DNA from: Emticicia sp. BO119
GTDB taxonomy: Bacteria; Bacteroidota; Bacteroidia; Cytophagales; Spirosomataceae
DNA: 64,000 bases
Direction of reading: 5' to 3'
NCBI RefSeq assembly: GCF_013912375.1
Contig: NZ_JACETV010000005.1
Span: 186,001-250,000, forward strand
The notes under the pieces are model-generated. The model did not search any database. It was not told the DNA's origin and was given only the letters and a program-made list of their open reading frames with translations. This document shows positions 1-64,000 of this stretch, piece by piece. Positions within the stretch are counted from its first letter, which is position 1. Each line of letters opens with the position of its first letter. The position numbers and the translations under genes were made by a program.

Positions 1-592
1 TCAGATAATCAACAAATACTTTTACTCTGGCCAGTTTTTCTCTCAGATAAAAGCCTTCTCCGCCCGGTCTGTCTTTGGCATTAAAGCCATTGGCTACGAT
101 TCCCTCCTTAGAAGCCAGATAAAGGGCACGTTCATTGTGGAATAACTGTGAGATAACCGTGACTGAATCCTGCCCGAAAACTTCTTTCAGCCGCACCATC
201 GAATCAAAGGTTCTGAATCCCGCATAATCTAAATAAAGATGGGTAGAGTCAATACCATTCTTTATTAAGTCCTCACGCATCATTTCGGGCTCGTTATATT
301 CTGGTCGCCCATTATCGCCACTGATAATCAGGTATTTTATTTTACCTGCCTTCATTAAATCTGTAGCTGCCTTTATTCTATTAGTAAAATAAGGGTTATC
401 AAAACCTCGCCTTTTGGTATATTTGGCTGTGCCTAAAAGCAATCCTACCTTTCTATACGGAATATCGTCAATATTTGAATAAATCTTTCCTCTGGCATTA
501 TCTTTAATAATTGCATCGCAAACAAAAATTGTTGCTATTGATAAAATAAACAATGCCAGTATAGACCATATAATAAGTTTTTTCTTTTTCAT
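1..592 (-). CDS. SanA/YdcF-like DUF218 protein (truncated by the window edge)
   Basis: The minus-strand frame is open from the ATG at 592 to the left edge, giving 197 codons without a stop, so the C-terminus lies outside the window. The N-terminus MKKKKLIIWSILALFILS is a single membrane anchor of about residues 5-25. It is followed by the DUF218 core: a GLLLGTAKYTKR strand-loop near residue 50, then YLIISGDNG, which carries the acidic/glycine loop typical of YdcF, SanA and ElyC, and VTVISQLFHNERALYLA. Family members are inner-membrane proteins linked to envelope barrier function (SanA affects vancomycin exclusion in E. coli). The biochemical activity is not settled. The family call is firm from the motifs, but the role in this organism is inference. 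Confidence 0.8.
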   Translation of the reverse strand, partial: MKKKKLIIWSILALFILSIATIFVCDAIIKDNARGKIYSNIDDIPYRKVGLLLGTAKYTKRRGFDNPYFTNRIKAATDLMKAGKIKYLIISGDNGRPEYNEPEMMREDLIKNGIDSTHLYLDYAGFRTFDSMVRLKEVFGQDSVTVISQLFHNERALYLASKEGIVANGFNAKDRPGGEGFYLREKLARVKVFVDYL

Positions 593-1520
593 AATTTCCA
601 AATAATACACCATTAAATAAGCCTGTAAAAATAAGAATATTGCTAATATAAAGTATATCCAAGATGTCAATTAGAATATATTTCATGAAATAGATCAAAA
701 AATCAGACTTTTCTCCACAATAATTATGGTTTTTCCACAGTACAAGCAATTCTTCTCGCGTAGTACCTTTGCCGGGCTAAAAAATGAAAAGAAATGACAT
801 ACTTAAACAAAAATACCTTAGTTGTTGAAACCGCTGGTTCGGATTCAATGTCGCAAACACACCCCCATTGATTTGACAAAAAACAAGCAATCAATAGTAT
901 CAGATCTATTAATATATGTGTTCAGAATTATTTCTTTTGACTGTAGACAACGATGTTCGGATTATATCCAGCAAAAATTTTCAAACAAGTTCAGTTACTA
1001 CATTCCTGTCCTTAACAGTACGATTCTATACAAAATCACCCGAAACCCTTTGAAAATCTGATATAAAGACAGAAATTTAGGAAACGCGCCGCTATAGATT
1101 AAAATCCAAATAATAGTAAAATTCTGGCTTAGGAAAAGAATATGACAAATGTAAGTGGCAGAGTTATAACTGACTACATACCAGTTATTCAATCGGTATC
1201 AGAAAAGGTAGTCCATAAGATGAATACCTTTTTACACAAGGAGTATGTAAAAGTACCACCTATAAAAAGGGGCCAAAAAGGTTACCAATAAACTTAAAAA
1301 GGTTACCAATATGGTGGGAACCTTTTCTGGTAATTAAATAAAAAAGTTAAACAAGTTTATATTTTGATTAATAGTCTATAAAACTAATAGGTTGGAAAGT
1401 TTTTATTGAACTTTCCCATCAATTTACAGCGTCTTGTCTTGAAAGATTCCATTCTTCTGTCAGAATTTTATCTTTTTCATTATATTGCATAAAACATTTA
1501 TAAACTCCCTGAGATAATTA
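593..1520. other. Gene-free 0.9 kb stretch
   Basis: No convincing coding region lies here. The short open frames (79-81 codons) have cysteine/isoleucine-rich translations unlike the neighbouring proteins and no recognisable motif. The stretch separates a minus-strand gene from a plus-strand operon, so it should hold both promoters, but no clear TAnnTTTG box was found. The one visible structure is the direct repeat at 1275-1311. Confidence 0.6.
1275..1311 (+). repeat. 16-bp direct repeat, two copies, 5-bp spacer
   Basis: AAAAAGGTTACCAATA occurs at 1275-1290 and again at 1296-1311, separated by AACTT. The start-to-start spacing of 21 bp is two helical turns. A related inverted TGGTAA half-site follows about 15 bp later. 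The arrangement resembles an operator for a dimeric regulator about 210 bp upstream of the amidohydrolase start. The repeat is directly visible; the operator role is inference. Confidence 0.6.
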
Positions 1521-2657
1521 ATGAAAAAGTTTACATTAGCCATCGCTATTTTATTCACTGCCGGCCAATTACACGCTCAACAAATAAAAATCGGCGACAA
1601 CGCCGGAGCCGTCACCTTTGAAGAATACGAGCCAAAATCAACCCTTGTTGTGCCCGGAAAGGTGATTACACGCGCCAAATTCCCATTTATTGACATTCAT
1701 AACCATCAATGGGAGATGAACAGCAAAGAAGACCTCAATAAGCTTATTACAGAAATGGATAAAATGAATATGGGTCTTATGGTAAATTTAAGTGGGCGGG
1801 GTTTTAATCAGGATGAAGCCAGAAGTACCGCAGGCTTAGTAAAGCAGATCGAAAGTGTGAAAAACTACTATCCTACTCGTTTCGCTGTTTTTACCAATAT
1901 TGATTTTTCTAAAATCAATGAACCTGACTGGACAGCCAAAGCTGTAAAAACACTGGAAGACGATGTAAAACTTCGTGGTGCAAAGGGATTGAAAATTTAT
2001 AAAAGTTTAGGGTTTAGTGTAAAAGACAATGGTAAATTAGTGCCTGTTGATGACCCGCGCATCGACCCTGTCTGGAAAAAAGCAGGAGAACTGGGGATTC
2101 CGGTGTTGATTCATACCGCAGACCCCTCTTCTTTCTGGGATCCATTAAATGCTCAGAACGAGCGTTGGCTGGAGTTGAAAACACATCCGGGCCGTAAACG
2201 TGATGCATCGAAAGAATATAGTTGGGAGCAACTAATTGAACAACAACACAATGTTTTCAGAAAAAACCCTAAAACGATTTTTATCAACGCTCACATGGGT
2301 TGGTATCCCAACAATCTGGCAAAATTAGATAGCCTGATGGATGAATTCCCGAATATGTATGCCGAAATCGGAGCAGTTATTGCCGAGATAGGTCGTCAGC
2401 CACGTACAGCCAGGAAATTTTTCGAAAAACGTCAGGACAGAATTCTGTTTGGCAAAGACTCATGGGTACCAGATGAATATCAGACCTATTTCCGTGTATT
2501 AGAATCAGAAGATGAATATTTCCCCTACCACAAAAAGTATCATGCTTATTGGCGGATGTATGGTTTGGGACTTCCAGACGAAGTGTTGAAGAAAGTGTAT
2601 TACAAGAACGCCCTGAAAATTGTACCGGGTCTCGACAAGAGCCAGTTTCCAAAGTAA
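1521..2657 (+). CDS. Secreted amidohydrolase-2 family metal hydrolase
   Basis: A 378-aa protein with a signal peptide ending near residue 19 (GQLHA then Q). The TIM-barrel amidohydrolase_2 family is indicated by the metal-binding FIDIHNHQW (His60 and His62), then KGLKIYK, PVLIHTAD, INAHMGWYP and a terminal aspartate in LFGKDSWVPD. These are the usual strand-end ligands of this superfamily, whose members hydrolyse or decarboxylate small cyclic or carboxylic substrates. The substrate cannot be read from the sequence. The stop is 21 bp before the next gene, an M20 peptidase that is also exported, so the two probably form an operon degrading an amide-containing compound in the periplasm. Confidence 0.82.
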   Translation: MKKFTLAIAILFTAGQLHAQQIKIGDNAGAVTFEEYEPKSTLVVPGKVITRAKFPFIDIHNHQWEMNSKEDLNKLITEMDKMNMGLMVNLSGRGFNQDEARSTAGLVKQIESVKNYYPTRFAVFTNIDFSKINEPDWTAKAVKTLEDDVKLRGAKGLKIYKSLGFSVKDNGKLVPVDDPRIDPVWKKAGELGIPVLIHTADPSSFWDPLNAQNERWLELKTHPGRKRDASKEYSWEQLIEQQHNVFRKNPKTIFINAHMGWYPNNLAKLDSLMDEFPNMYAEIGAVIAEIGRQPRTARKFFEKRQDRILFGKDSWVPDEYQTYFRVLESEDEYFPYHKKYHAYWRMYGLGLPDEVLKKVYYKNALKIVPGLDKSQFPK

Positions 2658-2678
2658 ACCTAAACTAAACATAGTAAC

Positions 2679-4298
2679 ATGAAGAAACACTTCATCTTCG
2701 CTCTTACATTCCTTTTGAGCAGTGGCATCGCTTTTTCTCAGAAAAAGAAAAAAGAAACTGCTCCCCCACCCGACAAACTTGAATTGCTGAAACAAGAAGT
2801 CATCAAAAAAATTGACGACCGCCAGAAGTTTACGCAGGAGGTCAACGACCAGATTTTCAGTTTCGGTGAATTAGGTTTTCAGGAATTTGAAACCACCAAG
2901 TACCTTACCAATCTATTAGAAAAAAACGGGTTTACTATTGAAAGAGGTGTAGCCGGAATGCCCACCGCCTGGATAGCCCGTTGGGGTTCGGGTAAACCTG
3001 TAATCGCCATTGGTTCTGATGTTGACTGTATTCCGAAAGCTTCTCAAAAACCAGGTGTTGCCTACAAAGATCCGATTGTAGATGGAGCACCCGGACATGG
3101 CGAAGGCCACAATTCAGGGCAGGCATTAAATATCACAGCTATGCTTGCACTGAAAGAGATTATGGAACGTGAAAAAATATCAGGCACGCTTATGCTATGG
3201 CCGGGTATTGCCGAAGAGCAGGTAGGAGCCAAAGCCATCTATGTGCGTGATGGCTATTTTAAAGAGGTTGATGCCTGTATTTTTACCCATGTTGGCGATA
3301 ACCTCGGGGTTTCGTGGGGAGACGCCGGAAACACAGGATTAGTATCAGTAAAATTTCACTTTGAGGGAGCAGCCGCTCATGCCGCTGGGGCACCCTGGCG
3401 TGGCAGAAGTGCCTTAGATGCTGTGGAGTTGATGAACATTGCCTGGAACTATAAGCGTGAACATTTAGAAACTACTCAACGCTCTCATTACGTAATTTCA
3501 GACGGTGGCGACCAACCAAATGTGGTGCCTTCAAAAGCCACAGTATGGTATTATTTCCGTGAGCGCACTTACCCGAAAATCAGGAATCTATTTGAGAATG
3601 GTTTGAAAATGGCACAGGGGGCTTCTATTATGACTGACACCAGGTTTACCTACGAAATATTAGGCAGTGCCTGGCCCGGACATTTTAACAAACCTATAGC
3701 CGAAACCATGTTTTATAATATCAGGCGCATAGGATTGCCGCAATGGTCAGAAGAAGATCAGCTCTTAGCCAAAGCCAGCCAGAAAGAATTGCAAGCTCCC
3801 AAAGCAGAGGGTTTAGCTGTTAAATTAGATACAATGGCTGAGCCGGTTTATTCTCCAAACATTATCCGTCAGGGAGGGTCTGACGATATTGCTGATATTT
3901 CATGGTCTTTACCTACTGTGGTTCTGCGCTATCCTTCCAATATGCCTGGTATGCCCGGGCACCATTGGGCCAACGCTATTACAATGGCCACACCAATTGC
4001 ACACAAAGGCTGCACGGCCGGAGCAAAAGTAGAGGCATTAACGGTCCTCGATATGCTCTTCAAGCCAGAAATCATTCAGAAAGCCTGGGAGTATTATAAT
4101 AAAGAGCAAACGAAAGAAATTAAATATACACCTCTGATTTCTAAAGATGATAAACCGGCTATCCAGTTAAATAAGGAAATCATGGAGAAATTCCGCCCTG
4201 AAATGAGCAAATATTATTATGACCCAACCAAATACAAAACGTATCTGGAGCAATTGGGTATTAAATATCCGACTGTTAGAGAAGAAGCGAAGAAATAA
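2679..4298 (+). CDS. Secreted M20-family amidohydrolase, AbgB-like
   Basis: A 539-aa protein with a signal peptide (LLSSGIAFS, about 20 aa) followed by a lysine-rich linker. The M20 metallopeptidase fold is shown by AIGSDVDCIP, then GHGEGHNSGQ and GIAEEQVGAKA, which hold the zinc-bridging Asp and the catalytic Glu-Glu, and by the dimerisation-domain motif FEGAAAHAAGAPWRGRSALD. Overall it resembles AbgB, the p-aminobenzoyl-glutamate hydrolase subunit, but is longer because of the export signal and a C-terminal extension ending in EEAKK. The family removes amino acids from amide-linked conjugates. It lies 21 bp after the amidohydrolase gene, and the operon ends in a strong stem-loop 9 bp downstream. 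Family assignment is secure; the substrate is unknown. Confidence 0.85.
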   Translation: MKKHFIFALTFLLSSGIAFSQKKKKETAPPPDKLELLKQEVIKKIDDRQKFTQEVNDQIFSFGELGFQEFETTKYLTNLLEKNGFTIERGVAGMPTAWIARWGSGKPVIAIGSDVDCIPKASQKPGVAYKDPIVDGAPGHGEGHNSGQALNITAMLALKEIMEREKISGTLMLWPGIAEEQVGAKAIYVRDGYFKEVDACIFTHVGDNLGVSWGDAGNTGLVSVKFHFEGAAAHAAGAPWRGRSALDAVELMNIAWNYKREHLETTQRSHYVISDGGDQPNVVPSKATVWYYFRERTYPKIRNLFENGLKMAQGASIMTDTRFTYEILGSAWPGHFNKPIAETMFYNIRRIGLPQWSEEDQLLAKASQKELQAPKAEGLAVKLDTMAEPVYSPNIIRQGGSDDIADISWSLPTVVLRYPSNMPGMPGHHWANAITMATPIAHKGCTAGAKVEALTVLDMLFKPEIIQKAWEYYNKEQTKEIKYTPLISKDDKPAIQLNKEIMEKFRPEMSKYYYDPTKYKTYLEQLGIKYPTVREEAKK

Positions 4299-4306
4299 TG
4301 TTTTAC

Positions 4307-4350
4307 TTGTCGAATGCCGTTTTTTTTTAATCGGCATTCGACAATCTTTT
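4307..4350. terminator. Bidirectional intrinsic terminator
   Basis: A perfect 13-bp stem (TTGTCGAATGCCG at 4307-4319 pairing with 4332-4344) has a T-rich 12-nt loop and is followed by TCTTTTT. It sits between the converging M20 peptidase and lipocalin-like genes and can end transcription from the left. Confidence 0.85.
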
Positions 4351-4928
4351 TATTTCTTATTCTCAATCCTCACAAACACTCCTCCATAAAAAAATCCGGT
4401 TGGTTTGTCATTTGCGCCATATTGCACAGATTTTAATTCGTATTCATTTTCCGAAATCCATATGTAAGAATATCTCCTGTAGGTTCCTGCGGCTTCGTCG
4501 GCAAAAGCTATTTTCAGGAAGACGTCTCCGTTTTCATTAATAGTTCCTTTACCTACCCCCGCTCTGGCTGTTCCGAAACTTGATAGATGATCTACCTCTT
4601 TTTTTACCGGATTATATGACCAGAAAATATGGCCGTGTGGCAGTGCACCATCAATAACAGCAATCAGGCTATTATCTGTATTAATAGCCGTACAAACCGT
4701 ATGATGATTCAGAATTTTTATATACTCATCTTTCCCACCCCAGTTCTGAGACCAGTTATTATCCTTTAGGGTCCATTCACCAATAAATTTTCGAAAGGGG
4801 TTTTTAGAGTTCTCAGCACTGATTTCCTTATTAGTATGAAAAGTTATGGTGCTATTCTGCGAGTAACAGTTAAGGCAGGCAATGCTTACCAGAAGCAAGA
4901 ACGTTAATCGGGTAGAGGTATGCTTCAT
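4350..4928 (-). CDS. Secreted protein, DUF1579/lipocalin-like
   Basis: I chose the ATG at 4928 (MKHTSTRLTFLLLVSIA) because it puts a normal signal peptide at the N-terminus; an upstream ATG at 4964 would add 12 residues before it. The mature part of about 170 aa begins with FRKFIGEWTLKDNNW, the opening typical of lipocalin-like proteins of the DUF1579 type, and continues with alternating beta-strand segments (HGHIFWSYNP, GTINENGDVFLKIAF, YIWISENEYELKSVQ). Such proteins are annotated only by fold, and none of these residues points to a reaction. The gene is monocistronic, convergent with the M20 gene. Family placement is moderate. Confidence 0.68.
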   Translation of the reverse strand: MKHTSTRLTFLLLVSIACLNCYSQNSTITFHTNKEISAENSKNPFRKFIGEWTLKDNNWSQNWGGKDEYIKILNHHTVCTAINTDNSLIAVIDGALPHGHIFWSYNPVKKEVDHLSSFGTARAGVGKGTINENGDVFLKIAFADEAAGTYRRYSYIWISENEYELKSVQYGANDKPTGFFYGGVFVRIENKK

Positions 4929-5070
4929 TGTTTTTGCTGATTTAATTAAGTAGATTTTCACCAATACATAAACGTTCGTAATACCCTTTTAGCATTCTGT
5001 TAAAACCGGAAACGGACCTTTTATCACAAAACATTGAGTGCAAACCCTTCTGGATGTATCTCATAAAACA

Positions 5071-5105
5071 AAAAAGTGTGCAATAGTAAATCATGCACAC
5101 TTTTT
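5071..5105. terminator. Intrinsic terminator downstream of the NIPSNAP gene
   Basis: AAAAAGTGTGCA (5071-5082) pairs perfectly with TGCACACTTTTT (5094-5105) around an 11-nt loop. Read on the minus strand it lies 28 bp after the NIPSNAP stop and ends in a T run. Confidence 0.82.
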
Positions 5106-5132
5106 AACAGAAGTCTTGCTACTTTATAAAAT

Positions 5133-5879
5133 CTACTTAATGGTAGAGAAATCAGTAGGAGTCATATACATTGACTCTACCTTTTCCGTTAGCTTACCAT
5201 TTTTCTCCGACTCATCGCGGGCTTTTACCCATTTCATATCTTTTCTGAATGCATCAAAGGAAGCCTTACCTGCTTCTTCACTTTTATGGGCCAGAATATA
5301 CACCAATTTAGGCTGAGAACCATCTTTCTCAATGGTTGTCCAGTAAACCACGTTCGTCATACCATGTTTTTTGAAAAGTTTCAGAGTATGGTTTCTGAAA
5401 CGTGCTAATAAATCGTTTAGCTTATCAGGTGCAGCTGTATAAGTTCTTAATTCGAAAACTCTTTCCGGATTTTTCTTTTGTTCTTTCACCGCCGGAGAGA
5501 AATCGGTTGTATTCATAAATATTGATGTTACTTTAGCTACAATTTTGCCGTTTTTCTCCGATTCTGCAGCTACTGTTTTCCATTCAGGATCTGCACCAAA
5601 AGCTTTCCATGAAACATCTCTGGCCTCTTTACTTGGGTAAGACAATACATAATAAAGAGCATTATCTTTATTATCAACAGGTACCCAGTACCCTACGTTA
5701 GTCATACCATGACGCTCGAAAATCTTAGTAGTATGGTTACGGAAACGGGTTAATAAATCGGGTAATTTACCCGGATGGCAATAGTAGATACGCATTTCAT
5801 AATAACGCGTATCAGTATTTTTTGCAAAGGCAATCTGGCTGATTAGTAGAGCCATAAACAGGGAGAATAATGTTTTCAT
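5133..5879 (-). CDS. Secreted NIPSNAP protein with a duplicated domain
   Basis: A 248-aa protein with a signal peptide (LFMALLISQIAFA, cleavage near residue 19). Two NIPSNAP domains follow, about residues 25-130 and 140-245. Each opens with an YEMRIY or FELRTY strand, then RFRNHT and KHGMTNV or RHGMTNV, and closes with a stretch containing ESEKNGK. The ferredoxin-like NIPSNAP fold binds or transforms small molecules in other lineages, but no activity is established for secreted bacterial copies. The duplication is internal and the two halves are clearly homologous but not identical. A -7 box (TACCTTTG) lies just upstream, and a terminator follows. Confidence 0.88.
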   Translation of the reverse strand: MKTLFSLFMALLISQIAFAKNTDTRYYEMRIYYCHPGKLPDLLTRFRNHTTKIFERHGMTNVGYWVPVDNKDNALYYVLSYPSKEARDVSWKAFGADPEWKTVAAESEKNGKIVAKVTSIFMNTTDFSPAVKEQKKNPERVFELRTYTAAPDKLNDLLARFRNHTLKLFKKHGMTNVVYWTTIEKDGSQPKLVYILAHKSEEAGKASFDAFRKDMKWVKARDESEKNGKLTEKVESMYMTPTDFSTIK

Positions 5880-5899
5880 AGATGAGGTTGATTAGACTA

Positions 5900-5907
5900 C
5901 AAAGGTA
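5900..5907 (-). promoter_or_regulatory. -7 box for the NIPSNAP gene
   Basis: On the minus strand this reads TACCTTTG, matching the Bacteroidota -7 consensus TAnnTTTG. It lies 20 bp upstream of the ATG. No convincing -33 TTG was found at the expected distance. Confidence 0.55.
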
Positions 5908-5981
5908 TTTCATTACATAGATAATCCATTCATTTACATGCTATATTTTTACTCTCATTCGTCCAATTATAGATGAATCCT

Positions 5982-6251
5982 TTACTTTCTCAACTGATAT
6001 ACGTCCTGTTCTGCCAATACTTCTTCAACTAATTCTTCTATAATTTTATCAAGCCCTTCGTACCAATCGAGATGAGGTGAGCTCTTATCACATCCTCCGG
6101 CGTGAGGTACGCACTGTGTGTATTCATGTTGAAAGTGGCAGGAAGGACACCGCCCAATAGATTCAAAGGTATTCCAGATATGGCCACAATGGCATTGCCA
6201 GTATTCGCCTCCATCAGGCTCCCATGAGCATTTAGGACAACGGATTTTCAT
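5982..6251 (-). CDS. Small zinc-ribbon protein
   Basis: I chose the ATG at 6251 (MKIRCPKCSW) because the metal-binding cysteines start right after it; the longer open frame upstream has a non-conserved, phenylalanine-rich translation. The 89-aa product has cysteine pairs CPKC, CHCGH and CPSCH, followed by a Cys/His-rich turn with HAGGC, enough for at least two zinc sites. The C-terminal third is acidic and helical (LDKIIEELVEEVLAEQ). No signal peptide is present, so it is cytoplasmic. Similar short proteins occur widely without assigned function; an adaptor or nucleic-acid-binding role is possible but not shown. Confidence 0.72.
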   Translation of the reverse strand: MKIRCPKCSWEPDGGEYWQCHCGHIWNTFESIGRCPSCHFQHEYTQCVPHAGGCDKSSPHLDWYEGLDKIIEELVEEVLAEQDVYQLRK

Positions 6252-6352
6252 GTTAATTACAGTTTTTTTATGCAATATACCAGTTTTTTCATAAAAAAAG
6301 CCACCCATAATAATCAATAAGGGTGACTTTTACTCTATAGCTTAATCTTGAT

Positions 6353-6943
6353 TCAAGTAGCTTCCTTTACCAGATCAACGATTCTCCCTAAAGTTTTTTT
6401 AATAGCAGATGCCGCAACTTTAGCACTCCCGTCTTCATCATCTAATTTCTTTACCGGTTCTGAAACTGCCTCTAAAAAATCACCTAACTTTTCTTTTTGT
6501 TTAGATTCTAAAACCGCTTTACCGGATTGCAATAAGCTAATACTCTCAGTGAGTGCCTCAGCATTACCTATCAATCCTTCTTTTCCTTCACTTAACAAAT
6601 TATTAATCTGATTTGCTCCAACCAACAACCGTATAGAATTAATCACTTTACTTAAAATCTCTGTTTTTAATGTACCAGCAGTAGCCAATGGGATAAGATT
6701 TTTCAATGCTCCTGCCTGCCCTAACAACTTTTCTTTAAAATCATTTCCTCTCGTGTTGGCTTCACCTTCCAATGCAAAACTTCCTGATTTCATCACTGAT
6801 GCTAATTCTGTGGTTTCTCCACTTTCTGAGAGCTTTATAGCCTTCTCTAACAAACTTTCTAACGTTACTTTTTGTGCGAATGAGTGATGGCTAAAGCCCA
6901 GCAAAACTAAGGTAACAAAACTAATTAATACGTGTCTTTTCAT
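6353..6943 (-). CDS. Secreted helical protein of unknown function
   Basis: A 196-aa protein with a clear signal peptide (LISFVTLVLLGFSHHSFA then QKV). The rest is predicted to be almost entirely alpha-helical, with heptad-like leucines (LESLLEKAIKLSESGE, INNLLSEGKEGLIGNAEAL) and a lysine/aspartate-rich tail ending in KTLGRIVDLVKEAT. There are no cysteines after the signal peptide and no catalytic motif. I do not recognise the family. It is flanked by unrelated genes and looks monocistronic, so its context gives no role. A periplasmic helical bundle is the most that can be said. Confidence 0.7.
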   Translation of the reverse strand: MKRHVLISFVTLVLLGFSHHSFAQKVTLESLLEKAIKLSESGETTELASVMKSGSFALEGEANTRGNDFKEKLLGQAGALKNLIPLATAGTLKTEILSKVINSIRLLVGANQINNLLSEGKEGLIGNAEALTESISLLQSGKAVLESKQKEKLGDFLEAVSEPVKKLDDEDGSAKVAASAIKKTLGRIVDLVKEAT

Positions 6944-7173
6944 TCTTTACTTTTTAAATTAAATAACTATACTTGTTAATATTTAGACGCAAATTTCTAA
7001 AAAAAGGTGCTTTGCAATTAATTAATAATTTCTTAAAGCTGACTAAATGACTTTTTTTACATACGATTAGTTGTATTAAAAAGATGAACCCTAACAAAAA
7101 ATTTATTAAACGGCAGGGAAAAATTACCCCAACGAATTTATTTTTTGTTTTAATCGTATCTATAATATTGCAT

Positions 7174-7181
7174 TAACTTTG
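7174..7181 (+). promoter_or_regulatory. -7 box for the GNAT-like gene
   Basis: TAACTTTG matches TAnnTTTG and ends 28 bp before the ATG at 7210. A TTTTTTG run lies upstream but about 26 bp away, longer than the usual 19-21. Confidence 0.5.
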
Positions 7182-7209
7182 TATCAATAAAAGATATGAA
7201 AGACCCACT

Positions 7210-8394
7210 ATGCAGATTGTTGAAGTTGGTAATAACCGGAAACTTCAGAAAGAATTTTTAGTATTTCCGGTAAGACTTTACAGGGGAAATCCCTATTGGA
7301 TTCGCCCCCTTGATAATGATATTGAGAAGATTTTCGACCCTGAAAAGAACCCCCTTCTGAAAAAAGATAATTGTATCAGATGGCTGGCAATTGACGAAAA
7401 TGGGCGTACCATTGCCCGGGTTGCTGCGTTTGTTAATCCGAATACCGTAATTCACAGCAACGATCAACCCACTGGCGGCATGGGCTTTTTTGAGTGTATC
7501 AATGACCAAAAAGTAGCCTTTGCCATGTTTGACCAATGCAAAACGTGGCTAAAAACCAAAGGAATGGAAGCGATGGATGGCCCCATAAATTTTGGTGAAC
7601 GCGATAACTGGTGGGGATTATTGGTGGAGCCGTACGACGCTGAGCCTACGTGGTCAATGTTATACCATCATGCTTATTACCGAAAATTCTTTGAAGACTA
7701 CGGTTTTCAAGATTATTTTCAGCAATATACTTTTTTGCTGCCTCTTGAAGAAAAAGAAGCCCGAAAGGTAGTACGCCCTGCTCTTTTTGAAATTGCTGAT
7801 CGGATTTATAATTCCCCTGGCTATGATTTCCGGCATATTGATAAGAAATATTTGTCGAAATTTGCGCAGGATTTTCGTACTATCTACAACAAAGCCTGGG
7901 CTAAAAATATGGCAGCAGGTGAAATGACTGCTGAGCGTGCCGAAGCCATTATGCAGATGATGAAACCTATACTGGAAGAAGAACTGATGTGGTTTGGGTA
8001 TCATCGTAACGAACCCATTGCGTTTTCAATCATGATTCCTGAACTGAATCAGATTATCAAATATCTGAATGGCAGGCTGAATTGGATTGGTAAACTAAAA
8101 TGGTTGTATCATACATTCATGAAAACCAATCATAAAGCCCGGGGTGTTATTTTTGGGGTAATTCCAGAGTATCAGGGACGAGGTATAGAATCGGCTATTA
8201 CATTGGCGTTTTCAAGGGCTTGCTGGCGACCCAACTACCAATATAAAACCATAGAATTGAACTGGATTGCTGATTTTAACCCCAAAATGCTCAAGGTAAC
8301 GCAACTATTAGGCGCAAAGAAATTCAAAACTTATATTACTTATCGTTATTTATTTGACCGCACAAAGGTGTTTAAGAGACATCCTGTTATTTGA
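7210..8394 (+). CDS. GNAT-fold N-acetyltransferase-like protein
   Basis: A 394-aa cytoplasmic protein. The C-terminal half contains VIPEYQGRGIESAI at about residues 316-330, matching the acetyl-CoA-binding motif A (Q/R-x-x-G-x-G/A) of GNAT enzymes. The N-terminal half has conserved aromatic segments (FGERDNWWGLLVE, YHHAYYRKFFEDYGF) that recur in a Bacteroidota-wide family usually annotated as hypothetical or GTP-binding/acyltransferase-like. The acceptor substrate is unknown. Translation starts at the first ATG after a plausible -7 box. Downstream, 17 bp after the stop, begins a palindromic repeat element. Membership of the GNAT clan is fairly certain, the reaction is not. Confidence 0.72.
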   Translation: MQIVEVGNNRKLQKEFLVFPVRLYRGNPYWIRPLDNDIEKIFDPEKNPLLKKDNCIRWLAIDENGRTIARVAAFVNPNTVIHSNDQPTGGMGFFECINDQKVAFAMFDQCKTWLKTKGMEAMDGPINFGERDNWWGLLVEPYDAEPTWSMLYHHAYYRKFFEDYGFQDYFQQYTFLLPLEEKEARKVVRPALFEIADRIYNSPGYDFRHIDKKYLSKFAQDFRTIYNKAWAKNMAAGEMTAERAEAIMQMMKPILEEELMWFGYHRNEPIAFSIMIPELNQIIKYLNGRLNWIGKLKWLYHTFMKTNHKARGVIFGVIPEYQGRGIESAITLAFSRACWRPNYQYKTIELNWIADFNPKMLKVTQLLGAKKFKTYITYRYLFDRTKVFKRHPVI

Positions 8395-8410
8395 TTGAGC
8401 GAATCATTTT

Positions 8411-8557
8411 GTCTGAACTATGATTTAGCTGATTTTTGTATAACGAATCCCTTAATCTTAATTTACCATACTTCAATTAAACTGAATTAAATGATGAAGT
8501 AAAATAAGAAACTGTTATCATATAAAATCATTAAATCATGTAAATCAGAACTCAGGC
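8411..8557. repeat. Palindromic intergenic repeat element, copy 1
   Basis: The left arm at 8411-8440 starts GTCTGAACTATGATTTAGC. The right arm at 8526-8557, reverse-complemented, starts GCCTGAGTTCTGATTTACA. Most positions agree over about 28 bp, so the element can fold into a long imperfect hairpin. A second copy in reverse orientation is at 40396-40533. Both lie just after a plus-strand stop codon. No coding capacity. Confidence 0.65.
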
Positions 8558-8578
8558 CATTTTAATCAACATTTTTAT

Positions 8579-8586
8579 TAATTTTG
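8579..8586 (+). promoter_or_regulatory. -7 box for the PfkB kinase gene
   Basis: TAATTTTG fits TAnnTTTG and is followed by CACC; it lies about 88 bp before the ATG at 8674. No good -33 match was found. Confidence 0.4.
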
Positions 8587-8673
8587 CACCGTTTTTGCTT
8601 CAAAACAGTAGCAGTTTCATATTTTTCATTCTAAACAACAAATTACCCATTACTATATTGGGACTCAGCATTT

Positions 8674-9591
8674 ATGTCTTTACTCACAGTTGGTTCGGTG
8701 GCATTCGATAAAATTGAAACACCTTTCGGAAAAACAGATAAAATTATTGGCGGAGCCGCTACTTTTATTACCCTTACGGCCTCTTATTTTGTTAAAGAAA
8801 ATAACCTTGTAGCCGTAGTGGGGGAGGATTTCCCGCAGGGCATGATTGATGTGCTTGAATCTCATGGAGTAAATACAGAAGGACTGGAAATTGTACAGGG
8901 TGGGAAAACATTTTTCTGGTCGGGCCTCTATCATAATGATATGAATTCGCGCGATAGTCTGGAAACACAATTAAATGTGATGGGTGAGTTTGATCCTAAA
9001 ATCCCGGAATCGTATCAGGGCTGTCAATATCTGATGTTGGGCAATACCTCACCTGAAATCCAGATGCTTGTATTAACCCGATTACATAACAGACCTAAGT
9101 TTGTAATGGTAGACACCATGAACCTATGGATCAATATTGCAAACGGTGATTTGAAAGAATTACTGAAGCAAGTAGATTGTTTAACCATCAATGATGAAGA
9201 AGCACGTATGCTTTCGGGCGACTACTCACTCCGCAGAGCGGCTAAGACTATTATGGCTATGGGTCCGAAAACCCTAATTATCAAGAAAGGCGAACATGGA
9301 GCACTGTTGTTTCAGGATGATAACATTTTCTTCTGCCCCGCGCTGCCTTTAGAAGAGGTATTTGATCCAACCGGAGCAGGGGATACTTTTGCTGGTGGTT
9401 TTATTGCATATCTGGCACAAACTGATGATTTAAGTTTTGAAAACATGAAACGTGCCATAATATATGGCTCGGCAATGGCTTCTTTTTGTGTAGAAAAATT
9501 TGGTTCAGAAAGAATTCAGAATCTTACGACAGAGGAGATCAATGACCGTATCAATGAATTTAAAAAACTGGCAAGTTTCAATCTTCAATGA
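8674..9591 (+). CDS. PfkB/ribokinase-family sugar kinase
   Basis: A 305-aa cytoplasmic kinase. PfkB signature 2 is present as DPTGAGDTFAGGF, with catalytic Asp237, and the N-terminal GGAATFITLTASYF matches the substrate-binding GG region. It has the ribokinase fold with the acceptor site in the N-terminal half (VVGEDFPQG, SHGVNTEG). The enzyme phosphorylates a sugar or nucleoside using ATP, and the exact substrate is not readable. Bacteroidota homologues are often annotated simply as PfkB carbohydrate kinase. The gene is monocistronic, with a perfect stem-loop terminator 22 bp after the stop. Confidence 0.87.
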   Translation: MSLLTVGSVAFDKIETPFGKTDKIIGGAATFITLTASYFVKENNLVAVVGEDFPQGMIDVLESHGVNTEGLEIVQGGKTFFWSGLYHNDMNSRDSLETQLNVMGEFDPKIPESYQGCQYLMLGNTSPEIQMLVLTRLHNRPKFVMVDTMNLWINIANGDLKELLKQVDCLTINDEEARMLSGDYSLRRAAKTIMAMGPKTLIIKKGEHGALLFQDDNIFFCPALPLEEVFDPTGAGDTFAGGFIAYLAQTDDLSFENMKRAIIYGSAMASFCVEKFGSERIQNLTTEEINDRINEFKKLASFNLQ

Positions 9592-9613
9592 GATAATTAA
9601 CATATTATTTATT

Positions 9614-9650
9614 CAGAAATCAGGTCTTTACGACCTGATTTCTGTTTTAT
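9614..9650 (+). terminator. Intrinsic terminator after the PfkB gene
   Basis: A perfect 13-bp stem (CAGAAATCAGGTC at 9614-9626 with 9632-9644), 5-nt loop TTTAC, followed by TTTTAT. Confidence 0.85.
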
Positions 9651-9752
9651 AGAGATTTCAATTAAAAATACAATTACATTTCCCCATATAATTCTACCAT
9701 CAATCCGCTGATTTTATTATTTTGCTATCTATAATAACCATCAACAAACCAC

Positions 9753-10499
9753 ATGAACAAAATAATTTTAATTACAGGTGGCAGCGACGGAATTGGCGCC
9801 GTAACTGCCCAATTAGCAGCTAAGGAAGGGTACAGCGTTTGTATCAACTATCATCAAAATCATATTGCCGCTAATCGGATAGTAGAAAAAATCAACGATG
9901 AAGGGGGATCTGCCTACGCTTTTCAGGCAGATATTTCAGTCGAATCAGAAGTGATTGATATGTTTACTTCTATTGATAATCAGATTGGCCGTATTACTGC
10001 TTTGGTTAATAATGCAGGTATCATCGAATCGCAACAAAAATTAGTTGATATGTCGGGTGAACGTCTGCAAAAAATATTTGCTATAAATGTAATAGGCAGT
10101 TTTCTATGTGCCAGAGAGGCTATTAAGCGTATGTCAGTCAGGTTTCAGGGTAATGGGGGAAGCATTGTTAATATCTCGTCTATGGCTTCCCGTTTAGGCG
10201 CACCCTTTGAATACATTGATTATGCTGCTACCAAAGGAGCAATTGATTCGATGACTGTCGGTTTATCGAAAGAAGTGGCAGAAGACCAGATCAGGGTAAA
10301 TGTGATTCGTCCGGGCACAATTATTACTGATATTCATAGCAAAGCCGGCGAACCAGGTCGGGTAGATCGGGTAAAAGAATTTATACCTATGAAACGTGGT
10401 GGTCAGCCTGATGAAGTAGCCAAAGCTATCTTATGGCTATTATCAGACGAAGCCTCTTATATAACAGGTGCTACATTAGATGTTTCAGGTGGGAGGTGA
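9753..10499 (+). CDS. SDR-family oxidoreductase (FabG-like)
   Basis: A 248-aa classical short-chain dehydrogenase. The cofactor glycine motif is TGGSDGIG at residues 8-15, followed by NNAGI, the catalytic serine in NISSMAS, and YAATK for Tyr and Lys. The C-terminal ITGATLDVSGG is typical of 3-oxoacyl-ACP reductase and glucose-dehydrogenase-like SDRs. It probably uses NADP(H), but the substrate is open. It is the first of three plus-strand genes (SDR, Crp-like regulator, SDR) with gaps of about 62 bp. A near-consensus -7 box (TTATTTTG) ends at 9724. Fold and catalytic residues are certain, the substrate is not. Confidence 0.85.
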   Translation: MNKIILITGGSDGIGAVTAQLAAKEGYSVCINYHQNHIAANRIVEKINDEGGSAYAFQADISVESEVIDMFTSIDNQIGRITALVNNAGIIESQQKLVDMSGERLQKIFAINVIGSFLCAREAIKRMSVRFQGNGGSIVNISSMASRLGAPFEYIDYAATKGAIDSMTVGLSKEVAEDQIRVNVIRPGTIITDIHSKAGEPGRVDRVKEFIPMKRGGQPDEVAKAILWLLSDEASYITGATLDVSGGR

Positions 10500-10562
10500 A
10501 TATTTTAAATATTGTTGTAAAACATGAATTCACACTTGTACATTATAGCAAAACGTATTTAA

Positions 10563-11138
10563 ATGGATAACCAATTTATCTTATTTATCAAGCGTATAAT
10601 AGACCTTCCGGAAGTTGAGGGAGTAAAGGTTTTGAAATTAATCAAACCTGTAAGAATCGCTAAAGGTGAGTATTATATCAGAGAAGGGCAAGTACCTAAA
10701 AAATTCGCCTTTGTTGAAAAGGGGCTTTTCAGGTACTTATATATCAATTATAAAGGAACTGAATTTACCAAGAACTTTATACTGGAAAATAATTTTATTT
10801 CAGCCTACTCTGCCATGATTAGCCAACAGCCTTCCCGTATGTTTATCGAGGCTTTAGAAGATAGTTATGTTTACGAGATCAGTTATACCGATTGGCTCGA
10901 CCTTAAAAAAGGGCATGAATGCTGGAATCGGTTTTTGCTGGCAATAGTAGAAAAGGCATTTTCTATCAAAGAAATCCGTGAGCGGGACTTATTATTACTC
11001 GAAGCTCAGGAACGCTACGATATTTTTAAAAAAGAATTTCCAACACTCGAAAACCGTATTAAACAACACATGATAGCTTCATATTTAGGCATATCCCCAA
11101 TTTCTTTAAGCAGAATCAGAAGTAAACTGATGCATTAA
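10563..11138 (+). CDS. Crp/Fnr-family transcriptional regulator
   Basis: A 191-aa protein with an N-terminal cyclic-nucleotide-binding-like beta-roll (residues about 10-115, with AKGEYYIREGQ and EKGLFRYLYI). The C-terminal helix-turn-helix is IASYLGISPISLSRIR. It has no cysteine cluster, so it is not an oxygen-sensing FNR, and the arginine-serine pair that binds cAMP in CRP is not evident. Such short Crp-like proteins are common in Bacteroidota next to the genes they control. It lies between two SDR genes, and the simplest inference is local control of one or both. Confidence 0.85.
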   Translation: MDNQFILFIKRIIDLPEVEGVKVLKLIKPVRIAKGEYYIREGQVPKKFAFVEKGLFRYLYINYKGTEFTKNFILENNFISAYSAMISQQPSRMFIEALEDSYVYEISYTDWLDLKKGHECWNRFLLAIVEKAFSIKEIRERDLLLLEAQERYDIFKKEFPTLENRIKQHMIASYLGISPISLSRIRSKLMH

Positions 11139-11200
11139 CATAAGTTAATGTTTTTTGTTGCAGTATCTGTTTGTTTTGTGCCATTAACCAAACAAAAAAG

Positions 11201-11947
11201 ATGCTTACAAACAACACCATACTCATTACAGGAGGAAGCTCCGGTGTGGGGCTTGAATTAGCCAAAAGACTGGCAGAAAAAAACAATTCAGTTTTAATAT
11301 GCGGTCGCTCGAAAGAAAAGTTAGAAGAAGCCAAAAGGCAACTCCCTGAAGTTCAGGTATTTCGCTGCGATATTTCGTCAGAAAGAGAATGTATTCTATT
11401 AATTGAGTGGGTAGAAACTAATTATCCCGAATGTAATATTCTTATCAACAATGCTGCTATTGTAAGCAACACCGAATTTTTAAAAGACGATAAAGCCATA
11501 GAAAAAGCGAATAACGAATTTCAGACCAATATCTTGGCTCCCATCCGGTTGAGTAAATTGTTTTTGCCTTTACTATTAAATAATCCTGATGCACAAATCA
11601 TCAATATTTCTACTGGATTGGTCTATGCACCACGGGCGGTTTATCCTTTTTATAATGCTACCAAAGCAGCTCTGCACTCTTTTACTCAAACGCTCAGATT
11701 ACAATTAATAAATCAGCCAATCAAAATCATCGAAGTATTATTACCGGTTGTTGATACCCCCTGGCACAAGGGCAATCCACCTAAAATTGCAATTCCGGCT
11801 GAAAAGGCAGTTGCAGAAGTATTGAAGGAACTGGAGAAAAAGAATAGTCTCGAAATCAGAATTGGAGGAGTGAAAATCCTTTATTGGTTATCAAGGATTG
11901 CACCTGGATTTGCGATAAGAAAGATTAATTCATTAGGAGATAAATAA
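11201..11947 (+). CDS. SDR-family oxidoreductase, DltE-like
   Basis: I chose the ATG at 11201 (MLTNNTILITGG): the open frame extends upstream only through a TTG at 11171, and this start puts the cofactor motif TGGSSGVG at residues 9-16, the usual place. The 248-aa product has NNAAI, NISTGLVY (serine) and YNATK (Tyr/Lys). The C-terminal region VLLPVVDTPWHKGNPP is characteristic of the DltE/YvaG-like SDR branch, which has no firmly established substrate. It follows the Crp-like gene by 62 bp and is probably cotranscribed. Family firm, reaction unknown. Confidence 0.82.
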   Translation: MLTNNTILITGGSSGVGLELAKRLAEKNNSVLICGRSKEKLEEAKRQLPEVQVFRCDISSERECILLIEWVETNYPECNILINNAAIVSNTEFLKDDKAIEKANNEFQTNILAPIRLSKLFLPLLLNNPDAQIINISTGLVYAPRAVYPFYNATKAALHSFTQTLRLQLINQPIKIIEVLLPVVDTPWHKGNPPKIAIPAEKAVAEVLKELEKKNSLEIRIGGVKILYWLSRIAPGFAIRKINSLGDK

Positions 11948-11956
11948 GACTATTAA

Positions 11957-12592
11957 TTACTTACGCCCAAAATCCGCAGGGTTCTCACCCCAATAATCTG
12001 TTTCCCATTTTAATACTTTGTTGGGATAAGTATTGGCTTGCAGCCATTTTTCGGCTCTCTCCAAAAGGTTAAAAATCTCTTCGTTACCGTCGGCTTCTGC
12101 CAGTTTAGTATTGGCTTTTTTGTTGCGTACCCAACTGATGGCCGTTCGGGAGTCTGAATAGATTGGCAGGGTAGAATTATTCTTTTTCAGATAGGCTAAG
12201 GCGTGTACAATTGCTAAAAACTCACCGATATTGTTGGTAGCTTTCCGGAAAGGCCCTTTATGAAAAATCCGGTCTTTGGTTTTCAGATAAAATCCCTGGT
12301 ATTCCATGTCTTTTTTTACCGAGTTCCAGGCTGCATCTACCACAATTGACTCTAACAAAGGCGGCGGAAAAGCAGATTTAGGAATCTTGGTCTGCTTTTG
12401 TGTATTACTTTGGGTTTGTGTAAATTTCCAGTAATTTTCTTTCAATGCTGCTTCGGCCTCCTTCTTGCTGTCAAAAGACTTATATTTCGCTCCCGGAACA
12501 CCCTCCACCTGTTTTTTACATTCATCCCATGAGTCGTAAACACCTGCTTTCCGGCCTTCCCATACAGTATAAAATTTCGGTTTCTTTTCCAT
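11957..12592 (-). CDS. Ribonuclease HI with N-terminal viroplasmin domain
   Basis: A 211-aa protein from the ATG at 12592 (MEKKPKFYTVWEG). Residues about 5-50 form a viroplasmin/RNase H1 N-terminal domain (FYTVWEGRKAGVYDSW...KYKSFDSKKEAEAAL), which binds RNA-DNA hybrids. The catalytic domain supplies the acidic residues in IVVDAAW, GEFLAIVHAL, PIYSDSRTAI and NPADFGRK, the usual D-E-D-D set. It removes RNA from hybrids during replication and R-loop repair. Minus-strand CACTTTTGCAGC directly precedes the ATG, resembling a -7 box and suggesting a very short leader. It converges with the upstream SDR gene with only 9 bp between stops. Confidence 0.9.
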   Translation of the reverse strand: MEKKPKFYTVWEGRKAGVYDSWDECKKQVEGVPGAKYKSFDSKKEAEAALKENYWKFTQTQSNTQKQTKIPKSAFPPPLLESIVVDAAWNSVKKDMEYQGFYLKTKDRIFHKGPFRKATNNIGEFLAIVHALAYLKKNNSTLPIYSDSRTAISWVRNKKANTKLAEADGNEEIFNLLERAEKWLQANTYPNKVLKWETDYWGENPADFGRK

Positions 12593-12660
12593 GCTGCAAA
12601 AGTGCAAAAAAAAGTCGCGGTCTCCTAAGGGAGAGAAAGATTTAGAGGATAGGTGACAAA

Positions 12661-12690
12661 AAAACCTCTTCCTTTTAAAGAAGAGGTTAT
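12661..12690 (-). terminator. Intrinsic terminator after ald
   Basis: AACCTCTTC (12663-12671) pairs with GAAGAGGTT (12680-12688). On the minus strand the stem is followed by a run of T, 26 bp after the alanine dehydrogenase stop. Confidence 0.8.
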
Positions 12691-12715
12691 CTATAATTCT
12701 GGTAATTCGCGTTTG

Positions 12716-13828
12716 TTACAAAACAGAGTTTACACTTTCAAAAGCTAAGTTCCAAGCATCTGCTACCCCTTTATACACTACTTTGCCATCTACTACGTTC
12801 AAGCCTTTTTTCAATTCCTCATTGTCGGCACAGGCTTTTTTCCAGCCTTTATTTGCTAACTGAATAGCATACGGTAAAGTAGCATTAGTTAAAGCCAGAG
12901 TTGAAGTATAAGGCACGGCCCCTGGCATATTGGCAACGCAATAATGCACCACATCGTCAATGATAAACGTTGGATTTTCGTGCGTAGTTGGTGTACAGGT
13001 TTCAATACAACCACCCTGGTCAACAGCTACGTCAACTACCACTGTACCAGGACGCATGGTTTTAAGCATATCTCTCGTAATGAGGTGAGGGGCTTTAGCT
13101 CCAGGAATCAACACTGCACCCACAATCAGATCAGCTTCTGTGATAGCCTCACGGATATTATATTCGTTCGACATTATCGTTACCACGTTTTGAGGCATAA
13201 TATCCGACAAATACCTTAGACGTGGCAGGCTTACGTCCATAATCACAACCCTTGCTCCTAAACCTGCAGCCATTTTAGCGGCTTGCGTACCTACAATTCC
13301 ACCACCTAATACTAATACTTTTGCAGGAGGTACACCCGGTACTCCACCCAACAAAATACCTTTTCCTTTCAATGGTTTCTCCAGATACTTTGCTCCTTCC
13401 TGAATAGCCATACGTCCGGCTACTTCCGACATCGGCACCAATAAAGGCAAGCTACGGTCAGCTTTTTCTACAGTTTCGTAAGCCAGACACACCGCACCTT
13501 GTTTAATCATGGCATGAGTTAGTTCCTCTGATGAGGCAAAGTGGAAATAAGTAAATAATAGCTGGTCTTTTTTTATAAGGTTGTACTCAGACGCAATCGG
13601 CTCTTTTACTTTCACAATCATCTCGGCAATGCCATATACCTCTTCTATCGTTGGCAACAAAGCCGCACCTGCTTTGGTATATTCTTCGTCTTTAAAACCA
13701 CTGCCCTCTCCGGCTGTTGACTGTACGTAAACTGTATGTCCGTATTTTTTGAATTCAGCTACCCCTGCAGGTGTAAGGGCCACTCTATTTTCGTTGTTTT
13801 TGATTTCCTTGGGTACTCCGATAATCAT
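12716..13828 (-). CDS. ald: Alanine dehydrogenase
   Basis: A 370-aa protein, the normal length for this NAD-dependent enzyme that interconverts L-alanine and pyruvate plus ammonia. MIIGVPKEIKNNENRVALTP is the N-terminal signature and KKDQLLFTYFHFAS carries the catalytic histidine. The dinucleotide-binding domain is VLVLGGGIVGTQAAKMAAGLG near residues 168-190. DVAVDQGGCIETC and PGAVPYTSTLALTNATLPY complete the family pattern. It is divergent from an Lrp-type regulator, the usual arrangement for control by amino acids. It links nitrogen and carbon use when amino acids are the carbon source. Assignment is secure. Confidence 0.96.
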   Translation of the reverse strand: MIIGVPKEIKNNENRVALTPAGVAEFKKYGHTVYVQSTAGEGSGFKDEEYTKAGAALLPTIEEVYGIAEMIVKVKEPIASEYNLIKKDQLLFTYFHFASSEELTHAMIKQGAVCLAYETVEKADRSLPLLVPMSEVAGRMAIQEGAKYLEKPLKGKGILLGGVPGVPPAKVLVLGGGIVGTQAAKMAAGLGARVVIMDVSLPRLRYLSDIMPQNVVTIMSNEYNIREAITEADLIVGAVLIPGAKAPHLITRDMLKTMRPGTVVVDVAVDQGGCIETCTPTTHENPTFIIDDVVHYCVANMPGAVPYTSTLALTNATLPYAIQLANKGWKKACADNEELKKGLNVVDGKVVYKGVADAWNLAFESVNSVL

Positions 13829-14121
13829 TCTCTCTGAAAGGTTTGTTGATGAAGCGTTTCAATACAGTTAAGTATTTGTAGACTTACCGATTGAATTGGT
13901 TTATAGTTTATTGATGAAGTATAATTGCACAACAAAATTAATACATGAAGAAAATATTTTTTCTATCCTTAAGAAAATAAGAAATTGTTTGTTTGAATCA
14001 ATATATTTGCAAAAATTATTTCTTTCATATACAATATTTTTAATGTTCGGAAGAAAATTTTTCTGCCTACACTTCTCACATTTATAAGGATTCACGGCTT
14101 AATGCTCTAAACTGTATAAAA
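13829..14121. promoter_or_regulatory. Divergent ald-lrp promoter region
   Basis: A 293-bp AT-rich spacer. On the minus strand TAATTTTG at 13940-13933 is a -7 box for ald, implying a leader near 100 nt. On the plus strand TATATTTG at 14002-14009 fits a -7 box for the Lrp gene. Neither has a perfect -33 TTG. The space between the two boxes is where Lrp would be expected to bind, but no clear palindrome was identified. Confidence 0.5.
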
Positions 14122-14577
14122 ATGATAGACGAAACTGACAGAAAAATCTTGCGCCTTTTACAAGTTAACGCGCATTTTACATTCAAAGAAATTGCCCACC
14201 GGATTAATCTTTCGCTGACACCAGTTCATGACCGCATCAAGCGAATGGAGCAGGAAGGTATCATTGAAAAGTATGTTTCGATTCTGAATAAAAGGAAATT
14301 AGGGAAGAACCTGACAGTGTATTGTCAGGTAACGCTTATCAAGCAAACGCATGATACCTCCGAAGACTTCAATCAGTCGATTTTAGACCTGCCGGAGGTT
14401 ATCAGTTGTGATTTCGTATCCGGTAGTTTCGATTATCTGTTGAAAATAGTCGTACCTGATATGGAGAGTTATCACCTCTTCCATCAGCAAAAACTTTCAG
14501 TTCTGCCCAGTGTCTCCTTGATTCATAGTTTTTTTGTGATGTCAGAGGTGAAGAGTACTACGGTTTTGCCGATTTAG
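14122..14577 (+). CDS. Lrp/AsnC-family transcriptional regulator
   Basis: A 151-aa protein of standard Lrp size. The N-terminal winged helix-turn-helix (residues 2-60) includes IDETDRKILRLLQVN, FKEIAHRINLSLTPVHDRIK and EGIIEKYV. The C-terminal RAM domain (about 65-150) includes PEVISCDFVSGSFDYLLKIV, which forms the ligand-binding interface between dimers. It is divergent from alanine dehydrogenase, so it probably senses alanine or another amino acid and controls ald and itself. The target assignment is inference from position; the family is certain. Confidence 0.92.
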   Translation: MIDETDRKILRLLQVNAHFTFKEIAHRINLSLTPVHDRIKRMEQEGIIEKYVSILNKRKLGKNLTVYCQVTLIKQTHDTSEDFNQSILDLPEVISCDFVSGSFDYLLKIVVPDMESYHLFHQQKLSVLPSVSLIHSFFVMSEVKSTTVLPI

Positions 14578-14643
14578 ATGTTGTTATCATCTTTTGTTGA
14601 ATTTGATATACTAAAGAAAATACCGGAAAACATAATAATTAGT

Positions 14644-14967
14644 ATGAAAAAAGAGAAAATTAACAAAACTCTTCAATCAGTTGTTAAAAATTTGGCAATA
14701 GGAAATTTTAATTTAGTTTTTGAAAGCGATAAAAATCAAAGGTTAAATATTGTTGAAATTGAAACGGTAATAAAAGAATATGGTGGTACTATTACATTTC
14801 CTCCTGCTCATGCCTTTAACAATTACGTTGGTTATAGTCGAGAAAATGAAAAGGAAAATTTCATTGAATTTAATCTTTGGTTCGATGATGTAGAGAGCGA
14901 TTTAACTTTAAGTATTACAATTTATGAAACAGAAGAGTATAGTATAGAAGATATTCGAGTTTTATAA
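14644..14967 (+). CDS. Small acidic protein, DUF7668-like
   Basis: A 107-aa product from the ATG at 14644 (MKKEKINKTLQSV). A longer frame starts at 14578, directly after the Lrp stop, but its extra 22 residues are hydrophobic and look unlikely. The C-terminal FNLWFDDVESDLTLSITI and SIEDIRVL resemble DUF7668 proteins, a small family of unknown function. The gene is clearly more AT-rich than its neighbours, and nothing else here belongs to the same family, which suggests later acquisition. There is no signal peptide. Family recall is tentative. Confidence 0.6.
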   Translation: MKKEKINKTLQSVVKNLAIGNFNLVFESDKNQRLNIVEIETVIKEYGGTITFPPAHAFNNYVGYSRENEKENFIEFNLWFDDVESDLTLSITIYETEEYSIEDIRVL

Positions 14968-15089
14968 AATATTAATGTCCGGGCAGAGTCTCCTATGTGC
15001 ACAGGTAAGGATTCAAGAGTACCTTTAGCTCAAACGGTTCTACCAAATCTGAAAGTGTTTTTCTAAACACAACCTCCCCAACATTCCCA

Positions 15090-15120
15090 TTGCATTCTAC
15101 CCATTTCTTCACGAACTTTG
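15090..15120 (+). promoter_or_regulatory. Promoter of hemL
   Basis: TTG at 15090-15092, a 20-bp spacer and GAACTTTG at 15113-15120 fit the Bacteroidota -33/-7 pattern, with one mismatch in the -7 box. The predicted leader is about 25 nt to the ATG at 15149. Confidence 0.6.
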
Positions 15121-15148
15121 CAGCCTGAATAAAAAATACGACATTCTA

Positions 15149-16441
15149 ATGATACATACGACCAGTGAAGCTCTTTTTGCTAAGGCCAAAAACTTTATTC
15201 CGGGTGGGGTAAACTCTCCGGTGAGAGCGTTTAAATCGGTAGGTGGTCATCCTATCTTTATTAAAAAAGCAAAAGGCGCCTATATTTACGACGAAGACGA
15301 CAACCAATATATTGAGCTCATCAATTCATGGGGACCTATGATTTTAGGGCATGCCTACGAGCCAGTAGAAGAAGCCGTAAGAGCCGCTATCCAGAACTCT
15401 TTCTCATTCGGCGCACCAACCCGTAGAGAAGTAGAAATGGCCGAACTGATTATCGACATGGTGCCCTCTATCGAAAAAGTAAGAATGGTAAACTCTGGTA
15501 CAGAGGCTACAATGGCAGCTATCCGGGTTGCGCGAGGCTTCACAGGTCGTGATAAGATTATCAAATTCGAAGGCTGCTACCACGGACATGGTGACTCCTT
15601 TCTGATTGCCGCAGGTAGTGGGGCTGTTACGATGGGTGTACCGGATAGTCCTGGCGTAACAAAAGGAGTAGCGAATGATACGCTTACTGCCCCTTTTAAT
15701 AATCTGGCTGCAGTACAACAACTCGTAGATGCCAACAAAAACCAGATTGCTGCTTTGATATTAGAGCCTGTGGTAGGTAATATGGGTACCGTATTACCGC
15801 AAGAAGGCTTTCTTGAAAGTCTGCGCGAATTATGTACCAAAGAAGGAATTGTACTGATTTTCGATGAGGTAATGACAGGTTTCCGCCTATCAAGAGGAGG
15901 AGCACAGGAACGTTTCAATATCATGCCTGATTTAACCACACTTGGTAAAATCATAGGCGGCGGTATGCCTGTAGGTGCTTATGGCGGGCGCAAGGAAATC
16001 ATGGATTGTGTGTCTCCGCAAGGTCCTGTTTATCAGGCAGGTACTTTGTCTGGTAATCCTATAGCGATGGCAGCAGGTTGTACTATGCTGACCTATCTTA
16101 ATGAACACCCTGAAGTATATACGCAACTGGAAAACACCGGAGCCAAACTTGTCGGTGGCATCAGAGAGACATTTAATAAACTTCAACTAAACTATCAGAT
16201 TAACCATATCGGCTCAATGTATAGTTTATTCTTCTCCGATACTCCAGTGGTTGATTTTGAAACAGCCAAAACCTCTGATATCCCGAGATTTGGCAGGTAT
16301 TTCCATGCCATGCTGGAGCGTGGAATCTACCTTGCTCCATCTCAATATGAAGCCCTGTTCTTATCGACCGCTCTTACCGATGAACATATTCAGGCCATAT
16401 TGCAGGCGAATGAAGAGAGTTTGAGAGAAATAATGTCTTAA
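15149..16441 (+). CDS. hemL: Glutamate-1-semialdehyde 2,1-aminomutase
   Basis: A 430-aa PLP enzyme that converts glutamate-1-semialdehyde to 5-aminolevulinate, the first committed tetrapyrrole intermediate of the C5 pathway. The N-terminal FIPGGVNSPVRAFKSVGG is diagnostic. VNSGTEATMAAIRVARG binds the cofactor phosphate, FDEVMTGFR pairs with the pyridine nitrogen, and Lys267 in TTLGKIIGGGMPVGAYGG forms the Schiff base. GTLSGNPIAMAAG completes the family pattern. The length matches HemL. Another heme gene, hemF, lies 23 kb away, so the pathway is scattered. Assignment is secure. Confidence 0.96.
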   Translation: MIHTTSEALFAKAKNFIPGGVNSPVRAFKSVGGHPIFIKKAKGAYIYDEDDNQYIELINSWGPMILGHAYEPVEEAVRAAIQNSFSFGAPTRREVEMAELIIDMVPSIEKVRMVNSGTEATMAAIRVARGFTGRDKIIKFEGCYHGHGDSFLIAAGSGAVTMGVPDSPGVTKGVANDTLTAPFNNLAAVQQLVDANKNQIAALILEPVVGNMGTVLPQEGFLESLRELCTKEGIVLIFDEVMTGFRLSRGGAQERFNIMPDLTTLGKIIGGGMPVGAYGGRKEIMDCVSPQGPVYQAGTLSGNPIAMAAGCTMLTYLNEHPEVYTQLENTGAKLVGGIRETFNKLQLNYQINHIGSMYSLFFSDTPVVDFETAKTSDIPRFGRYFHAMLERGIYLAPSQYEALFLSTALTDEHIQAILQANEESLREIMS

Positions 16442-16501
16442 AAAATCTTAATAAAGAATAATTATGCAAAATTTTTCGTTCTGAAAGCATATATTTTTTA
16501 T

Positions 16502-16509
16502 TATCTTTG
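16502..16509 (+). promoter_or_regulatory. -7 box directly before bamD
   Basis: TATCTTTG matches TAnnTTTG exactly and is followed by CACCC and the bamD ATG at 16515. If transcription starts about four bases after the box, as usual, the mRNA leader would be only about two bases. Upstream TTCTG at 16479-16483 is a weak -33 candidate. Confidence 0.6.
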
Positions 16510-16514
16510 CACCC

Positions 16515-17414
16515 ATGTTTTTGAAAAGACCATATACCGCCCTTTTATTTGTCGTTATTGTATTATCTTCAGCTTGTTCGGCCAAGTTTGCCAAATTGCA
16601 GAAAAAAGGTACAACCGAAGAAAAATATGTTGCGGCTAACGAATACTACAAAAAGGGAGATTATTACAAAGCTGGTCTACTTTTTGAGGAGATTATACCG
16701 TTATTGAAGGGAGATTCTTTGGCGGAGAATGCACAGTTTTATAATGCTTATGCACAGTATCAGCAAAAGCAGTATAGTATGAGTTCTTATTTATTTAAGA
16801 GTTTTTATGCTACTTATGCCAATAGCCCCCTGGCTGAAGAGGCATTTTACATGTATGCTTACTCAATGTATAAGGATTCGCCGAATTATAACCTCGACCA
16901 GACTAATACACTGACGGCCATTGATGCTTTGCAGACATTCATTAATAGTTTCCCTGAAAGTAAGTATGCCGAGAAATGTAATGAACATCTGATTGATTTA
17001 AGACATAGATTAGAAGAAAAAGCCTACGAAAAGGCAAAGCTCTATTATAAAACCAGTGGTGTAACCATTGCCAATTTTAAAGCGGCAGTAGTAGCCATTG
17101 ATAATTTCCAGAAAGATTTCCCTGATTCGCCTTACAATGAAGAACTAGCTTATCTGAAAGTTCAGTCTCAGTATGATCTTGCAATGGTTAGTTTTGAGAA
17201 CAAACAGAAAGAACGTTTCTTGGATGTATTGAAATTCTATGAAGAATTTGTTGATGCCTATCCGAATAGCAAATACATTAAGCAGGGCCAGAAAGCCTAT
17301 GATGGTGCTACTAAAGCCATAGAGCGTATTGCTAAACAAGAACAGGAATTAAAAGAACTAAAAGCAAAACAAGCAGCCGAAGCCCAGAAGGCTGATACTG
17401 CAAACAAAGGATAA
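16515..17414 (+). CDS. bamD: Outer-membrane assembly lipoprotein BamD
   Basis: A 299-aa lipoprotein: LLFVVIVLSSACSAK is a lipobox with acylated Cys21. The mature part carries TPR-like helical repeats such as YYKKGDYYKAGLLFEEIIP, AQYQQKQYSMSSYLFKSF and DSPLAEEAFYMYAYS-like segments, the YfiO/BamD pattern. Bacteroidota BamD has a long C-terminal helix, here with the lysine/alanine tail LKELKAKQAAEAQ. It sits on the inner face of the outer membrane and works with BamA in inserting beta-barrels. It precedes rpoZ, the usual order in this phylum. The start is fixed by the lipobox; the next in-frame ATG lies inside the repeats. Confidence 0.9.
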   Translation: MFLKRPYTALLFVVIVLSSACSAKFAKLQKKGTTEEKYVAANEYYKKGDYYKAGLLFEEIIPLLKGDSLAENAQFYNAYAQYQQKQYSMSSYLFKSFYATYANSPLAEEAFYMYAYSMYKDSPNYNLDQTNTLTAIDALQTFINSFPESKYAEKCNEHLIDLRHRLEEKAYEKAKLYYKTSGVTIANFKAAVVAIDNFQKDFPDSPYNEELAYLKVQSQYDLAMVSFENKQKERFLDVLKFYEEFVDAYPNSKYIKQGQKAYDGATKAIERIAKQEQELKELKAKQAAEAQKADTANKG

Positions 17415-17476
17415 GTGAAAAGTCTGTAGCCTCTGATCAGACTTGCTTATCTGCTATCATTACATATAAACACAAT

Positions 17477-17505
17477 ACCCCTACAAGAGGACGGGGTTTT
17501 TATAT
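17477..17505 (+). terminator. Hairpin with T run abutting the rpoZ start
   Basis: ACCCC (17477-17481) pairs with GGGGT (17493-17497) around an 11-nt loop and is followed by TTTTTA. The T run ends about 6 bp before the rpoZ ATG at 17507. It may terminate bamD transcription or attenuate rpoZ. Confidence 0.5.
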
Positions 17506-17506
17506 T

Positions 17507-17812
17507 ATGGCAGTAAATCCTTCAATAGTAACAAGAGACGTAGATAAACTTGCCGCTAAAACAGGCAATGTGTACGAGTCTGTATTTATTGTTTCGCAAC
17601 GTGCGAAACAAGTGGCTGTTAAGACCAAAGAAGAACTGACGCAGAAACTGGCAGAATTTGCTTCGAATATTGACAATTTGGAAGAAATTTTTGAAAACCG
17701 TGAGCAAATAGAAATCTCACGTTTCTATGAGCGCCAGCCAAAGCCAACGTCTATCGCATTAGATGAATTCACAGAAGATAAAGTGGAATACCGTTGGAAA
17801 GACGAAGAATAA
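17507..17812 (+). CDS. rpoZ: RNA polymerase omega subunit, Bacteroidota type
   Basis: A 101-aa protein. MAVNPSIVTRDVDKLAAKTGNVYESVFIVS matches the Bacteroidota omega subunit, which is longer at the N-terminus than E. coli RpoZ. The helix that contacts beta-prime contains SQRAKQVAVKTKEEL. The acidic C-terminus has TEDKVEYRWKDEE. It stabilises the polymerase core. It lies 92 bp after bamD and is the second gene of the conserved bamD-rpoZ-coaBC order, which is interrupted here. A terminator follows 18 bp after the stop. Confidence 0.88.
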   Translation: MAVNPSIVTRDVDKLAAKTGNVYESVFIVSQRAKQVAVKTKEELTQKLAEFASNIDNLEEIFENREQIEISRFYERQPKPTSIALDEFTEDKVEYRWKDEE

Positions 17813-17830
17813 CTGGTCGTTAGCCTATAT

Positions 17831-17870
17831 AAAAGCGTTGCATTCTTATTGAGTGCAACGCTTTTTTTTG
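17831..17870 (+). terminator. Intrinsic terminator after rpoZ
   Basis: AAAAGCGTTGCA (17831-17842) pairs with TGCAACGCTTTT (17854-17865), followed by further T. The downstream 310 bp to the next gene are AT-rich with no gene or other structure seen. Confidence 0.88.
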
Positions 17871-18177
17871 ATTTACCTGAAATCTATTGCCATACATAAT
17901 TCGGCTTCTGAAACCGCAATTAGATTTTATATCAATTTATCTCCTTCAAAACCTTAAGTATTAATGCTTTGGCAAATATTAGTTAATGTTTTCTTAACAT
18001 CAGAAGAGTAGATTTGCTGAAAAATTATAAATTAGGGTTTTAAGTAGACCCATCTAATTTCATGAATTATTAGGCATAATCTTCAAAGTTTAGTCTTTAA
18101 TATTATATTCAACCCAAAAAGAGTTTAGGCATTTAATTTCTAAGGCTCTGTCACTTGTTCTAACAAACTTTAAACAC

Positions 18178-20625
18178 ATGAAAAATATAGCCATAATTAT
18201 TGTAATTTTGAGCCTCGTTACTGGCTGTAAAAACCAGAAAACAAACGGCAATTTAAAAAGCTCTTCAGTAAAAAAACTGGGTGTAAACAGAGTAAAACTA
18301 ACCAATGGATGGGCATTAACTCCAATTGGCAAAAACCTCAAACTACAGGATTTACCGCTGAACTTAGTGATTTCTCCTACAAAAAAATATCTGGCAGTTA
18401 CAAATAACGGACAAAGTACCCAAAGCATTACTCTTATTGATGCCAGAACTGAGACAATATTAGACGATGAACCAATCGAAAAATCATGGTTAGGTTTAGC
18501 CTTTAGCCCTGATGAAAATTACCTATACGCTTCTGCCGGTAATGACAATAAAATCAATATTTATAAAATTGAAAACGACCAGTTGCAAAAAGATGGTGAA
18601 ATTATTCTGGATAAGCCCTGGCCTGTCAAGGTTTCTCCTGCAGGGCTTTGCGCAACTGAAAAGCATATATTTGTAGTAACAAAAGAGAATAATACCCTTT
18701 ACCAGCTTGATATTGCTTCTAAAAGCATTCTCAAAAAAGTACCTCTTGCGGCAGAAGCCTATACATGTGTACTCTCGCCAGATAAAGATCTGCTTTATAT
18801 ATCGCTCTGGGGTGGAGCAAAAATCCTGATTTACGACATTGATACAGCAAAAATCGTTGATGAAATTGCGGTTGATAAAAACCCTAACGACATAGTTCTT
18901 ACCAAAGATGGGCGGTACTTATATGTTTCGCATGGCAATGACAATACGGTTTCTATTATTGATACCAAACAAAAACAACGAATAGAAACACTTTCCAGTG
19001 CATTATATCCCGACTCACCCATAGGCTCAACCCCTAATGGTGTTACATTGAGTGAAGATGAAGAATACCTTTTTATTGCGAATGCAGATAATAACTGTCT
19101 GGCTGTATTTGAGGTAGAAGAAAAAGGTAAAAGCCGATCCTTAGGTTTTATTCCTACAGGTTGGTATCCGACTTCTGTCAAAACTATCGGTAAGAAAATC
19201 TACGTAACCAACGGAAAAGGGCTTTCTTCCTCCCCGAATCCTAAAGGACCTAATCCTGTAAGTTCCAAAAGCCCTCAGTTCAAGGGAGCAAACCCTGAGG
19301 CTGTCAGAGGAACACAATACATAGGCGGGCTATTTAAAGGAACATTATCTATTTTTGATTTTCCCGACGAAAAAACATTAGCTGATTATTCAATGATAGT
19401 TTATGAAAACACCCCTTATTCCAAAACAAGAGAAATAGAGAGTGAGGGTCAGAAAGGTAATCCGATACCGACAAAATTAGGTCAGAAATCACCTATCAGG
19501 TATGTTTTTTATGTCATTAAAGAAAACCGTACTTATGATCAGGTTTTAGGTGATGTAAAAAACGGGAACGGTGATACAACCTTATGTCTGTTTCCTGAGA
19601 GAATCACCCCGAATCAGCACGCATTAGTGAAAGAGTTTGTTTTGCTGGATAATTTTTACGTGGACGCCGAAGTAAGTGCTGACGGCCATAACTGGTCAAC
19701 GGCGGCGTATGCCAACGACTACGTAGAAAAAACCTGGGTAACAAGCTACGGCGGACGGGGTGGCACTTACGACTATGAAGGAAGCAGAGAAATTGCTTAT
19801 CCTAAAAATGGCTTTATTTGGGATTTTGCTCATCGTAAAGGCATAAGTTTCAGGTCTTATGGAGAATTTGCCGAGCAACGTGCAAAATTGCCGAATCTGA
19901 AAGAAAACTGTAGTGTAAAGTTCCCTTCTTATAATCTTTCTATAAAAGATATTACACGTGTTGAGGCCTGGAAAGCCGATTTCGATTCATTATTAGCAAT
20001 CAATAAGGTACCCAGGTTAAACATTGTTCGTCTCGGAAACGACCATACAGCAGGAGCAAGAATAGGAATGCCCACTACTGAAGCCATGGTAGCTGATAAT
20101 GACCTTGCGGTTGGACAACTGGTCGAGCATATTTCTAAATCAGGTATCTGGGAGCAGTCAGTCATATTTATTCTCGAAGATGACGCCCAGAATGGTTCAG
20201 ATCATGTAGATGCGCACCGCTCCACTGCCTATGTTGCAGGCGGATTTGTTAAACGTGGATATGTAGACCATACCATGTACTCAACTTCAAGCATGTTACG
20301 GACAATGGAATTGATTTTAGGAATTCCTCCGATGAGCCAGTATGATGCCGCAGCTACTCCAATGTGGCGGTGTTTCAGTAAAACCCCTGATTATAAACCA
20401 TTCACAGCTCTTAAAAATACTATTAATTTAGATGAACGAAATGTAGCAGTCAACAGAAACTCTATTAAGTCAGCTGAATTTGACCTATCTAAACCAGATT
20501 TGATTAATGATCTCGAATTCAGCCAGATTGTCTGGCAGTCAATAAAAGGCCTGAATAGCCAGATGCCAGCTCCAAAAAGAAGTGCTTTTTTAGTACTGAA
20601 AGAAGAAGATGATGATGATGATTAA
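18178..20625 (+). CDS. Lipoprotein fusing a YncE-like beta-propeller to a phosphoesterase
   Basis: An 815-aa protein with the lipobox LVTGCKN (Cys17). Residues about 60-400 carry repeats of the YVTN/YncE seven-bladed propeller (SPDENYLYASAGNDN, LYISLWGG, TKDGRYLYVSHGNDNTVSI, NGVTLSEDEEYLF). Residues about 430-760 are a phosphoesterase/alkaline-phosphatase-clan domain with VIKENRTYDQVLGD, DGHNWSTAA, NIVRLGNDHTAG and FILEDDAQNGSDHVDAHRS, which together hold the metal-binding Asp/His set and the Asn or Thr nucleophile region. It is probably anchored in the envelope and hydrolyses a phosphate mono- or diester, with the propeller as scaffold or ligand binder. The C-terminus ends in a run of aspartates. 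Architecture is clear, the substrate is not. Confidence 0.85.
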   Translation: MKNIAIIIVILSLVTGCKNQKTNGNLKSSSVKKLGVNRVKLTNGWALTPIGKNLKLQDLPLNLVISPTKKYLAVTNNGQSTQSITLIDARTETILDDEPIEKSWLGLAFSPDENYLYASAGNDNKINIYKIENDQLQKDGEIILDKPWPVKVSPAGLCATEKHIFVVTKENNTLYQLDIASKSILKKVPLAAEAYTCVLSPDKDLLYISLWGGAKILIYDIDTAKIVDEIAVDKNPNDIVLTKDGRYLYVSHGNDNTVSIIDTKQKQRIETLSSALYPDSPIGSTPNGVTLSEDEEYLFIANADNNCLAVFEVEEKGKSRSLGFIPTGWYPTSVKTIGKKIYVTNGKGLSSSPNPKGPNPVSSKSPQFKGANPEAVRGTQYIGGLFKGTLSIFDFPDEKTLADYSMIVYENTPYSKTREIESEGQKGNPIPTKLGQKSPIRYVFYVIKENRTYDQVLGDVKNGNGDTTLCLFPERITPNQHALVKEFVLLDNFYVDAEVSADGHNWSTAAYANDYVEKTWVTSYGGRGGTYDYEGSREIAYPKNGFIWDFAHRKGISFRSYGEFAEQRAKLPNLKENCSVKFPSYNLSIKDITRVEAWKADFDSLLAINKVPRLNIVRLGNDHTAGARIGMPTTEAMVADNDLAVGQLVEHISKSGIWEQSVIFILEDDAQNGSDHVDAHRSTAYVAGGFVKRGYVDHTMYSTSSMLRTMELILGIPPMSQYDAAATPMWRCFSKTPDYKPFTALKNTINLDERNVAVNRNSIKSAEFDLSKPDLINDLEFSQIVWQSIKGLNSQMPAPKRSAFLVLKEEDDDDD

Positions 20626-20653
20626 AATAAATCTGTCGTTAATATAAGTTATT

Positions 20654-20688
20654 ATAAAAAAGCGTTGAACTGATCAACGCTTTTTTAT
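20654..20688. terminator. Bidirectional terminator between converging genes
   Basis: A perfect 15-bp stem (ATAAAAAAGCGTTGA at 20654-20668 with 20674-20688) has a 5-nt loop. It carries A and T runs on either side, so it serves both the phosphoesterase gene and tamL. Confidence 0.9.
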
Positions 20689-20726
20689 ATTTGCATAACT
20701 CTTACACAGATGTGAGAATCCTTGAT

Positions 20727-23096
20727 TTAAAACGGATAATCTACAGCAATATTCAGAATCAGGTTCTCTTGTCGCCATGCTTTTTTAGAGAGAGCGATAT
20801 CTTTAAATACCCATCGTTCACCTTGTGGCAACCACGGTTTTCTGAATGGTGTAGCTAAATCAAACCTCAACTTGATATAGCTGAAATCTAATCGAAGACC
20901 AATACCACCACCTACGGCTAACTGCTTATAAAAATCTTTGCCGAATTGTGAGCCAGAATCATAAAATGAGGTAGCAGGATTATACTTTTTTAGCCATACG
21001 TTCCCTGCATCAACAAACAAAGCCAGATTAATGTAGTCGGTTGCTTTATATCTTAGCTCTGTATTTCCTTCTAATTTTATATCTCCAAATGAACGGAAGC
21101 CGAAAATAGAAACAGTCAGCGAATCAGCATAGTAACTTCCTGGTCCTAAAGACCGTGCCCTGAACGCCCTCATACTATTGCTTCCCCCAACAAAATACTG
21201 CTTTATCTGCGGCAATTCATTAGAATTACCATATGGAATACCATAACCTATTACCAATCTATTAGCTAAACGAAGACTTGGCGATAAATCATAATAATAT
21301 CTTACTTCTCCATCAAGGCGGACATACTGATCATAAGCAATACCAAAAAGGGTTTTGGGTGAGGTTTCGTCAGAGCCCTTTTTTGCAAATAAACTTGCCA
21401 TATTTCCAGACACATCAACCCCACCGGATAGAAAAAGAAAATGCCGTTTATTATTCCTTTGTTGAGGGGTAAAAGTAATATTATATTGCCCACCCAATAT
21501 CAACCTGTTTCTGAGTACCTCTATATAACGGACAATATCGTTCGGATTACTACTATTAAAAATTAAATCTACAAATTCCTCACTGATGTTTTTAGGTTTT
21601 ACCACATTGGCATAAAATGGGGTTAATGTATGAATTACCCTTGGATTAGGTCTCCACTCATACCCCCATGAGCCTTCAATAGAAGTAAGTACATATTGTG
21701 TATAAGCATAGGTGGTACTATCATCATTATAAGCTACACCTCTTTGCTGCAACCAACTGTAGGTGAGATTAAGATTTGTTTTAGGCAATGCCTGATTACG
21801 GGCAGGATTGACCTTATAAAAAGGTATCACAAATCTTGGAAAAGATAAATCAACTGTAGCCTTGTACCTGCGGAAATTATTCAGATTATAATTTTTTCTT
21901 CCACTTACCTGAATATCAGTTCCTACGTTTGCCCCGATCTGAAGCATCTCTGCTCCTCCGAACATATTTCTGTTCGACCAGTTTACTCCCAACTGAAACC
22001 CCAATAAACCATTAGACTTAGAAGCACCTGAAATTTCTGAACGAAGTGCTTTCTTTTTAAGCGGAGTCATATCATAATGCACATCTATCAGCGCAGAGTC
22101 TGACCGTGGAACTAATTCAAATCGATTTCTGACAAATTTAAAGTTGCGCAGGTTAATCAGCCTCGATAAAGAGGCATCATGGACAGTACTACTATAAATC
22201 ATGCCCGAACGGAAACCTATAGCATCATTAAACACCCTTGGCTTGTAAGAACGACTCAGGTCTGAAATCTTCATAAATTCGCCTTGTTCATAATTCCTGA
22301 TGGTAGTATCAGTTGCATCGGTGTTCACATATATATCATTAATATAATATTGTTTAATCGAAGTCTGATTTACATTGGGCTTTAAATCTACATACAGGTT
22401 CACTTTATTATTATTCAGGTTAGTATCAGCCTTGATAATCAGATAATCTGGGCGAAAAAAGTAGAATCCTCTACGCTTCAAGAACTGGTCTATACGCTCA
22501 CGTTCGAGCTTGATTACCTCGAAGCGATAAGGGTTATTTTCCTGTAATAGACTTCTTCTTTCAGAAAGTCTGAAATTCTCCTGAAAAATACTGCTATCCT
22601 TGATCATAAACTGAACCTGATTAATCGTATAGCGTGGTTTAAGATAGGCGGTATAAACTCCTTTGGCTTTTTTTCCTTTAATTATTAACTCTCCTGTAGC
22701 CGTAGAGCGAAAGTATCCTTCGTTTTCAAGCGTATTGGCTATAATAGCCGAACTGGTAGTAACCGCTCTCTTATTCGCCAAAACTGGTGGTTCGCCAAAT
22801 CGTTTTCTGAAAAAACTTTTGAAACCCTTTTCCTTTTTAGGTTCACCAAAAAGATAATAGAATGACACTTTATATGGCCAGCCAAAAATAGTGCTATTAG
22901 GCTTCGGGCGTATAATTTCTTCAATCTGTTCTTCCAATGCCTTTGTCTCAACCTTATTTACTTTTACTGTTGAATCGGTCTTTATTTTTATGTCTGCTCC
23001 CGTGTACAAGCTTTCTCCGGCTGGTATATGCTTCGTAACCGAACAGCTCCATAAGCCTATCATGCTCAATAGTAGTATGTATTTAGCTGTTCTCAT
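20727..23096 (-). CDS. tamL: TamL, BamA-superfamily outer-membrane lipoprotein
   Basis: A 789-aa protein. The lipobox MIGLWSC (Cys18) makes it a lipoprotein, unlike TamA, as is typical of TamL in Bacteroidota. POTRA-type segments follow (residues about 100-320, with RFEVIKLERERIDQFLKRRG). The C-terminal half is a 16-strand barrel with the BamA-superfamily loop motif RAFRARSLGPGSYY, GSNSMRAF and the terminal aromatic strand. TamL and TamB form a complex that helps insert outer-membrane components. Its ATG overlaps the tamB stop by four bases (ATGA), so the two are translationally coupled. Assignment is good; its exact clients are unknown. Confidence 0.85.
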   Translation of the reverse strand: MRTAKYILLLSMIGLWSCSVTKHIPAGESLYTGADIKIKTDSTVKVNKVETKALEEQIEEIIRPKPNSTIFGWPYKVSFYYLFGEPKKEKGFKSFFRKRFGEPPVLANKRAVTTSSAIIANTLENEGYFRSTATGELIIKGKKAKGVYTAYLKPRYTINQVQFMIKDSSIFQENFRLSERRSLLQENNPYRFEVIKLERERIDQFLKRRGFYFFRPDYLIIKADTNLNNNKVNLYVDLKPNVNQTSIKQYYINDIYVNTDATDTTIRNYEQGEFMKISDLSRSYKPRVFNDAIGFRSGMIYSSTVHDASLSRLINLRNFKFVRNRFELVPRSDSALIDVHYDMTPLKKKALRSEISGASKSNGLLGFQLGVNWSNRNMFGGAEMLQIGANVGTDIQVSGRKNYNLNNFRRYKATVDLSFPRFVIPFYKVNPARNQALPKTNLNLTYSWLQQRGVAYNDDSTTYAYTQYVLTSIEGSWGYEWRPNPRVIHTLTPFYANVVKPKNISEEFVDLIFNSSNPNDIVRYIEVLRNRLILGGQYNITFTPQQRNNKRHFLFLSGGVDVSGNMASLFAKKGSDETSPKTLFGIAYDQYVRLDGEVRYYYDLSPSLRLANRLVIGYGIPYGNSNELPQIKQYFVGGSNSMRAFRARSLGPGSYYADSLTVSIFGFRSFGDIKLEGNTELRYKATDYINLALFVDAGNVWLKKYNPATSFYDSGSQFGKDFYKQLAVGGGIGLRLDFSYIKLRFDLATPFRKPWLPQGERWVFKDIALSKKAWRQENLILNIAVDYPF

Positions 23097-26000
23097 TTTT
23101 TCTTGCTGAATAACTCCTTAAATGTTTCGTAATTTAAAGTAACGGCAAAACTCACCCCTGTTTCCTGTACGTATCCATCCAGAATAAAGAATTCGTTCTT
23201 ACGATACGCTCTGAAAAGATAGCGACCATCTTTTGTCAGATTATAATTTAAGGCAATATTGTCAAAAATCTCTGTAGAGCTTTTTTGAATACCTGTAGTG
23301 TTTTCAATCTGGAAATTACGACCTACTGATACCGTTAAACGGTCGTTCAAAAACGCTTTACTTAATCCAACATTCAAATCCGTTCTTACTCCAGTACCCC
23401 CTGTCTGCGCGGCTGAGAAATCTGAATTAAGGTTAAAGTCCAGTTTCACTCCTTTAATTAAATCACCCGCCAGTACATTCAACTGGTCGGTTAATAGTTT
23501 ACTTACACTTTGGCGTGCGATAGCCTCAGCGCCAGCACCTGAAAAGAAATCTGATGATTGCTGCCCAGAAAAGCGATTCAATATCAATAAGGAGAACACC
23601 TCTTTATTCATAGCTACCGGGTCGTTTTCAAAGGTTTTGAATAACCCTTTCTCTTCAACGAAATTTTTCACATCGCTTGAGGCCCGAGTTTCATCTAATA
23701 CAATACCAAAGCTAATATCAGGGCTTGATAAATTGCCTTGCATTTTCAGTAACACTTTAACCGGAACCTTGCCATAATATCTGGCTCTGGCCTCATCACT
23801 TAAAGAAGTTAATTCAGTATTCAGTGAGTAGGCAGCCGTAATATCTATCTGGGCTTTCATTGGGTCACCTGTCCATAACAATGTACTCCCTTTCTCTATA
23901 GTAAACTGTCTTTTCAGTACTTCGAATGTCAAATCATATTGACCGGAGGTAAGCTCATATAAACCAAAAATATAGAATTCCCCACTTGGTGTAATACCTG
24001 TGTTTAACTGCGCATTGCCTTTTATTTTCAGGTTATCGCCGTTTACCTCATCTATTATTATGGTTAATTGAGACTTGTCATCCACCTCAATATTCAATGC
24101 CATTTCAGAGGCTATATCACTATAATTAGTTACTAAAGCTGTGCTATCCTTCGCAAGAGAATCTGCAGCCGGATTCTTCATATTGATAAACTCAACAATG
24201 CCATCAGTTTCAGTTTCTCCAATAGAATCATCAGGTAATAGCACAGTAATGTCGCTGCCTTCTTTCAGTTTTACACTCCCATCAATCGAAGGCTTTGCCC
24301 CTACTCCGGTCACATTCAGATCAGCATCGATGAAGCCCTTGCCATAGAAGAAATCATTGTCTTTTCTACTTCCATTCAGCACCATAAAGTTGCGGGCATC
24401 AACATCTAATTTATAACTAAAATCAGGGATATTCTGAATATTAAGATTCCCATTTACCGTCAGTTTCTGCCCCAGTGTATCGGTAACAACAAAGTTGTTA
24501 AACTTTATGTCACTATTATTAAAGGCAAGAGTCTGATTATTAAAAACATATTTCGCCCCTAACTGAGTCAGGCTTAGAGAAACATCATCCAGCTTGATTT
24601 GTCCGTTGATTAGCGGTTTATTAGGTTCGCCTTTCAATGTCAGGTTTCCGGTCAGGTTTCCTTTGGCATTTTTTAGTTGCCCGAAGCTGAACGCCTGTAC
24701 GGTTTCAGCACCCAGTCTTTTGATATCCACATTAAAATCAAGTGTGCCTTTAGGTTTCAGAATATAATTACCAGTTAGCTGAATATCATTTTTATTGCTG
24801 GAAATTGAGGCTTTTGTGGCGATCCTATCAGCGGTTTCATTGTTTGCATTTACAGCCACATTTCCAATAGGTATCTGAGTAAGTGTAAAATTGTTAATCA
24901 TTAAATCACCGGTAAAAGCAGGGTTAGCCGTCATATAATTAGACAGTTTAAAATCACCATTGAGTTTTCCGCCTGCCAGTGTTGAGTCAAGTGTGGCTAT
25001 AGTTACAAATGGCTTAATATCAAGACTATCAACCTCAACTGTAATAGGAGAGTTTGGCTCGTTTGTGGTACTATTTACTAAAAGCTTTTGTTGATCTTGT
25101 TCTAACAAAAATTGTTTCACCAATAAACCTTGTTTGCCATATTCGATATAGCCTGTTGAGTCAGAACGCCATTCTTTATAATCTATCAGTGTTCCCTGAT
25201 TACTGAGATTAATACGATACTTGTCTTCAACAGACTGTAATCGGGTATGAAAAGCAAAGCGATCTTTATTCAGAGAGTCTTTCAGAGCTATATTAGTCGT
25301 AAGTGTATTATCCGCTATTTCTCCATTCAGTGAGGTACGTTTAATACTGAAATCAGAGACATTAATCTCGCTTATTGCTCCGTTATAATTAACTTTATTA
25401 CCTAAAGCATAGAGTTTCAGATTAGCATTACGTACAGTAGAAGAGTCGTACTCTACTAAAGGTACAATTACAGATGCCTGTAAGGTTGTATCTTTCCGGT
25501 TGTCAATTTCTGCCACCAGCGTTACAGTACCGAGTTTGGTAAGTTCGGGAACAAAGCTCTGAATAACTGGGTGTTGATTTACCTGGGCATCAATGTGTAT
25601 ATTATATGTTTCGGCCACTGGAGTAAAAGGCATATCAGGAACCTTGAAGTACTTATTCACTTCAGTAAGTACCATATCAAGCAGGCGGGTATAATCAAAA
25701 TTTCCGTCAACCTCTGCATTAGCTACCGGAGATTTCAAGATTATATGATGCCCATCCGGTGCATTCTGAATAGTTAAATTGGTGGTATCTAACGGAATTA
25801 CCTTACCCATTGTTTCAATCACCGCTTGGTTAATTGATACTGTGCCGATTGGGTTTTTAGGATCAGTTGATGCCATATTTAACTTTATGTGACCTTTTAC
25901 TTTCAAATCTTCAGCATATAAATTCAACTTTCTCAAGTCAAGATTATTGATAGATACATTTCCTTCTACAGCAGGAAACTCTTTCGATAAATCAGCCTTG

Positions 26001-28048
26001 GCTATCAATTTAAAATCAGCATTTGGGTCATCTAAATTCGCATTAATATTCGCTATCTGGTTATGAATATCTCCTTTCAATATCAGGTCATTATACTCAT
26101 AACCCTTTAGAACTGCCTTTTTAGCAGTTCCATCAATGGTTGCATTCATGGTTTTAGGATCAATACCAGTGCCTTTGGCATTCACTTCTAAAGTCAGCTT
26201 ACCTATATTTTCGGACTGTTTAATCAGTTTGCCTGCATCAAAATCTTCTAAAGTTAACTTACCGTCATACGCCTGATTGTTACCTGTTACAAAGTTTTTC
26301 AGGTTGCCTGTAAAAGTAGCTACCCCTAAATCAGAATTCAATGAAGCATCTGCATTCAAATCGTTTGCCTTGCCTGTCAGCTTACCTCTGATAGTTATCT
26401 TTTCAGGTAATTCAATTGATTCAGGTATTACATCTTTGCCCGCCAGTTTTATGATGTCTTCTTTGGTAGTAGACACCTCTTCTATATCTACATTGAAGCC
26501 CATTTTATTCGCATCCGGCAAGCCCGTTATATTCCCTTTGGCAATTACTCGTGTAGCTCCGAATCCAGTGATAGATAGCTTCGGAATAGTCAAATTATTG
26601 ACCCTTCCTGTAACAATTCCGTCAGCCATTATTATATCATTCTGGTTTTCTTTAAAAGTTGGGTTATTTGCTAAATCAGGCACCAAAATCAGCAGGTCCT
26701 TCATAGCTAACTGGCTTCGTTTCAGATTCACTTTAATCCGCACACTGCCTAAATTATTACTTAAATCAGCAATGGTATCATATTGCATTACCATCTCATC
26801 ACGAACCACAGTTTGGGGAGTTTTGAGGAAAAAATTCCTCAATCCAATTTCTTTACTGCTATACGTAAAATTAGTTGTAAGGTTTTGCAGGTTTAATCCG
26901 CTTTGCTCGGTAAATGTGGTTTTTGCCAATTGACCTGAAATATTATCCTGGCTGTAAACAAAATTGTTTAATACCACTTCAAGATTTGCTATATCCAGAT
27001 GTCCATAATCAAGACCTTTCAACTGACGTGGTGCGTATTTATCGTCATATTTGACCCTTACTTTGTTTACTTCAATATTGCCAATTATTGCTGCCCACCC
27101 AGGGCCGTTGTCAGTGTTATTTTCCTCTGGTTTTTTTGCTGGTTCCTTCTTAGGTTTGTTAGCCATTTCGACAAAGGCTTCAGTATTTTCTAACGCTACT
27201 TTTTTAAAGATGACCTTTTGCCCACTCAGATAAATTTTGTCTCCTTCCAGTGTTAATTTCCCTAATTTCACCCCGTTTCTCATACCATCTTCTTCACTCT
27301 CTAATAGCCAGTCAAAATTGGCTAAAGTAACCGTTCCTACATTTAAATCAAGTGTATCAGCGGCGGCAACTTCTGGGTTTAAAGTATCTCGTTGAATTAC
27401 CGTGCTGGGTTTAACAGATTTGAATAATCTTAGCCTGGCAGAACCCCCATTGGCATTTACGTTAGCAAAATGATATTGTGATTTATTGATATTAAACTCC
27501 TTAAATTCAGTAGATAAGTCCTTAAGATACAAATCAGCATCGGTACCGATAATAGCATCTTTATACGTAACTTTTACATTATTGAGTTTTACATGTTTCA
27601 GACTGATGTCGAAAGGGTCAGATGAAGAAGTAGTATCCACTTCTTTCGACATAAAGGCTTCAAGAATATAATTGAAGTTAAAAACAGTATCCGGTAGTGT
27701 ACGATTAATATTTACTCTTATCCCTTCTAATTCTATCTGATTGAGTTTTACCTTATTGCTTAGCAAACCCACCATATCTAAATCAATATGTAAACGCTTA
27801 CCTGCCAGAAGTGTATCTTTTTTAAGGTCTGGTATAAATACTCCTTCTAATGTAATCCAATCGGGAATGCGAAAACGTACTTTTTGAATGGAAACAGGTG
27901 TGCCTAATTTTTTGCGAAGATAAGAAACTGCTTGTTTGGTTAGGAAGTCTTGTCCTGTTGGAGACTGCACGAAGACAATTATTAACCCCACCAGCGCCAA
28001 GATTCCAACAATAAACCATAAAAAAATGCGTGTAAGTCGTTTCATCAA
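23093..28048 (-). CDS. tamB: TamB-family translocation module protein (DUF490)
   Basis: A 1651-aa protein. A single transmembrane segment (IFLWFIVGILALVGLIIVF, about 8-26) anchors it in the inner membrane. Then comes a long repetitive beta-rich region built of AsmA/TamB-type segments (for example IVSIQKVRF-like, LNQIELEGIRVNINR and many TVSGNLNI-type strands). The C-terminal 400 or so residues match the DUF490 domain, including LTSGQYDLTFEVLKRQFTI and GKVPVKVLLKMQGNLSSPDI. It spans the periplasm as a lipid- or protein-conducting bridge and pairs with TamL, encoded next. It is divergent from coaBC. The first 15 residues favour the chosen ATG at 28048. Confidence 0.87.
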   Translation of the reverse strand: MMKRLTRIFLWFIVGILALVGLIIVFVQSPTGQDFLTKQAVSYLRKKLGTPVSIQKVRFRIPDWITLEGVFIPDLKKDTLLAGKRLHIDLDMVGLLSNKVKLNQIELEGIRVNINRTLPDTVFNFNYILEAFMSKEVDTTSSSDPFDISLKHVKLNNVKVTYKDAIIGTDADLYLKDLSTEFKEFNINKSQYHFANVNANGGSARLRLFKSVKPSTVIQRDTLNPEVAAADTLDLNVGTVTLANFDWLLESEEDGMRNGVKLGKLTLEGDKIYLSGQKVIFKKVALENTEAFVEMANKPKKEPAKKPEENNTDNGPGWAAIIGNIEVNKVRVKYDDKYAPRQLKGLDYGHLDIANLEVVLNNFVYSQDNISGQLAKTTFTEQSGLNLQNLTTNFTYSSKEIGLRNFFLKTPQTVVRDEMVMQYDTIADLSNNLGSVRIKVNLKRSQLAMKDLLILVPDLANNPTFKENQNDIIMADGIVTGRVNNLTIPKLSITGFGATRVIAKGNITGLPDANKMGFNVDIEEVSTTKEDIIKLAGKDVIPESIELPEKITIRGKLTGKANDLNADASLNSDLGVATFTGNLKNFVTGNNQAYDGKLTLEDFDAGKLIKQSENIGKLTLEVNAKGTGIDPKTMNATIDGTAKKAVLKGYEYNDLILKGDIHNQIANINANLDDPNADFKLIAKADLSKEFPAVEGNVSINNLDLRKLNLYAEDLKVKGHIKLNMASTDPKNPIGTVSINQAVIETMGKVIPLDTTNLTIQNAPDGHHIILKSPVANAEVDGNFDYTRLLDMVLTEVNKYFKVPDMPFTPVAETYNIHIDAQVNQHPVIQSFVPELTKLGTVTLVAEIDNRKDTTLQASVIVPLVEYDSSTVRNANLKLYALGNKVNYNGAISEINVSDFSIKRTSLNGEIADNTLTTNIALKDSLNKDRFAFHTRLQSVEDKYRINLSNQGTLIDYKEWRSDSTGYIEYGKQGLLVKQFLLEQDQQKLLVNSTTNEPNSPITVEVDSLDIKPFVTIATLDSTLAGGKLNGDFKLSNYMTANPAFTGDLMINNFTLTQIPIGNVAVNANNETADRIATKASISSNKNDIQLTGNYILKPKGTLDFNVDIKRLGAETVQAFSFGQLKNAKGNLTGNLTLKGEPNKPLINGQIKLDDVSLSLTQLGAKYVFNNQTLAFNNSDIKFNNFVVTDTLGQKLTVNGNLNIQNIPDFSYKLDVDARNFMVLNGSRKDNDFFYGKGFIDADLNVTGVGAKPSIDGSVKLKEGSDITVLLPDDSIGETETDGIVEFINMKNPAADSLAKDSTALVTNYSDIASEMALNIEVDDKSQLTIIIDEVNGDNLKIKGNAQLNTGITPSGEFYIFGLYELTSGQYDLTFEVLKRQFTIEKGSTLLWTGDPMKAQIDITAAYSLNTELTSLSDEARARYYGKVPVKVLLKMQGNLSSPDISFGIVLDETRASSDVKNFVEEKGLFKTFENDPVAMNKEVFSLLILNRFSGQQSSDFFSGAGAEAIARQSVSKLLTDQLNVLAGDLIKGVKLDFNLNSDFSAAQTGGTGVRTDLNVGLSKAFLNDRLTVSVGRNFQIENTTGIQKSSTEIFDNIALNYNLTKDGRYLFRAYRKNEFFILDGYVQETGVSFAVTLNYETFKELFSKKK

Positions 28049-28178
28049 AATCTATTTGGGCTTCCTGTTGCTAAAACTATATACTTTTAACGAAAATATC
28101 AAAGACTTAATCTGATGTTTCCTATTTTTGTTGTGTAATATTAAAGATTAATAAAAAATCATACCAAAGTAAAATACC

Positions 28179-29378
28179 TTGAGTTTAAAAGATAAAAAAA
28201 TCCTGCTGGGTGTAAGCGGAAGTATTGCTGCTTACAAGGCCGCTTTGCTGGTGCGCTTGTTAGTAAAAGAGGAAGCACAGGTAAAAGTAATACTGACAGA
28301 CTCAGCCAAAGAATTTATCACACCTCTTACACTGGCTACCCTCTCCAAAAATCCTGTTCTATCTTCATTCACCAAAAATGAAATAGGTCAGTGGAATAAC
28401 CATGTGGAATTAGGTCTATGGGCAGATGCAATGATTATTGCCCCGGCCTCTGCACACACCATTGCCAAATGCGCTAATGGCATTACTGATAACCTATTAG
28501 TAGCTACATATCTATCGGCTAAATGCCCGGTCTTTTTTGCTCCGGCAATGGATCTGGATATGTATAAACATCCAAGTACGCTTAACAATTTGGATAAATT
28601 AGTGTCGTATGGCAACCATATTATCGAAGCGGGTTACGGAGAGTTAGCAAGTGGATTGGTTGGGGAAGGCCGATTGGCTGAGCCTGAACACATAATACAT
28701 GAACTGCAACGCAATTTTCTAAAAAACCCTGCTTTGCATGGCAAAAAGGTATTGGTAACTGCCGGTCCAACCCAAGAACCCATCGACCCTGTACGCTTTA
28801 TCAGTAATCACTCATCAGGCAAAATGGGATTTGCTATTGCCGAAGCCTTTAACATGGCTGGTGCCGAAGTAATCATTGTGAGTGGGCCGGTTTCGATTCA
28901 GGCACCGATTGGCATAAAAGTTGAAAAAGTTTTTTCGGCTCAGCAAATGTATGAAGTCGTAGAAAAGCAGTTTGCAGGAAGCGATATTGTGATTCTTGCC
29001 GCTGCCGTAGCCGACTACACTCCAAGCCACGTAGCCAATAAGAAAATCAAGAAAAAAGAAGAGGTTTTTAATATTGAACTAACTAAGACTGTCGACATAG
29101 CGGCTACTTTGGGCAAACATAAAAAAGCCAATCAGCTGATAGTAGGCTTTGCATTAGAGACCGATAATGAACTGGATAATGCCAAAGGAAAACTGGAAAG
29201 GAAAAATTTTGATCTGATCGTACTCAATTCTTTACAAGATAAGGGCGCAGGTTTTCGTTATGATACCAATAAAATCAAAATCCTTGACAGAGATGGTAAT
29301 ATATACGATTTTGATTTGAAGTCAAAACAGGAAGTGGCCGGTGATATTCTGAATATGGTGGTCAGTAAGATATTGTAA
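28179..29378 (+). CDS. coaBC: Bifunctional phosphopantothenoylcysteine decarboxylase/synthetase, TTG start
   Basis: A 399-aa enzyme. The CoaC half starts KKILLGVSGSIAAYKAA, which binds FMN, followed by HVELGLWADAMIIAPASAHTIAK (active-site His) and PVFFAPAMDLDMY. The CoaB half starts KKVLVTAGPTQEPIDPVRFISNHSSGKMG and includes LTKTVDI and VGFALETDNELDNAK. It makes 4'-phosphopantetheine from phosphopantothenate and cysteine for CoA synthesis. An in-frame TAA at 28170-28172 lies just upstream, and the first in-frame ATG is far inside the CoaC domain, so translation must begin at the TTG at 28179. It is followed by the DUF4835 gene, as usual in the phylum. Confidence 0.93.
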   Translation: MSLKDKKILLGVSGSIAAYKAALLVRLLVKEEAQVKVILTDSAKEFITPLTLATLSKNPVLSSFTKNEIGQWNNHVELGLWADAMIIAPASAHTIAKCANGITDNLLVATYLSAKCPVFFAPAMDLDMYKHPSTLNNLDKLVSYGNHIIEAGYGELASGLVGEGRLAEPEHIIHELQRNFLKNPALHGKKVLVTAGPTQEPIDPVRFISNHSSGKMGFAIAEAFNMAGAEVIIVSGPVSIQAPIGIKVEKVFSAQQMYEVVEKQFAGSDIVILAAAVADYTPSHVANKKIKKKEEVFNIELTKTVDIAATLGKHKKANQLIVGFALETDNELDNAKGKLERKNFDLIVLNSLQDKGAGFRYDTNKIKILDRDGNIYDFDLKSKQEVAGDILNMVVSKIL

Positions 29379-29609
29379 ATATTTGGTTATTATTCTGTAT
29401 AAACGCATATGGTGTGTCTCCGAGGATTACCTAATTCAGCAATTATTGTTAGATATAAAAAAACAATAAATGATTTTTCCAGAATTCATAGGCCTCTGTT
29501 GACACATAAGATGAGTTTCGAAGACGAATAATTATTTTTTAAATCTTAATCCATTGAAGAAAAATTTCAGAACAAAACTTTTAAAAATGCATAGTGATTA
29601 AAACCAGAT

Positions 29610-30515
29610 ATGAAAAAAATACTTATATTAATATTGTTTGTCAGTTGCTCAGTAGTAAGTCATGCGCAAGAACTTGATTGTAAAGTAACTATAATCTCTG
29701 ACCAGATAAATGCACAACAGGCTGCTGAAAAACAGGTGTTTGTAGATATGCAGCTTGCTATCCGTGACTTTATGAATAACAAACGCTGGACAAACGATAT
29801 TTACTCGCAAGAAGAGCGTATTAAATGTAACCTCATCATTACATTTACGAAATCTCCAAAGCAGAATATTTTTCAGGGGAATGCCCAGTTTCAGGTAATC
29901 AGACCTGTGTATAATACTACTTATGAAACCTTGCTGTTACAATATGTTGACAGAAACTTCAATATTTCATTTTTGCCTGAAGACCGTCAGATGAATTTCA
30001 ATGAGCAGACGTTTACTAATAATCTTACCTCAATTTTAGGTTTTTATTCATTAATTGCATTAACACTCGATTACGATAGTTTTTCAAAAGCGGGTGGAAG
30101 TCAATATCTAACTCGTGCATATAATGTAGCGAATATGGCCTTTAGTGCCGGACAAGCGGGCTGGGAGCAGACCGGAGACGTGAGAAACCGCTATTGGTTG
30201 ATCGAAAACCTACAGAATCAACAATTAATGCCCTTCCGCGAGGGTTTTTATACCTACCATCGTTTAGCTTTAGATAATTTCACAAACGACCCAGGTAATG
30301 GGCGCAGGCAAATACTTGAGTTTATGAACTCAATTAAAACACTGCAACAGTCAAGAACAAATTCAGTCTTAATGAATAGTTTTTTAGATGCAAAAGGACA
30401 AGAACTGGTAAACGTTTTTTCGGAAGCAACAAAGGATGAAAAACAAAAGGCATTTCAGGTGCTTTCTTCAATTGACCCATCAAAAACAGAGCTCTACCGA
30501 AAATTAGTAAAATAG
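29610..30515 (+). CDS. porD: DUF4835 family protein (type IX secretion-associated PorD)
   Basis: A 301-aa protein with signal peptide LILFVSCSVVSHA then QELDC. The mature domain has KCNLIITFTKSP, YNTTYETLLLQYVDRNFNI-type strands and the conserved AGQAGWEQTGDVRNRYWLIENL, which I recognise as DUF4835. Some annotation schemes name the family PorD because it was linked to type IX secretion, but its molecular role is not established. Position after coaBC, with a 231-bp gap, is conserved across Bacteroidota. recN, often next, is not present downstream here. The family call is firm and the symbol is tentative. Confidence 0.8.
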   Translation: MKKILILILFVSCSVVSHAQELDCKVTIISDQINAQQAAEKQVFVDMQLAIRDFMNNKRWTNDIYSQEERIKCNLIITFTKSPKQNIFQGNAQFQVIRPVYNTTYETLLLQYVDRNFNISFLPEDRQMNFNEQTFTNNLTSILGFYSLIALTLDYDSFSKAGGSQYLTRAYNVANMAFSAGQAGWEQTGDVRNRYWLIENLQNQQLMPFREGFYTYHRLALDNFTNDPGNGRRQILEFMNSIKTLQQSRTNSVLMNSFLDAKGQELVNVFSEATKDEKQKAFQVLSSIDPSKTELYRKLVK

Positions 30516-30591
30516 GTAAAAATAAAACTGTGTTTTATCCTATTTTGGTACAGTCTTTGATTCAAGAATCAGTAGTTTAGCACGCTTTTCA

Positions 30592-30813
30592 TTACAGGCT
30601 AAAGTCAGCCTGCCATGCGACACACTTTTCAAAAAGTGTCGAACTTGTGTCCATTATCGTCAGATATTCATTTGACTGATAAGTGGTTGAAAGGTTATTG
30701 CGTTTAATAAAAATTTTTGCGTAATCTTCCTTCTCTTTTTGGGCAATTAAGTTGTTAATTTCAGTTAGAACTTCCTCAATAGTATTCAAAGTATTCTTTG
30801 TAGATGTTTTCAT
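30592..30813 (-). CDS. Possible small protein, unknown function
   Basis: A 73-codon frame starting MKTSTKNTLNTIEEVLTEIN. The amphipathic N-terminal helix, the normal Ser/Thr and acidic composition and the lack of rare stretches make it more protein-like than other short frames nearby. It has no signal peptide and no known motif. It lies between the DUF4835 gene and the gene-free repeat region, with no clear promoter. It may be a chance frame. Confidence 0.35.
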   Translation of the reverse strand: MKTSTKNTLNTIEEVLTEINNLIAQKEKEDYAKIFIKRNNLSTTYQSNEYLTIMDTSSTLFEKCVAWQADFSL

Positions 30814-31176
30814 CTTATGTTGGGTTTATGAAGTTTATGTCACGTAAAAAAGTACAAATTAGTTCTTTAAAAATGGTCTCACACGTCAACAAATTTCATA
30901 CCATTTTTTTTGAATTTTTCTTTTGATACCGTTCGATAAGTTTTTAATTTGTTTTAAAGGTTTTGACAATTTGAAAACAGATTTTTTTTCTTTTCTCAGA
31001 AAATTATCAAAAGGTAGCAAAAGTTTGTCTTTATGATTAAGCGGCATAAAATCAGCAAAAAACACAGCAATTTTAAGCTTATTTTCAGGCACCTTTAAAC
31101 AAAAATAAATACAAATCACCTTATTTACAAGGTTTTGGTATGATTATTTCTTGGATAATTATGGGACATCGTAATG

Positions 31177-31264
31177 GTCACTCCAACCCTCCCGTGAATG
31201 AGCATTTTTGCTCTCCTATTAATGCGTAAAGATGCTCATTGTAGGGAGGTGTTGGAAGTGATTA
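31177..31264. repeat. Long imperfect inverted repeat
   Basis: The left arm (about 31177-31206) contains CACTCCAAC, CCTCCC and AATGAGCAT. The right arm (about 31231-31262) has their complements ATGCTCATT, GGGAGG and GTTGGAAGTG in the mirrored order, with one-base bulges and a 3-bp mismatch. A nested small hairpin GAGCA/TGCTC sits in the loop. Transcribed, it would fold into a stable stem. It resembles a MITE or REP-type element, or a structured RNA. Confidence 0.6.
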
Positions 31265-31409
31265 AAAAACTAAGGGGACAGTTCGTAAGTTTTGTTTCTT
31301 TAATAATGGGTTCTAATGTTAGCGAAATATTTCTTTCGGATAATATTAGAAAAATACAATTTCATTTTTCAAATGATTTATATAATTCAATATATAATAA
31401 GAATATTCA

Positions 31410-31786
31410 CTCAATAGCAATTGTCAGTAAAAGTGGAGTCGACTTTCAACTCCACTTTTCTTTTTAATTACTTCTTACTCTTTGGGTTACTCAACGTGCT
31501 TTACTCAATCCTACTTACTCAATTTGTAATTAAACTACAGCAGTTTGTTCTTAGTGTTAAATTCTCTCAATAGCAATTGTCTTTCTATTCAACCTCAACT
31601 TAAAAAAAATTTATAGTAAACAGCAGTTTGTACGCTTCTCTAATTTTCTTTCAATAGCAATTGTCAACTTCTCTCTCTTATAAATTTACAGCGATATTAT
31701 AGAATACTTTTTAGGGTTATTTTAATAGCAATGATACTTTCTGGTATTTTTTGCCGTTTGGCATTCACTCAATAACAATTGTTTAC
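31410..31786 (+). repeat. Cluster of five interspersed 15-16 bp repeats
   Basis: CTCAATAGCAATTGTC occurs at 31410-31425 and 31566-31581, with a one-base variant at 31650-31665. Degenerate copies lie near 31722 (TTAATAGCAATGATAC) and at 31768 (CTCAATAACAATTGTT). Two copies are preceded at 28-29 bp by a second shared motif ACAGCAGTTTGT (31537 and 31620), giving a compound unit of about 45 bp. Start distances are 156, 84, about 72 and about 46 bp. No cas gene is present in the window. A decayed CRISPR array or a cluster of protein-binding sites are possible readings. Confidence 0.6.
31429..31465 (+). terminator. Strong intrinsic terminator in the gene-free stretch
   Basis: AAAAGTGGAGT (31429-31439) pairs with ACTCCACTTTT (31449-31459) around a 9-nt loop, followed by CTTTTT. 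No gene ends here, so it may close a noncoding transcript from the left. Confidence 0.75.
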
Positions 31787-32094
31787 TAAACTTTTGCACT
31801 CTAATAGCTTAACCATTCAAATCCGGTTTTATGTTGTTTCGGTTTGTTGATACAAATTTATACCCTACTTAAAGACTGATTTGACCTTTTTCGATGAACT
31901 GCACGAAATGACACCTTTTCGGAAACATTATTTGGATAATTGGTAGCAATAAAGAGGTAAATGGCAGTATATTTTAGACAAGTGGCAGAATTTTTAGTTT
32001 TTTGGTAGAAATAGAAGTATAAACAGGAAGATTTATTCCTACTCCAGCCCCCCTCACGGGCTGCTTCTCTAAAGTGTAGGCAATACAATAGAAA

Positions 32095-32123
32095 GCCCCT
32101 CTCCTATTGCCAAGAAGAGGGGC
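32095..32123 (-). terminator. Terminator-like hairpin after the sialidase-like gene
   Basis: GCCCCTCT (32095-32102) pairs with AGAGGGGC (32116-32123). On the minus strand it lies 22 bp after the sialidase-like stop and is followed by TTTCTATT. The flanking sequence resembles the G/C-rich intergenic repeats common in this phylum. Confidence 0.6.
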
Positions 32124-32145
32124 GGGTATTGGGTTATATCAATCT

Positions 32146-33174
32146 CTACTTCACATCCAACACAACATATTTTATTTTCTTACGGTTGTTAGTATAAGTT
32201 ATATGTACTAACCCATCAGAGGCCTGAATGATGGCAGGATAACTGAACTCACCTTTAGTTTCATCTTCTAATACAGCTATGTCTTCCCATTTGACCCCAT
32301 CGGTCGAAACCGCCACATTTAGTTTCTGACGCCCATTAGACCATTGTTTACCCCGTGTTAATGGATTATAGACAATTACCTGTTTCCCGTTTTTTAAAGA
32401 AACCGCATCAGTACCTGAGTTCGGATTCAACAAGCTTGTAGGTTTTAGTGGTCCCCAGGTTTTCCCGCCGTCGTTAGACCATGTTTCTACTACATGATTT
32501 TGTTTGCTACGACATAGTAATTGCATACGACCATCGGCATACTGCAGGATACTCGGCTGAATCACGCCAAAGGTATCGTTCTCTATCGGAATCATTTCCC
32601 AGTTTTTGGCGTTCTTATCCGATTTCTCCAGATGAATATGCCAGATATTCCCTTTTACACTTTCAGTACTGGTCGGGTACAGGATATCTCCGTTTGTCAG
32701 TTGCACAGGTTTATTTTTAATTGGGCCCAACATACCCTCCGGCAATTTTTCAGCCTTCGACCACGTTAACCCATCATCAGTAGAGGTTTTCATTTCGCCC
32801 CACCATTCTCTTGGGTTTTTACCTACCTTATAAAAAAGGAAAAGTTTACCCTCTTTTGTTTTAAACAACACCGGATTCCAGGTCGGGTAACGTAAGTCCT
32901 GATCAATAATTCCGTCGGCAATTTTTTCAGGTGTCGACCACCTGCCATTTTCGAGTCTCGACTGCCAGATACATACATCAGGATTCGACTCACGTGTGCC
33001 ACCAAACCAGGCCGCCAGCATTTTATCTTTAGATAACTCTACAATCGTAGAGGCGTGACACTCAGGGAAAGGCGCAACTTCATAAATATCTTCTTTTTTC
33101 AGAACAGTACTCTGTGAAAAACTATTTTTTACGTATAATAAACAAAATAGAATCAATAGGTGTTGAAGTTTCAT
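32146..33174 (-). CDS. Secreted sialidase-like (BNR repeat) protein
   Basis: A 342-aa protein from the ATG at 33174 (MKLQHLLILFCLLYV); a second ATG three codons upstream is less likely. The signal peptide ends near SFS. Asp-box motifs occur at STDDGLTW, SNDGGKTW and VSTDGVKW, with HASTIVELSKDKMLAAWFGG-type N-terminal and LFYKVGKNPREWWG segments of the BNR_2 family (PF13088-like). Catalytic Arg/Tyr/Glu of true sialidases cannot be checked without alignment, so activity on sialic acid is not shown. It is probably a periplasmic or secreted glycan-active protein. No neighbouring glycan-uptake genes are visible. Confidence 0.8.
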   Translation of the reverse strand: MKLQHLLILFCLLYVKNSFSQSTVLKKEDIYEVAPFPECHASTIVELSKDKMLAAWFGGTRESNPDVCIWQSRLENGRWSTPEKIADGIIDQDLRYPTWNPVLFKTKEGKLFLFYKVGKNPREWWGEMKTSTDDGLTWSKAEKLPEGMLGPIKNKPVQLTNGDILYPTSTESVKGNIWHIHLEKSDKNAKNWEMIPIENDTFGVIQPSILQYADGRMQLLCRSKQNHVVETWSNDGGKTWGPLKPTSLLNPNSGTDAVSLKNGKQVIVYNPLTRGKQWSNGRQKLNVAVSTDGVKWEDIAVLEDETKGEFSYPAIIQASDGLVHITYTNNRKKIKYVVLDVK

Positions 33175-33410
33175 TGGATACAATAGTTTTGAGTGAATAG
33201 TTGTAAGTTAGGAAGGTTTACGTATAACACATTCATGTAAACACCTGACGTTTAATAAATAAATGGTAATTATTTGCCAAATATCATTGATTAATACGAA
33301 TTTAATGCAATATATTACTACTCATCTGGCAAAAACTTATACATTCACTCTTTCTATTTTAATATTCAGGCTAAACAATACTTTAAATTCAACACTACAA
33401 ACCTTAACTT

Positions 33411-34973
33411 ATGGAAGCCCTTTTCTCATTTTTAAGCAATATCCCTTGGTGGGCATATCTGCTATTAATACTCGTTTTAATAGCAGTAAGAGACATTCTA
33501 CAGAAAAAACATACCATTGTTCATAATTTCCCCCTTGTTGGGCATTTACGTTATTTCATTGAAAGTATTGGTCCTGAATTCCGACAGTATATAGTAGCTA
33601 ATAATCGGGAAGAACTTCCATTTAACCGTCGGCAACGTTCCTGGATTTATGCCTCTTCTAAAAAAGAAAATAACTTTCAGGGCTTCGGCACCGATCAGGA
33701 TATTCATAGCGCGGGCTATAACTTTATAAAACCTGCTCTATTGCCTTTTAAACTCCCATCAGGACACCCGAACATCGCAAACCCCTATATCTGCCCGTCA
33801 GCTAAAGTTATTGGCGAATACCACAAGCGTAAACACCCATATCTACCTAAATCGGTCATTAACATATCGGGTATGAGCTTTGGTTCGTTATCAGCTCCGG
33901 CCATAGAGGCTTTAAATATCGGGGCTCATAAATTTGGTGCTTATCATAACACAGGCGAAGGAGGTGTATCATCTTATCATAAAAAAGGGGCTGACGTGGT
34001 AGTAAACATCGGAACAGCCTATTTTGGTGTAAGAGACGACGATGGCAACTTTGTGATGGAAAAACTGGTAAACCTCTGTAAGAATAATCCCTGTGTAAAA
34101 ATGATTGAACTGAAACTCTCACAAGGGGCTAAACCAGGCAAGGGTGGAGTACTGCCAGCTTCTAAAGTAACACCCGAATTAGCCGAGATCCGACACGTAC
34201 CTTTGGGCAAGGATGTTATTTCCCCAGCCAGCCATAGTGCTTTCTCTAATGTGCCTGAAATGGTCGATTTCATTGAAGCGATGGCAGCTGCCACCGGACT
34301 ACCCGTAGGGCTTAAATCTGCCGTTGGTAAACTGGAGATGTGGGAAGAACTAGCCGATCTGATGAAAAAAACCGGAAAAGGCCCTGATTTTATCAATATT
34401 GATGGTGGTGAAGGCGGCACAGGGGCAGCCCCTCCAAGTTTTGCCGACCACGTTTCTTTACCTTTTGTTTATGCGTTTTCATCAGTTTACCGGATTTTCC
34501 AGAAAAGAGACCTAACCGAAAAAATCACCTTCATAGGTGCCGGAAAATTAGGTTTGCCCGACACAGCTATCATGGCCTTTGCAATGGGAGTAGATGTAAT
34601 AAATGTAGCCCGCGAAGCGATGCTTTCGATTGGTTGTATTCAGGCACAGGTTTGCCACAACAATACCTGCCCTACCGGAGTAGCCACTCAAAACAAATGG
34701 TTACAGGCAGGCTTAGACCCTACTCTGAAAAGTGAAAGAGTCTGCAATTACCTGAAAACTATTACCAAAGAGATATTGGAGATATGCCACGCCTGCGGCT
34801 ATGAACACCCAAGCCAGTTTATGATGGACGACGTAGACGTGGCTATGGGCGACAATAACCGCACGCAATCACTACGCACAACCTACCAGTATCAGAAAAC
34901 GCCCATAAAATTTGTAGGTTTTCAGAAATTATTGGATAGCCCGTATTTGGGGGGTAAGGGGTCTAATTATTAG
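33411..34973 (+). CDS. FMN-binding glutamate synthase-like protein
   Basis: A 520-aa protein with one N-terminal membrane segment (IPWWAYLLLILVLIAV). The rest is the FMN-binding domain of glutamate synthase: NISGMSFGSLSAPAIEALN, HNTGEGGVSSYH, IELKLSQGAKPGKGG, INIDGGEGGTGAAPP and the cysteine motif CHNNTCPTGVATQ that ligates a 3Fe-4S cluster in GltB. It lacks the glutaminase and C-terminal beta-helix domains, so it is not a complete GltB. This stand-alone, membrane-tethered form is common in many bacteria, but its substrate is not established. Assignment to family is firm. Confidence 0.88.
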   Translation: MEALFSFLSNIPWWAYLLLILVLIAVRDILQKKHTIVHNFPLVGHLRYFIESIGPEFRQYIVANNREELPFNRRQRSWIYASSKKENNFQGFGTDQDIHSAGYNFIKPALLPFKLPSGHPNIANPYICPSAKVIGEYHKRKHPYLPKSVINISGMSFGSLSAPAIEALNIGAHKFGAYHNTGEGGVSSYHKKGADVVVNIGTAYFGVRDDDGNFVMEKLVNLCKNNPCVKMIELKLSQGAKPGKGGVLPASKVTPELAEIRHVPLGKDVISPASHSAFSNVPEMVDFIEAMAAATGLPVGLKSAVGKLEMWEELADLMKKTGKGPDFINIDGGEGGTGAAPPSFADHVSLPFVYAFSSVYRIFQKRDLTEKITFIGAGKLGLPDTAIMAFAMGVDVINVAREAMLSIGCIQAQVCHNNTCPTGVATQNKWLQAGLDPTLKSERVCNYLKTITKEILEICHACGYEHPSQFMMDDVDVAMGDNNRTQSLRTTYQYQKTPIKFVGFQKLLDSPYLGGKGSNY

Positions 34974-34980
34974 GGAGAAT

Positions 34981-35035
34981 GGCTTTTTTGAAGACGGATA
35001 TATTTTCATATATCCTAAACTTTGAAAAAGCTCAT
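34981..35035 (+). terminator. Possible terminator hairpin
   Basis: GGCTTTTTTGAAG near 34981 can pair with CTTTGAAAAAGC near 35020, enclosing a smaller GGATATAT/ATATATCC hairpin (34996-35015). It lies 8 bp after the glutamate synthase-like gene. Pairing is imperfect and no T run follows. Confidence 0.35.
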
Positions 35036-35112
35036 ATTTGCTAAAGTCTTCTTCACAGCTCCCATTTTTTCCTTATCTTAGGCTTCTGAAAACTACCTCA
35101 ACAAACGACTCC

Positions 35113-36855
35113 ATGAAAAAATATTTTTTTATTATCAGTATATGCCTCATTGCTTCATCGGCTTTCTCACAAAATAAGATAGAAAATGTTACAATCATTT
35201 CTGTGCTTGATGAAATACATGAATTCAACAGACAGGAATCTGCGGCGGATTCAATTTACCCCTTCGGTAGAAACCGTGAAGAAGATTTCTCTCGCAAATA
35301 CCAGTTCTATAAAAAGGAATCTGACAAGCTGAATGGTGTTTCTGAGAAAAGCTTGGGTTTCAATGACCAGATAAATATGGCTCTCTTAAAATATATAGTC
35401 AACGATGAGTTAATTTCTTACGAATACAAAGAGTACCTGAACCCGATTTTGTCTGATGCGGGATTTCATACAGGCTTACCGGGTATGGGTTCGCGTACTT
35501 ATTCCACCAAAAAAGAGATAGAACGTTATCTTAATTCATTGAGAGGTATCTCTTTGTTTGTAGATGAAAATCTGGAATTAATGCGGAAGGGACTATCTTT
35601 AGGTATTTCGCAACCCAGCATAGCATTAAACGGCTATGAGGCTACTTATAATAGCCAGATTGTAGACAATTATGAGCAATCAGCGTTTTGGCAACCTTTT
35701 AAAGAAAAACCTGCTGCTATTACAGAAGCCGACTGGAAACAATTGAAGGCAGAAGGCAAAAAGCAGATTGAACAAAGTGTGATTCCAAGTTACCGTAAAA
35801 TCCGTGATTTTTTTGAGAAAGAATATCACCCAAAAACCCGGGCAACTTTAGGGGCATCGCACTTTCCGAATGGAAAGAAATACTATGCAGAGAAAGTAAA
35901 GCATTATACCACTACCAATATGACTCCTGACGAGGTCTATGATACGGGTATGAAAGAGGTAAAGCGTATCAGAAAAGAAATGCAACAAATATTAGATGAT
36001 GTAAAATTTAAGGGATCTTTCAAAGATTTCATTAATTACCTGAGGAACGACCCCAAATTTTACCCAACCACAGGCGAACAATTATTGAAGGAAGCTTCCT
36101 TTATTGCCAAAAAGATCGATGGTAAGCTCCCGCTGCTGTTCGGCAAATTGCCTCGCCAGCCTTATGGAGTTGTGCAAGTACCAGACTACCTCGCCCCGAC
36201 TTATACAGCAGGGCGATACAGCGGTGCGAACATCAAATCTAAAAACTCTGGGAATTACTGGGTAAACCTTTACAACCTGCCGAGCCGTACACTCTATACG
36301 CTTGAAGCATTGACTTTACACGAAGCTGTCCCGGGGCATCATTTACAAATTGCTTTGACACAGGAATTAGAAAACCTGCCAGAGTTCAGACGTAACCTAT
36401 ATGTAAATGCTTATGGCGAAGGTTGGGGTCTTTATGGTGAATACCTCGGCTATGAATTAGGGCTTTATAAAGACCCTTACAGCTTGTTTGGTCGCCTCAC
36501 TTATGAAATGTGGCGTGCTTGCCGATTAGTGATTGATGTGGGTATTCATGATAGAGACTGGACAAGAGACCAGGCAGTGAATTTCTTAGCAGATAACACC
36601 GCCCTTTCACTTCATGAAGTAAATACCGAAATCAACCGCTATATCTCGTGGCCAGGGCAAGCCTTAGCCTATAAAATCGGTGAAATAACTATTAAAACAC
36701 AACGACAAAAAGCGCAAGAACGCTTAGGCCCCAAGTTTGATGTAAGGTCTTTTCACGACCTGGTACTCTCGCAAGGAACAGTAACGATGTCCATTTTAGA
36801 GAAGATGGTAGATAAATATATTGATGAAGAGCTGAACAAAAAACCGAAGGAATAA
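35113..36855 (+). CDS. Secreted DUF885 metallohydrolase-like protein
   Basis: A 580-aa protein. The ATG at 35113 starts MKKYFFIISICLIASSAFS, a clear signal peptide; an upstream ATG at 35038 would add 25 residues before it. The DUF885 family is identified by LHEAVPGHHLQIALTQE, an HExxxGHH zinc-site motif, and by AYGEGWGLYGEYLG with its downstream glutamates, then MWRACRLVIDVGIHDRDW. The family is related to M2/M3-type zinc peptidases and is annotated as a putative carboxypeptidase-like hydrolase; substrates are undefined. Other exported proteins surround it, but no operon partner is clear. Confidence 0.85.
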   Translation: MKKYFFIISICLIASSAFSQNKIENVTIISVLDEIHEFNRQESAADSIYPFGRNREEDFSRKYQFYKKESDKLNGVSEKSLGFNDQINMALLKYIVNDELISYEYKEYLNPILSDAGFHTGLPGMGSRTYSTKKEIERYLNSLRGISLFVDENLELMRKGLSLGISQPSIALNGYEATYNSQIVDNYEQSAFWQPFKEKPAAITEADWKQLKAEGKKQIEQSVIPSYRKIRDFFEKEYHPKTRATLGASHFPNGKKYYAEKVKHYTTTNMTPDEVYDTGMKEVKRIRKEMQQILDDVKFKGSFKDFINYLRNDPKFYPTTGEQLLKEASFIAKKIDGKLPLLFGKLPRQPYGVVQVPDYLAPTYTAGRYSGANIKSKNSGNYWVNLYNLPSRTLYTLEALTLHEAVPGHHLQIALTQELENLPEFRRNLYVNAYGEGWGLYGEYLGYELGLYKDPYSLFGRLTYEMWRACRLVIDVGIHDRDWTRDQAVNFLADNTALSLHEVNTEINRYISWPGQALAYKIGEITIKTQRQKAQERLGPKFDVRSFHDLVLSQGTVTMSILEKMVDKYIDEELNKKPKE

Positions 36856-36937
36856 ATTTGTCTGACACCTCTCTTTTTATATGAAAAAGGGCGAATCATT
36901 CCACACACTTTTTCTGAAGAGATAGGTAGGTAGTCAA

Positions 36938-38335
36938 TCATTTTTCTTCACTTTCAAGTTCTTTTAAATACTGATCTTTCATCTGGTCATAGAAAGAATG
37001 TTTGCTGACCATCGACGAAACAAGATTGGCAATAAGCCCGGCAATCATCAGATAAAAGATAATGCTTTCAGCAGTAGTCATTTCTAATACAAGGATAGCA
37101 GAAGTAAAAGGGCTACGGGTAACCCCTGTAAGAAAACCTACCATCCCACACAAAATAATCAGATTGGCATTAGAATCTATCAACTGAAACCAGTCTGCTA
37201 CTGCTGACCCGATACTTGCTCCGGCACTCAGAGCCGGAGCAAACACCCCTCCTGCTCCTCCATTCGTAAAGGAGATAATGGGGCCAAAGAATCTTAAAAG
37301 CGGCACATACCATTCTACATATTTATTATTTGTCAGTAATACAGTCTGCATTAGTTCTTTACCTGTTCCGAAAGTTTCCTCATTAATCAAAATACCAGAT
37401 GCTGCAATCAGCAGGCCTCCGACAATACAATAAATAATTCTTCTGGTATTTGTATGCAAAACACTTTTACGCTTAAGAACATATAAAATAATACGGGTCA
37501 TGGTAGACCCTAAATACCCTGAAAGTCCGCCGGAAACAACTGCCGGAAAAATAATCCACCAGGAAAGATGGCTGACAGTCGGAAATCCTAAATACAAATA
37601 AGGTCCCAGGATATTCAGAGCAGTAAGGCCGGCAATAATTACTCCGGTCAATAAGGCCGATTTGAAATAGCTGAAATGGGTTTTGGTTAGCTCTTCAATA
37701 GCAAATACGATTCCACCCAAAGGTGTATTAAAAGCGGCAGCAAGCCCCGAGGCTGCCCCAGTAATGAGCATGTTTTTCTTAGATATTTTCGGATACCATT
37801 CCGGCAACCAATCATTAATCTTTTTAAAGATTGAACCTGCTATCTGAATTGTTGGACCTTCTCTACCCACTACACCTCCACCAAAAACCATAATCAGACT
37901 TGAGATAATCTTAATTAACAATACCCTGATACTCAATAATTGATTAACCAGATGATACTTCTTCGGATTAGCTAATTCTATACTGGCACTTACCTGCGGG
38001 ATTCCGCTCCCTCTTGAAAAAGGCGCGTATTTACTCACCAGCCACCATGACACAATAAAGCATATAGGAGTAACAGCAAAAAACAACCATTTATTTAGTT
38101 GAAAAAGGTAGATAGTTCCCTCTTCGGCTATCAGAAAGAGTTTAGCATAAATAACAGCCACTATCCCGGTTAGCAAAGCTCCCAGCCAGAAAGGTATGGC
38201 ATTAAGAAGATTCTGCTGAAGTCTGGCATTGGTGATTGAATCAAACCTGTCTTTCAGAAAAACTCTGACAGGCCCTGCTACCTTCTGAATAAACCTGATG
38301 GTTTTCAGATTTGCCTTGATAAGTTTATATTTCAT
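36938..38335 (-). CDS. ClC-family chloride channel or exchanger
   Basis: A 465-aa integral membrane protein of about 10-12 helices. ClC selectivity motifs are present: GSGIPQVSAS (central serine), GREGPTIQIAG (gating glutamate), AAAFNTPLGG and GGVFAPALSAGASIG. The gating Glu is retained, consistent with a Cl-/H+ exchanger, but the proton-glutamate needed to tell exchanger from channel was not confirmed. It lacks the C-terminal CBS domains found in many larger ClCs. It may help in acid tolerance or halide balance. Monocistronic on the minus strand, convergent with the DUF885 gene. Family secure. Confidence 0.93.
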   Translation of the reverse strand: MKYKLIKANLKTIRFIQKVAGPVRVFLKDRFDSITNARLQQNLLNAIPFWLGALLTGIVAVIYAKLFLIAEEGTIYLFQLNKWLFFAVTPICFIVSWWLVSKYAPFSRGSGIPQVSASIELANPKKYHLVNQLLSIRVLLIKIISSLIMVFGGGVVGREGPTIQIAGSIFKKINDWLPEWYPKISKKNMLITGAASGLAAAFNTPLGGIVFAIEELTKTHFSYFKSALLTGVIIAGLTALNILGPYLYLGFPTVSHLSWWIIFPAVVSGGLSGYLGSTMTRIILYVLKRKSVLHTNTRRIIYCIVGGLLIAASGILINEETFGTGKELMQTVLLTNNKYVEWYVPLLRFFGPIISFTNGGAGGVFAPALSAGASIGSAVADWFQLIDSNANLIILCGMVGFLTGVTRSPFTSAILVLEMTTAESIIFYLMIAGLIANLVSSMVSKHSFYDQMKDQYLKELESEEK

Positions 38336-38569
38336 AGCTGCTAATTGTTGTGATTCAGTACCCCTTGTAGGCGTGTTACACTAATAATCGTCCGAAAATG
38401 AGCCGGACGTCTCATGGGCGGCATACACTCGCGCACTCATTAATTTCCTGCTTCAATATTATTTGATTATATGCTTTAGGATGCTGATCCCATAATTAAT
38501 CGACAATCCTCAACTATGCTTACCACAGTCTTTTATAAGCGGGGATAGACATTACCTGCCAGTGGCGGG

Positions 38570-39466
38570 CTATACCCACTCAATCCCCTTTTTCAACAGA
38601 CCCAGAGTCTTTTCTTCTGGACTACCTGCTTCGGGCCGGTAACCATATTCCCAGTTGGCAACCGGAGGTAAACTCATAAGTATCGACTCCGTCCGCCCAT
38701 TAGTTTCCAGACCGAATTTTGTACCACGGTCCCATACCAGATTAAACTCCACATATCGGCCGCGACGTAGCATCTGCCAGTTAGATTCAGCTTCTCCATA
38801 TGGCAAATGGTTATTTTTCGCCATTAAATGCGTATAAATTGGAGCAAAGCTTTCACCTACTGATTTTACAAAGGTAAACAAATCTTCTTTAGGTATCTCT
38901 TCATTTGGTTTCAGATAATCAAAGAATATACCGCCTATGCCACGGGTTTCGTTTCTGTGCGGGATAAAAAAGTAATTATCTGCCCACTCTTTATATTTCG
39001 GATAATAGGCTGGTGAGTGCTTATCACAAGCAGCTTTTAGTTGCTGATGAAACCAGCAGGCATCTTCTTCAACTACATAATGCGGTGTCAGGTCAATACC
39101 CCCACCAAACCAGCAAATACCATTCGCCATTTCAAAGTAGCGTACATTCATATGGATAATTGGCACCATCGGACTTACTGGATGCTGCACAATAGAAACC
39201 CCGGTTGCAAAATAATTAGTTTTCTCAGTAATTTTCAGTTGTTTTTGTAGAGCATCGGATACTTCACCGGAAACAGCCGAGAAGTTCACACCTCCTTTGG
39301 CAATAATATTTCCGTCGGTTATTACACGGGTACGCCCGCCACCACCACTATGATGTTGCCATAAATCTTCACGGAATTTCCCTTTACCATCTGTATTTTC
39401 TATGGCCTGACAGATACTATTTTGGAGAGTCCTGAAGTATTCAGCAATATTTTCTTTGGATAACAT
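38570..39466 (-). CDS. hemF: Oxygen-dependent coproporphyrinogen III oxidase
   Basis: A 298-aa enzyme of normal HemF size. Diagnostic segments are GGGGRTRVI, VIHMNVRYFEMANG, CWFGGGIDLTPHY, NETRGIGGIFFDYL and RGRYVEFNLVWDRGTKFGL. It decarboxylates two propionates of coproporphyrinogen III with O2, giving protoporphyrinogen IX for heme, so an aerobic life style is expected. It carries a good -33/-7 promoter (39490-39519). hemL is 23 kb away. Assignment secure. Confidence 0.95.
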   Translation of the reverse strand: MLSKENIAEYFRTLQNSICQAIENTDGKGKFREDLWQHHSGGGGRTRVITDGNIIAKGGVNFSAVSGEVSDALQKQLKITEKTNYFATGVSIVQHPVSPMVPIIHMNVRYFEMANGICWFGGGIDLTPHYVVEEDACWFHQQLKAACDKHSPAYYPKYKEWADNYFFIPHRNETRGIGGIFFDYLKPNEEIPKEDLFTFVKSVGESFAPIYTHLMAKNNHLPYGEAESNWQMLRRGRYVEFNLVWDRGTKFGLETNGRTESILMSLPPVANWEYGYRPEAGSPEEKTLGLLKKGIEWV

Positions 39467-39489
39467 AAGATTCTTTTCAAATTTTGTGG

Positions 39490-39519
39490 CAAATTTAGCT
39501 CTCTCTCAAGAGCTATCAA
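39490..39519 (-). promoter_or_regulatory. Promoter of hemF
   Basis: On the minus strand TTG at 39519-39517, a 19-bp spacer and TAAATTTG at 39497-39490 match the Bacteroidota consensus. The predicted leader is about 20 nt. Confidence 0.7.
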
Positions 39520-39623
39520 TAATAATTTTTATTTTTATCGGATAAGGAAAGATATATTGAGGCATTTTTTAATCGCTCAATCACAAAATCACCGGGTCTT
39601 ATAGGCTCAATCTCGAAATATAT

Positions 39624-40391
39624 ATGCAATTAAAAGGAGTAACTGCCATAATTACAGGAGGAGCTTCAGGCTTAGGAGAAGCCGTAGTAAGAAGATTCGT
39701 GAAAGCGGGGGCAAATGCCATTATTGTGGATTTGAATGAGGAGAAAGGCAAAACCTTAGCCATTGAATTGGGGCGCAAAGCAAAATTCGTCAAATGTGAT
39801 GTTTCTACTGAGAAAGATGCACAAAAAGTAATGAGTCAGGCAATGACCCGATTCAAGGCTATTCATATTCTTGTGAATTGTGCCGGAATTGCCCCACCTG
39901 CCCGCACAGTTGGTAAAGAAGGCCCTCATTCACTGGCCCATTTTCAGAAAGTCATCAACGTCAATCTGGTAGGTTCTTTTAACATGATTCGCCTCGCGGC
40001 TTTTGAGATGTCGAACAATACGCCTAATGAAGACGGAGAAAGAGGGGTAATTATCAATACTGCTTCGGTAGCAGCCTACGATGGACAAATCGGACAAGCG
40101 GCTTACTCTGCATCAAAAGGTGGTATTGTAGCCATGACTTTACCCATTGCCCGTGATTTATCAAGAAATGGTATAAGAGTCATGACCATTGCCCCAGGTA
40201 TTTTTAAGACACCTCTAATGGCTTCATTACCAGACGAAGCCCAATTATCATTGGGTCAGCAGGTACCATTCCCCTCACGTTTAGGTCGCCCTGATGAATA
40301 TGCACAACTGGCACAAAGCATAGTAGAGAATGCCATGCTCAATGGTGAAGTAATCCGCTTGGATGGAGCTATTCGGATGGCTCCGAAGTAA
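39624..40391 (+). CDS. SDR dehydrogenase, 3-hydroxyacyl-CoA dehydrogenase type 2-like
   Basis: A 255-aa SDR starting [20 protein letters not shown]. The cofactor motif is TGGASGLG, followed by DLNEEKG (the aspartate favours NAD), [17 protein letters not shown] and YSASKGG for Tyr-Lys. [20 protein letters not shown] and [13 protein letters not shown] are typical of the HSD17B10/short-chain 3-hydroxyacyl-CoA dehydrogenase group used in fatty-acid or branched-chain oxidation. It is monocistronic, and a palindromic repeat element starts 5 bp after its stop. The group is well supported; the physiological substrate is inferred. Confidence 0.82.
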
Positions 40392-40395
40392 ATAT

Positions 40396-40533
40396 CCTGC
40401 ACTCTGATTTACCTGATTTGATCATTATATTAATTATTCAATTGATGTACATCATATTTAATTAAAGATCTTTATTTTCAAATCATGTTTTTCAGAAGTT
40501 CATTATTAGAATCATTAAATCAAAGTTCAAGAC
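40396..40533. repeat. Palindromic intergenic repeat element, copy 2 (inverted)
   Basis: The left arm (40396-40425) contains CTCTGATTTACCTGATTTG. The right arm (40510-40533), reverse-complemented, begins GTCTTGAACTTTGATTTAATG. Matching the arms with the copy at 8411-8557 requires reversing this one. Again the element follows a plus-strand stop codon directly. It has no coding capacity. Confidence 0.62.
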
Positions 40534-40542
40534 TTTATTCTC

Positions 40543-41589
40543 ATGTTCTCTTTACAAAATATTATTCGTCCTCATATCCTTACTCTAACACCATATGCCT
40601 CGGCGCGTGATGAATATACCGGAAAAGAGGGTATTTTTTTAGATGCTAATGAAAATCCATTCGGGGCAGTTATTGCTGGCAAATACAACCGCTATCCAGA
40701 TCCGTATCAAGCTGAAATCAAAGAGAAATTAGCAGTTATCAAAGGTGTCCGCCCGGGTCAGATTTTTCTGGGTAATGGATCTGATGAAGCTATTGACTTA
40801 CTGATTCGTGCCACCTGTGAACCCAAAGAAGACAATATCATCACAATGCCGCCAACCTATGGTATGTATAAGGTATGTGCAGATATTCAAAATACCCCGG
40901 TTATACAGGTATCACTCACCCCAGATTTCCAGATACAAGTAGATAAAGTTTTAGCGGCAGTCAATGAGCATACTAAACTTATCTGGATTTGTTCGCCAAA
41001 TAACCCTTCGGGAAATTTAGCCAATCGGGAATCAGTAATTACAATTTTAGATAATTTCAAAACAGGTTTGGTGATTGTTGACGAAGCCTATATAGATTTC
41101 ACAGAAGCCGAGTCATTCACGAAATTATTAGATGCTTACCCGAACCTGGTAGTATTACAGACTTTCTCGAAAGCATGGGGATTAGCAGCACTGCGTTTCG
41201 GAATGGCCTTTGGGTCTGAGGATTTAATCAGGATACTGAATAAAATCAAATATCCGTATAATCTTAACGCCGTTACACAAGCCTTGATTTTAGAAGCATT
41301 GGATAATGAGGAAAAGAAGAACAGCTATGTAGAGGAAATTCTGAAAGCCCGTACCAATCTGATTAGTCTTTTAAATGATTTATCTGTAGTGAAGCATATT
41401 TATCCAACAGATTCCAATCAGTTACTCGTAAAATTTGATGATGCAAAAGGTGTTTTCAAATATCTGATTGATAGAAAAATCATTACCAGAGACCGTTCTA
41501 ATGTTCAATTATGTGAAGGTTGCATCCGTATTTCTATTGGTACAGATGCAGAAAATGATAGTTTGATTGAAGCATTGAAGACTTATTGA
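40543..41589 (+). CDS. hisC: Histidinol-phosphate aminotransferase
   Basis: A 348-aa PLP enzyme of class I/II. FLDANENPFG is the family N-terminal motif, LGNGSDEAIDLLIRA and TMPPTYGMYKV bind cofactor and substrate, WICSPNNPSGN and IVDEAYIDF contact the PLP ring, and Lys210 in TFSKAWGLAALRFG forms the Schiff base. It converts imidazole-acetol phosphate to histidinol phosphate in histidine synthesis. No other his gene is in the window, so it may be separated from the main operon or be a second aminotransferase paralogue. The repeat element ends 10 bp before its ATG. Confidence 0.9.
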   Translation: MFSLQNIIRPHILTLTPYASARDEYTGKEGIFLDANENPFGAVIAGKYNRYPDPYQAEIKEKLAVIKGVRPGQIFLGNGSDEAIDLLIRATCEPKEDNIITMPPTYGMYKVCADIQNTPVIQVSLTPDFQIQVDKVLAAVNEHTKLIWICSPNNPSGNLANRESVITILDNFKTGLVIVDEAYIDFTEAESFTKLLDAYPNLVVLQTFSKAWGLAALRFGMAFGSEDLIRILNKIKYPYNLNAVTQALILEALDNEEKKNSYVEEILKARTNLISLLNDLSVVKHIYPTDSNQLLVKFDDAKGVFKYLIDRKIITRDRSNVQLCEGCIRISIGTDAENDSLIEALKTY

Positions 41590-41595
41590 TACCAG

Positions 41596-41628
41596 TTCGT
41601 AGAGGCGCATTACATACGCCTCTACGAA
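41596..41628. terminator. Terminator hairpin of the GTAGAGGCG repeat type
   Basis: A perfect 12-bp stem (TTCGTAGAGGCG at 41596-41607 with 41617-41628), 9-nt loop, then AAAA on this strand. It lies 6 bp after hisC and serves the converging gene too. Sequences of this form recur in many bacterial genomes as intergenic repeats. Confidence 0.78.
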
Positions 41629-41646
41629 AAAACAATGTATTATTTT

Positions 41647-42342
41647 CTACATTGGCTCCTTATTATTATTATTCATCTTAAACTCACTGGTAGACGGATA
41701 AATGCTAATCCAATACTCTTTAGTTTCTCCGCTTAATACTTTAGTGTCAATCTGGTCTTTGCCGTTATTCGCTATAAGTCCAAAAATCAAATCCTGTTTT
41801 ACCGGTACAGTAGAAATATTTTTATACACCAGCCTATACTCACCATAACCAATTTTTTTGGTAAACTCAGGCAGGTGGTTATTCGTATTAAAACTATTGC
41901 CATATACAGGATGTAAACCACTGATAGTATTTTTACAATAGCAAACCAACTGTCCTGATTTAGTATAAAGCCAGTATTCGCAGTAACTGTTAGCCACACC
42001 TTTATCGACACCTATGTAAGTAACAGGCATCATGACAACACTATGCGAAGGAAAATCGAAATTAATATCAGGAGATGTTACCGCATAGAAATTAAATATA
42101 TGCACGCCCGAATCGCCATTCATTACAGGAGTATTCTTCATCACAGAAGTAGTAAGGGTATCAGGCCGAATTACTAATCCATCTTCATTTTCAACAGGAG
42201 GTTTCAAAGAAGGTTTACTACCTGTTCTCACTGCTTGCTGGTCGTTGAACGATTCAAATGGCACAGGAACAACATTGGTACACGCTACAGCAGTTATTCC
42301 GATAAGGGAATAAATAAGGCTTTTTCTAACTCTTTTATTCAC
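41647..42342 (-). CDS. Lipoprotein of unknown function
   Basis: A 231-aa protein with lipobox GITAVACTN (Cys21). The mature region starts with a proline-rich linker, then a beta-rich domain with VHIFNFYAV, CEYWLYTKSGQLVCYC and GYGEYRLVYKN. The C-terminus is asparagine-rich (MNNNNKEPM). I do not recognise a family. Two pairs of cysteines in the middle may form disulfides. It probably sits on the outer membrane. It is the last minus-strand gene before hisC, and a terminator separates it from the M61 gene. Confidence 0.7.
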   Translation of the reverse strand: MNKRVRKSLIYSLIGITAVACTNVVPVPFESFNDQQAVRTGSKPSLKPPVENEDGLVIRPDTLTTSVMKNTPVMNGDSGVHIFNFYAVTSPDINFDFPSHSVVMMPVTYIGVDKGVANSYCEYWLYTKSGQLVCYCKNTISGLHPVYGNSFNTNNHLPEFTKKIGYGEYRLVYKNISTVPVKQDLIFGLIANNGKDQIDTKVLSGETKEYWISIYPSTSEFKMNNNNKEPM

Positions 42343-42459
42343 AATCTTGGGGGTGTAAAGGCAAAATTCAAAAAAAGATTAACGGTATATCACAATTTTA
42401 ATTTTATATGCCCTTTTAGTTTCTTTATATAATCCAAGCATTCAGTCAGATTCTTATAA

Positions 42460-42501
42460 AACAGTCAAGGGTGTAAAATCGCTTTTACACCCTTGACTGT
42501 T
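42460..42501. terminator. Very stable terminator after the M61 peptidase gene
   Basis: A perfect 19-bp stem (42460-42478 with 42483-42501, core GTCAAGGGTGTAAAA) with a 4-nt loop TCGC. On the minus strand it is followed by TTTATAAG, 30 bp after the peptidase stop. Confidence 0.9.
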
Positions 42502-42530
42502 ACTCTTATAAAAAGGTTGGATTACCCGAA

Positions 42531-44408
42531 TTATTTTTCTGTGCTCAACCAGTCTTTTCTTAATTTCAGTTGTGCTGTGGTTGGGTTATCAACCAGTTTC
42601 AATACGTTTTTCTCGGTTACATCAACTACCATTGCAGGCGACGACAACTTGATAATTTCTTCTTTGCCTTCGCTGTTCTTACGTGCCACTTCCATAGTTA
42701 CGATATCTCCTTCTTTGGTATTATTGTTATATTCATCTAAGATATGTTGCGCTTTCTGAATATCAAAGGCCTGGCCATTCAATGATACGATTTCGTCGTT
42801 CAACTGATAGCCCATTTTCTTACCAAATTCATTAACTTTGCTTATGTTACCAATCTTGATACGTTTGGTTTGAGCATTGAATCCTAAACTGATCCCTCCC
42901 AGACTGATTTTCTTGATAGTTGCCTCTGGCAGATATTCAATGCCTACTAATTGTAAGGTTTCACTTAATGGCAATGCTTCAGGGCCATCTACATATTTTG
43001 CAAAGAAATCACCGATTTGAGGGTAAGTCAAAGAAGTAATTTTATCGAACAATTCATTGTCTTTAAATGATTGCGTTTTACCATAAGTTTTAGCCAGGTC
43101 ACGCATCAGGGTTTGAGTACCATATTTGCCGTCTGACAACTGGCGTAGTTTAATATCTAAACATAAACCTATTAAAGCGCCTTTATTGTACACATTCATG
43201 TATTGGTTTTTGTATTTATCCAATACGCCAAGACTCATTTCAGTAAATGGCACTTTGTCGTTCATCATCTTCATGGTCGTCATTTTCTGACGTAACATAT
43301 CCAGATACTGCGGCATCTCAATCAGACCATATTTAATCTGCATGTGTCCGGCGGCATATTCAGTCAACCCCTCATACAACCACAAGTGTTTCGACATCTT
43401 TGGTTTATTATAATCAAAATCACCGATTTCTTCAGAATGGATACTCAAAGGCGTTACAATATGAAAAAACTCATGCGATGCCACGTCTTTCACCGTTTGT
43501 GAAAGCTCCTGAGAAGTACCTTCTGGTAAATAATAGAACGATGAATAAGAGTGCTCCAAAGCACCATAGCTCATCAGATTCGGATTATCAGACAACACAA
43601 TCAGGAAGGCATATTTCTGAATCGGCAATTTACCACCTAAATATTCCTTCTGAGCATTCAACAGAGAGTTGATGTTAGCCGCAATCTCTTTAGAATTAGC
43701 CTCTTTGTTAGGCGAGAATACCGATACAAGGATATCTGCACCACCGATTTTCAATACTGTTGTATCAGGTTGTGTATAAAGAATAGGTGCATCAGATAAA
43801 TCCATATAATTGGCTGCCTCAAATACATCTTTAGTGGCTGTAGTAGAAGCAAAGTTCATAGAAGTAGCTCCATAGAAACCCGTTGGTTTAGTAAACGAAA
43901 TCTGGTACGGTACCTTTTTCATACCCTCGAAATACCCGAAAAAGCAGAAAGTATTTACAGCAAATTTCTTATTGGCATCAATATCGCTTCCGGCAGGTTC
44001 AAAGATTTTCTCTCCCTTAATTTCAGGTGAATCCCAGGTATCATCTACTTTATAGGTGATTTTGCTAAGACTTTGCGCATTTTTGATAGTCCAGCTATTT
44101 ACATCAGGTTTTTCGACAGATAACACCTCTCCATTTGCGTTATAGGCTTTAAAGTCTGATACAAAACGACCAAAATCATAATTGGCATAAGTACCTGGTA
44201 CAATTTTTGGCAAAAAATAAGTTATTTCATCAGAACTGATTTTCGGCGCAATTAAAGTAACCTCTAATTTGTCGTTTTCTACTTTGGTTAAATCGACAGA
44301 AAATTGATAGAGGTTATCTTTTTGTGTGGCAGAGCTACTCACAGATGCTTTTCTGGTACAAGCCGTCATTACAGCCATAGTCAGAAGCATATAAGCTATT
44401 CTTTTCAT
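42531..44408 (-). CDS. M61-family peptidase with PDZ domain, lipoprotein
   Basis: A 625-aa protein with lipobox MAVMTACTR (Cys17). The M61 glycyl-aminopeptidase-like catalytic region has VASHEFFHIVTPLSIH near residue 310 (HExxH zinc site) and LYEGLTEYAAGHM for the third ligand. An N-terminal beta-domain (PGTYANYDFGRFV) precedes it. A PDZ domain near residues 505-600 contains KMGYQLNDEIVSLNGQAFD. It likely degrades peptides in the periplasm. A -7 box (TAACTTTG) lies upstream, and a strong terminator follows. Family secure, substrate unknown. Confidence 0.9.
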   Translation of the reverse strand: MKRIAYMLLTMAVMTACTRKASVSSSATQKDNLYQFSVDLTKVENDKLEVTLIAPKISSDEITYFLPKIVPGTYANYDFGRFVSDFKAYNANGEVLSVEKPDVNSWTIKNAQSLSKITYKVDDTWDSPEIKGEKIFEPAGSDIDANKKFAVNTFCFFGYFEGMKKVPYQISFTKPTGFYGATSMNFASTTATKDVFEAANYMDLSDAPILYTQPDTTVLKIGGADILVSVFSPNKEANSKEIAANINSLLNAQKEYLGGKLPIQKYAFLIVLSDNPNLMSYGALEHSYSSFYYLPEGTSQELSQTVKDVASHEFFHIVTPLSIHSEEIGDFDYNKPKMSKHLWLYEGLTEYAAGHMQIKYGLIEMPQYLDMLRQKMTTMKMMNDKVPFTEMSLGVLDKYKNQYMNVYNKGALIGLCLDIKLRQLSDGKYGTQTLMRDLAKTYGKTQSFKDNELFDKITSLTYPQIGDFFAKYVDGPEALPLSETLQLVGIEYLPEATIKKISLGGISLGFNAQTKRIKIGNISKVNEFGKKMGYQLNDEIVSLNGQAFDIQKAQHILDEYNNNTKEGDIVTMEVARKNSEGKEEIIKLSSPAMVVDVTEKNVLKLVDNPTTAQLKLRKDWLSTEK

Positions 44409-44461
44409 AGATATTTAATTATAGTTTGTTAAAATAAAACTCACTTGGTTCTAAAAACGTG

Positions 44462-44469
44462 CAAAGTTA
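44462..44469 (-). promoter_or_regulatory. -7 box for the M61 peptidase gene
   Basis: On the minus strand TAACTTTG matches TAnnTTTG and is followed by CACG. It lies 54 bp upstream of the ATG at 44408. Confidence 0.5.
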
Positions 44470-44570
44470 CCAATTCGTATGAGACTATAAAATAGACCGA
44501 GAAATCAATAAGCTGATAATGACGGTAAATTCATTAGCCATGAGTCAAAAACAAGATTCATCTTTTAACC

Positions 44571-45686
44571 TCAGTTAACATCTTTCCCCTCTTCCAGTTT
44601 TTTAATCATTGCCTCTACACTGTTTTTATTCAAATCGTCAGGGGCTTGTGCTAAAGCTGCTCTTAAATATTCTAAGGCTTTTTTGTAATCGCCATTGGCG
44701 GAGTATCCTCTTCCTAAACCTACATTGGTAGTAAACACATTTGGGTTTTTGTCATAATTGGTTTTAAAAACTTTCAGAGCTTCTTGTGGCTGTTTCATAC
44801 CTATCAACCGACGACCGTACTGATGTAACTCTATCATGCTACCCATAGGCACGGCTTCGTCCATTATGGCCTTGGCTTCTGCCATTCTATTTAGTCTGGC
44901 CAATACCGCCGCCTTGGTGCTTAGTGTCTGAAAATTCTTTTGTCCTACAAAACGAGCCGTTATAGCCTCGTCGGCCCAGGCAAGTGCCTGTTCTAACTCT
45001 ATATTATTCTGCAAACAAAAATTGGCCGCCTGAACAAAGGATTCCCACTTAAAGCCGGGCTTGGTATGCAATTCGTTTCTGAAAGACGCCAGTTGAATTT
45101 TGTTTACATCAGCATCTACCTTAAATGGTATCATTCGTTTTTCCCACAACAGGGCAATAGTAGCCGAATTATCGGTCTGATTCATAAACTCATATTTCAG
45201 CCACTCTACACTTTTTTCTAAAGGCTCGCTTTTTACATTTACACGCAGAGCATCTTGTACAGGGTCATAGTAAAAACTTCCCCAAGAATTATTAGCCTTT
45301 GAGAAAATCAGGATATTATCTGTTTCTCCTAAAATAATATGAAACCCATACGTGCCAGCCGCTAAGTCTTTTCCCTCTATTTTTACATTGTTCGAGAAAC
45401 TGATCGTAGTATTTTCATTAGCTCCTGCCCGCCAAGGAGCAGCCTTGCTTGTGCCAAAACCTAAATCAACAAGACCATAATGAGCTACCGGCGTTCCCCA
45501 GATTTTTCCTTCTCGGCCCTTTACTCCCGGACGCCCATAAGTAATAGTGATATTTACTAACCCTATTTGCTCAGATACTGTAGCTTTTTTATTACCTCCG
45601 TCTGGAGCAGAAGTCAGATCGCCCTGTGCATAAGTCATCAGGCCTGCCGATAGCAAGGCAAAAGCAAGTAAAACTGTCTTTGTCAT
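44571..45686 (-). CDS. Secreted DUF2911 protein with C-terminal TPR
   Basis: A 371-aa protein with signal peptide LLSAGLMTYA. Residues about 30-180 are a DUF2911 domain: ITYGRPGVKGREGKIWG, PWRAGANENTTISFSNNV and FYYDPVQDALRV. Residues about 240-370 carry tetratricopeptide helices, such as ALAWADEAITARFVG and YSANGDYKKALEYLRAALA. DUF2911 is found almost only in Bacteroidota and its role is unknown. A stand-alone DUF2911 paralogue is at 55007-55534. It lies upstream of the M61 gene on the same strand. Confidence 0.87.
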   Translation of the reverse strand: MTKTVLLAFALLSAGLMTYAQGDLTSAPDGGNKKATVSEQIGLVNITITYGRPGVKGREGKIWGTPVAHYGLVDLGFGTSKAAPWRAGANENTTISFSNNVKIEGKDLAAGTYGFHIILGETDNILIFSKANNSWGSFYYDPVQDALRVNVKSEPLEKSVEWLKYEFMNQTDNSATIALLWEKRMIPFKVDADVNKIQLASFRNELHTKPGFKWESFVQAANFCLQNNIELEQALAWADEAITARFVGQKNFQTLSTKAAVLARLNRMAEAKAIMDEAVPMGSMIELHQYGRRLIGMKQPQEALKVFKTNYDKNPNVFTTNVGLGRGYSANGDYKKALEYLRAALAQAPDDLNKNSVEAMIKKLEEGKDVN

Positions 45687-45901
45687 GATTTTGAGATTGT
45701 TGATTAAATAATAGTTATGATACAGTATTATGATATACCCTATTCGAAGCTTTTAAGAAGCATGGCAAATAACTAAAAAAAAATATGTTTGCTATCACCC
45801 ATTTTTGGGGATATTTCGTTGTTATTACATAAGAACACCTTTTCTACCTCTTCAAATACCTCTTTCAGCTTGTCTTCGTGGCTAAACATCTATGTACAAA
45901 A

Positions 45902-45933
45902 TTGTATAATAGTAATAGAAAACTTTATTTTTG
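45902..45933 (+). promoter_or_regulatory. Promoter of the PhzF-like gene
   Basis: TTG at 45902-45904, a 21-bp spacer and TATTTTTG at 45926-45933 match the consensus exactly. The predicted leader is about 18 nt, ending at the ATG at 45955. Confidence 0.72.
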
Positions 45934-45954
45934 CGAATCTTAACTCATACAATC

Positions 45955-46839
45955 ATGGTATTAGATTTTTCAATTGTCGACGTATTCGCCGAGCAAAAAT
46001 ATCAAGGTAATCAATTAGCTGTTTTTCATAATGCAAATGGATTGTCAGATGAACAAATGCTCAGGATTGCCCGCGAAATCGGTTTTCAGGAATCAACTTT
46101 TGTAATATCTGATAAGGGTGATGAAGGTGCATATGATGTGAGAATTTTTACACCTGAATACGAAGTACCTTTTGCCGGACATCCGACTCTTGGAACAGCA
46201 TTCGTGCTGAAGAAAGAGTCTGATACCGAAATAACCCTGAATCTGAAAGCGGGTAGAGTACCCGTAACTTTAACTGAAGAAACCCTCTGGCTTGAAATAA
46301 GCAATCCGACTTTCGGAGAAACCTTTACAACAACCATAGCTGCGCTATTAGGTTTATATCCGGAAGATATTGACGAAACCTTACCAGTACAATTAGTTTC
46401 AACCGGGCTACCCTATCTGATTATTCCAGTAAAAACCCTGAGAGCCGTTCAGGAAATCCATCTCGAAGATATAACTGTGAAAGAATGGCTGACAGAGCAT
46501 AAACTTTACAAAACCAATTCGCCAGATGGGCTGACAGTTGCTTTTTTTGTATTTACAGACGAGACTCATGCACACGCCAATCATTTACATGCGCGTATGT
46601 TCTGTCTGGAAAACGATAAAATTGTAGAAGATGCTGCTACAGGAAGCGCTAACTCTTGCTTATTGGCTTATCTGCTTAAATACGAACTACCGATGATACA
46701 CAAATTAGTAGAGCAGGGATACGAAATAAAACGCCCGTCATTAATCAATATCAAAGGGGAGTTGAATCAGGAAGGAAAATATAAACTACAGGTAGGTGGT
46801 AAAGTTCAACTCGTCGCACAGGGCAAATGGTTTGTGTAG
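45955..46839 (+). CDS. PhzF-family isomerase-like protein
   Basis: A 294-aa protein from the ATG at 45955 (MVLDFSIVDVFAEQ); the longer frame begins at a TTG inside the -7 box and is ruled out. PhzF features are KYQGNQLAVF, the catalytic glutamate Glu46 in IGFQESTFV, FAGHPTLGTAFVL and DAATGSANSCLLAYL. Two pseudosymmetric halves of the DAP-epimerase fold are expected. In phenazine producers PhzF isomerises a cyclohexadiene; most other members have unknown substrates, and no phenazine genes are here. Family secure. Confidence 0.88.
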   Translation: MVLDFSIVDVFAEQKYQGNQLAVFHNANGLSDEQMLRIAREIGFQESTFVISDKGDEGAYDVRIFTPEYEVPFAGHPTLGTAFVLKKESDTEITLNLKAGRVPVTLTEETLWLEISNPTFGETFTTTIAALLGLYPEDIDETLPVQLVSTGLPYLIIPVKTLRAVQEIHLEDITVKEWLTEHKLYKTNSPDGLTVAFFVFTDETHAHANHLHARMFCLENDKIVEDAATGSANSCLLAYLLKYELPMIHKLVEQGYEIKRPSLINIKGELNQEGKYKLQVGGKVQLVAQGKWFV

Positions 46840-46901
46840 AAGCAAAAATTTACGATTTTTGTACTACCGACCTGAACACTTAACAATTTAACCTAAGCCC
46901 G

Positions 46902-47684
46902 ATGGCAAAAAATACATTCCGAAGCAAAACACCTCCACCTGCCAAAGCATCAGCCGCCTCATCCAAATCCAGACTATCCTCAGTTTGGGTCAGGCTCAAG
47001 CGCACGCTCTTCAGGTTTATCATATTTTTCTTTACCTCTACTATCAGTGCTGTTATCCTCTTCAAATTCGTACCTGTACCTTTTACAGCAACCATGCTTT
47101 CAAGGAAGATTGAAGCCATTGCTGACGGAAAAGACAGCGAGATTTATTATGAATGGAAATCGTACGACAAAATATCAAAAGAAGCGCCTCTGGCTATAGT
47201 AGCCGCCGAAGACCAGCTTTTTCCAGAGCATTATGGATTTGACTTTAAATCGATGGGTAATGCTTTTCAGCGCAATATGAAAGGAAAGAAAATCCGGGGT
47301 GCCAGTACCATTTCACAACAGGTAGCTAAAAATGTATTTCTATGGCAAACCCGAAGCTATATCAGAAAAGCCATTGAAGTATATTTTACAGCACTTATAG
47401 AATTGATATGGGGTAAACAACGTATTCTGGAAGTATATCTGAACGTAGCTGAAATGGGTAGTATGACATTTGGTGTAGAAGAAGCCTCTAAACGCTATTT
47501 CGGAAAATCAGCCAAAGACCTTACCCGCGATCAGGCTGCCCGTATAGCGGCAGTATTACCAAGCCCTATTAAATGGTCTATTGCTAAGCCGGGGCCTTAT
47601 GTGGTTCGTCGCACCGGACAAATCGCCCGCCAGATGCGAGCATTGGGTGGCCCGGCGTATTTGAGTGGGTTGAGGAAGTTTTAA
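46902..47684 (+). CDS. mtgA: Monofunctional peptidoglycan transglycosylase
   Basis: A 260-aa protein with one membrane segment (FIIFFFTSTISAVILF, about 38-54) after a basic serine-rich N-terminus. The GT51 domain has APLAIVAAEDQLFPEHYGFD with the catalytic glutamate, RGASTISQQVAKNVFLW, IEVYFTALIELIWGKQRILEVYLNVAEMG-type helices and AARIAAVLPSP. It polymerises lipid II into glycan strands at the inner membrane without a transpeptidase domain. It follows the PhzF-like gene by 62 bp and converges on a thioredoxin-like gene. Assignment secure. Confidence 0.93.
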   Translation: MAKNTFRSKTPPPAKASAASSKSRLSSVWVRLKRTLFRFIIFFFTSTISAVILFKFVPVPFTATMLSRKIEAIADGKDSEIYYEWKSYDKISKEAPLAIVAAEDQLFPEHYGFDFKSMGNAFQRNMKGKKIRGASTISQQVAKNVFLWQTRSYIRKAIEVYFTALIELIWGKQRILEVYLNVAEMGSMTFGVEEASKRYFGKSAKDLTRDQAARIAAVLPSPIKWSIAKPGPYVVRRTGQIARQMRALGGPAYLSGLRKF

Positions 47685-47692
47685 AAATATTA

Positions 47693-48892
47693 TTATCTCA
47701 ACTCCGCCTCTAAATCATTAATTTTCTTCAAATCCAATTTGCCTATTGTAGCATATTTTCTGGCCTCAACTAAATCTTTTTTGGCAGCAGGTATATTGCC
47801 TTTCCGTTGTTGTACACGGGCAGACTGGTAATAAGATTCTGTCAGCTGATTATTATCTTTCAGAAGTGCACGTCCCTGCATAATATACTTTTCAGCTTGC
47901 AGCACGTAAGTTTTATCAGTAGTGATGTCAAGAACAAAAGACCCGATAAAGGTGAGCGCAGCGCCATTAGTGGCTAATTTTCTGGCAAAATTATCAATGA
48001 CCCCTATCGCCTGGTCGGTGTGACCTTCTCTTACCAATGCTTTAGCTTCAAATTGCCACGTAGCACCTTCGGCATATTGCCCAAAGCCCACCTTGTTCAT
48101 GTATTCCTTAACCTTATTAATTTTAGCCGAAGGATAGGACTGTCCTCTCAAACTATACAAAGAGCTCTGGATTATCACACCAAAGATATTCTGCTCGCCT
48201 CTTGGGTGCCCTCCGGCTGTTTCATAGTTTTTGGCTTCCTCCACATGGTTGAGCCAATATTGGGCAAAACCATTATCAATATCTTCCACTACTTTTTTGG
48301 TAATCGCCCAGCTAATCGGGCTATTCAGGTCTTCTTTAGGAAATACATCATACACAGCTTTGGCAACTGCCAGGTTGGTAGCCGTATCTTTTACTACACG
48401 GCTGTAATAAGCATAACTGATTAAGAAATTCAAATCTTTTTCTCCGGCTTCGTAGCGCTTTTTATAACTTGATGCTCTTTTATCAGGATCGAGTGCTATC
48501 TTTCCTATGGCAATTACCCCGTCTTCCTTGGGTTCGCCTGCCTCTGTCTGATGCACTAAATTCTTATCCGGGTCGAAAAACAGAAACAATGGAAAGTTTG
48601 GCAAATGAATATTCTTACTATTCAGAAACTTTACCTGATCTGCTTTCTCTCCATTGAGTTTATAATTAATAAAATTTTTGTTATAAAACTCCCCTACTTT
48701 CGCCGATTTTAGTATAGGCTCAAAACTCATACAGATTGGGCAAGTAGGTAGATAACATTCGACATATACCAGTTTGTTTTCAGCTTTTGCTTTCTTGAAT
48801 GCAGTGTCAATATCTGTTTCCCAGACAATGCTCTGAGCAAAACTCAATTGTGCAAACAGCGCACAGGCAAACAATACATATATTTTCTTCAT
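47693..48892 (-). CDS. Secreted thioredoxin-like protein with TPR-like C-terminus
   Basis: A 399-aa protein with signal peptide ALFAQLSFA then QSIVW. The thioredoxin-like domain (residues about 22-130) has the redox motif CPIC (Cys51 and Cys54) in ECYLPTCPICMSF and a cis-proline region in HLPNFPLFLFF. Residues about 170-399 are helical and resemble TPR-type repeats (YYQSARVQQRKGNIPAAKKDLVEARK). It likely reduces or isomerises disulfides in the periplasm. A promoter of good form lies upstream. Its stop is 8 bp from the mtgA stop, so the two converge closely. Confidence 0.83.
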   Translation of the reverse strand: MKKIYVLFACALFAQLSFAQSIVWETDIDTAFKKAKAENKLVYVECYLPTCPICMSFEPILKSAKVGEFYNKNFINYKLNGEKADQVKFLNSKNIHLPNFPLFLFFDPDKNLVHQTEAGEPKEDGVIAIGKIALDPDKRASSYKKRYEAGEKDLNFLISYAYYSRVVKDTATNLAVAKAVYDVFPKEDLNSPISWAITKKVVEDIDNGFAQYWLNHVEEAKNYETAGGHPRGEQNIFGVIIQSSLYSLRGQSYPSAKINKVKEYMNKVGFGQYAEGATWQFEAKALVREGHTDQAIGVIDNFARKLATNGAALTFIGSFVLDITTDKTYVLQAEKYIMQGRALLKDNNQLTESYYQSARVQQRKGNIPAAKKDLVEARKYATIGKLDLKKINDLEAELR

Positions 48893-48913
48893 AATAAGGC
48901 TTTAATCAAGCAA

Positions 48914-48945
48914 CAAAGTAAAGAAGAAAACTGATTGGCACAAAA
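48914..48945 (-). promoter_or_regulatory. Promoter of the thioredoxin-like gene
   Basis: On the minus strand TTTTG (48945-48941), a 19-bp spacer and TTACTTTG (48921-48914) fit the consensus with one mismatch in the -7 box. The leader is about 18 nt. Confidence 0.6.
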
Positions 48946-49073
48946 TCATTAACATTTCCTTAAGTTTTTTTTGCATAGAGCAAGGAACAAATGATTAAAC
49001 ACTGAAGTTTTCCTTGAAGTAATCTTTATCTAAAACTTTCCTGAAGTCCTCTGCCACTCACTGCCCCATTGCT

Positions 49074-52000
49074 CTAATTACATCCCTTAATCTCTGCCTT
49101 AAACACACTTCTTGAATCAGCCACAAAGCCCGGTTTCAGTAAAATTGATTTGCCTGCCTCAAATGTCACCACAGGCGCTGGTGTAAAATCAGGGTCACCG
49201 ATTTTCTTATTCGATTCTATGGTATCAACAGCTTTTACCAGTTCAGTACCTGTGCTGATATTAGCACTCACTGCCACAGCTGAGGTCGTTACAGTTACAT
49301 CAACTGAGGCAAAACCACCTGCACTACATTGTGCCAGATAAGTAGTACTTGCGGCAGGACTAACCGTGATAGAAGTGCCAGTTCTTGTACTTACTCCATC
49401 TAACCAGGTGATGTTTCCACTACAACCTCCTGCAGTCAGCATAACCGATGAATTAGGGCATATCACTGGTTTTTCAGGGGTAACGGTAATAATGTTTTTA
49501 CTACCACAATTTGTGCCTGCTGTTATTGTAATACTCTTTTCAGCACCTTTACAACCAGCGTTCGACTCACACCACCCTTTGTATGTACCCGGTTCGGTTA
49601 CAGCTCTTGTACTTTTAACATATCCACTTGGTACATCTCCATTAGATGGTGTTGAGTTACTCCAGTAAAAAATATCTGATACACTTGTACATTGGGCTGT
49701 AAGTACAACTGTATTACCCCTACAGATGGTGGCATTATCGGTTGTAATGACAGGTTGTTCTGGCACCCGATTTACGCTCACAGTAAATACAAGAGATGAA
49801 TCACTATTGCAACCGTCATAAGCCGCAATGACTCGGTATGAAGTAGTAACAGCTGGTGAAACATTAGTAGAAAGACCTGTTGCCCCATCTGACCAATAAA
49901 AGATAGCTGCCGGATTGTTAGTCAGACCAGAAGTCGATAATATTACACTTTCACCTTTGCAAAGAGTGTTTCTACCTGATATAATAGGCGTTGCTGGTTT
50001 TGGTTTAACAATGACATCATCAGTAATCACTCTTTCACTATTGCATATACCATTAATACAGGCTACATAGTACCTGATATTCGATACCGGAGCGTGATTG
50101 AAGTAGTTACCTGTTCCGATACTGGTTGTTCCAGTAGCTGAGTTATACCATTTAACGGTACCTATCGGACAAGTAGCCGACAAGGTAATTTCCTCTCCTT
50201 TACAGATTTCTGTATCACTAACTGACACACCAACAGGATTAGTCGGTTGCTCGGTTACTACTACTTCAGCAGTAGCAACACTTTCACTAAAGCAAGTTCC
50301 ATTTGAACAAGTAGCATGATAAACCGTACTTACATTCGGTTTATAGGTAAAGGCCGTATCAGGGTCCATACTTGTTTTATACCAGTGTAGAGTTCCTACC
50401 AGACATGAGCCCGACAAAGTAATTGTTTCACCATTGCAGATAGCTGTTTTACTGACAGCCACACCTGTTGGATTACTAACTTGTTGATAAACTACTATCT
50501 CGTTTAAAGCGACTCTTGAACTTTTGCAATTGCCATTCTCACAGGCAACATAATAGGTTGTCGTAGTGGTCGGTCGACCAATAAAATACTCTCCGGTTCC
50601 CAGGGCTGTTCCTCCGGTTGCTGAATTATACCAGGTTATAGTGCCTTTAGCACAGGAAGCATTTAAATAAACACCAGTACCCTCGCAAAGCTGGGTTCCC
50701 CCCTGAAACAAGTCGGTTGGAATAGTTGGTTGCTCGGTTACAAATACTGGCTCAGTAGGTAAATAGCTGCTTATACAAGGCCCATTCATACAATAGGCAT
50801 AATAAACACTGTTTTCGGTAGGTGTGCGGTTAGGCACAAGGTCATATTGTTCCACTCCTACGGCTGTATAGGCTCTTATCCATTTTACCTCTCCTACAGA
50901 ACAAGTGGCCGATAAAGTAACACTATCACCGCTGCAAATAGCTGTTTTACTGACTGTTACTCCGGTAGGGTCTAATGGTCTCACATAAAACACAATTTCT
51001 TCCATAGCTACTCTTTCACTGCTACAATAAGTGGTTTTGCAGGCAGCATAATAAGTAATGGTTTTGGTTATGGCAGCGTAAACAGTTGCTCCCTCATAAG
51101 CAGGTGTTGTAGCAGTAGCAGAATCATACCATTTAAGTGTTCCGGTAGCACAAGAACCGCTTAAACCTATAGACATTTCACCACAAGCCTTTGTATCCCA
51201 TTGGGAAAGATTAGTTGGTTTGCCTGGCGTTGGTCTTACTGTTACTTCTCCTGTGGCTACTCTCTCACTTTTGCAATTAATATTCTCGCATGCGGCATAA
51301 TAAGTGGTATTCACAGTTGGGTTATGGTCAAAATGTTCACCTGTTCCCAGAGCAGTTGTAGCAGTAGCTGAATCATACCAGATTACCTCACCTATAGCGC
51401 AATCAGCACCCAGATAAACAGGTTCACCACTACAAATCACAGAATTATAAGCTGTCACATTCAGTGGATTAGTTGGTTGCTTAGTCACCACAACCATATC
51501 GGTATTGGCCATTTCACTCTTGCAATCACCATTAATACATACAGCATAATAAGTGTAGGTATCTGTTGGTGTAAGACTCAGACTGTTGCCTGTGCCAATG
51601 CTTGTATCGGCTATGGAATCATTATACCAGGTAATTGTTCCAATATCACAGGTAGCGGTCAGGGTAATGCTTGTTCCACTACAAATAGCTGTCTTATCTA
51701 CTGAAACCCCTGTTGGCTTGGAAGGCGTAGCAGTTACCACAACTTGTTGAGTAATTACCCTGCCGCTCTCACAAATACCGTTTATACACATAGCATAATA
51801 CTTAGTGTTGGTCATTGGAGCTTGAGTAATAATTGACCCCGTTTCAAGAAATATATCTTCGTCCTGTCCTATTTTATACCAGGCAACCTCTCCTATCGAA
51901 CAATAAGCTGATAAAGTAATATTCGTGCCACTACAAATAGCAGTCTCACTTACCGAAACGTCCGTAGGGTCAACCGGTTGCTCTGTTACGGTTACTGTAC

Positions 52001-54629
52001 CTGCCGATATTCTTTCGCTCTTGCAATCGCCGTTTTCACAAGCTACATAATAAGACTTCGTGATACCCGGTACTTCCCCCCAATTACCTGTAGCTACACT
52101 TGTCTGGTCATATTCGCCTTTATACCAGGTGGCAGTACCATAGTCGCAACTGGCAGAGAATCCGACATAATTGTTAGAACATACATTAGTCTGGTCAATC
52201 GAAACACTCGTCGGATTGCCTGGCTGATCGGTTACTACTACATCTCCTACCCAAACCCTGTCGGTTTTACAATCACCGTTTTCACACGCTACATAATAAG
52301 AAGTGTCATAAGGAGGAGATACTTGCAGGCCTGATCCGGTAGCAATAGCACTTCCACCACTTAATAGTGTGTACCATTTTACGCTTCCTATCGGGCAGGT
52401 AGCCGTTAATTCAACGTTTGTCCCACTGCAAATACTGGTCTTATCTATTGAGACATCCTCTGGTGTCGTTGGCGTTGTAGTAACTACTAATTCGCTGGTA
52501 GCTATTCTGTTCGTGCTATTAAGGCCATATTCACAAGCAACATAATAAGTTGTGGTGACAGTCGGGGAAAGAACCAACACCGAACTTGTACCAATACTAC
52601 TACCGCCAGAAGCACTTTTATACCAGTTTAAAGCTCCCTGGGCACAGTTGGCTGATAACGTAATATCTGTTCCACTACAAATTGCCGTGTCACTTACTGA
52701 AACATCTGATGGGTCAGTTAATGTCAGGGTTCTGATAATATATCCGCCCATACCGGTAGTTTCAAAACTCACTTCCCAGCGTTTGGCGGTGCTATTCCAG
52801 ACTATATCGGCATCATCAGGATTAATCTCAGTCATAGCACCAGGATAAGTAATCGGCCAACCTGTGTCATTAGAACTGGTGCCTCCATGTTTTTCGATGC
52901 GTATGCTTCTGATACCCTTTATATCGCTACTGTCTACAGGTAGTTTAAGTGCATTTGCCGTGTAATCATAGCTATTGTACTCATTAAAATCGCTCTGAGT
53001 ATAATAGAGCGTTACTTTAGCTGTAGCATTATCTGGGTCGGTTTCTGGATACAATTCATATTGACGGCGCACATAATTTCCGTCAAGCGGTGGATACAAC
53101 CATTCTTTTACAGAGATATTACCACTCACAGGTGCATCTCCCGATGCCTCAATTGTAGTAATTAGTTCGTTAAAAACATTGCAATAACACGTAGTATTTG
53201 ATGGACTCTGTACCTGGCTGCCAAATGTTGATGATTTTTCAAGAGTATTGATTGTGGAATTAGCAGGTGTACAAGTGCCTAGGCTCCATAGTGTTGAATT
53301 ATATATGTTACTATTCACTGAAGCACTGGCTTTAAAATACAATTTCCCATTAACATCAGTCATATATTCTATGCCCATATAATCACTACCAGGGGCTATA
53401 CTTTTTAAAAGCACTGTGCCTTCTGATGTCCCGTTACTTTTCCATAGCTGAATGGGTTCTTCACTATTGCTGGCCGTAAAATAAACTATTCCGTTAGCCA
53501 CTGCTAAATAATAGATAGCACCACCCTCATACCCCCCCATAATCTCTTTTAGCATCACGGTTCCTTCTGGAGTACCATCACTTTTCCATAATTCTCTGCC
53601 GTGTTCTCCATCATCTGCCCCAAAATATAAAGTACCATCCACGTTTACAAACATCATAGCATTAGAATCGGCAAAGCCCATATAAATATCCTTTACGATT
53701 TTAGTCCCCGATTCTGTACCATCACTTCGCCACAATTCACGGCCATAGGTATCAGTATAAGCTGAAAAGTATAAAATATCCCCAACAGCAACCATACTGT
53801 TTATGATAGACCCTTCTACACCTGTATTAATATCCTTCACCATTTCTGTTCCTGCTGTAGTACCATCACTTTTCCATAGTTCGCCTCCATGCACAGTATC
53901 GTCTATTATAAGAAATAAACTACCGTTCACATTAGTCAGGCTCTGCATAATGGCATATGGAGAGTCAACTTGCTTCACTATCTCTGTTCCCTCTTCAGTG
54001 CCATCGCTTTTCCATAATGCCCAGAAATTATTGTGTGAAGTAGTAAAATACAAAGTACCATTAATATTGGTTAAATTATTAATAAAAGCGTTTCCTGAAC
54101 CCGGATTTAAGTCCTTCACTAAACTGGTGCCCCCAGTTGTGCCATCGCTTTTCCATAATTCAGTACCATATTCATCAGTTGTACTCGAAAAGAATATTGT
54201 TCCATTAACATGGGTCATTGTATTAGCAAATGAAACTGTAGAATTCACCATTACTGTACCCTGTTCGGTACCATCACTTTTCCATAATCTGTAAATATAA
54301 TTGGCATCTTTGGCAGCAAAGTACAAGGTTCCGTTTACATTCAATAACTGGATTATGTCAGAACTTGCACTTCCGGGTTTAATATCCTTTACCATAAAAG
54401 TTCCGGCTTTTGTACCATCACTTCTCCATAGCTCCTCACCATGCTCGTTATTGGTATCGTAGGCAGTAAAATAGAGAATATCATTTACTGCTGTAAGATT
54501 ATTAACAGAAGCACTACCGTCTTTAAAAATATCCTTCACGATATAAGGTACTTGTGCAGAGCCTGGCTTTGCCAGACACAAAAATAAAACTAAAAAAAGC
54601 AGTTGTTTAAAAGTAAAAATCTGTTTCAT
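49074..54629 (-). CDS. Giant secreted repeat protein: ELWxxDGT repeats plus Ig-like repeats
   Basis: A 1851-aa protein with signal peptide LLFLVLFLCLAKPGSA. Residues about 40-440 have eight ELWKSDGTxxGT-type repeats forming a propeller-like array. A linker region of about 200 aa follows. From about residue 638 there are eleven repeats of about 78 aa, each with AICSG, a second Cys in SATC, WY, YYVACENGDCKSER-type strands, giving a conserved four-cysteine pattern. Three more divergent Ig-like repeats come next. The C-terminus (GKSILLKPGFVADSRSVFKA) resembles the 3-coathanger-stack tail of other Bacteroidota surface proteins. It is probably an extracellular adhesin or surface-layer protein; function is not shown. 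Confidence 0.88.
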   Translation of the reverse strand: MKQIFTFKQLLFLVLFLCLAKPGSAQVPYIVKDIFKDGSASVNNLTAVNDILYFTAYDTNNEHGEELWRSDGTKAGTFMVKDIKPGSASSDIIQLLNVNGTLYFAAKDANYIYRLWKSDGTEQGTVMVNSTVSFANTMTHVNGTIFFSSTTDEYGTELWKSDGTTGGTSLVKDLNPGSGNAFINNLTNINGTLYFTTSHNNFWALWKSDGTEEGTEIVKQVDSPYAIMQSLTNVNGSLFLIIDDTVHGGELWKSDGTTAGTEMVKDINTGVEGSIINSMVAVGDILYFSAYTDTYGRELWRSDGTESGTKIVKDIYMGFADSNAMMFVNVDGTLYFGADDGEHGRELWKSDGTPEGTVMLKEIMGGYEGGAIYYLAVANGIVYFTASNSEEPIQLWKSNGTSEGTVLLKSIAPGSDYMGIEYMTDVNGKLYFKASASVNSNIYNSTLWSLGTCTPANSTINTLEKSSTFGSQVQSPSNTTCYCNVFNELITTIEASGDAPVSGNISVKEWLYPPLDGNYVRRQYELYPETDPDNATAKVTLYYTQSDFNEYNSYDYTANALKLPVDSSDIKGIRSIRIEKHGGTSSNDTGWPITYPGAMTEINPDDADIVWNSTAKRWEVSFETTGMGGYIIRTLTLTDPSDVSVSDTAICSGTDITLSANCAQGALNWYKSASGGSSIGTSSVLVLSPTVTTTYYVACEYGLNSTNRIATSELVVTTTPTTPEDVSIDKTSICSGTNVELTATCPIGSVKWYTLLSGGSAIATGSGLQVSPPYDTSYYVACENGDCKTDRVWVGDVVVTDQPGNPTSVSIDQTNVCSNNYVGFSASCDYGTATWYKGEYDQTSVATGNWGEVPGITKSYYVACENGDCKSERISAGTVTVTEQPVDPTDVSVSETAICSGTNITLSAYCSIGEVAWYKIGQDEDIFLETGSIITQAPMTNTKYYAMCINGICESGRVITQQVVVTATPSKPTGVSVDKTAICSGTSITLTATCDIGTITWYNDSIADTSIGTGNSLSLTPTDTYTYYAVCINGDCKSEMANTDMVVVTKQPTNPLNVTAYNSVICSGEPVYLGADCAIGEVIWYDSATATTALGTGEHFDHNPTVNTTYYAACENINCKSERVATGEVTVRPTPGKPTNLSQWDTKACGEMSIGLSGSCATGTLKWYDSATATTPAYEGATVYAAITKTITYYAACKTTYCSSERVAMEEIVFYVRPLDPTGVTVSKTAICSGDSVTLSATCSVGEVKWIRAYTAVGVEQYDLVPNRTPTENSVYYAYCMNGPCISSYLPTEPVFVTEQPTIPTDLFQGGTQLCEGTGVYLNASCAKGTITWYNSATGGTALGTGEYFIGRPTTTTTYYVACENGNCKSSRVALNEIVVYQQVSNPTGVAVSKTAICNGETITLSGSCLVGTLHWYKTSMDPDTAFTYKPNVSTVYHATCSNGTCFSESVATAEVVVTEQPTNPVGVSVSDTEICKGEEITLSATCPIGTVKWYNSATGTTSIGTGNYFNHAPVSNIRYYVACINGICNSERVITDDVIVKPKPATPIISGRNTLCKGESVILSTSGLTNNPAAIFYWSDGATGLSTNVSPAVTTSYRVIAAYDGCNSDSSLVFTVSVNRVPEQPVITTDNATICRGNTVVLTAQCTSVSDIFYWSNSTPSNGDVPSGYVKSTRAVTEPGTYKGWCESNAGCKGAEKSITITAGTNCGSKNIITVTPEKPVICPNSSVMLTAGGCSGNITWLDGVSTRTGTSITVSPAASTTYLAQCSAGGFASVDVTVTTSAVAVSANISTGTELVKAVDTIESNKKIGDPDFTPAPVVTFEAGKSILLKPGFVADSRSVFKAEIKGCN

Positions 54630-55006
54630 CAGAAGGCTTACGTTACTAGTTAATGAGGTGGATGATTCCCTTGTGGCAGTAAAATTATATACCTCATACA
54701 GTTCACGCCAACACTATACGTGAACCAAAACCCAATTGTCCATATTTTGTCCATGCCGAAAAGGGTGTTTTTGGGTGTAGTGCAGGGGGTAAGGGGCAAG
54801 AGTATGGAGAATAGCTATTGCAGTCCTATTAACAGTGACCTGAGAACCCATCAATTGAGAAGTAGAATATATAAACACAAAGTAAAAGTCCCCCTTTAGG
54901 GCGATCCGTCGTACAGTTAGGAGGAGTTCTCAAAATAAATACCCACCAGCGGCAGGTATTTATCAGACCTACGATGAATTTTATGATAATAGCTTTTTTA
55001 TTAATA
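54630..55006. other. Gene-free stretch with weak hairpin
   Basis: No open frame of interest. The stretch contains G/C-rich fragments (AAAGTCCCCCTTTAGGG near 54886) typical of intergenic repeats. A 9-bp stem at 54935-54943/54955-54963 (ATAAATACC/GGTATTTAT) may terminate the DUF2911 gene on the minus strand. It also should contain the promoter of the giant gene, but none was recognised. Confidence 0.55.
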
Positions 55007-55534
55007 TTATTTTACAGAAAATGCTACTTCGGCGTTTTCCCAGGCTAAACTCACTGAATTTTTGTTGACAGCATACATCAGCTTTTCATTAAAGGATTTC
55101 GACTTCTTAGGCTTCACCATTACACGAAGCGCATCTTGTGCAGCATCATATTTAAAAGCTCCCCATTGATTCGGCACTTTGTTGAAAATAATTGTCCATT
55201 CATCAGCATTTGGAATCGCAAAGAAACCGTATTTCCCTGCAAGGAGTGTCTTGCCCTCAATGCTTACATCTTTCGAAAACTCAATAGTTGTAGCTTCGTT
55301 GGCACCTGCACGCCACACCTCGCCATAAGGCACTAATTTACCCCATACTTCACGTCCTTTTATTGAAGGCTGCCCATAATTAACTGTTACACTCTTACCA
55401 TTAATTTTACCAGTTGTTGTAGCCGGAGGAGAAGGTCTTTTCGATTTATCTTCCTGTGCGGAAACAGTAAACGAAAGAAAAGATAAAGCGAAAAAAATCG
55501 CCATTAGACCCATTTTTTTTGTGTTCTTTTGCAT
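55007..55534 (-). CDS. Secreted stand-alone DUF2911 protein
   Basis: A 175-aa protein with signal peptide MAIFFALSFLSFTVSA then QEDK. The DUF2911 domain has VTVNYGQPSIKGREVWGKLV, WRAGANEATTIEFS, AGKYGFFAIP and FKYDAAQDALRVMVKP. It corresponds to the N-terminal half of the DUF2911-TPR protein at 44571-45686, sharing the RAGANE and DAL(R)V motifs. A -7 box (TAGTTTTG) at 55594-55587 lies upstream. It is divergent from the HTH membrane protein, which may regulate it. Role unknown. Confidence 0.86.
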   Translation of the reverse strand: MQKNTKKMGLMAIFFALSFLSFTVSAQEDKSKRPSPPATTTGKINGKSVTVNYGQPSIKGREVWGKLVPYGEVWRAGANEATTIEFSKDVSIEGKTLLAGKYGFFAIPNADEWTIIFNKVPNQWGAFKYDAAQDALRVMVKPKKSKSFNEKLMYAVNKNSVSLAWENAEVAFSVK

Positions 55535-55586
55535 AGCTTTGTTAGATGTTTTTGAATTAAAAATTTGTGTTATCGAATTGATGAAG

Positions 55587-55594
55587 CAAAACTA
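55587..55594 (-). promoter_or_regulatory. -7 box for the DUF2911 gene
   Basis: On the minus strand TAGTTTTG fits TAnnTTTG and lies about 53 bp before the ATG at 55534. A TTG lies 16 bp further upstream, shorter than the usual spacing. Confidence 0.45.
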
Positions 55595-55677
55595 AGCATG
55601 ACCACCTGTTCAAGTTTAGTCATGAACTTTCCAAATTCATTCAAGTTCATTCATCTATACAACTCATTTATCAACAA

Positions 55678-56991
55678 GTGATTATTGAATCGGAAGACAT
55701 ATTATTAGCACATTGCAAAAAACTGATTGAAGAAAAATTGGGATGGGGAAACAGTGAGCAATGGACAAATCAGGATTTTGAAGAGCTTTCTCAAAGAATT
55801 TTTGAGATAACAGCTATTACCCTTAGCCCTACTACTCTGAAACGAATCTGGGGAAAAGTAAAATATGATTCTGCACCAACCATCACTACACTTAATACGT
55901 TGGCTCAGTTTATAGGCTTTGAACACTGGAGAGCTTTCCGTCAAAATCATTTCCAAAAAAATAACGATGCCAATCCTGCCATAGCTCCGGTTCATATCAA
56001 TGATGAAGAAATCAAATCAAAAACCATCAAGCGGCCTTATCTTTTTTCGTTTATTTTACCGTTGCTTTTGGTTCTTGGGACAGTAAGCTGGTATTTTCTC
56101 TCAAAAGACCAACCCACCCAAGAGCTTATCAATCCTGCTTATTATTCATTCAGTAGCAAGAAAGTAGTATCTGTTGGAGTGCCTAATTCGGTCATATTTG
56201 ATTATGATGCCTTGAAAGCCCCATATGATTCTGTCTATATTCAACAAGATTGGGACCCATCCAAACGGGTCAAGGTTTCTAAAAATCAGCGGCAGCATAC
56301 TTCTGTTTATTATTACCCGGGTTCGTTTCAGGCAAAACTGGTGGTGGGTAATGAGGTGGTACAAGAGCATAATCTGTTCATCCAAACCGATGGCTGGTTG
56401 CCTATGATTAGCCAAAAACCTGTTCCCGTCTATTTCAAGCAGCAAGAAGCCATCAATAACGGCAAACTTGGCCTGTCAGTAGAACAAATACAGACCCAGA
56501 ATATCTCTCTGAAACCTACTGCTCCTGTGGTAGAATACGCCAATCTGAAAGACTTCGGAGATATAAAAACTGATAATTTTATTCTGGAGACCTCTGTAAA
56601 GAATACTTATCGTGAAGGAGCTTCAGTTTGTCAATATACCGAAATAGGCTTGCTTTGCGAGGGGACAGCCATCATGATTCGCTTGTCTGCCAAAGGCTGT
56701 ATTTCAGAAAATAACCTTTATTTTATCGACCACAATATCTCAGGGAAAGAACACGATCTCTCAAAATTCGGAACCGATTTCAAGGATTTTGTAAAAGTCC
56801 GCTGTGAGTCTGTCAACGGGAAGGTAAAAGTCTTTATTGATAATCAGTTGGCTTATGAGTTTCCCTACCGAAGCCCTATCAGTAAAATCATGGGAATCAC
56901 CTACCGTTTTCATGGTGCCGGATTGGTAGATAATGTAAAAATAACTAAAGGTAATGGGAAGATTGTATTTGAGGATAATTTCTCAAGGTAA
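55678..56991 (+). CDS. Membrane-anchored HTH protein with extracytoplasmic beta domains, GTG start
   Basis: A 437-aa protein from the GTG at 55678; no in-frame ATG lies between the upstream stop and residue 240. The cytoplasmic N-terminus (1-118) looks like a helix-turn-helix domain: ILLAHCKKLIEEKLG, LSPTTLKRIWGKV, TLNTLAQFIGFEHW. A membrane helix at about 121-141 (LFSFILPLLLVLGTVSWYF) follows. The periplasmic part has a PKD-like domain (about 165-250) and a concanavalin/LamG-like domain (about 290-437, with VKVFIDNQLAYEFPYRSP). The layout suggests a one-component membrane sensor. DNA binding and ligand are inference. It is divergent from the DUF2911 gene. Confidence 0.72.
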   Translation: MIIESEDILLAHCKKLIEEKLGWGNSEQWTNQDFEELSQRIFEITAITLSPTTLKRIWGKVKYDSAPTITTLNTLAQFIGFEHWRAFRQNHFQKNNDANPAIAPVHINDEEIKSKTIKRPYLFSFILPLLLVLGTVSWYFLSKDQPTQELINPAYYSFSSKKVVSVGVPNSVIFDYDALKAPYDSVYIQQDWDPSKRVKVSKNQRQHTSVYYYPGSFQAKLVVGNEVVQEHNLFIQTDGWLPMISQKPVPVYFKQQEAINNGKLGLSVEQIQTQNISLKPTAPVVEYANLKDFGDIKTDNFILETSVKNTYREGASVCQYTEIGLLCEGTAIMIRLSAKGCISENNLYFIDHNISGKEHDLSKFGTDFKDFVKVRCESVNGKVKVFIDNQLAYEFPYRSPISKIMGITYRFHGAGLVDNVKITKGNGKIVFEDNFSR

Positions 56992-57063
56992 AATAAAATG
57001 CAGTTTTCTATCTGATTCTGGAATCCATTGACAACCAACCCATATCATCAATAAAAATTATAC

Positions 57064-58185
57064 ATGAAATTCCTTCTTCTCTGTTTTACATTTCTCAGCA
57101 TCATAGCACATGCACAAAATAAACGCCCACGTGAATTAGGTATTAAAATTGGCGTGATGAAAACCGGACAAAACAATGCCATAACAGATGTTGGAGGCGT
57201 AAAGGTTGGCCAAATGAGCCTGATAGAAGGAGAAAAAATTCGAACAGGTGTAACCGCCATTATTCCGCATGAAGGCAATCTTTTTCAGGATAAGGTACCT
57301 GGGGCTATTTTTATTGCCAATGGCTTTGGCAAGCTGGCGGGTATCAGTCAGGTTCAAGAATTAGGAAATATTGAAACTCCAATTATTCTGACCAATACGC
57401 TCTCAGTACCTACAGCGGCTGATGCTGTGATTGATTATACCTTAGCGCAAAAAGGCAACGAAAAAGTGCGCTCGGTGAATCCGGTAGTAGGAGAAACCAA
57501 CGATAGTTATCTGAATGATATTACAGGCCGTCATGTAAAGAAAGAAGATGTACTAAGAGCCATAGAAATAGCTATACCCGGCAAAGTGGAAGAGGGTAAT
57601 GTGGGGGCAGGCACAGGTACAATCTGCTTTGCCTGGAAAGGCGGCATTGGCACAGCATCAAGGGTATTACCTTCAAAATCGGGTGGATATACGGTAGGGG
57701 TATTGGTACAAACCAATTTTGGTGGAGTGTTGCAAGTGAACGGTGTACCTGTGGGCGAAGAACTGAAACAGTATTTTATGAACGACCAGTTGAATGACCC
57801 TGCTGATGGCTCTTGTATGATAGTAGTAGCAACTGATGCACCATTGACCTCTCGCAATTTAGAAAGATTGGCTAAAAGAGCCATTTTCGGGTTAGCAAAA
57901 ACCGGCGGTATTGCTTCCAATGGAAGTGGTGATTATGTCATAGCTTTTTCAACAGCTAAACAACTGCGTGTACCGCATAGCAACCCTACCAAGTTTTATG
58001 ATGCAACCGAGCTTCGCAATGATGATGTTTCGCCCTTATTTCTGGCCGTTATAGAGGCTACCGAAGAGGCCATCATCAATTCTTTATTTGCTGCCGAAAC
58101 CACTAAAGGAGCTAACGGAGTAATTCAGGCATTGCCTGTCGATAAGGTTCTGGAATTAAGTAAGAAGTATAATAAATTGAAATAG
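57064..58185 (+). CDS. P1-family (DmpA/S58) aminopeptidase
   Basis: A 373-aa protein with signal peptide LLLCFTFLSIIAHA. It matches the self-processing N-terminal-nucleophile peptidases of family P1/S58: ITDVGGVKVGQ, VTAIIPHEG, VGETNDSYLND, GNVGAGTGTICFAWKGG and ADGSCMIVVATDAPL. Autocleavage is expected before Ser250, which would become the nucleophile; this position equals that of DmpA. Family members release N-terminal D- or L-residues from peptides. It is probably periplasmic. It follows the HTH membrane gene by 72 bp. Family secure. Confidence 0.92.
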   Translation: MKFLLLCFTFLSIIAHAQNKRPRELGIKIGVMKTGQNNAITDVGGVKVGQMSLIEGEKIRTGVTAIIPHEGNLFQDKVPGAIFIANGFGKLAGISQVQELGNIETPIILTNTLSVPTAADAVIDYTLAQKGNEKVRSVNPVVGETNDSYLNDITGRHVKKEDVLRAIEIAIPGKVEEGNVGAGTGTICFAWKGGIGTASRVLPSKSGGYTVGVLVQTNFGGVLQVNGVPVGEELKQYFMNDQLNDPADGSCMIVVATDAPLTSRNLERLAKRAIFGLAKTGGIASNGSGDYVIAFSTAKQLRVPHSNPTKFYDATELRNDDVSPLFLAVIEATEEAIINSLFAAETTKGANGVIQALPVDKVLELSKKYNKLK

Positions 58186-58209
58186 TATCTCGTCTGTGCC
58201 GTGCAGATA

Positions 58210-58497
58210 TTACTTCTTCTCCACATCTCTGGCAATAACCCGATAGATATTATTGATATGAATCGTATCACCTTTAATACTTATCTGATCGCCTACTTCC
58301 AAACGCTTGTAATTTGCACCCATATTCGGAATCGAAAAAATGGCTTCAAAGACCTTTCCTTTGCTATCTTTAATCGTAGCCACATAGCCATCTTTTCCGT
58401 TTTCAATGCCCTGAATTACACCTGTAAATGAATCAGATTTAGCGCATGAAGATACTACTATTACCAAAGCAATCCATAAAATTCCGATTTTGTTCAT
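58210..58497 (-). CDS. Small lipoprotein of unknown function
   Basis: A 95-aa protein with lipobox VIVVSSCAK (Cys18). The mature 78 residues are beta-rich, with TGVIQGIENGKDGYVATI, KVFEAIFSIPNMG and YKRLEVGDQISIKGD, suggesting an OB-like or small beta-barrel fold. No catalytic motif. It is convergent with the P1 peptidase gene with a 24-bp gap. The complete lipobox makes coding likely despite the size. Confidence 0.78.
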   Translation of the reverse strand: MNKIGILWIALVIVVSSCAKSDSFTGVIQGIENGKDGYVATIKDSKGKVFEAIFSIPNMGANYKRLEVGDQISIKGDTIHINNIYRVIARDVEKK

Positions 58498-58759
58498 CTA
58501 ATTCTGTTTGTAGTGTTTGTCATACAACGCCATCAATTTGAAATTAGTTTATCACAATATGGCATAGTTAAGAAATTTACTTTCTGGCTCTCACACTTGT
58601 TTTACACTTTATTAACCCGATAAACCAAACCTTTCTTTATTGCCTAAATAATTCACCTGCTTTTGATAACGAGTACTTACTGCGTCATGTACCACATTTT
58701 AATTGTCAGCTATCTTAATTTTATCTAACTTTAAACCTGATTCTATTTTAACCTATACG

Positions 58760-60481
58760 ATGAATTTTCAAGGAAAAACAAAAGAAAACATTCAATACGA
58801 TGCGATTGTGGTAGGCTCGGGTATTTCGGGCGGCTGGTCAGCCAAAGAACTCTGCGAAAAAGGGCTAAAAGTATTATTGCTGGAGCGCGGTCGCATGATT
58901 GAACATGTGACAGATTATGTTACCGCAAATAAAAATCCTTGGGATTTTCCGCACCATGATTTGCAGATGCCCGATGATTTACTGAAAAAATATCCTATAC
59001 AGAACCGCACAGGATTTGCCATTATGGAATCGACCCACCATCATTTTGTAAATGATCTGGAGAACCCATATGTGGAAGAAAAACCTTTCGACTGGATACG
59101 TGGCTATCATGTCGGAGGCCGTTCGCTGATGTGGGGTCGGTATTCATTCCGCTTTTCTGACCTTGATTTTGAGGCCAACGCCAGAGAAGGTATTGCTACT
59201 GACTGGCCAATCCGTTATAAAGATTTAGCTCCCTGGTATGATTACGTAGAGACATTTGCAGGTATCGCCGGAAACCGTGACGGTCTCCCTCATTTACCCG
59301 ATGGGCAATTTCAGCCTGCTATGCCTGATAATTGTATCGAATCGCATTTCAGAAATACAGTTAATAGTAATTTCGAAGACAGAAAGGTAATTTCTGCCCG
59401 TGCAGCACATTTAACTGCCCCTACAGAAGAGCAATTAGCTTTGGGCCGTGCCAGTTGCCAGTATCGTAATCGTTGTATGAGGGGTTGCCCTTTCGGAGCT
59501 TATTTTAGTACACAATCAGCTACTTTGCCTGCTGCCCGCCGAACAGGCAACCTGACTCTCAGACCTCATTCAATTGTTAATTCCATTATCTATGATGAGA
59601 AAACGGGTAAAGCCTCGGGTGTAAGAGTAATTGACGAGCAGAGCAACGAATGGCTGGAGTTTTCGGCAAAAATCATTTTTCTGAATGCATCTGCATTAGG
59701 CTCTACGTTTATTCTGATGAACTCCACTTCTGACCGTTTCCCGAATGGAATGGACGATAGCGGACAATTAGGACACAACCTGATGGATCATCATTTTCAT
59801 GTGGGAGCAACAGCTGATTATCAGCAAGAGTTAGATAAGATATATTATGGCCGGCATCCGGCAGGTTTATATGTACCTCGATTCCGCAACTTACCTGGTC
59901 AGAAAAAACAGACTTTTAATCGCGGCTATGGCTTTGAAGTATATACCTGGCGAGATGGCTGGCAACACTCAATAGACATGGATGGCATGGGAGCCGAATT
60001 TAAAGAAAAAGTAGCCACTACTTATGGCGACTGGAAAATGATATTAGATGCCTTTGGCGAGTGTATGCCTTATTATGACAATAAAGTAACGCTTACCAAT
60101 AAGAAAAAAGACAAATGGGGGCAGCCTGTATTGAAAATGGACGTACATTACCGAGAAAACGAAGCTCTGATGCGAAAAGATGCCAAAGAACAGGCTGTTG
60201 CCATGATGGAAAAAGCCGGTTTCTCTAATATTGAAGCCTATGACAGACAAGCACATCCCGGTCTGAGTATCCACGAAATGGGAACTGCTCGTATGGGGAC
60301 TGATGCAAAAAACTCAGTCTTTAATAAATTTAATCAACACCATATTGTGAAGAATGTTTTCTGTACCGATGGCGCCTGTATGACTTCATCGCCCTGTCAG
60401 AATCCTTCTCTTACCTATATGGCTCTTTCTGCCCGTGCTGCTGATTACGCTGTGGCAGAGTTGAAAAGAGGAAATCTGTAA
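58760..60481 (+). CDS. GMC-family FAD oxidoreductase
   Basis: A 573-aa protein. I chose the ATG at 58760 (MNFQGKTKENIQYDAIVV) because the FAD motif VGSGISGG then lies near residue 18, as usual; the longer frame adds 19 non-conserved residues. Other motifs are GGRSLMWGRYSFRFS, NRCMRGCPFGAYFSTQSA, FLNASALGSTFIL, the active-site region LSIHEMGTARMGTD and the C-terminal CQNPSLTYMALSARAADY. This branch oxidises alcohols such as sugars or glucosides and often pairs with a gluconate 2-dehydrogenase subunit 3; no such gene is next to it here. No signal peptide is seen. Confidence 0.88.
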   Translation: MNFQGKTKENIQYDAIVVGSGISGGWSAKELCEKGLKVLLLERGRMIEHVTDYVTANKNPWDFPHHDLQMPDDLLKKYPIQNRTGFAIMESTHHHFVNDLENPYVEEKPFDWIRGYHVGGRSLMWGRYSFRFSDLDFEANAREGIATDWPIRYKDLAPWYDYVETFAGIAGNRDGLPHLPDGQFQPAMPDNCIESHFRNTVNSNFEDRKVISARAAHLTAPTEEQLALGRASCQYRNRCMRGCPFGAYFSTQSATLPAARRTGNLTLRPHSIVNSIIYDEKTGKASGVRVIDEQSNEWLEFSAKIIFLNASALGSTFILMNSTSDRFPNGMDDSGQLGHNLMDHHFHVGATADYQQELDKIYYGRHPAGLYVPRFRNLPGQKKQTFNRGYGFEVYTWRDGWQHSIDMDGMGAEFKEKVATTYGDWKMILDAFGECMPYYDNKVTLTNKKKDKWGQPVLKMDVHYRENEALMRKDAKEQAVAMMEKAGFSNIEAYDRQAHPGLSIHEMGTARMGTDAKNSVFNKFNQHHIVKNVFCTDGACMTSSPCQNPSLTYMALSARAADYAVAELKRGNL

Positions 60482-60628
60482 ACAAACTAAGAATGTAAAA
60501 CCGAGAAATGTAAACTTCAAAAAGTTTTTTGTATTCTTCTTTTAATCTTTTCCGGTTTTATATTTTTGTCTATATTTCTTTTACCAACGCAAAAACTATT
60601 ATTTTATAATTAACCCTGAATGCTTCTT

Positions 60629-61333
60629 ATGAAAAAAATCGTCCTGTTTTGCTGTTTATTAGGCACTTCTAATGCTTTTGCTCAATCATTTATTCCTGCC
60701 TTTGACCGTTTTTCCGGCAAAGAAATCGCCTACATTAATTTAGAAGATGGTACTAAAGTAGAAGGTACTATTGATAATATTGACCGCAAAAAAGGTCTGA
60801 TAGAAGAAATAGTTATTCAGCCCACCGGAGAAAAGAAAAAACGCAAGATTAAAGCTGAAGACATTAAAACTATGTACTTGCCAGCCAGCGGGTACAACAA
60901 ATTTGTCAATTCTACCGAACAGGCATTTAATGCCCAGAAATGGAAAGACAATAATGTAAATATGGAAATCATCAACAAGGGGTATGCTTATTTTGAGAAA
61001 TCAACCGTTGGTATCAAAAAAGACGTTGAAACCTTATTAATGCAAATGGTGAATCCTTCGTTCAGCCAGAAAATCAAGGTTTACCATGACCCTCGTGCAC
61101 AGGAAAGCATGCGTTTTGGCGTGGCAGGTATCACAATGGCTGGTGGCGATGATAAATCATATTATGTAAAAGTAGGTGATGCTGCCGCAGTAAAAATAAA
61201 AAAGACCGATTATGATAAAGCCTATCTGGGTCTATATAAAGATTGTCCTGAATTGTTGAAGAAAATCAAAGACGACCATCGTTGGGTAAAATTCGACGAG
61301 CATCTATGGGCTTATACTACTGAGTGTAATTAA
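60629..61333 (+). CDS. Secreted protein of unknown function
   Basis: A 234-aa product from the ATG at 60629 (MKKIVLFCCLLGTSNAFA); an ATG nine bases upstream is also possible. The signal peptide ends near residue 19. The mature part has AYINLEDGTKVEGTIDNIDRKK, a strand-rich opening similar to LSM/SH3-like folds, then a helical middle, and a CPELLKKIKDDHRWVKFDEHLW C-terminus. I do not recognise the family. A TATTTTTG -7 box at 60561-60568 is plausible. Confidence 0.72.
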   Translation: MKKIVLFCCLLGTSNAFAQSFIPAFDRFSGKEIAYINLEDGTKVEGTIDNIDRKKGLIEEIVIQPTGEKKKRKIKAEDIKTMYLPASGYNKFVNSTEQAFNAQKWKDNNVNMEIINKGYAYFEKSTVGIKKDVETLLMQMVNPSFSQKIKVYHDPRAQESMRFGVAGITMAGGDDKSYYVKVGDAAAVKIKKTDYDKAYLGLYKDCPELLKKIKDDHRWVKFDEHLWAYTTECN

Positions 61334-61415
61334 AACACAACAAGCATTAAACAGAAAAATGTAAGCCTGAAAATATAAAATTTAAAAGTTCACATTTTTC
61401 TGTTTATGAAGGCTT

Positions 61416-62954
61416 TTACTTCTGGCTCGCCTGATAGTTATCCCAGAATTCAAACTGTGCTTTGAAAGGCAGCCTTTCTGTGACAGGTGTATCGCCAAAT
61501 ATCATGGCTTGTGGATTTCTGGCATTAAATGCTTTCCATTCGGGTAAACCTTTGCCATTGGGATTGCCAGTTTTAGCGAAGTTCACCCAGTATGACGACA
61601 TCTGGTCTTCCAGTTTTCGGTCAGCTTCTGTAAAAGGCCTATCCCAGTTTCTTAGTGTATGTAAAGCATAGCCAAACTCTGCTGAGTGGAATGCTCCAAA
61701 ATCAGGCTTGTCAGAATGTTGAGGTGGTACGTGCTTGAAAAAGTACAGATACGATTTCTTCTTCCCTTTAGAGGCTTGCAATTTTGCCCATGTATAATTC
61801 TGCCAGGCAAAAAGGGTGTGTCCACCAACTTCTATTTGAGATTCTTTGGCTTCTGCATCAGTATTGGCAGGATATGCTTTCAGAAAATCATTGGCCATAG
61901 TGCCATATTTCTTCTCGGCATCTGCTTTAAATTCTGCAGCTGTCAGAGTTTTAGGAGAGGGAAATCTATCACCTGCATTCCAGCCTGTTAGCAAAGGTAC
62001 ATCGTTTTGTTTATCGTTAGAGAAAATGCTGTACATATCCCCTACAATTACATAATTATCTAATACCGGACTGGTAATTCCACCTCCTGCTTTCAATATC
62101 TCTTCTGACGATTTGGCTCTTAAATCTGCAATTGAATTAGCCTGCAATTTCTTTGCAAAAGCTACACCTGTTTGCTCAGCATCAGCTACAGATTTCATTC
62201 GAAGAGAAATGCCGAACATACCACCACTCTCTGCAATGGCTCTATGAAATAATCCTTTCGCTAAAGGCGATGCCATTAATACATTCACACTAAATGCCCC
62301 TGCTGATTGCCCTGAAAGTGTTACATTATTCGGGTTTCCGCCAAAGGCTGCTATATTTTTCTTCACCCATTCAAAGGCAGCAATCTGGTCGAGGAAGGCA
62401 AAGTTTCCTACCCCTTTTCCATTGGTTTCTTTGGTTAAATCAGGATGTGCCAGAAAACCGAAAACACCCACACGATAGTTTATCGTTACAAACACTACAC
62501 CTTTTTTAGCTAAATCCTCTCCGTCATATAAAGGCACTGACCCTGAGCCACTTGAAAAACCTCCGCCATGAATCCACACAATCACAGGTCTTTTTTCATT
62601 GGCTGATTTAGCTGCAGTCCATACATTCAGATATAAACAATCTTCACTTAATAGTTCAGGTGGAGCCAGAAACTCTGTTGTGTACATCATAAACGGCGCT
62701 GGTTTCGGTTGCATGGCACTGGCCGAAAAAGTATCACATTTCCGTACACCCTGCCAGTTGGCAACAGGTTGCGGGGCTCTCCATCTTAAGTCACCTATCG
62801 GGGGAGCGGCAAACGGAATTCCTTTAAAAACATTTACTCCATTGCTATAAATACCTGACACAATTCCATTTTTTATAGCCACTGTTTCAAAAGGCACTTT
62901 TGATTGTGCCTTAGCAAAAAAAACTATTAAATATAGAAACAGAATTTTCTTCAT
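61416..62954 (-). CDS. Secreted type-B carboxylesterase
   Basis: A 512-aa alpha/beta hydrolase with signal peptide LFLYLIVFFAKA then QSKVP. The nucleophile elbow GQSAGAF (Ser near residue 214), oxyanion-hole IVWIHGGGFSSGSG, N-terminal FKGIPFAAPPIGDLRWRAPQ and C-terminal histidine in FGAFHSAEFGYAL all fit carboxylesterase type B. It hydrolyses carboxylic esters, probably in the periplasm or outside the cell. Its start is 8 bp after the stop of the upstream FG-GAP/VCBS gene, so the two are cotranscribed. Family secure; preferred ester unknown. Confidence 0.92.
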   Translation of the reverse strand: MKKILFLYLIVFFAKAQSKVPFETVAIKNGIVSGIYSNGVNVFKGIPFAAPPIGDLRWRAPQPVANWQGVRKCDTFSASAMQPKPAPFMMYTTEFLAPPELLSEDCLYLNVWTAAKSANEKRPVIVWIHGGGFSSGSGSVPLYDGEDLAKKGVVFVTINYRVGVFGFLAHPDLTKETNGKGVGNFAFLDQIAAFEWVKKNIAAFGGNPNNVTLSGQSAGAFSVNVLMASPLAKGLFHRAIAESGGMFGISLRMKSVADAEQTGVAFAKKLQANSIADLRAKSSEEILKAGGGITSPVLDNYVIVGDMYSIFSNDKQNDVPLLTGWNAGDRFPSPKTLTAAEFKADAEKKYGTMANDFLKAYPANTDAEAKESQIEVGGHTLFAWQNYTWAKLQASKGKKKSYLYFFKHVPPQHSDKPDFGAFHSAEFGYALHTLRNWDRPFTEADRKLEDQMSSYWVNFAKTGNPNGKGLPEWKAFNARNPQAMIFGDTPVTERLPFKAQFEFWDNYQASQK

Positions 62955-62962
62955 AGTTTATA

Positions 62963-64000
62963 TCAAGGTTTGATTGTACGATTTCTTAATAATAAAAAAG
63001 CAGTATCTTTCCGGGCTATATCCTGACTATACTGTTTGCTCCAGTCAAGGCTTCCGATAATCAGGTCGTCATCGCCATCTCCGTCAATATCTCCTGCAGC
63101 CATTGTCAACCACTTACCAGCATTTACCTCTTTTATGGTATAGGGCCTGAAGCTTAATTTCCCCTGACCTTCCAGATAGACAAATCCTTCTTGTGGCTGG
63201 TTTTTCTTATCAGCGAAATACGAAATGGTCGCAATATCTATGTCGCCATCTCTATCAAAATCTCTGGCAATGGCTTTATAGCAACCATTAATCGGAAAGA
63301 AAAACGCCTGTTTGAATTGATTCTTACCATTGTTCAGATAAGCATAAACCCCATGATAATTTTTCAGCACATGCCTTGTCAAATCAGCATTATCTCCATT
63401 GACATACAGAATATCTTTATAACCATCTTTATTCAAATCTATCATTTCAAAATAACATGAACCATAAACAGACGGAAAGCGTAAAATCTCCTTCGTATCA
63501 AATTCGCCGTTACCTTTATTCATAAACAGAAAGATTCCTTCCTGAGCCTGGGCAAATAGTACCCAGATATCAGGTAAGCCATCCTTGTTTTCATCAGTGA
63601 TATAGGCTTTAATAGCCCCAGGTAATTCCCTGATTACTTTTTTAACATAGCCCTTATTTTGCAGATTTTTATACCAGGCCAACACTCCGTTTTTATTCCC
63701 AAAACTACAAATCAATTGGTCTTTATAACCATCATTATCTAAATCAACCGCTATGCTTTGCACAGGTCTTTGCAGGCTATCTATCAATGCTTTACTTTGA
63801 ACAGTGGCATTAAAATCTAATAACTTGCCTTTCCTGAAATCATTCGGATGCATAAGGCCAATACTTGTCATAAATCCACTCCTTACCCCTGCCTTTTTCA
63901 AATCCTCGCTAAAATCAATATCTACAATAGTAGCTTTAAGTTTTCTTGATGAAACAGGTTTCAGGTTTTTGTCAAATACACTGAGCGAACTGTCAAAATA
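62963..64000 (-). CDS. FG-GAP/VCBS repeat protein, 5' end beyond the window
   Basis: The frame is open to the right edge, 345 codons plus stop, so the start is outside. The visible part has five calcium-binding Dx[DN]xDG-type loops (DLDNDGYKD, DENKDGLPD, DLNKDGYKD, DFDRDGDID, DIDGDGDDD), the hallmark of the FG-GAP/VCBS beta-propeller. The apparent internal TTG start is not the real start because in-frame sequence continues upstream. Such propellers are extracellular and often fused to catalytic domains, which would lie in the missing part. It precedes the carboxylesterase by 8 bp. Confidence 0.85.
   Translation of the reverse strand, partial: YFDSSLSVFDKNLKPVSSRKLKATIVDIDFSEDLKKAGVRSGFMTSIGLMHPNDFRKGKLLDFNATVQSKALIDSLQRPVQSIAVDLDNDGYKDQLICSFGNKNGVLAWYKNLQNKGYVKKVIRELPGAIKAYITDENKDGLPDIWVLFAQAQEGIFLFMNKGNGEFDTKEILRFPSVYGSCYFEMIDLNKDGYKDILYVNGDNADLTRHVLKNYHGVYAYLNNGKNQFKQAFFFPINGCYKAIARDFDRDGDIDIATISYFADKKNQPQEGFVYLEGQGKLSFRPYTIKEVNAGKWLTMAAGDIDGDGDDDLIIGSLDWSKQYSQDIARKDTAFLLLRNRTIKP

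Follow-up and report, generated by a model that had tools for sequence, protein, structure and literature searches.

The repeat found in an apparently empty region of the window (the whole 64-kb stretch of DNA analysed, from the 6.57-Mb genome G000) is, judged by genome comparison, a long, lineage-specific version of a motif that recurs along a non-coding RNA. The gene for this RNA is conserved in Emticicia and related bacteria and previously undescribed, and comparative evidence supports it well. Its transcription is probably controlled by sigma-54, and we give a probability of roughly one half to the reading that it encodes a sigma-54-controlled regulatory RNA whose single-stranded motif would capture an RNA-binding protein, as a decoy similar to CrcZ.

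Repeat Copies in the Window

The repeat, CTCAATAGCAATTGTC, occurs five times, four times clearly and once weakly, always on the + strand. Its core is a short dyad, CAAT-AGCA-ATTG, and the units are imperfect, 15–25 bp long, and spaced at 156, 84, about 71, and about 47 nt. The copies and spacings described in the initial annotation were thus recovered, as was its accessory repeat at a fixed distance, which lies 29–30 nt 5′ of copies 2 and 3. When up to 3 mismatches were allowed on both strands of the whole window, only the four clear 16-mer copies were found, all within 380 bp and on one strand; 0.69 copies were expected from shuffles, and four were reached in 1 of 100 shuffles. The features are as follows.

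31406..31425, + strand: repeat copy 1, TTCACTCAATAGCAATTGTC, with almost no variation, immediately preceding the terminator (exact 16-mer from 31410)
31489..31523, + strand: three short partial copies, ACTCAA at 31489, 31503, and 31517
31537..31548, + strand: accessory repeat ACAGCAGTTTGT, with a second copy at 31620–31631; kept in sister species
31566..31581, + strand: repeat copy 2, exact 16-mer, 3′ of the terminator
31650..31665, + strand: repeat copy 3, 1 mismatch, conserved in three species
31717..31732, + strand: repeat copy 4, degenerate; better copies nearby in sister species
31768..31783, + strand: repeat copy 5, 2 mismatches, conserved in sister species

A decayed CRISPR array, a multi-site operator, and a new short repeat family had been offered as explanations; the last came nearest the truth. 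The likeness to the type II arrays with 47-bp repeats known from Bacteroidota lies in the spacing, which is ~75–80 bp in sister species (a period near 78 bp), and in a weak, sub-threshold DR47 match (20.5 bits, cut-off 39). However, CRISPR repeats are near-identical, 23–47 bp long, and regularly spaced, whereas these are short and imperfect. A cas9 search of G000 and an alignment of sister species, both proposed in the initial annotation, revealed no cas9 in the genome and an inter-repeat sequence that aligns across three species, unlike species-unique spacers. The reported lack of nearby cas genes was borne out by the neighborhood check; Cas1 loci and the genome's own two arrays, with unrelated repeats, are on other contigs. 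With the motif also common to several genera within a structured RNA gene, a CRISPR origin was rejected as extremely improbable. As a separate observation, one CRISPR spacer of G000 (L105:8758) matches 36 nt of the portal gene in the genome's own resident prophage (L009:335-370) exactly and is thereby self-targeting.

A Conserved Non-Coding RNA Gene

The description of the region as gene-free holds for proteins but not for RNA, as copy 1 lies inside the conserved gene, whose parts and divergent neighbor are listed below.

31163..31465, + strand: predicted gene for a non-coding RNA of about 303 nt, identified by conservation; start predicted at GGGACATC or immediately beside it
31176..31263, + strand: long 5′ hairpin, identified by covariation
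31429..31465, + strand: hairpin of an intrinsic terminator, AAAAGTGGAGT..ACTCCACTTTT, with a T-run after it, identified by covariation
30592..30813, − strand: divergent 73-aa reading frame, found in Emticicia only, with presence and absence matching those of the RNA

In a whole-genome search, 31150–31870 had 77–79% identity in two sister species, while six more species matched only in two blocks, ~31157–31263 and ~31393–31467, the second being repeat copy 1 plus the hairpin. A covariance model of the 5′ block identified homologues in four other genera of Spirosomataceae, and a refined model added two further loci, with rough E-values for both models; two hits of the refined model in G154 were discarded as generic palindromes. 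Altogether, 9 of 11 Emticicia genomes carry the RNA, as do four further genera of the family, and these counts are not independent because the genomes are related; outside the family, genomes were sampled. It is a single-copy RNA of about 210–425 nt across homologues. Neither the window region nor six homologous loci had an Rfam 15 match at the gathering threshold, and a literature search found no paper on RNAs in Emticicia.

Comparison of the homologues revealed no conserved reading frame within the RNA interval, and a candidate small protein in 31198–31467 was rejected since its frame is lost in relatives. The genes beside the RNA vary by genus, with NAD synthetase or glutamate synthase downstream, and these differences suggest that the RNA has a gene of its own and is not an mRNA leader. 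The divergent 73-aa frame occurs in 9 of 11 genomes with 49–92% identity and 25 invariant residues; it had no family match above the cut-off, and its predicted fold was uninformative (pLDDT 57). Other genera have a conserved small ORF (~55–61 aa, ending ...CFVFDRGIEF or similar) convergent to the RNA, which precedes the NAD synthetase gene downstream of the RNA (L157, L159-L162, L178, L179).

The 5′ block makes up a long hairpin whose 5′ portion of 27 nt does not vary; its apical loop, TGCTCTCCTATTAA, lies at about 31209–31222 and reads TGCTTTCCTAATAA in many relatives. Covariation confirmed the predicted fold: compensatory changes were found at 12 of 21 pairs and 92.7% of cells were paired, none of 500 shuffles was as good, and slid controls paired at 40–52%. 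In other genera, the stem sequence has diverged while pairing is retained. In cmsearch the hairpin model scored 138 bits, the window sequence being among those that built it. The terminator hairpin is shown by a GC pair that became AU in 4 of 9 sequences and by a z-score of −3.5 for its region, and it reads as an intrinsic terminator because a T-run follows it on the + strand only. A promoter-proximal stem predicted by RNAalifold (columns 7–41 of A2) was dropped because it overlaps the promoter.

A Sigma-54-Like Control Region

Three conserved elements lie upstream of the predicted start.

31135..31151, + strand: sigma-54-like −24/−12 promoter element TTGGTATGATTATTTCT, matching 10 of 13 consensus positions
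31004..31019, + strand: upstream enhancer-like site 2, TTATCAAAAGGTAGCA, at about −159
30924..30939, − strand: upstream enhancer-like site 1, TTATCGAACGGTATCA, at about −239

The promoter block, TTGGyAyGA-N3-TTTC, is conserved with its GG and C separated by 12 nt, and its distance to the downstream GGGACATC is 28 nt in 14 of the 17 homologues and 27 or 29 nt in the other three. The published sigma-54 consensus is TGGCAC-N5-7-TTGCT (PMC12316311); the candidate −12 element here is TTTC, not TTGC, with T for G at −13, and the start is predicted. With the strict pattern TTGGyAyG-N4-TTTC, the element is the sole match in the window. The one other strict site in the G000 DNA examined is ~40 nt upstream of an outer-membrane-protein gene that has a second rpoN and the gene for an NtrC-type activator in its vicinity.

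A sigma-54-dependent gene is expected to have activator sites ~100–250 bp upstream and an rpoN gene in the genome; candidate sites and rpoN were both found. The 16-mer TTAtyNANNGGtANCA has 29 sites upstream of the 17 homologous RNAs, vs. 0.6 in shuffles, with one to three per locus in all loci but two. Site 1 is one of two strong intergenic matches in the window, and site 2 is at −159 to −170 in all nine RNA-bearing Emticicia genomes. These putative sites are what activator sites would be expected to look like. rpoN was present in 13 of 13 genomes tested. Two copies of the gene occur in five RNA-bearing Emticicia, compared with one in both RNA-lacking Emticicia, a link made loose by two RNA-bearing outgroup genomes with a single rpoN. 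The second rpoN of G000 (L182:6871-9767, contig C6) adjoins an NtrC-type sigma-54 activator gene, with a kinase close by. A sigma-ABfr (−33/−7) promoter was rejected, its −7 box being lost across genera. Sigma-54 control of the RNA gene is likely.

Repetition of the Motif Along the RNA

Copy 1 is unchanged in eight Emticicia genomes, a ninth having one extra base, and its place beside the terminator hairpin is kept in 9 of 9 RNA-bearing genomes of the genus. Across the 17 loci, the core TCACTCAAT occurs in 1–6 copies inside each RNA, often with more past the terminator. Nine RNAs have 2–6 copies, e.g., five in G415 and six, 22–29 nt apart, in G284; eight have a single pre-terminator copy (G000, the window's own, together with G001, G008, G002, G006, G035, G464, and G420). 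The motif is reduced to TTTCACTCAAT(AGCAA) in other genera, where it immediately precedes the terminator and often recurs along the RNA, and copy 1 takes the shorter form TTTCACTCAATAGCAA. The motif is predicted to be unpaired with a value of 0.66, vs. 0.42 for other 9-mers with at least three G or C.

Core copies over the 17 loci number 56 sense and 6 antisense, where shuffles gave 3.0 expected and a maximum of 9. An array of DNA operators bound by a transcription factor might account for the nearly palindromic core CAATAGCAATTG and for isolated copies elsewhere, but this is very unlikely, given that almost every locus has its copies in a single orientation. The copies also lie inside an RNA with covarying stems, and genera other than Emticicia retain TCACTCAAT but have lost the dyad half AATTG. 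A mobile short repeat was rejected as well, given few orphan copies and 2-mismatch 16-mer matches also in two RNA-lacking genomes.

The position of the additional copies differs between clades: they are 3′ of the terminator in the window's clade and 5′ of it in the G003/G004/G007/G010 clade. The four copies past the terminator in the window may belong to read-through RNA or may be by-products. That copies in 31566–31783 arose by tandem duplication and decay of the RNA 3′ end and are functionless is a serious possibility, somewhat short of an even chance, and it fits either mechanism considered below for the RNA itself. A good terminator precedes them, copy 4 has degenerated, post-terminator copies are absent from G006 and G003, and the conservation excess of motif columns over other columns past the terminator was not significant (p = 0.11). 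On the other hand, the blocks holding copies 2, 3, and 5 are kept in three species (copy 2 within ~58 nt that are almost constant), and three other genera have post-terminator copies too.

Among the orphan copies are the following two. A 25-nt exact copy of the RNA's conserved end (AATATTCACTCAATAGCAATTGTCA) is carried by a G000 prophage (L009:1492-1516; G000:C24:58175-58199), between late genes and just past a stop codon. A phage attachment site was rejected, as this copy lies among late genes and not at the prophage boundary; the search for related phages found only distant Riemerella phages. In Emticicia sp. C21, a 22-nt copy (L049:2480-2501) comes immediately after the stop codon of a gene for a PepSY-type membrane protein, on the border of a conserved gene order.

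A Possible Decoy or Antisense RNA

In the decoy model, RNA polymerase with sigma-54 would transcribe the + strand gene at about 31163–31465, helped by an activator at the two upstream sites (about −160 and about −240). The long 5′ hairpin would stabilize the RNA and present its conserved C/U-rich loop, and a variable body and then the terminator would follow. The single-stranded motif UUCACUCAAU(AGCAAU) would be displayed once or several times, one copy just 5′ of the terminator, and would capture an RNA-binding protein, so that the mRNAs targeted by this protein would be released in response to a nutrient or stress signal. A sponge function fits poorly with the single pre-terminator copy of eight RNAs, unless their transcripts extend past the terminator by read-through.

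CrcZ, which is RpoN-dependent and titrates Hfq through six A-rich repeats (PMC4063720; PMC6292655), offers the nearest working model; by analogy, we infer the decoy role. Like CrcZ and CrcY of Pseudomonadaceae, the RNA would be a stand-alone transcript with an RpoN-type promoter, a repeated single-stranded motif, and a terminator. It differs in phylum, with no sequence relation shown, in its copy number of 1–6 within the RNA, and in its motif, UUCACUCAAU rather than A-rich (ARN)n. The CsrB/RsmZ decoys share a short repeated motif of variable spacing and copy number, but here there is no GGA-in-hairpin motif, the motif is predicted to be unpaired, and the promoter is of another type. Type III toxin-antitoxin RNAs (ToxIN), with ~36-nt tandem repeats directly before a toxin endoribonuclease gene, were considered and set aside: a Pfam scan of the neighbors found no adjacent toxin endoribonuclease gene, and the repeat spacing is irregular.

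The main rival to the decoy is multi-seed base pairing, in which a trans-acting antisense RNA would pair with several mRNAs through the repeated UCACUCAAU (reverse complement of the seed, ATTGAGTGA), the hairpin loop UGCUUUCCUAAUAA, or both. Such pairing would suit the predicted single-strandedness of the motif, the near invariance of its 20-nt form in Emticicia, and the conservation across genera of the apical loop, which resembles an anti-ribosome-binding-site. The Bacteroides sRNAs GibS and FopS, which pair via short conserved seeds beside the terminator, are a precedent (PMC11697453), and share with this RNA a phylum and a conserved single-stranded stretch near the terminator. FopS RNAs are multi-copy paralogues of ~65–70 nt with sigma-ABfr promoters, whereas the RNA described here is single-copy and longer, and has a long hairpin at its 5′ end as well as a sigma-54-like promoter. 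Antisense sRNAs do not usually repeat one seed within a single molecule, however, and no conserved complementary target was found in a search that was less than genome-wide. We consider antisense action rather unlikely, and favor the decoy.

Implications

Few regulatory RNAs are known in Bacteroidota outside Bacteroides, and most of the phylum is not known to possess the classical RNA chaperones. The RNAs might tentatively represent a new Bacteroidota family, in which sigma-54 and an activator would control multi-site RNAs titrating an RNA-binding protein via UUCACUCAAU, a motif that a prophage of the same genome would also have borrowed; we hold this broader proposal with less confidence than the decoy reading itself. 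A repeat that looks puzzling in an otherwise empty stretch of DNA can flag a non-coding gene, and this RNA, conserved, repeat-bearing, and apparently under sigma-54 control, would offer direct bait for an RNA-binding regulator and for the signal to which it responds.
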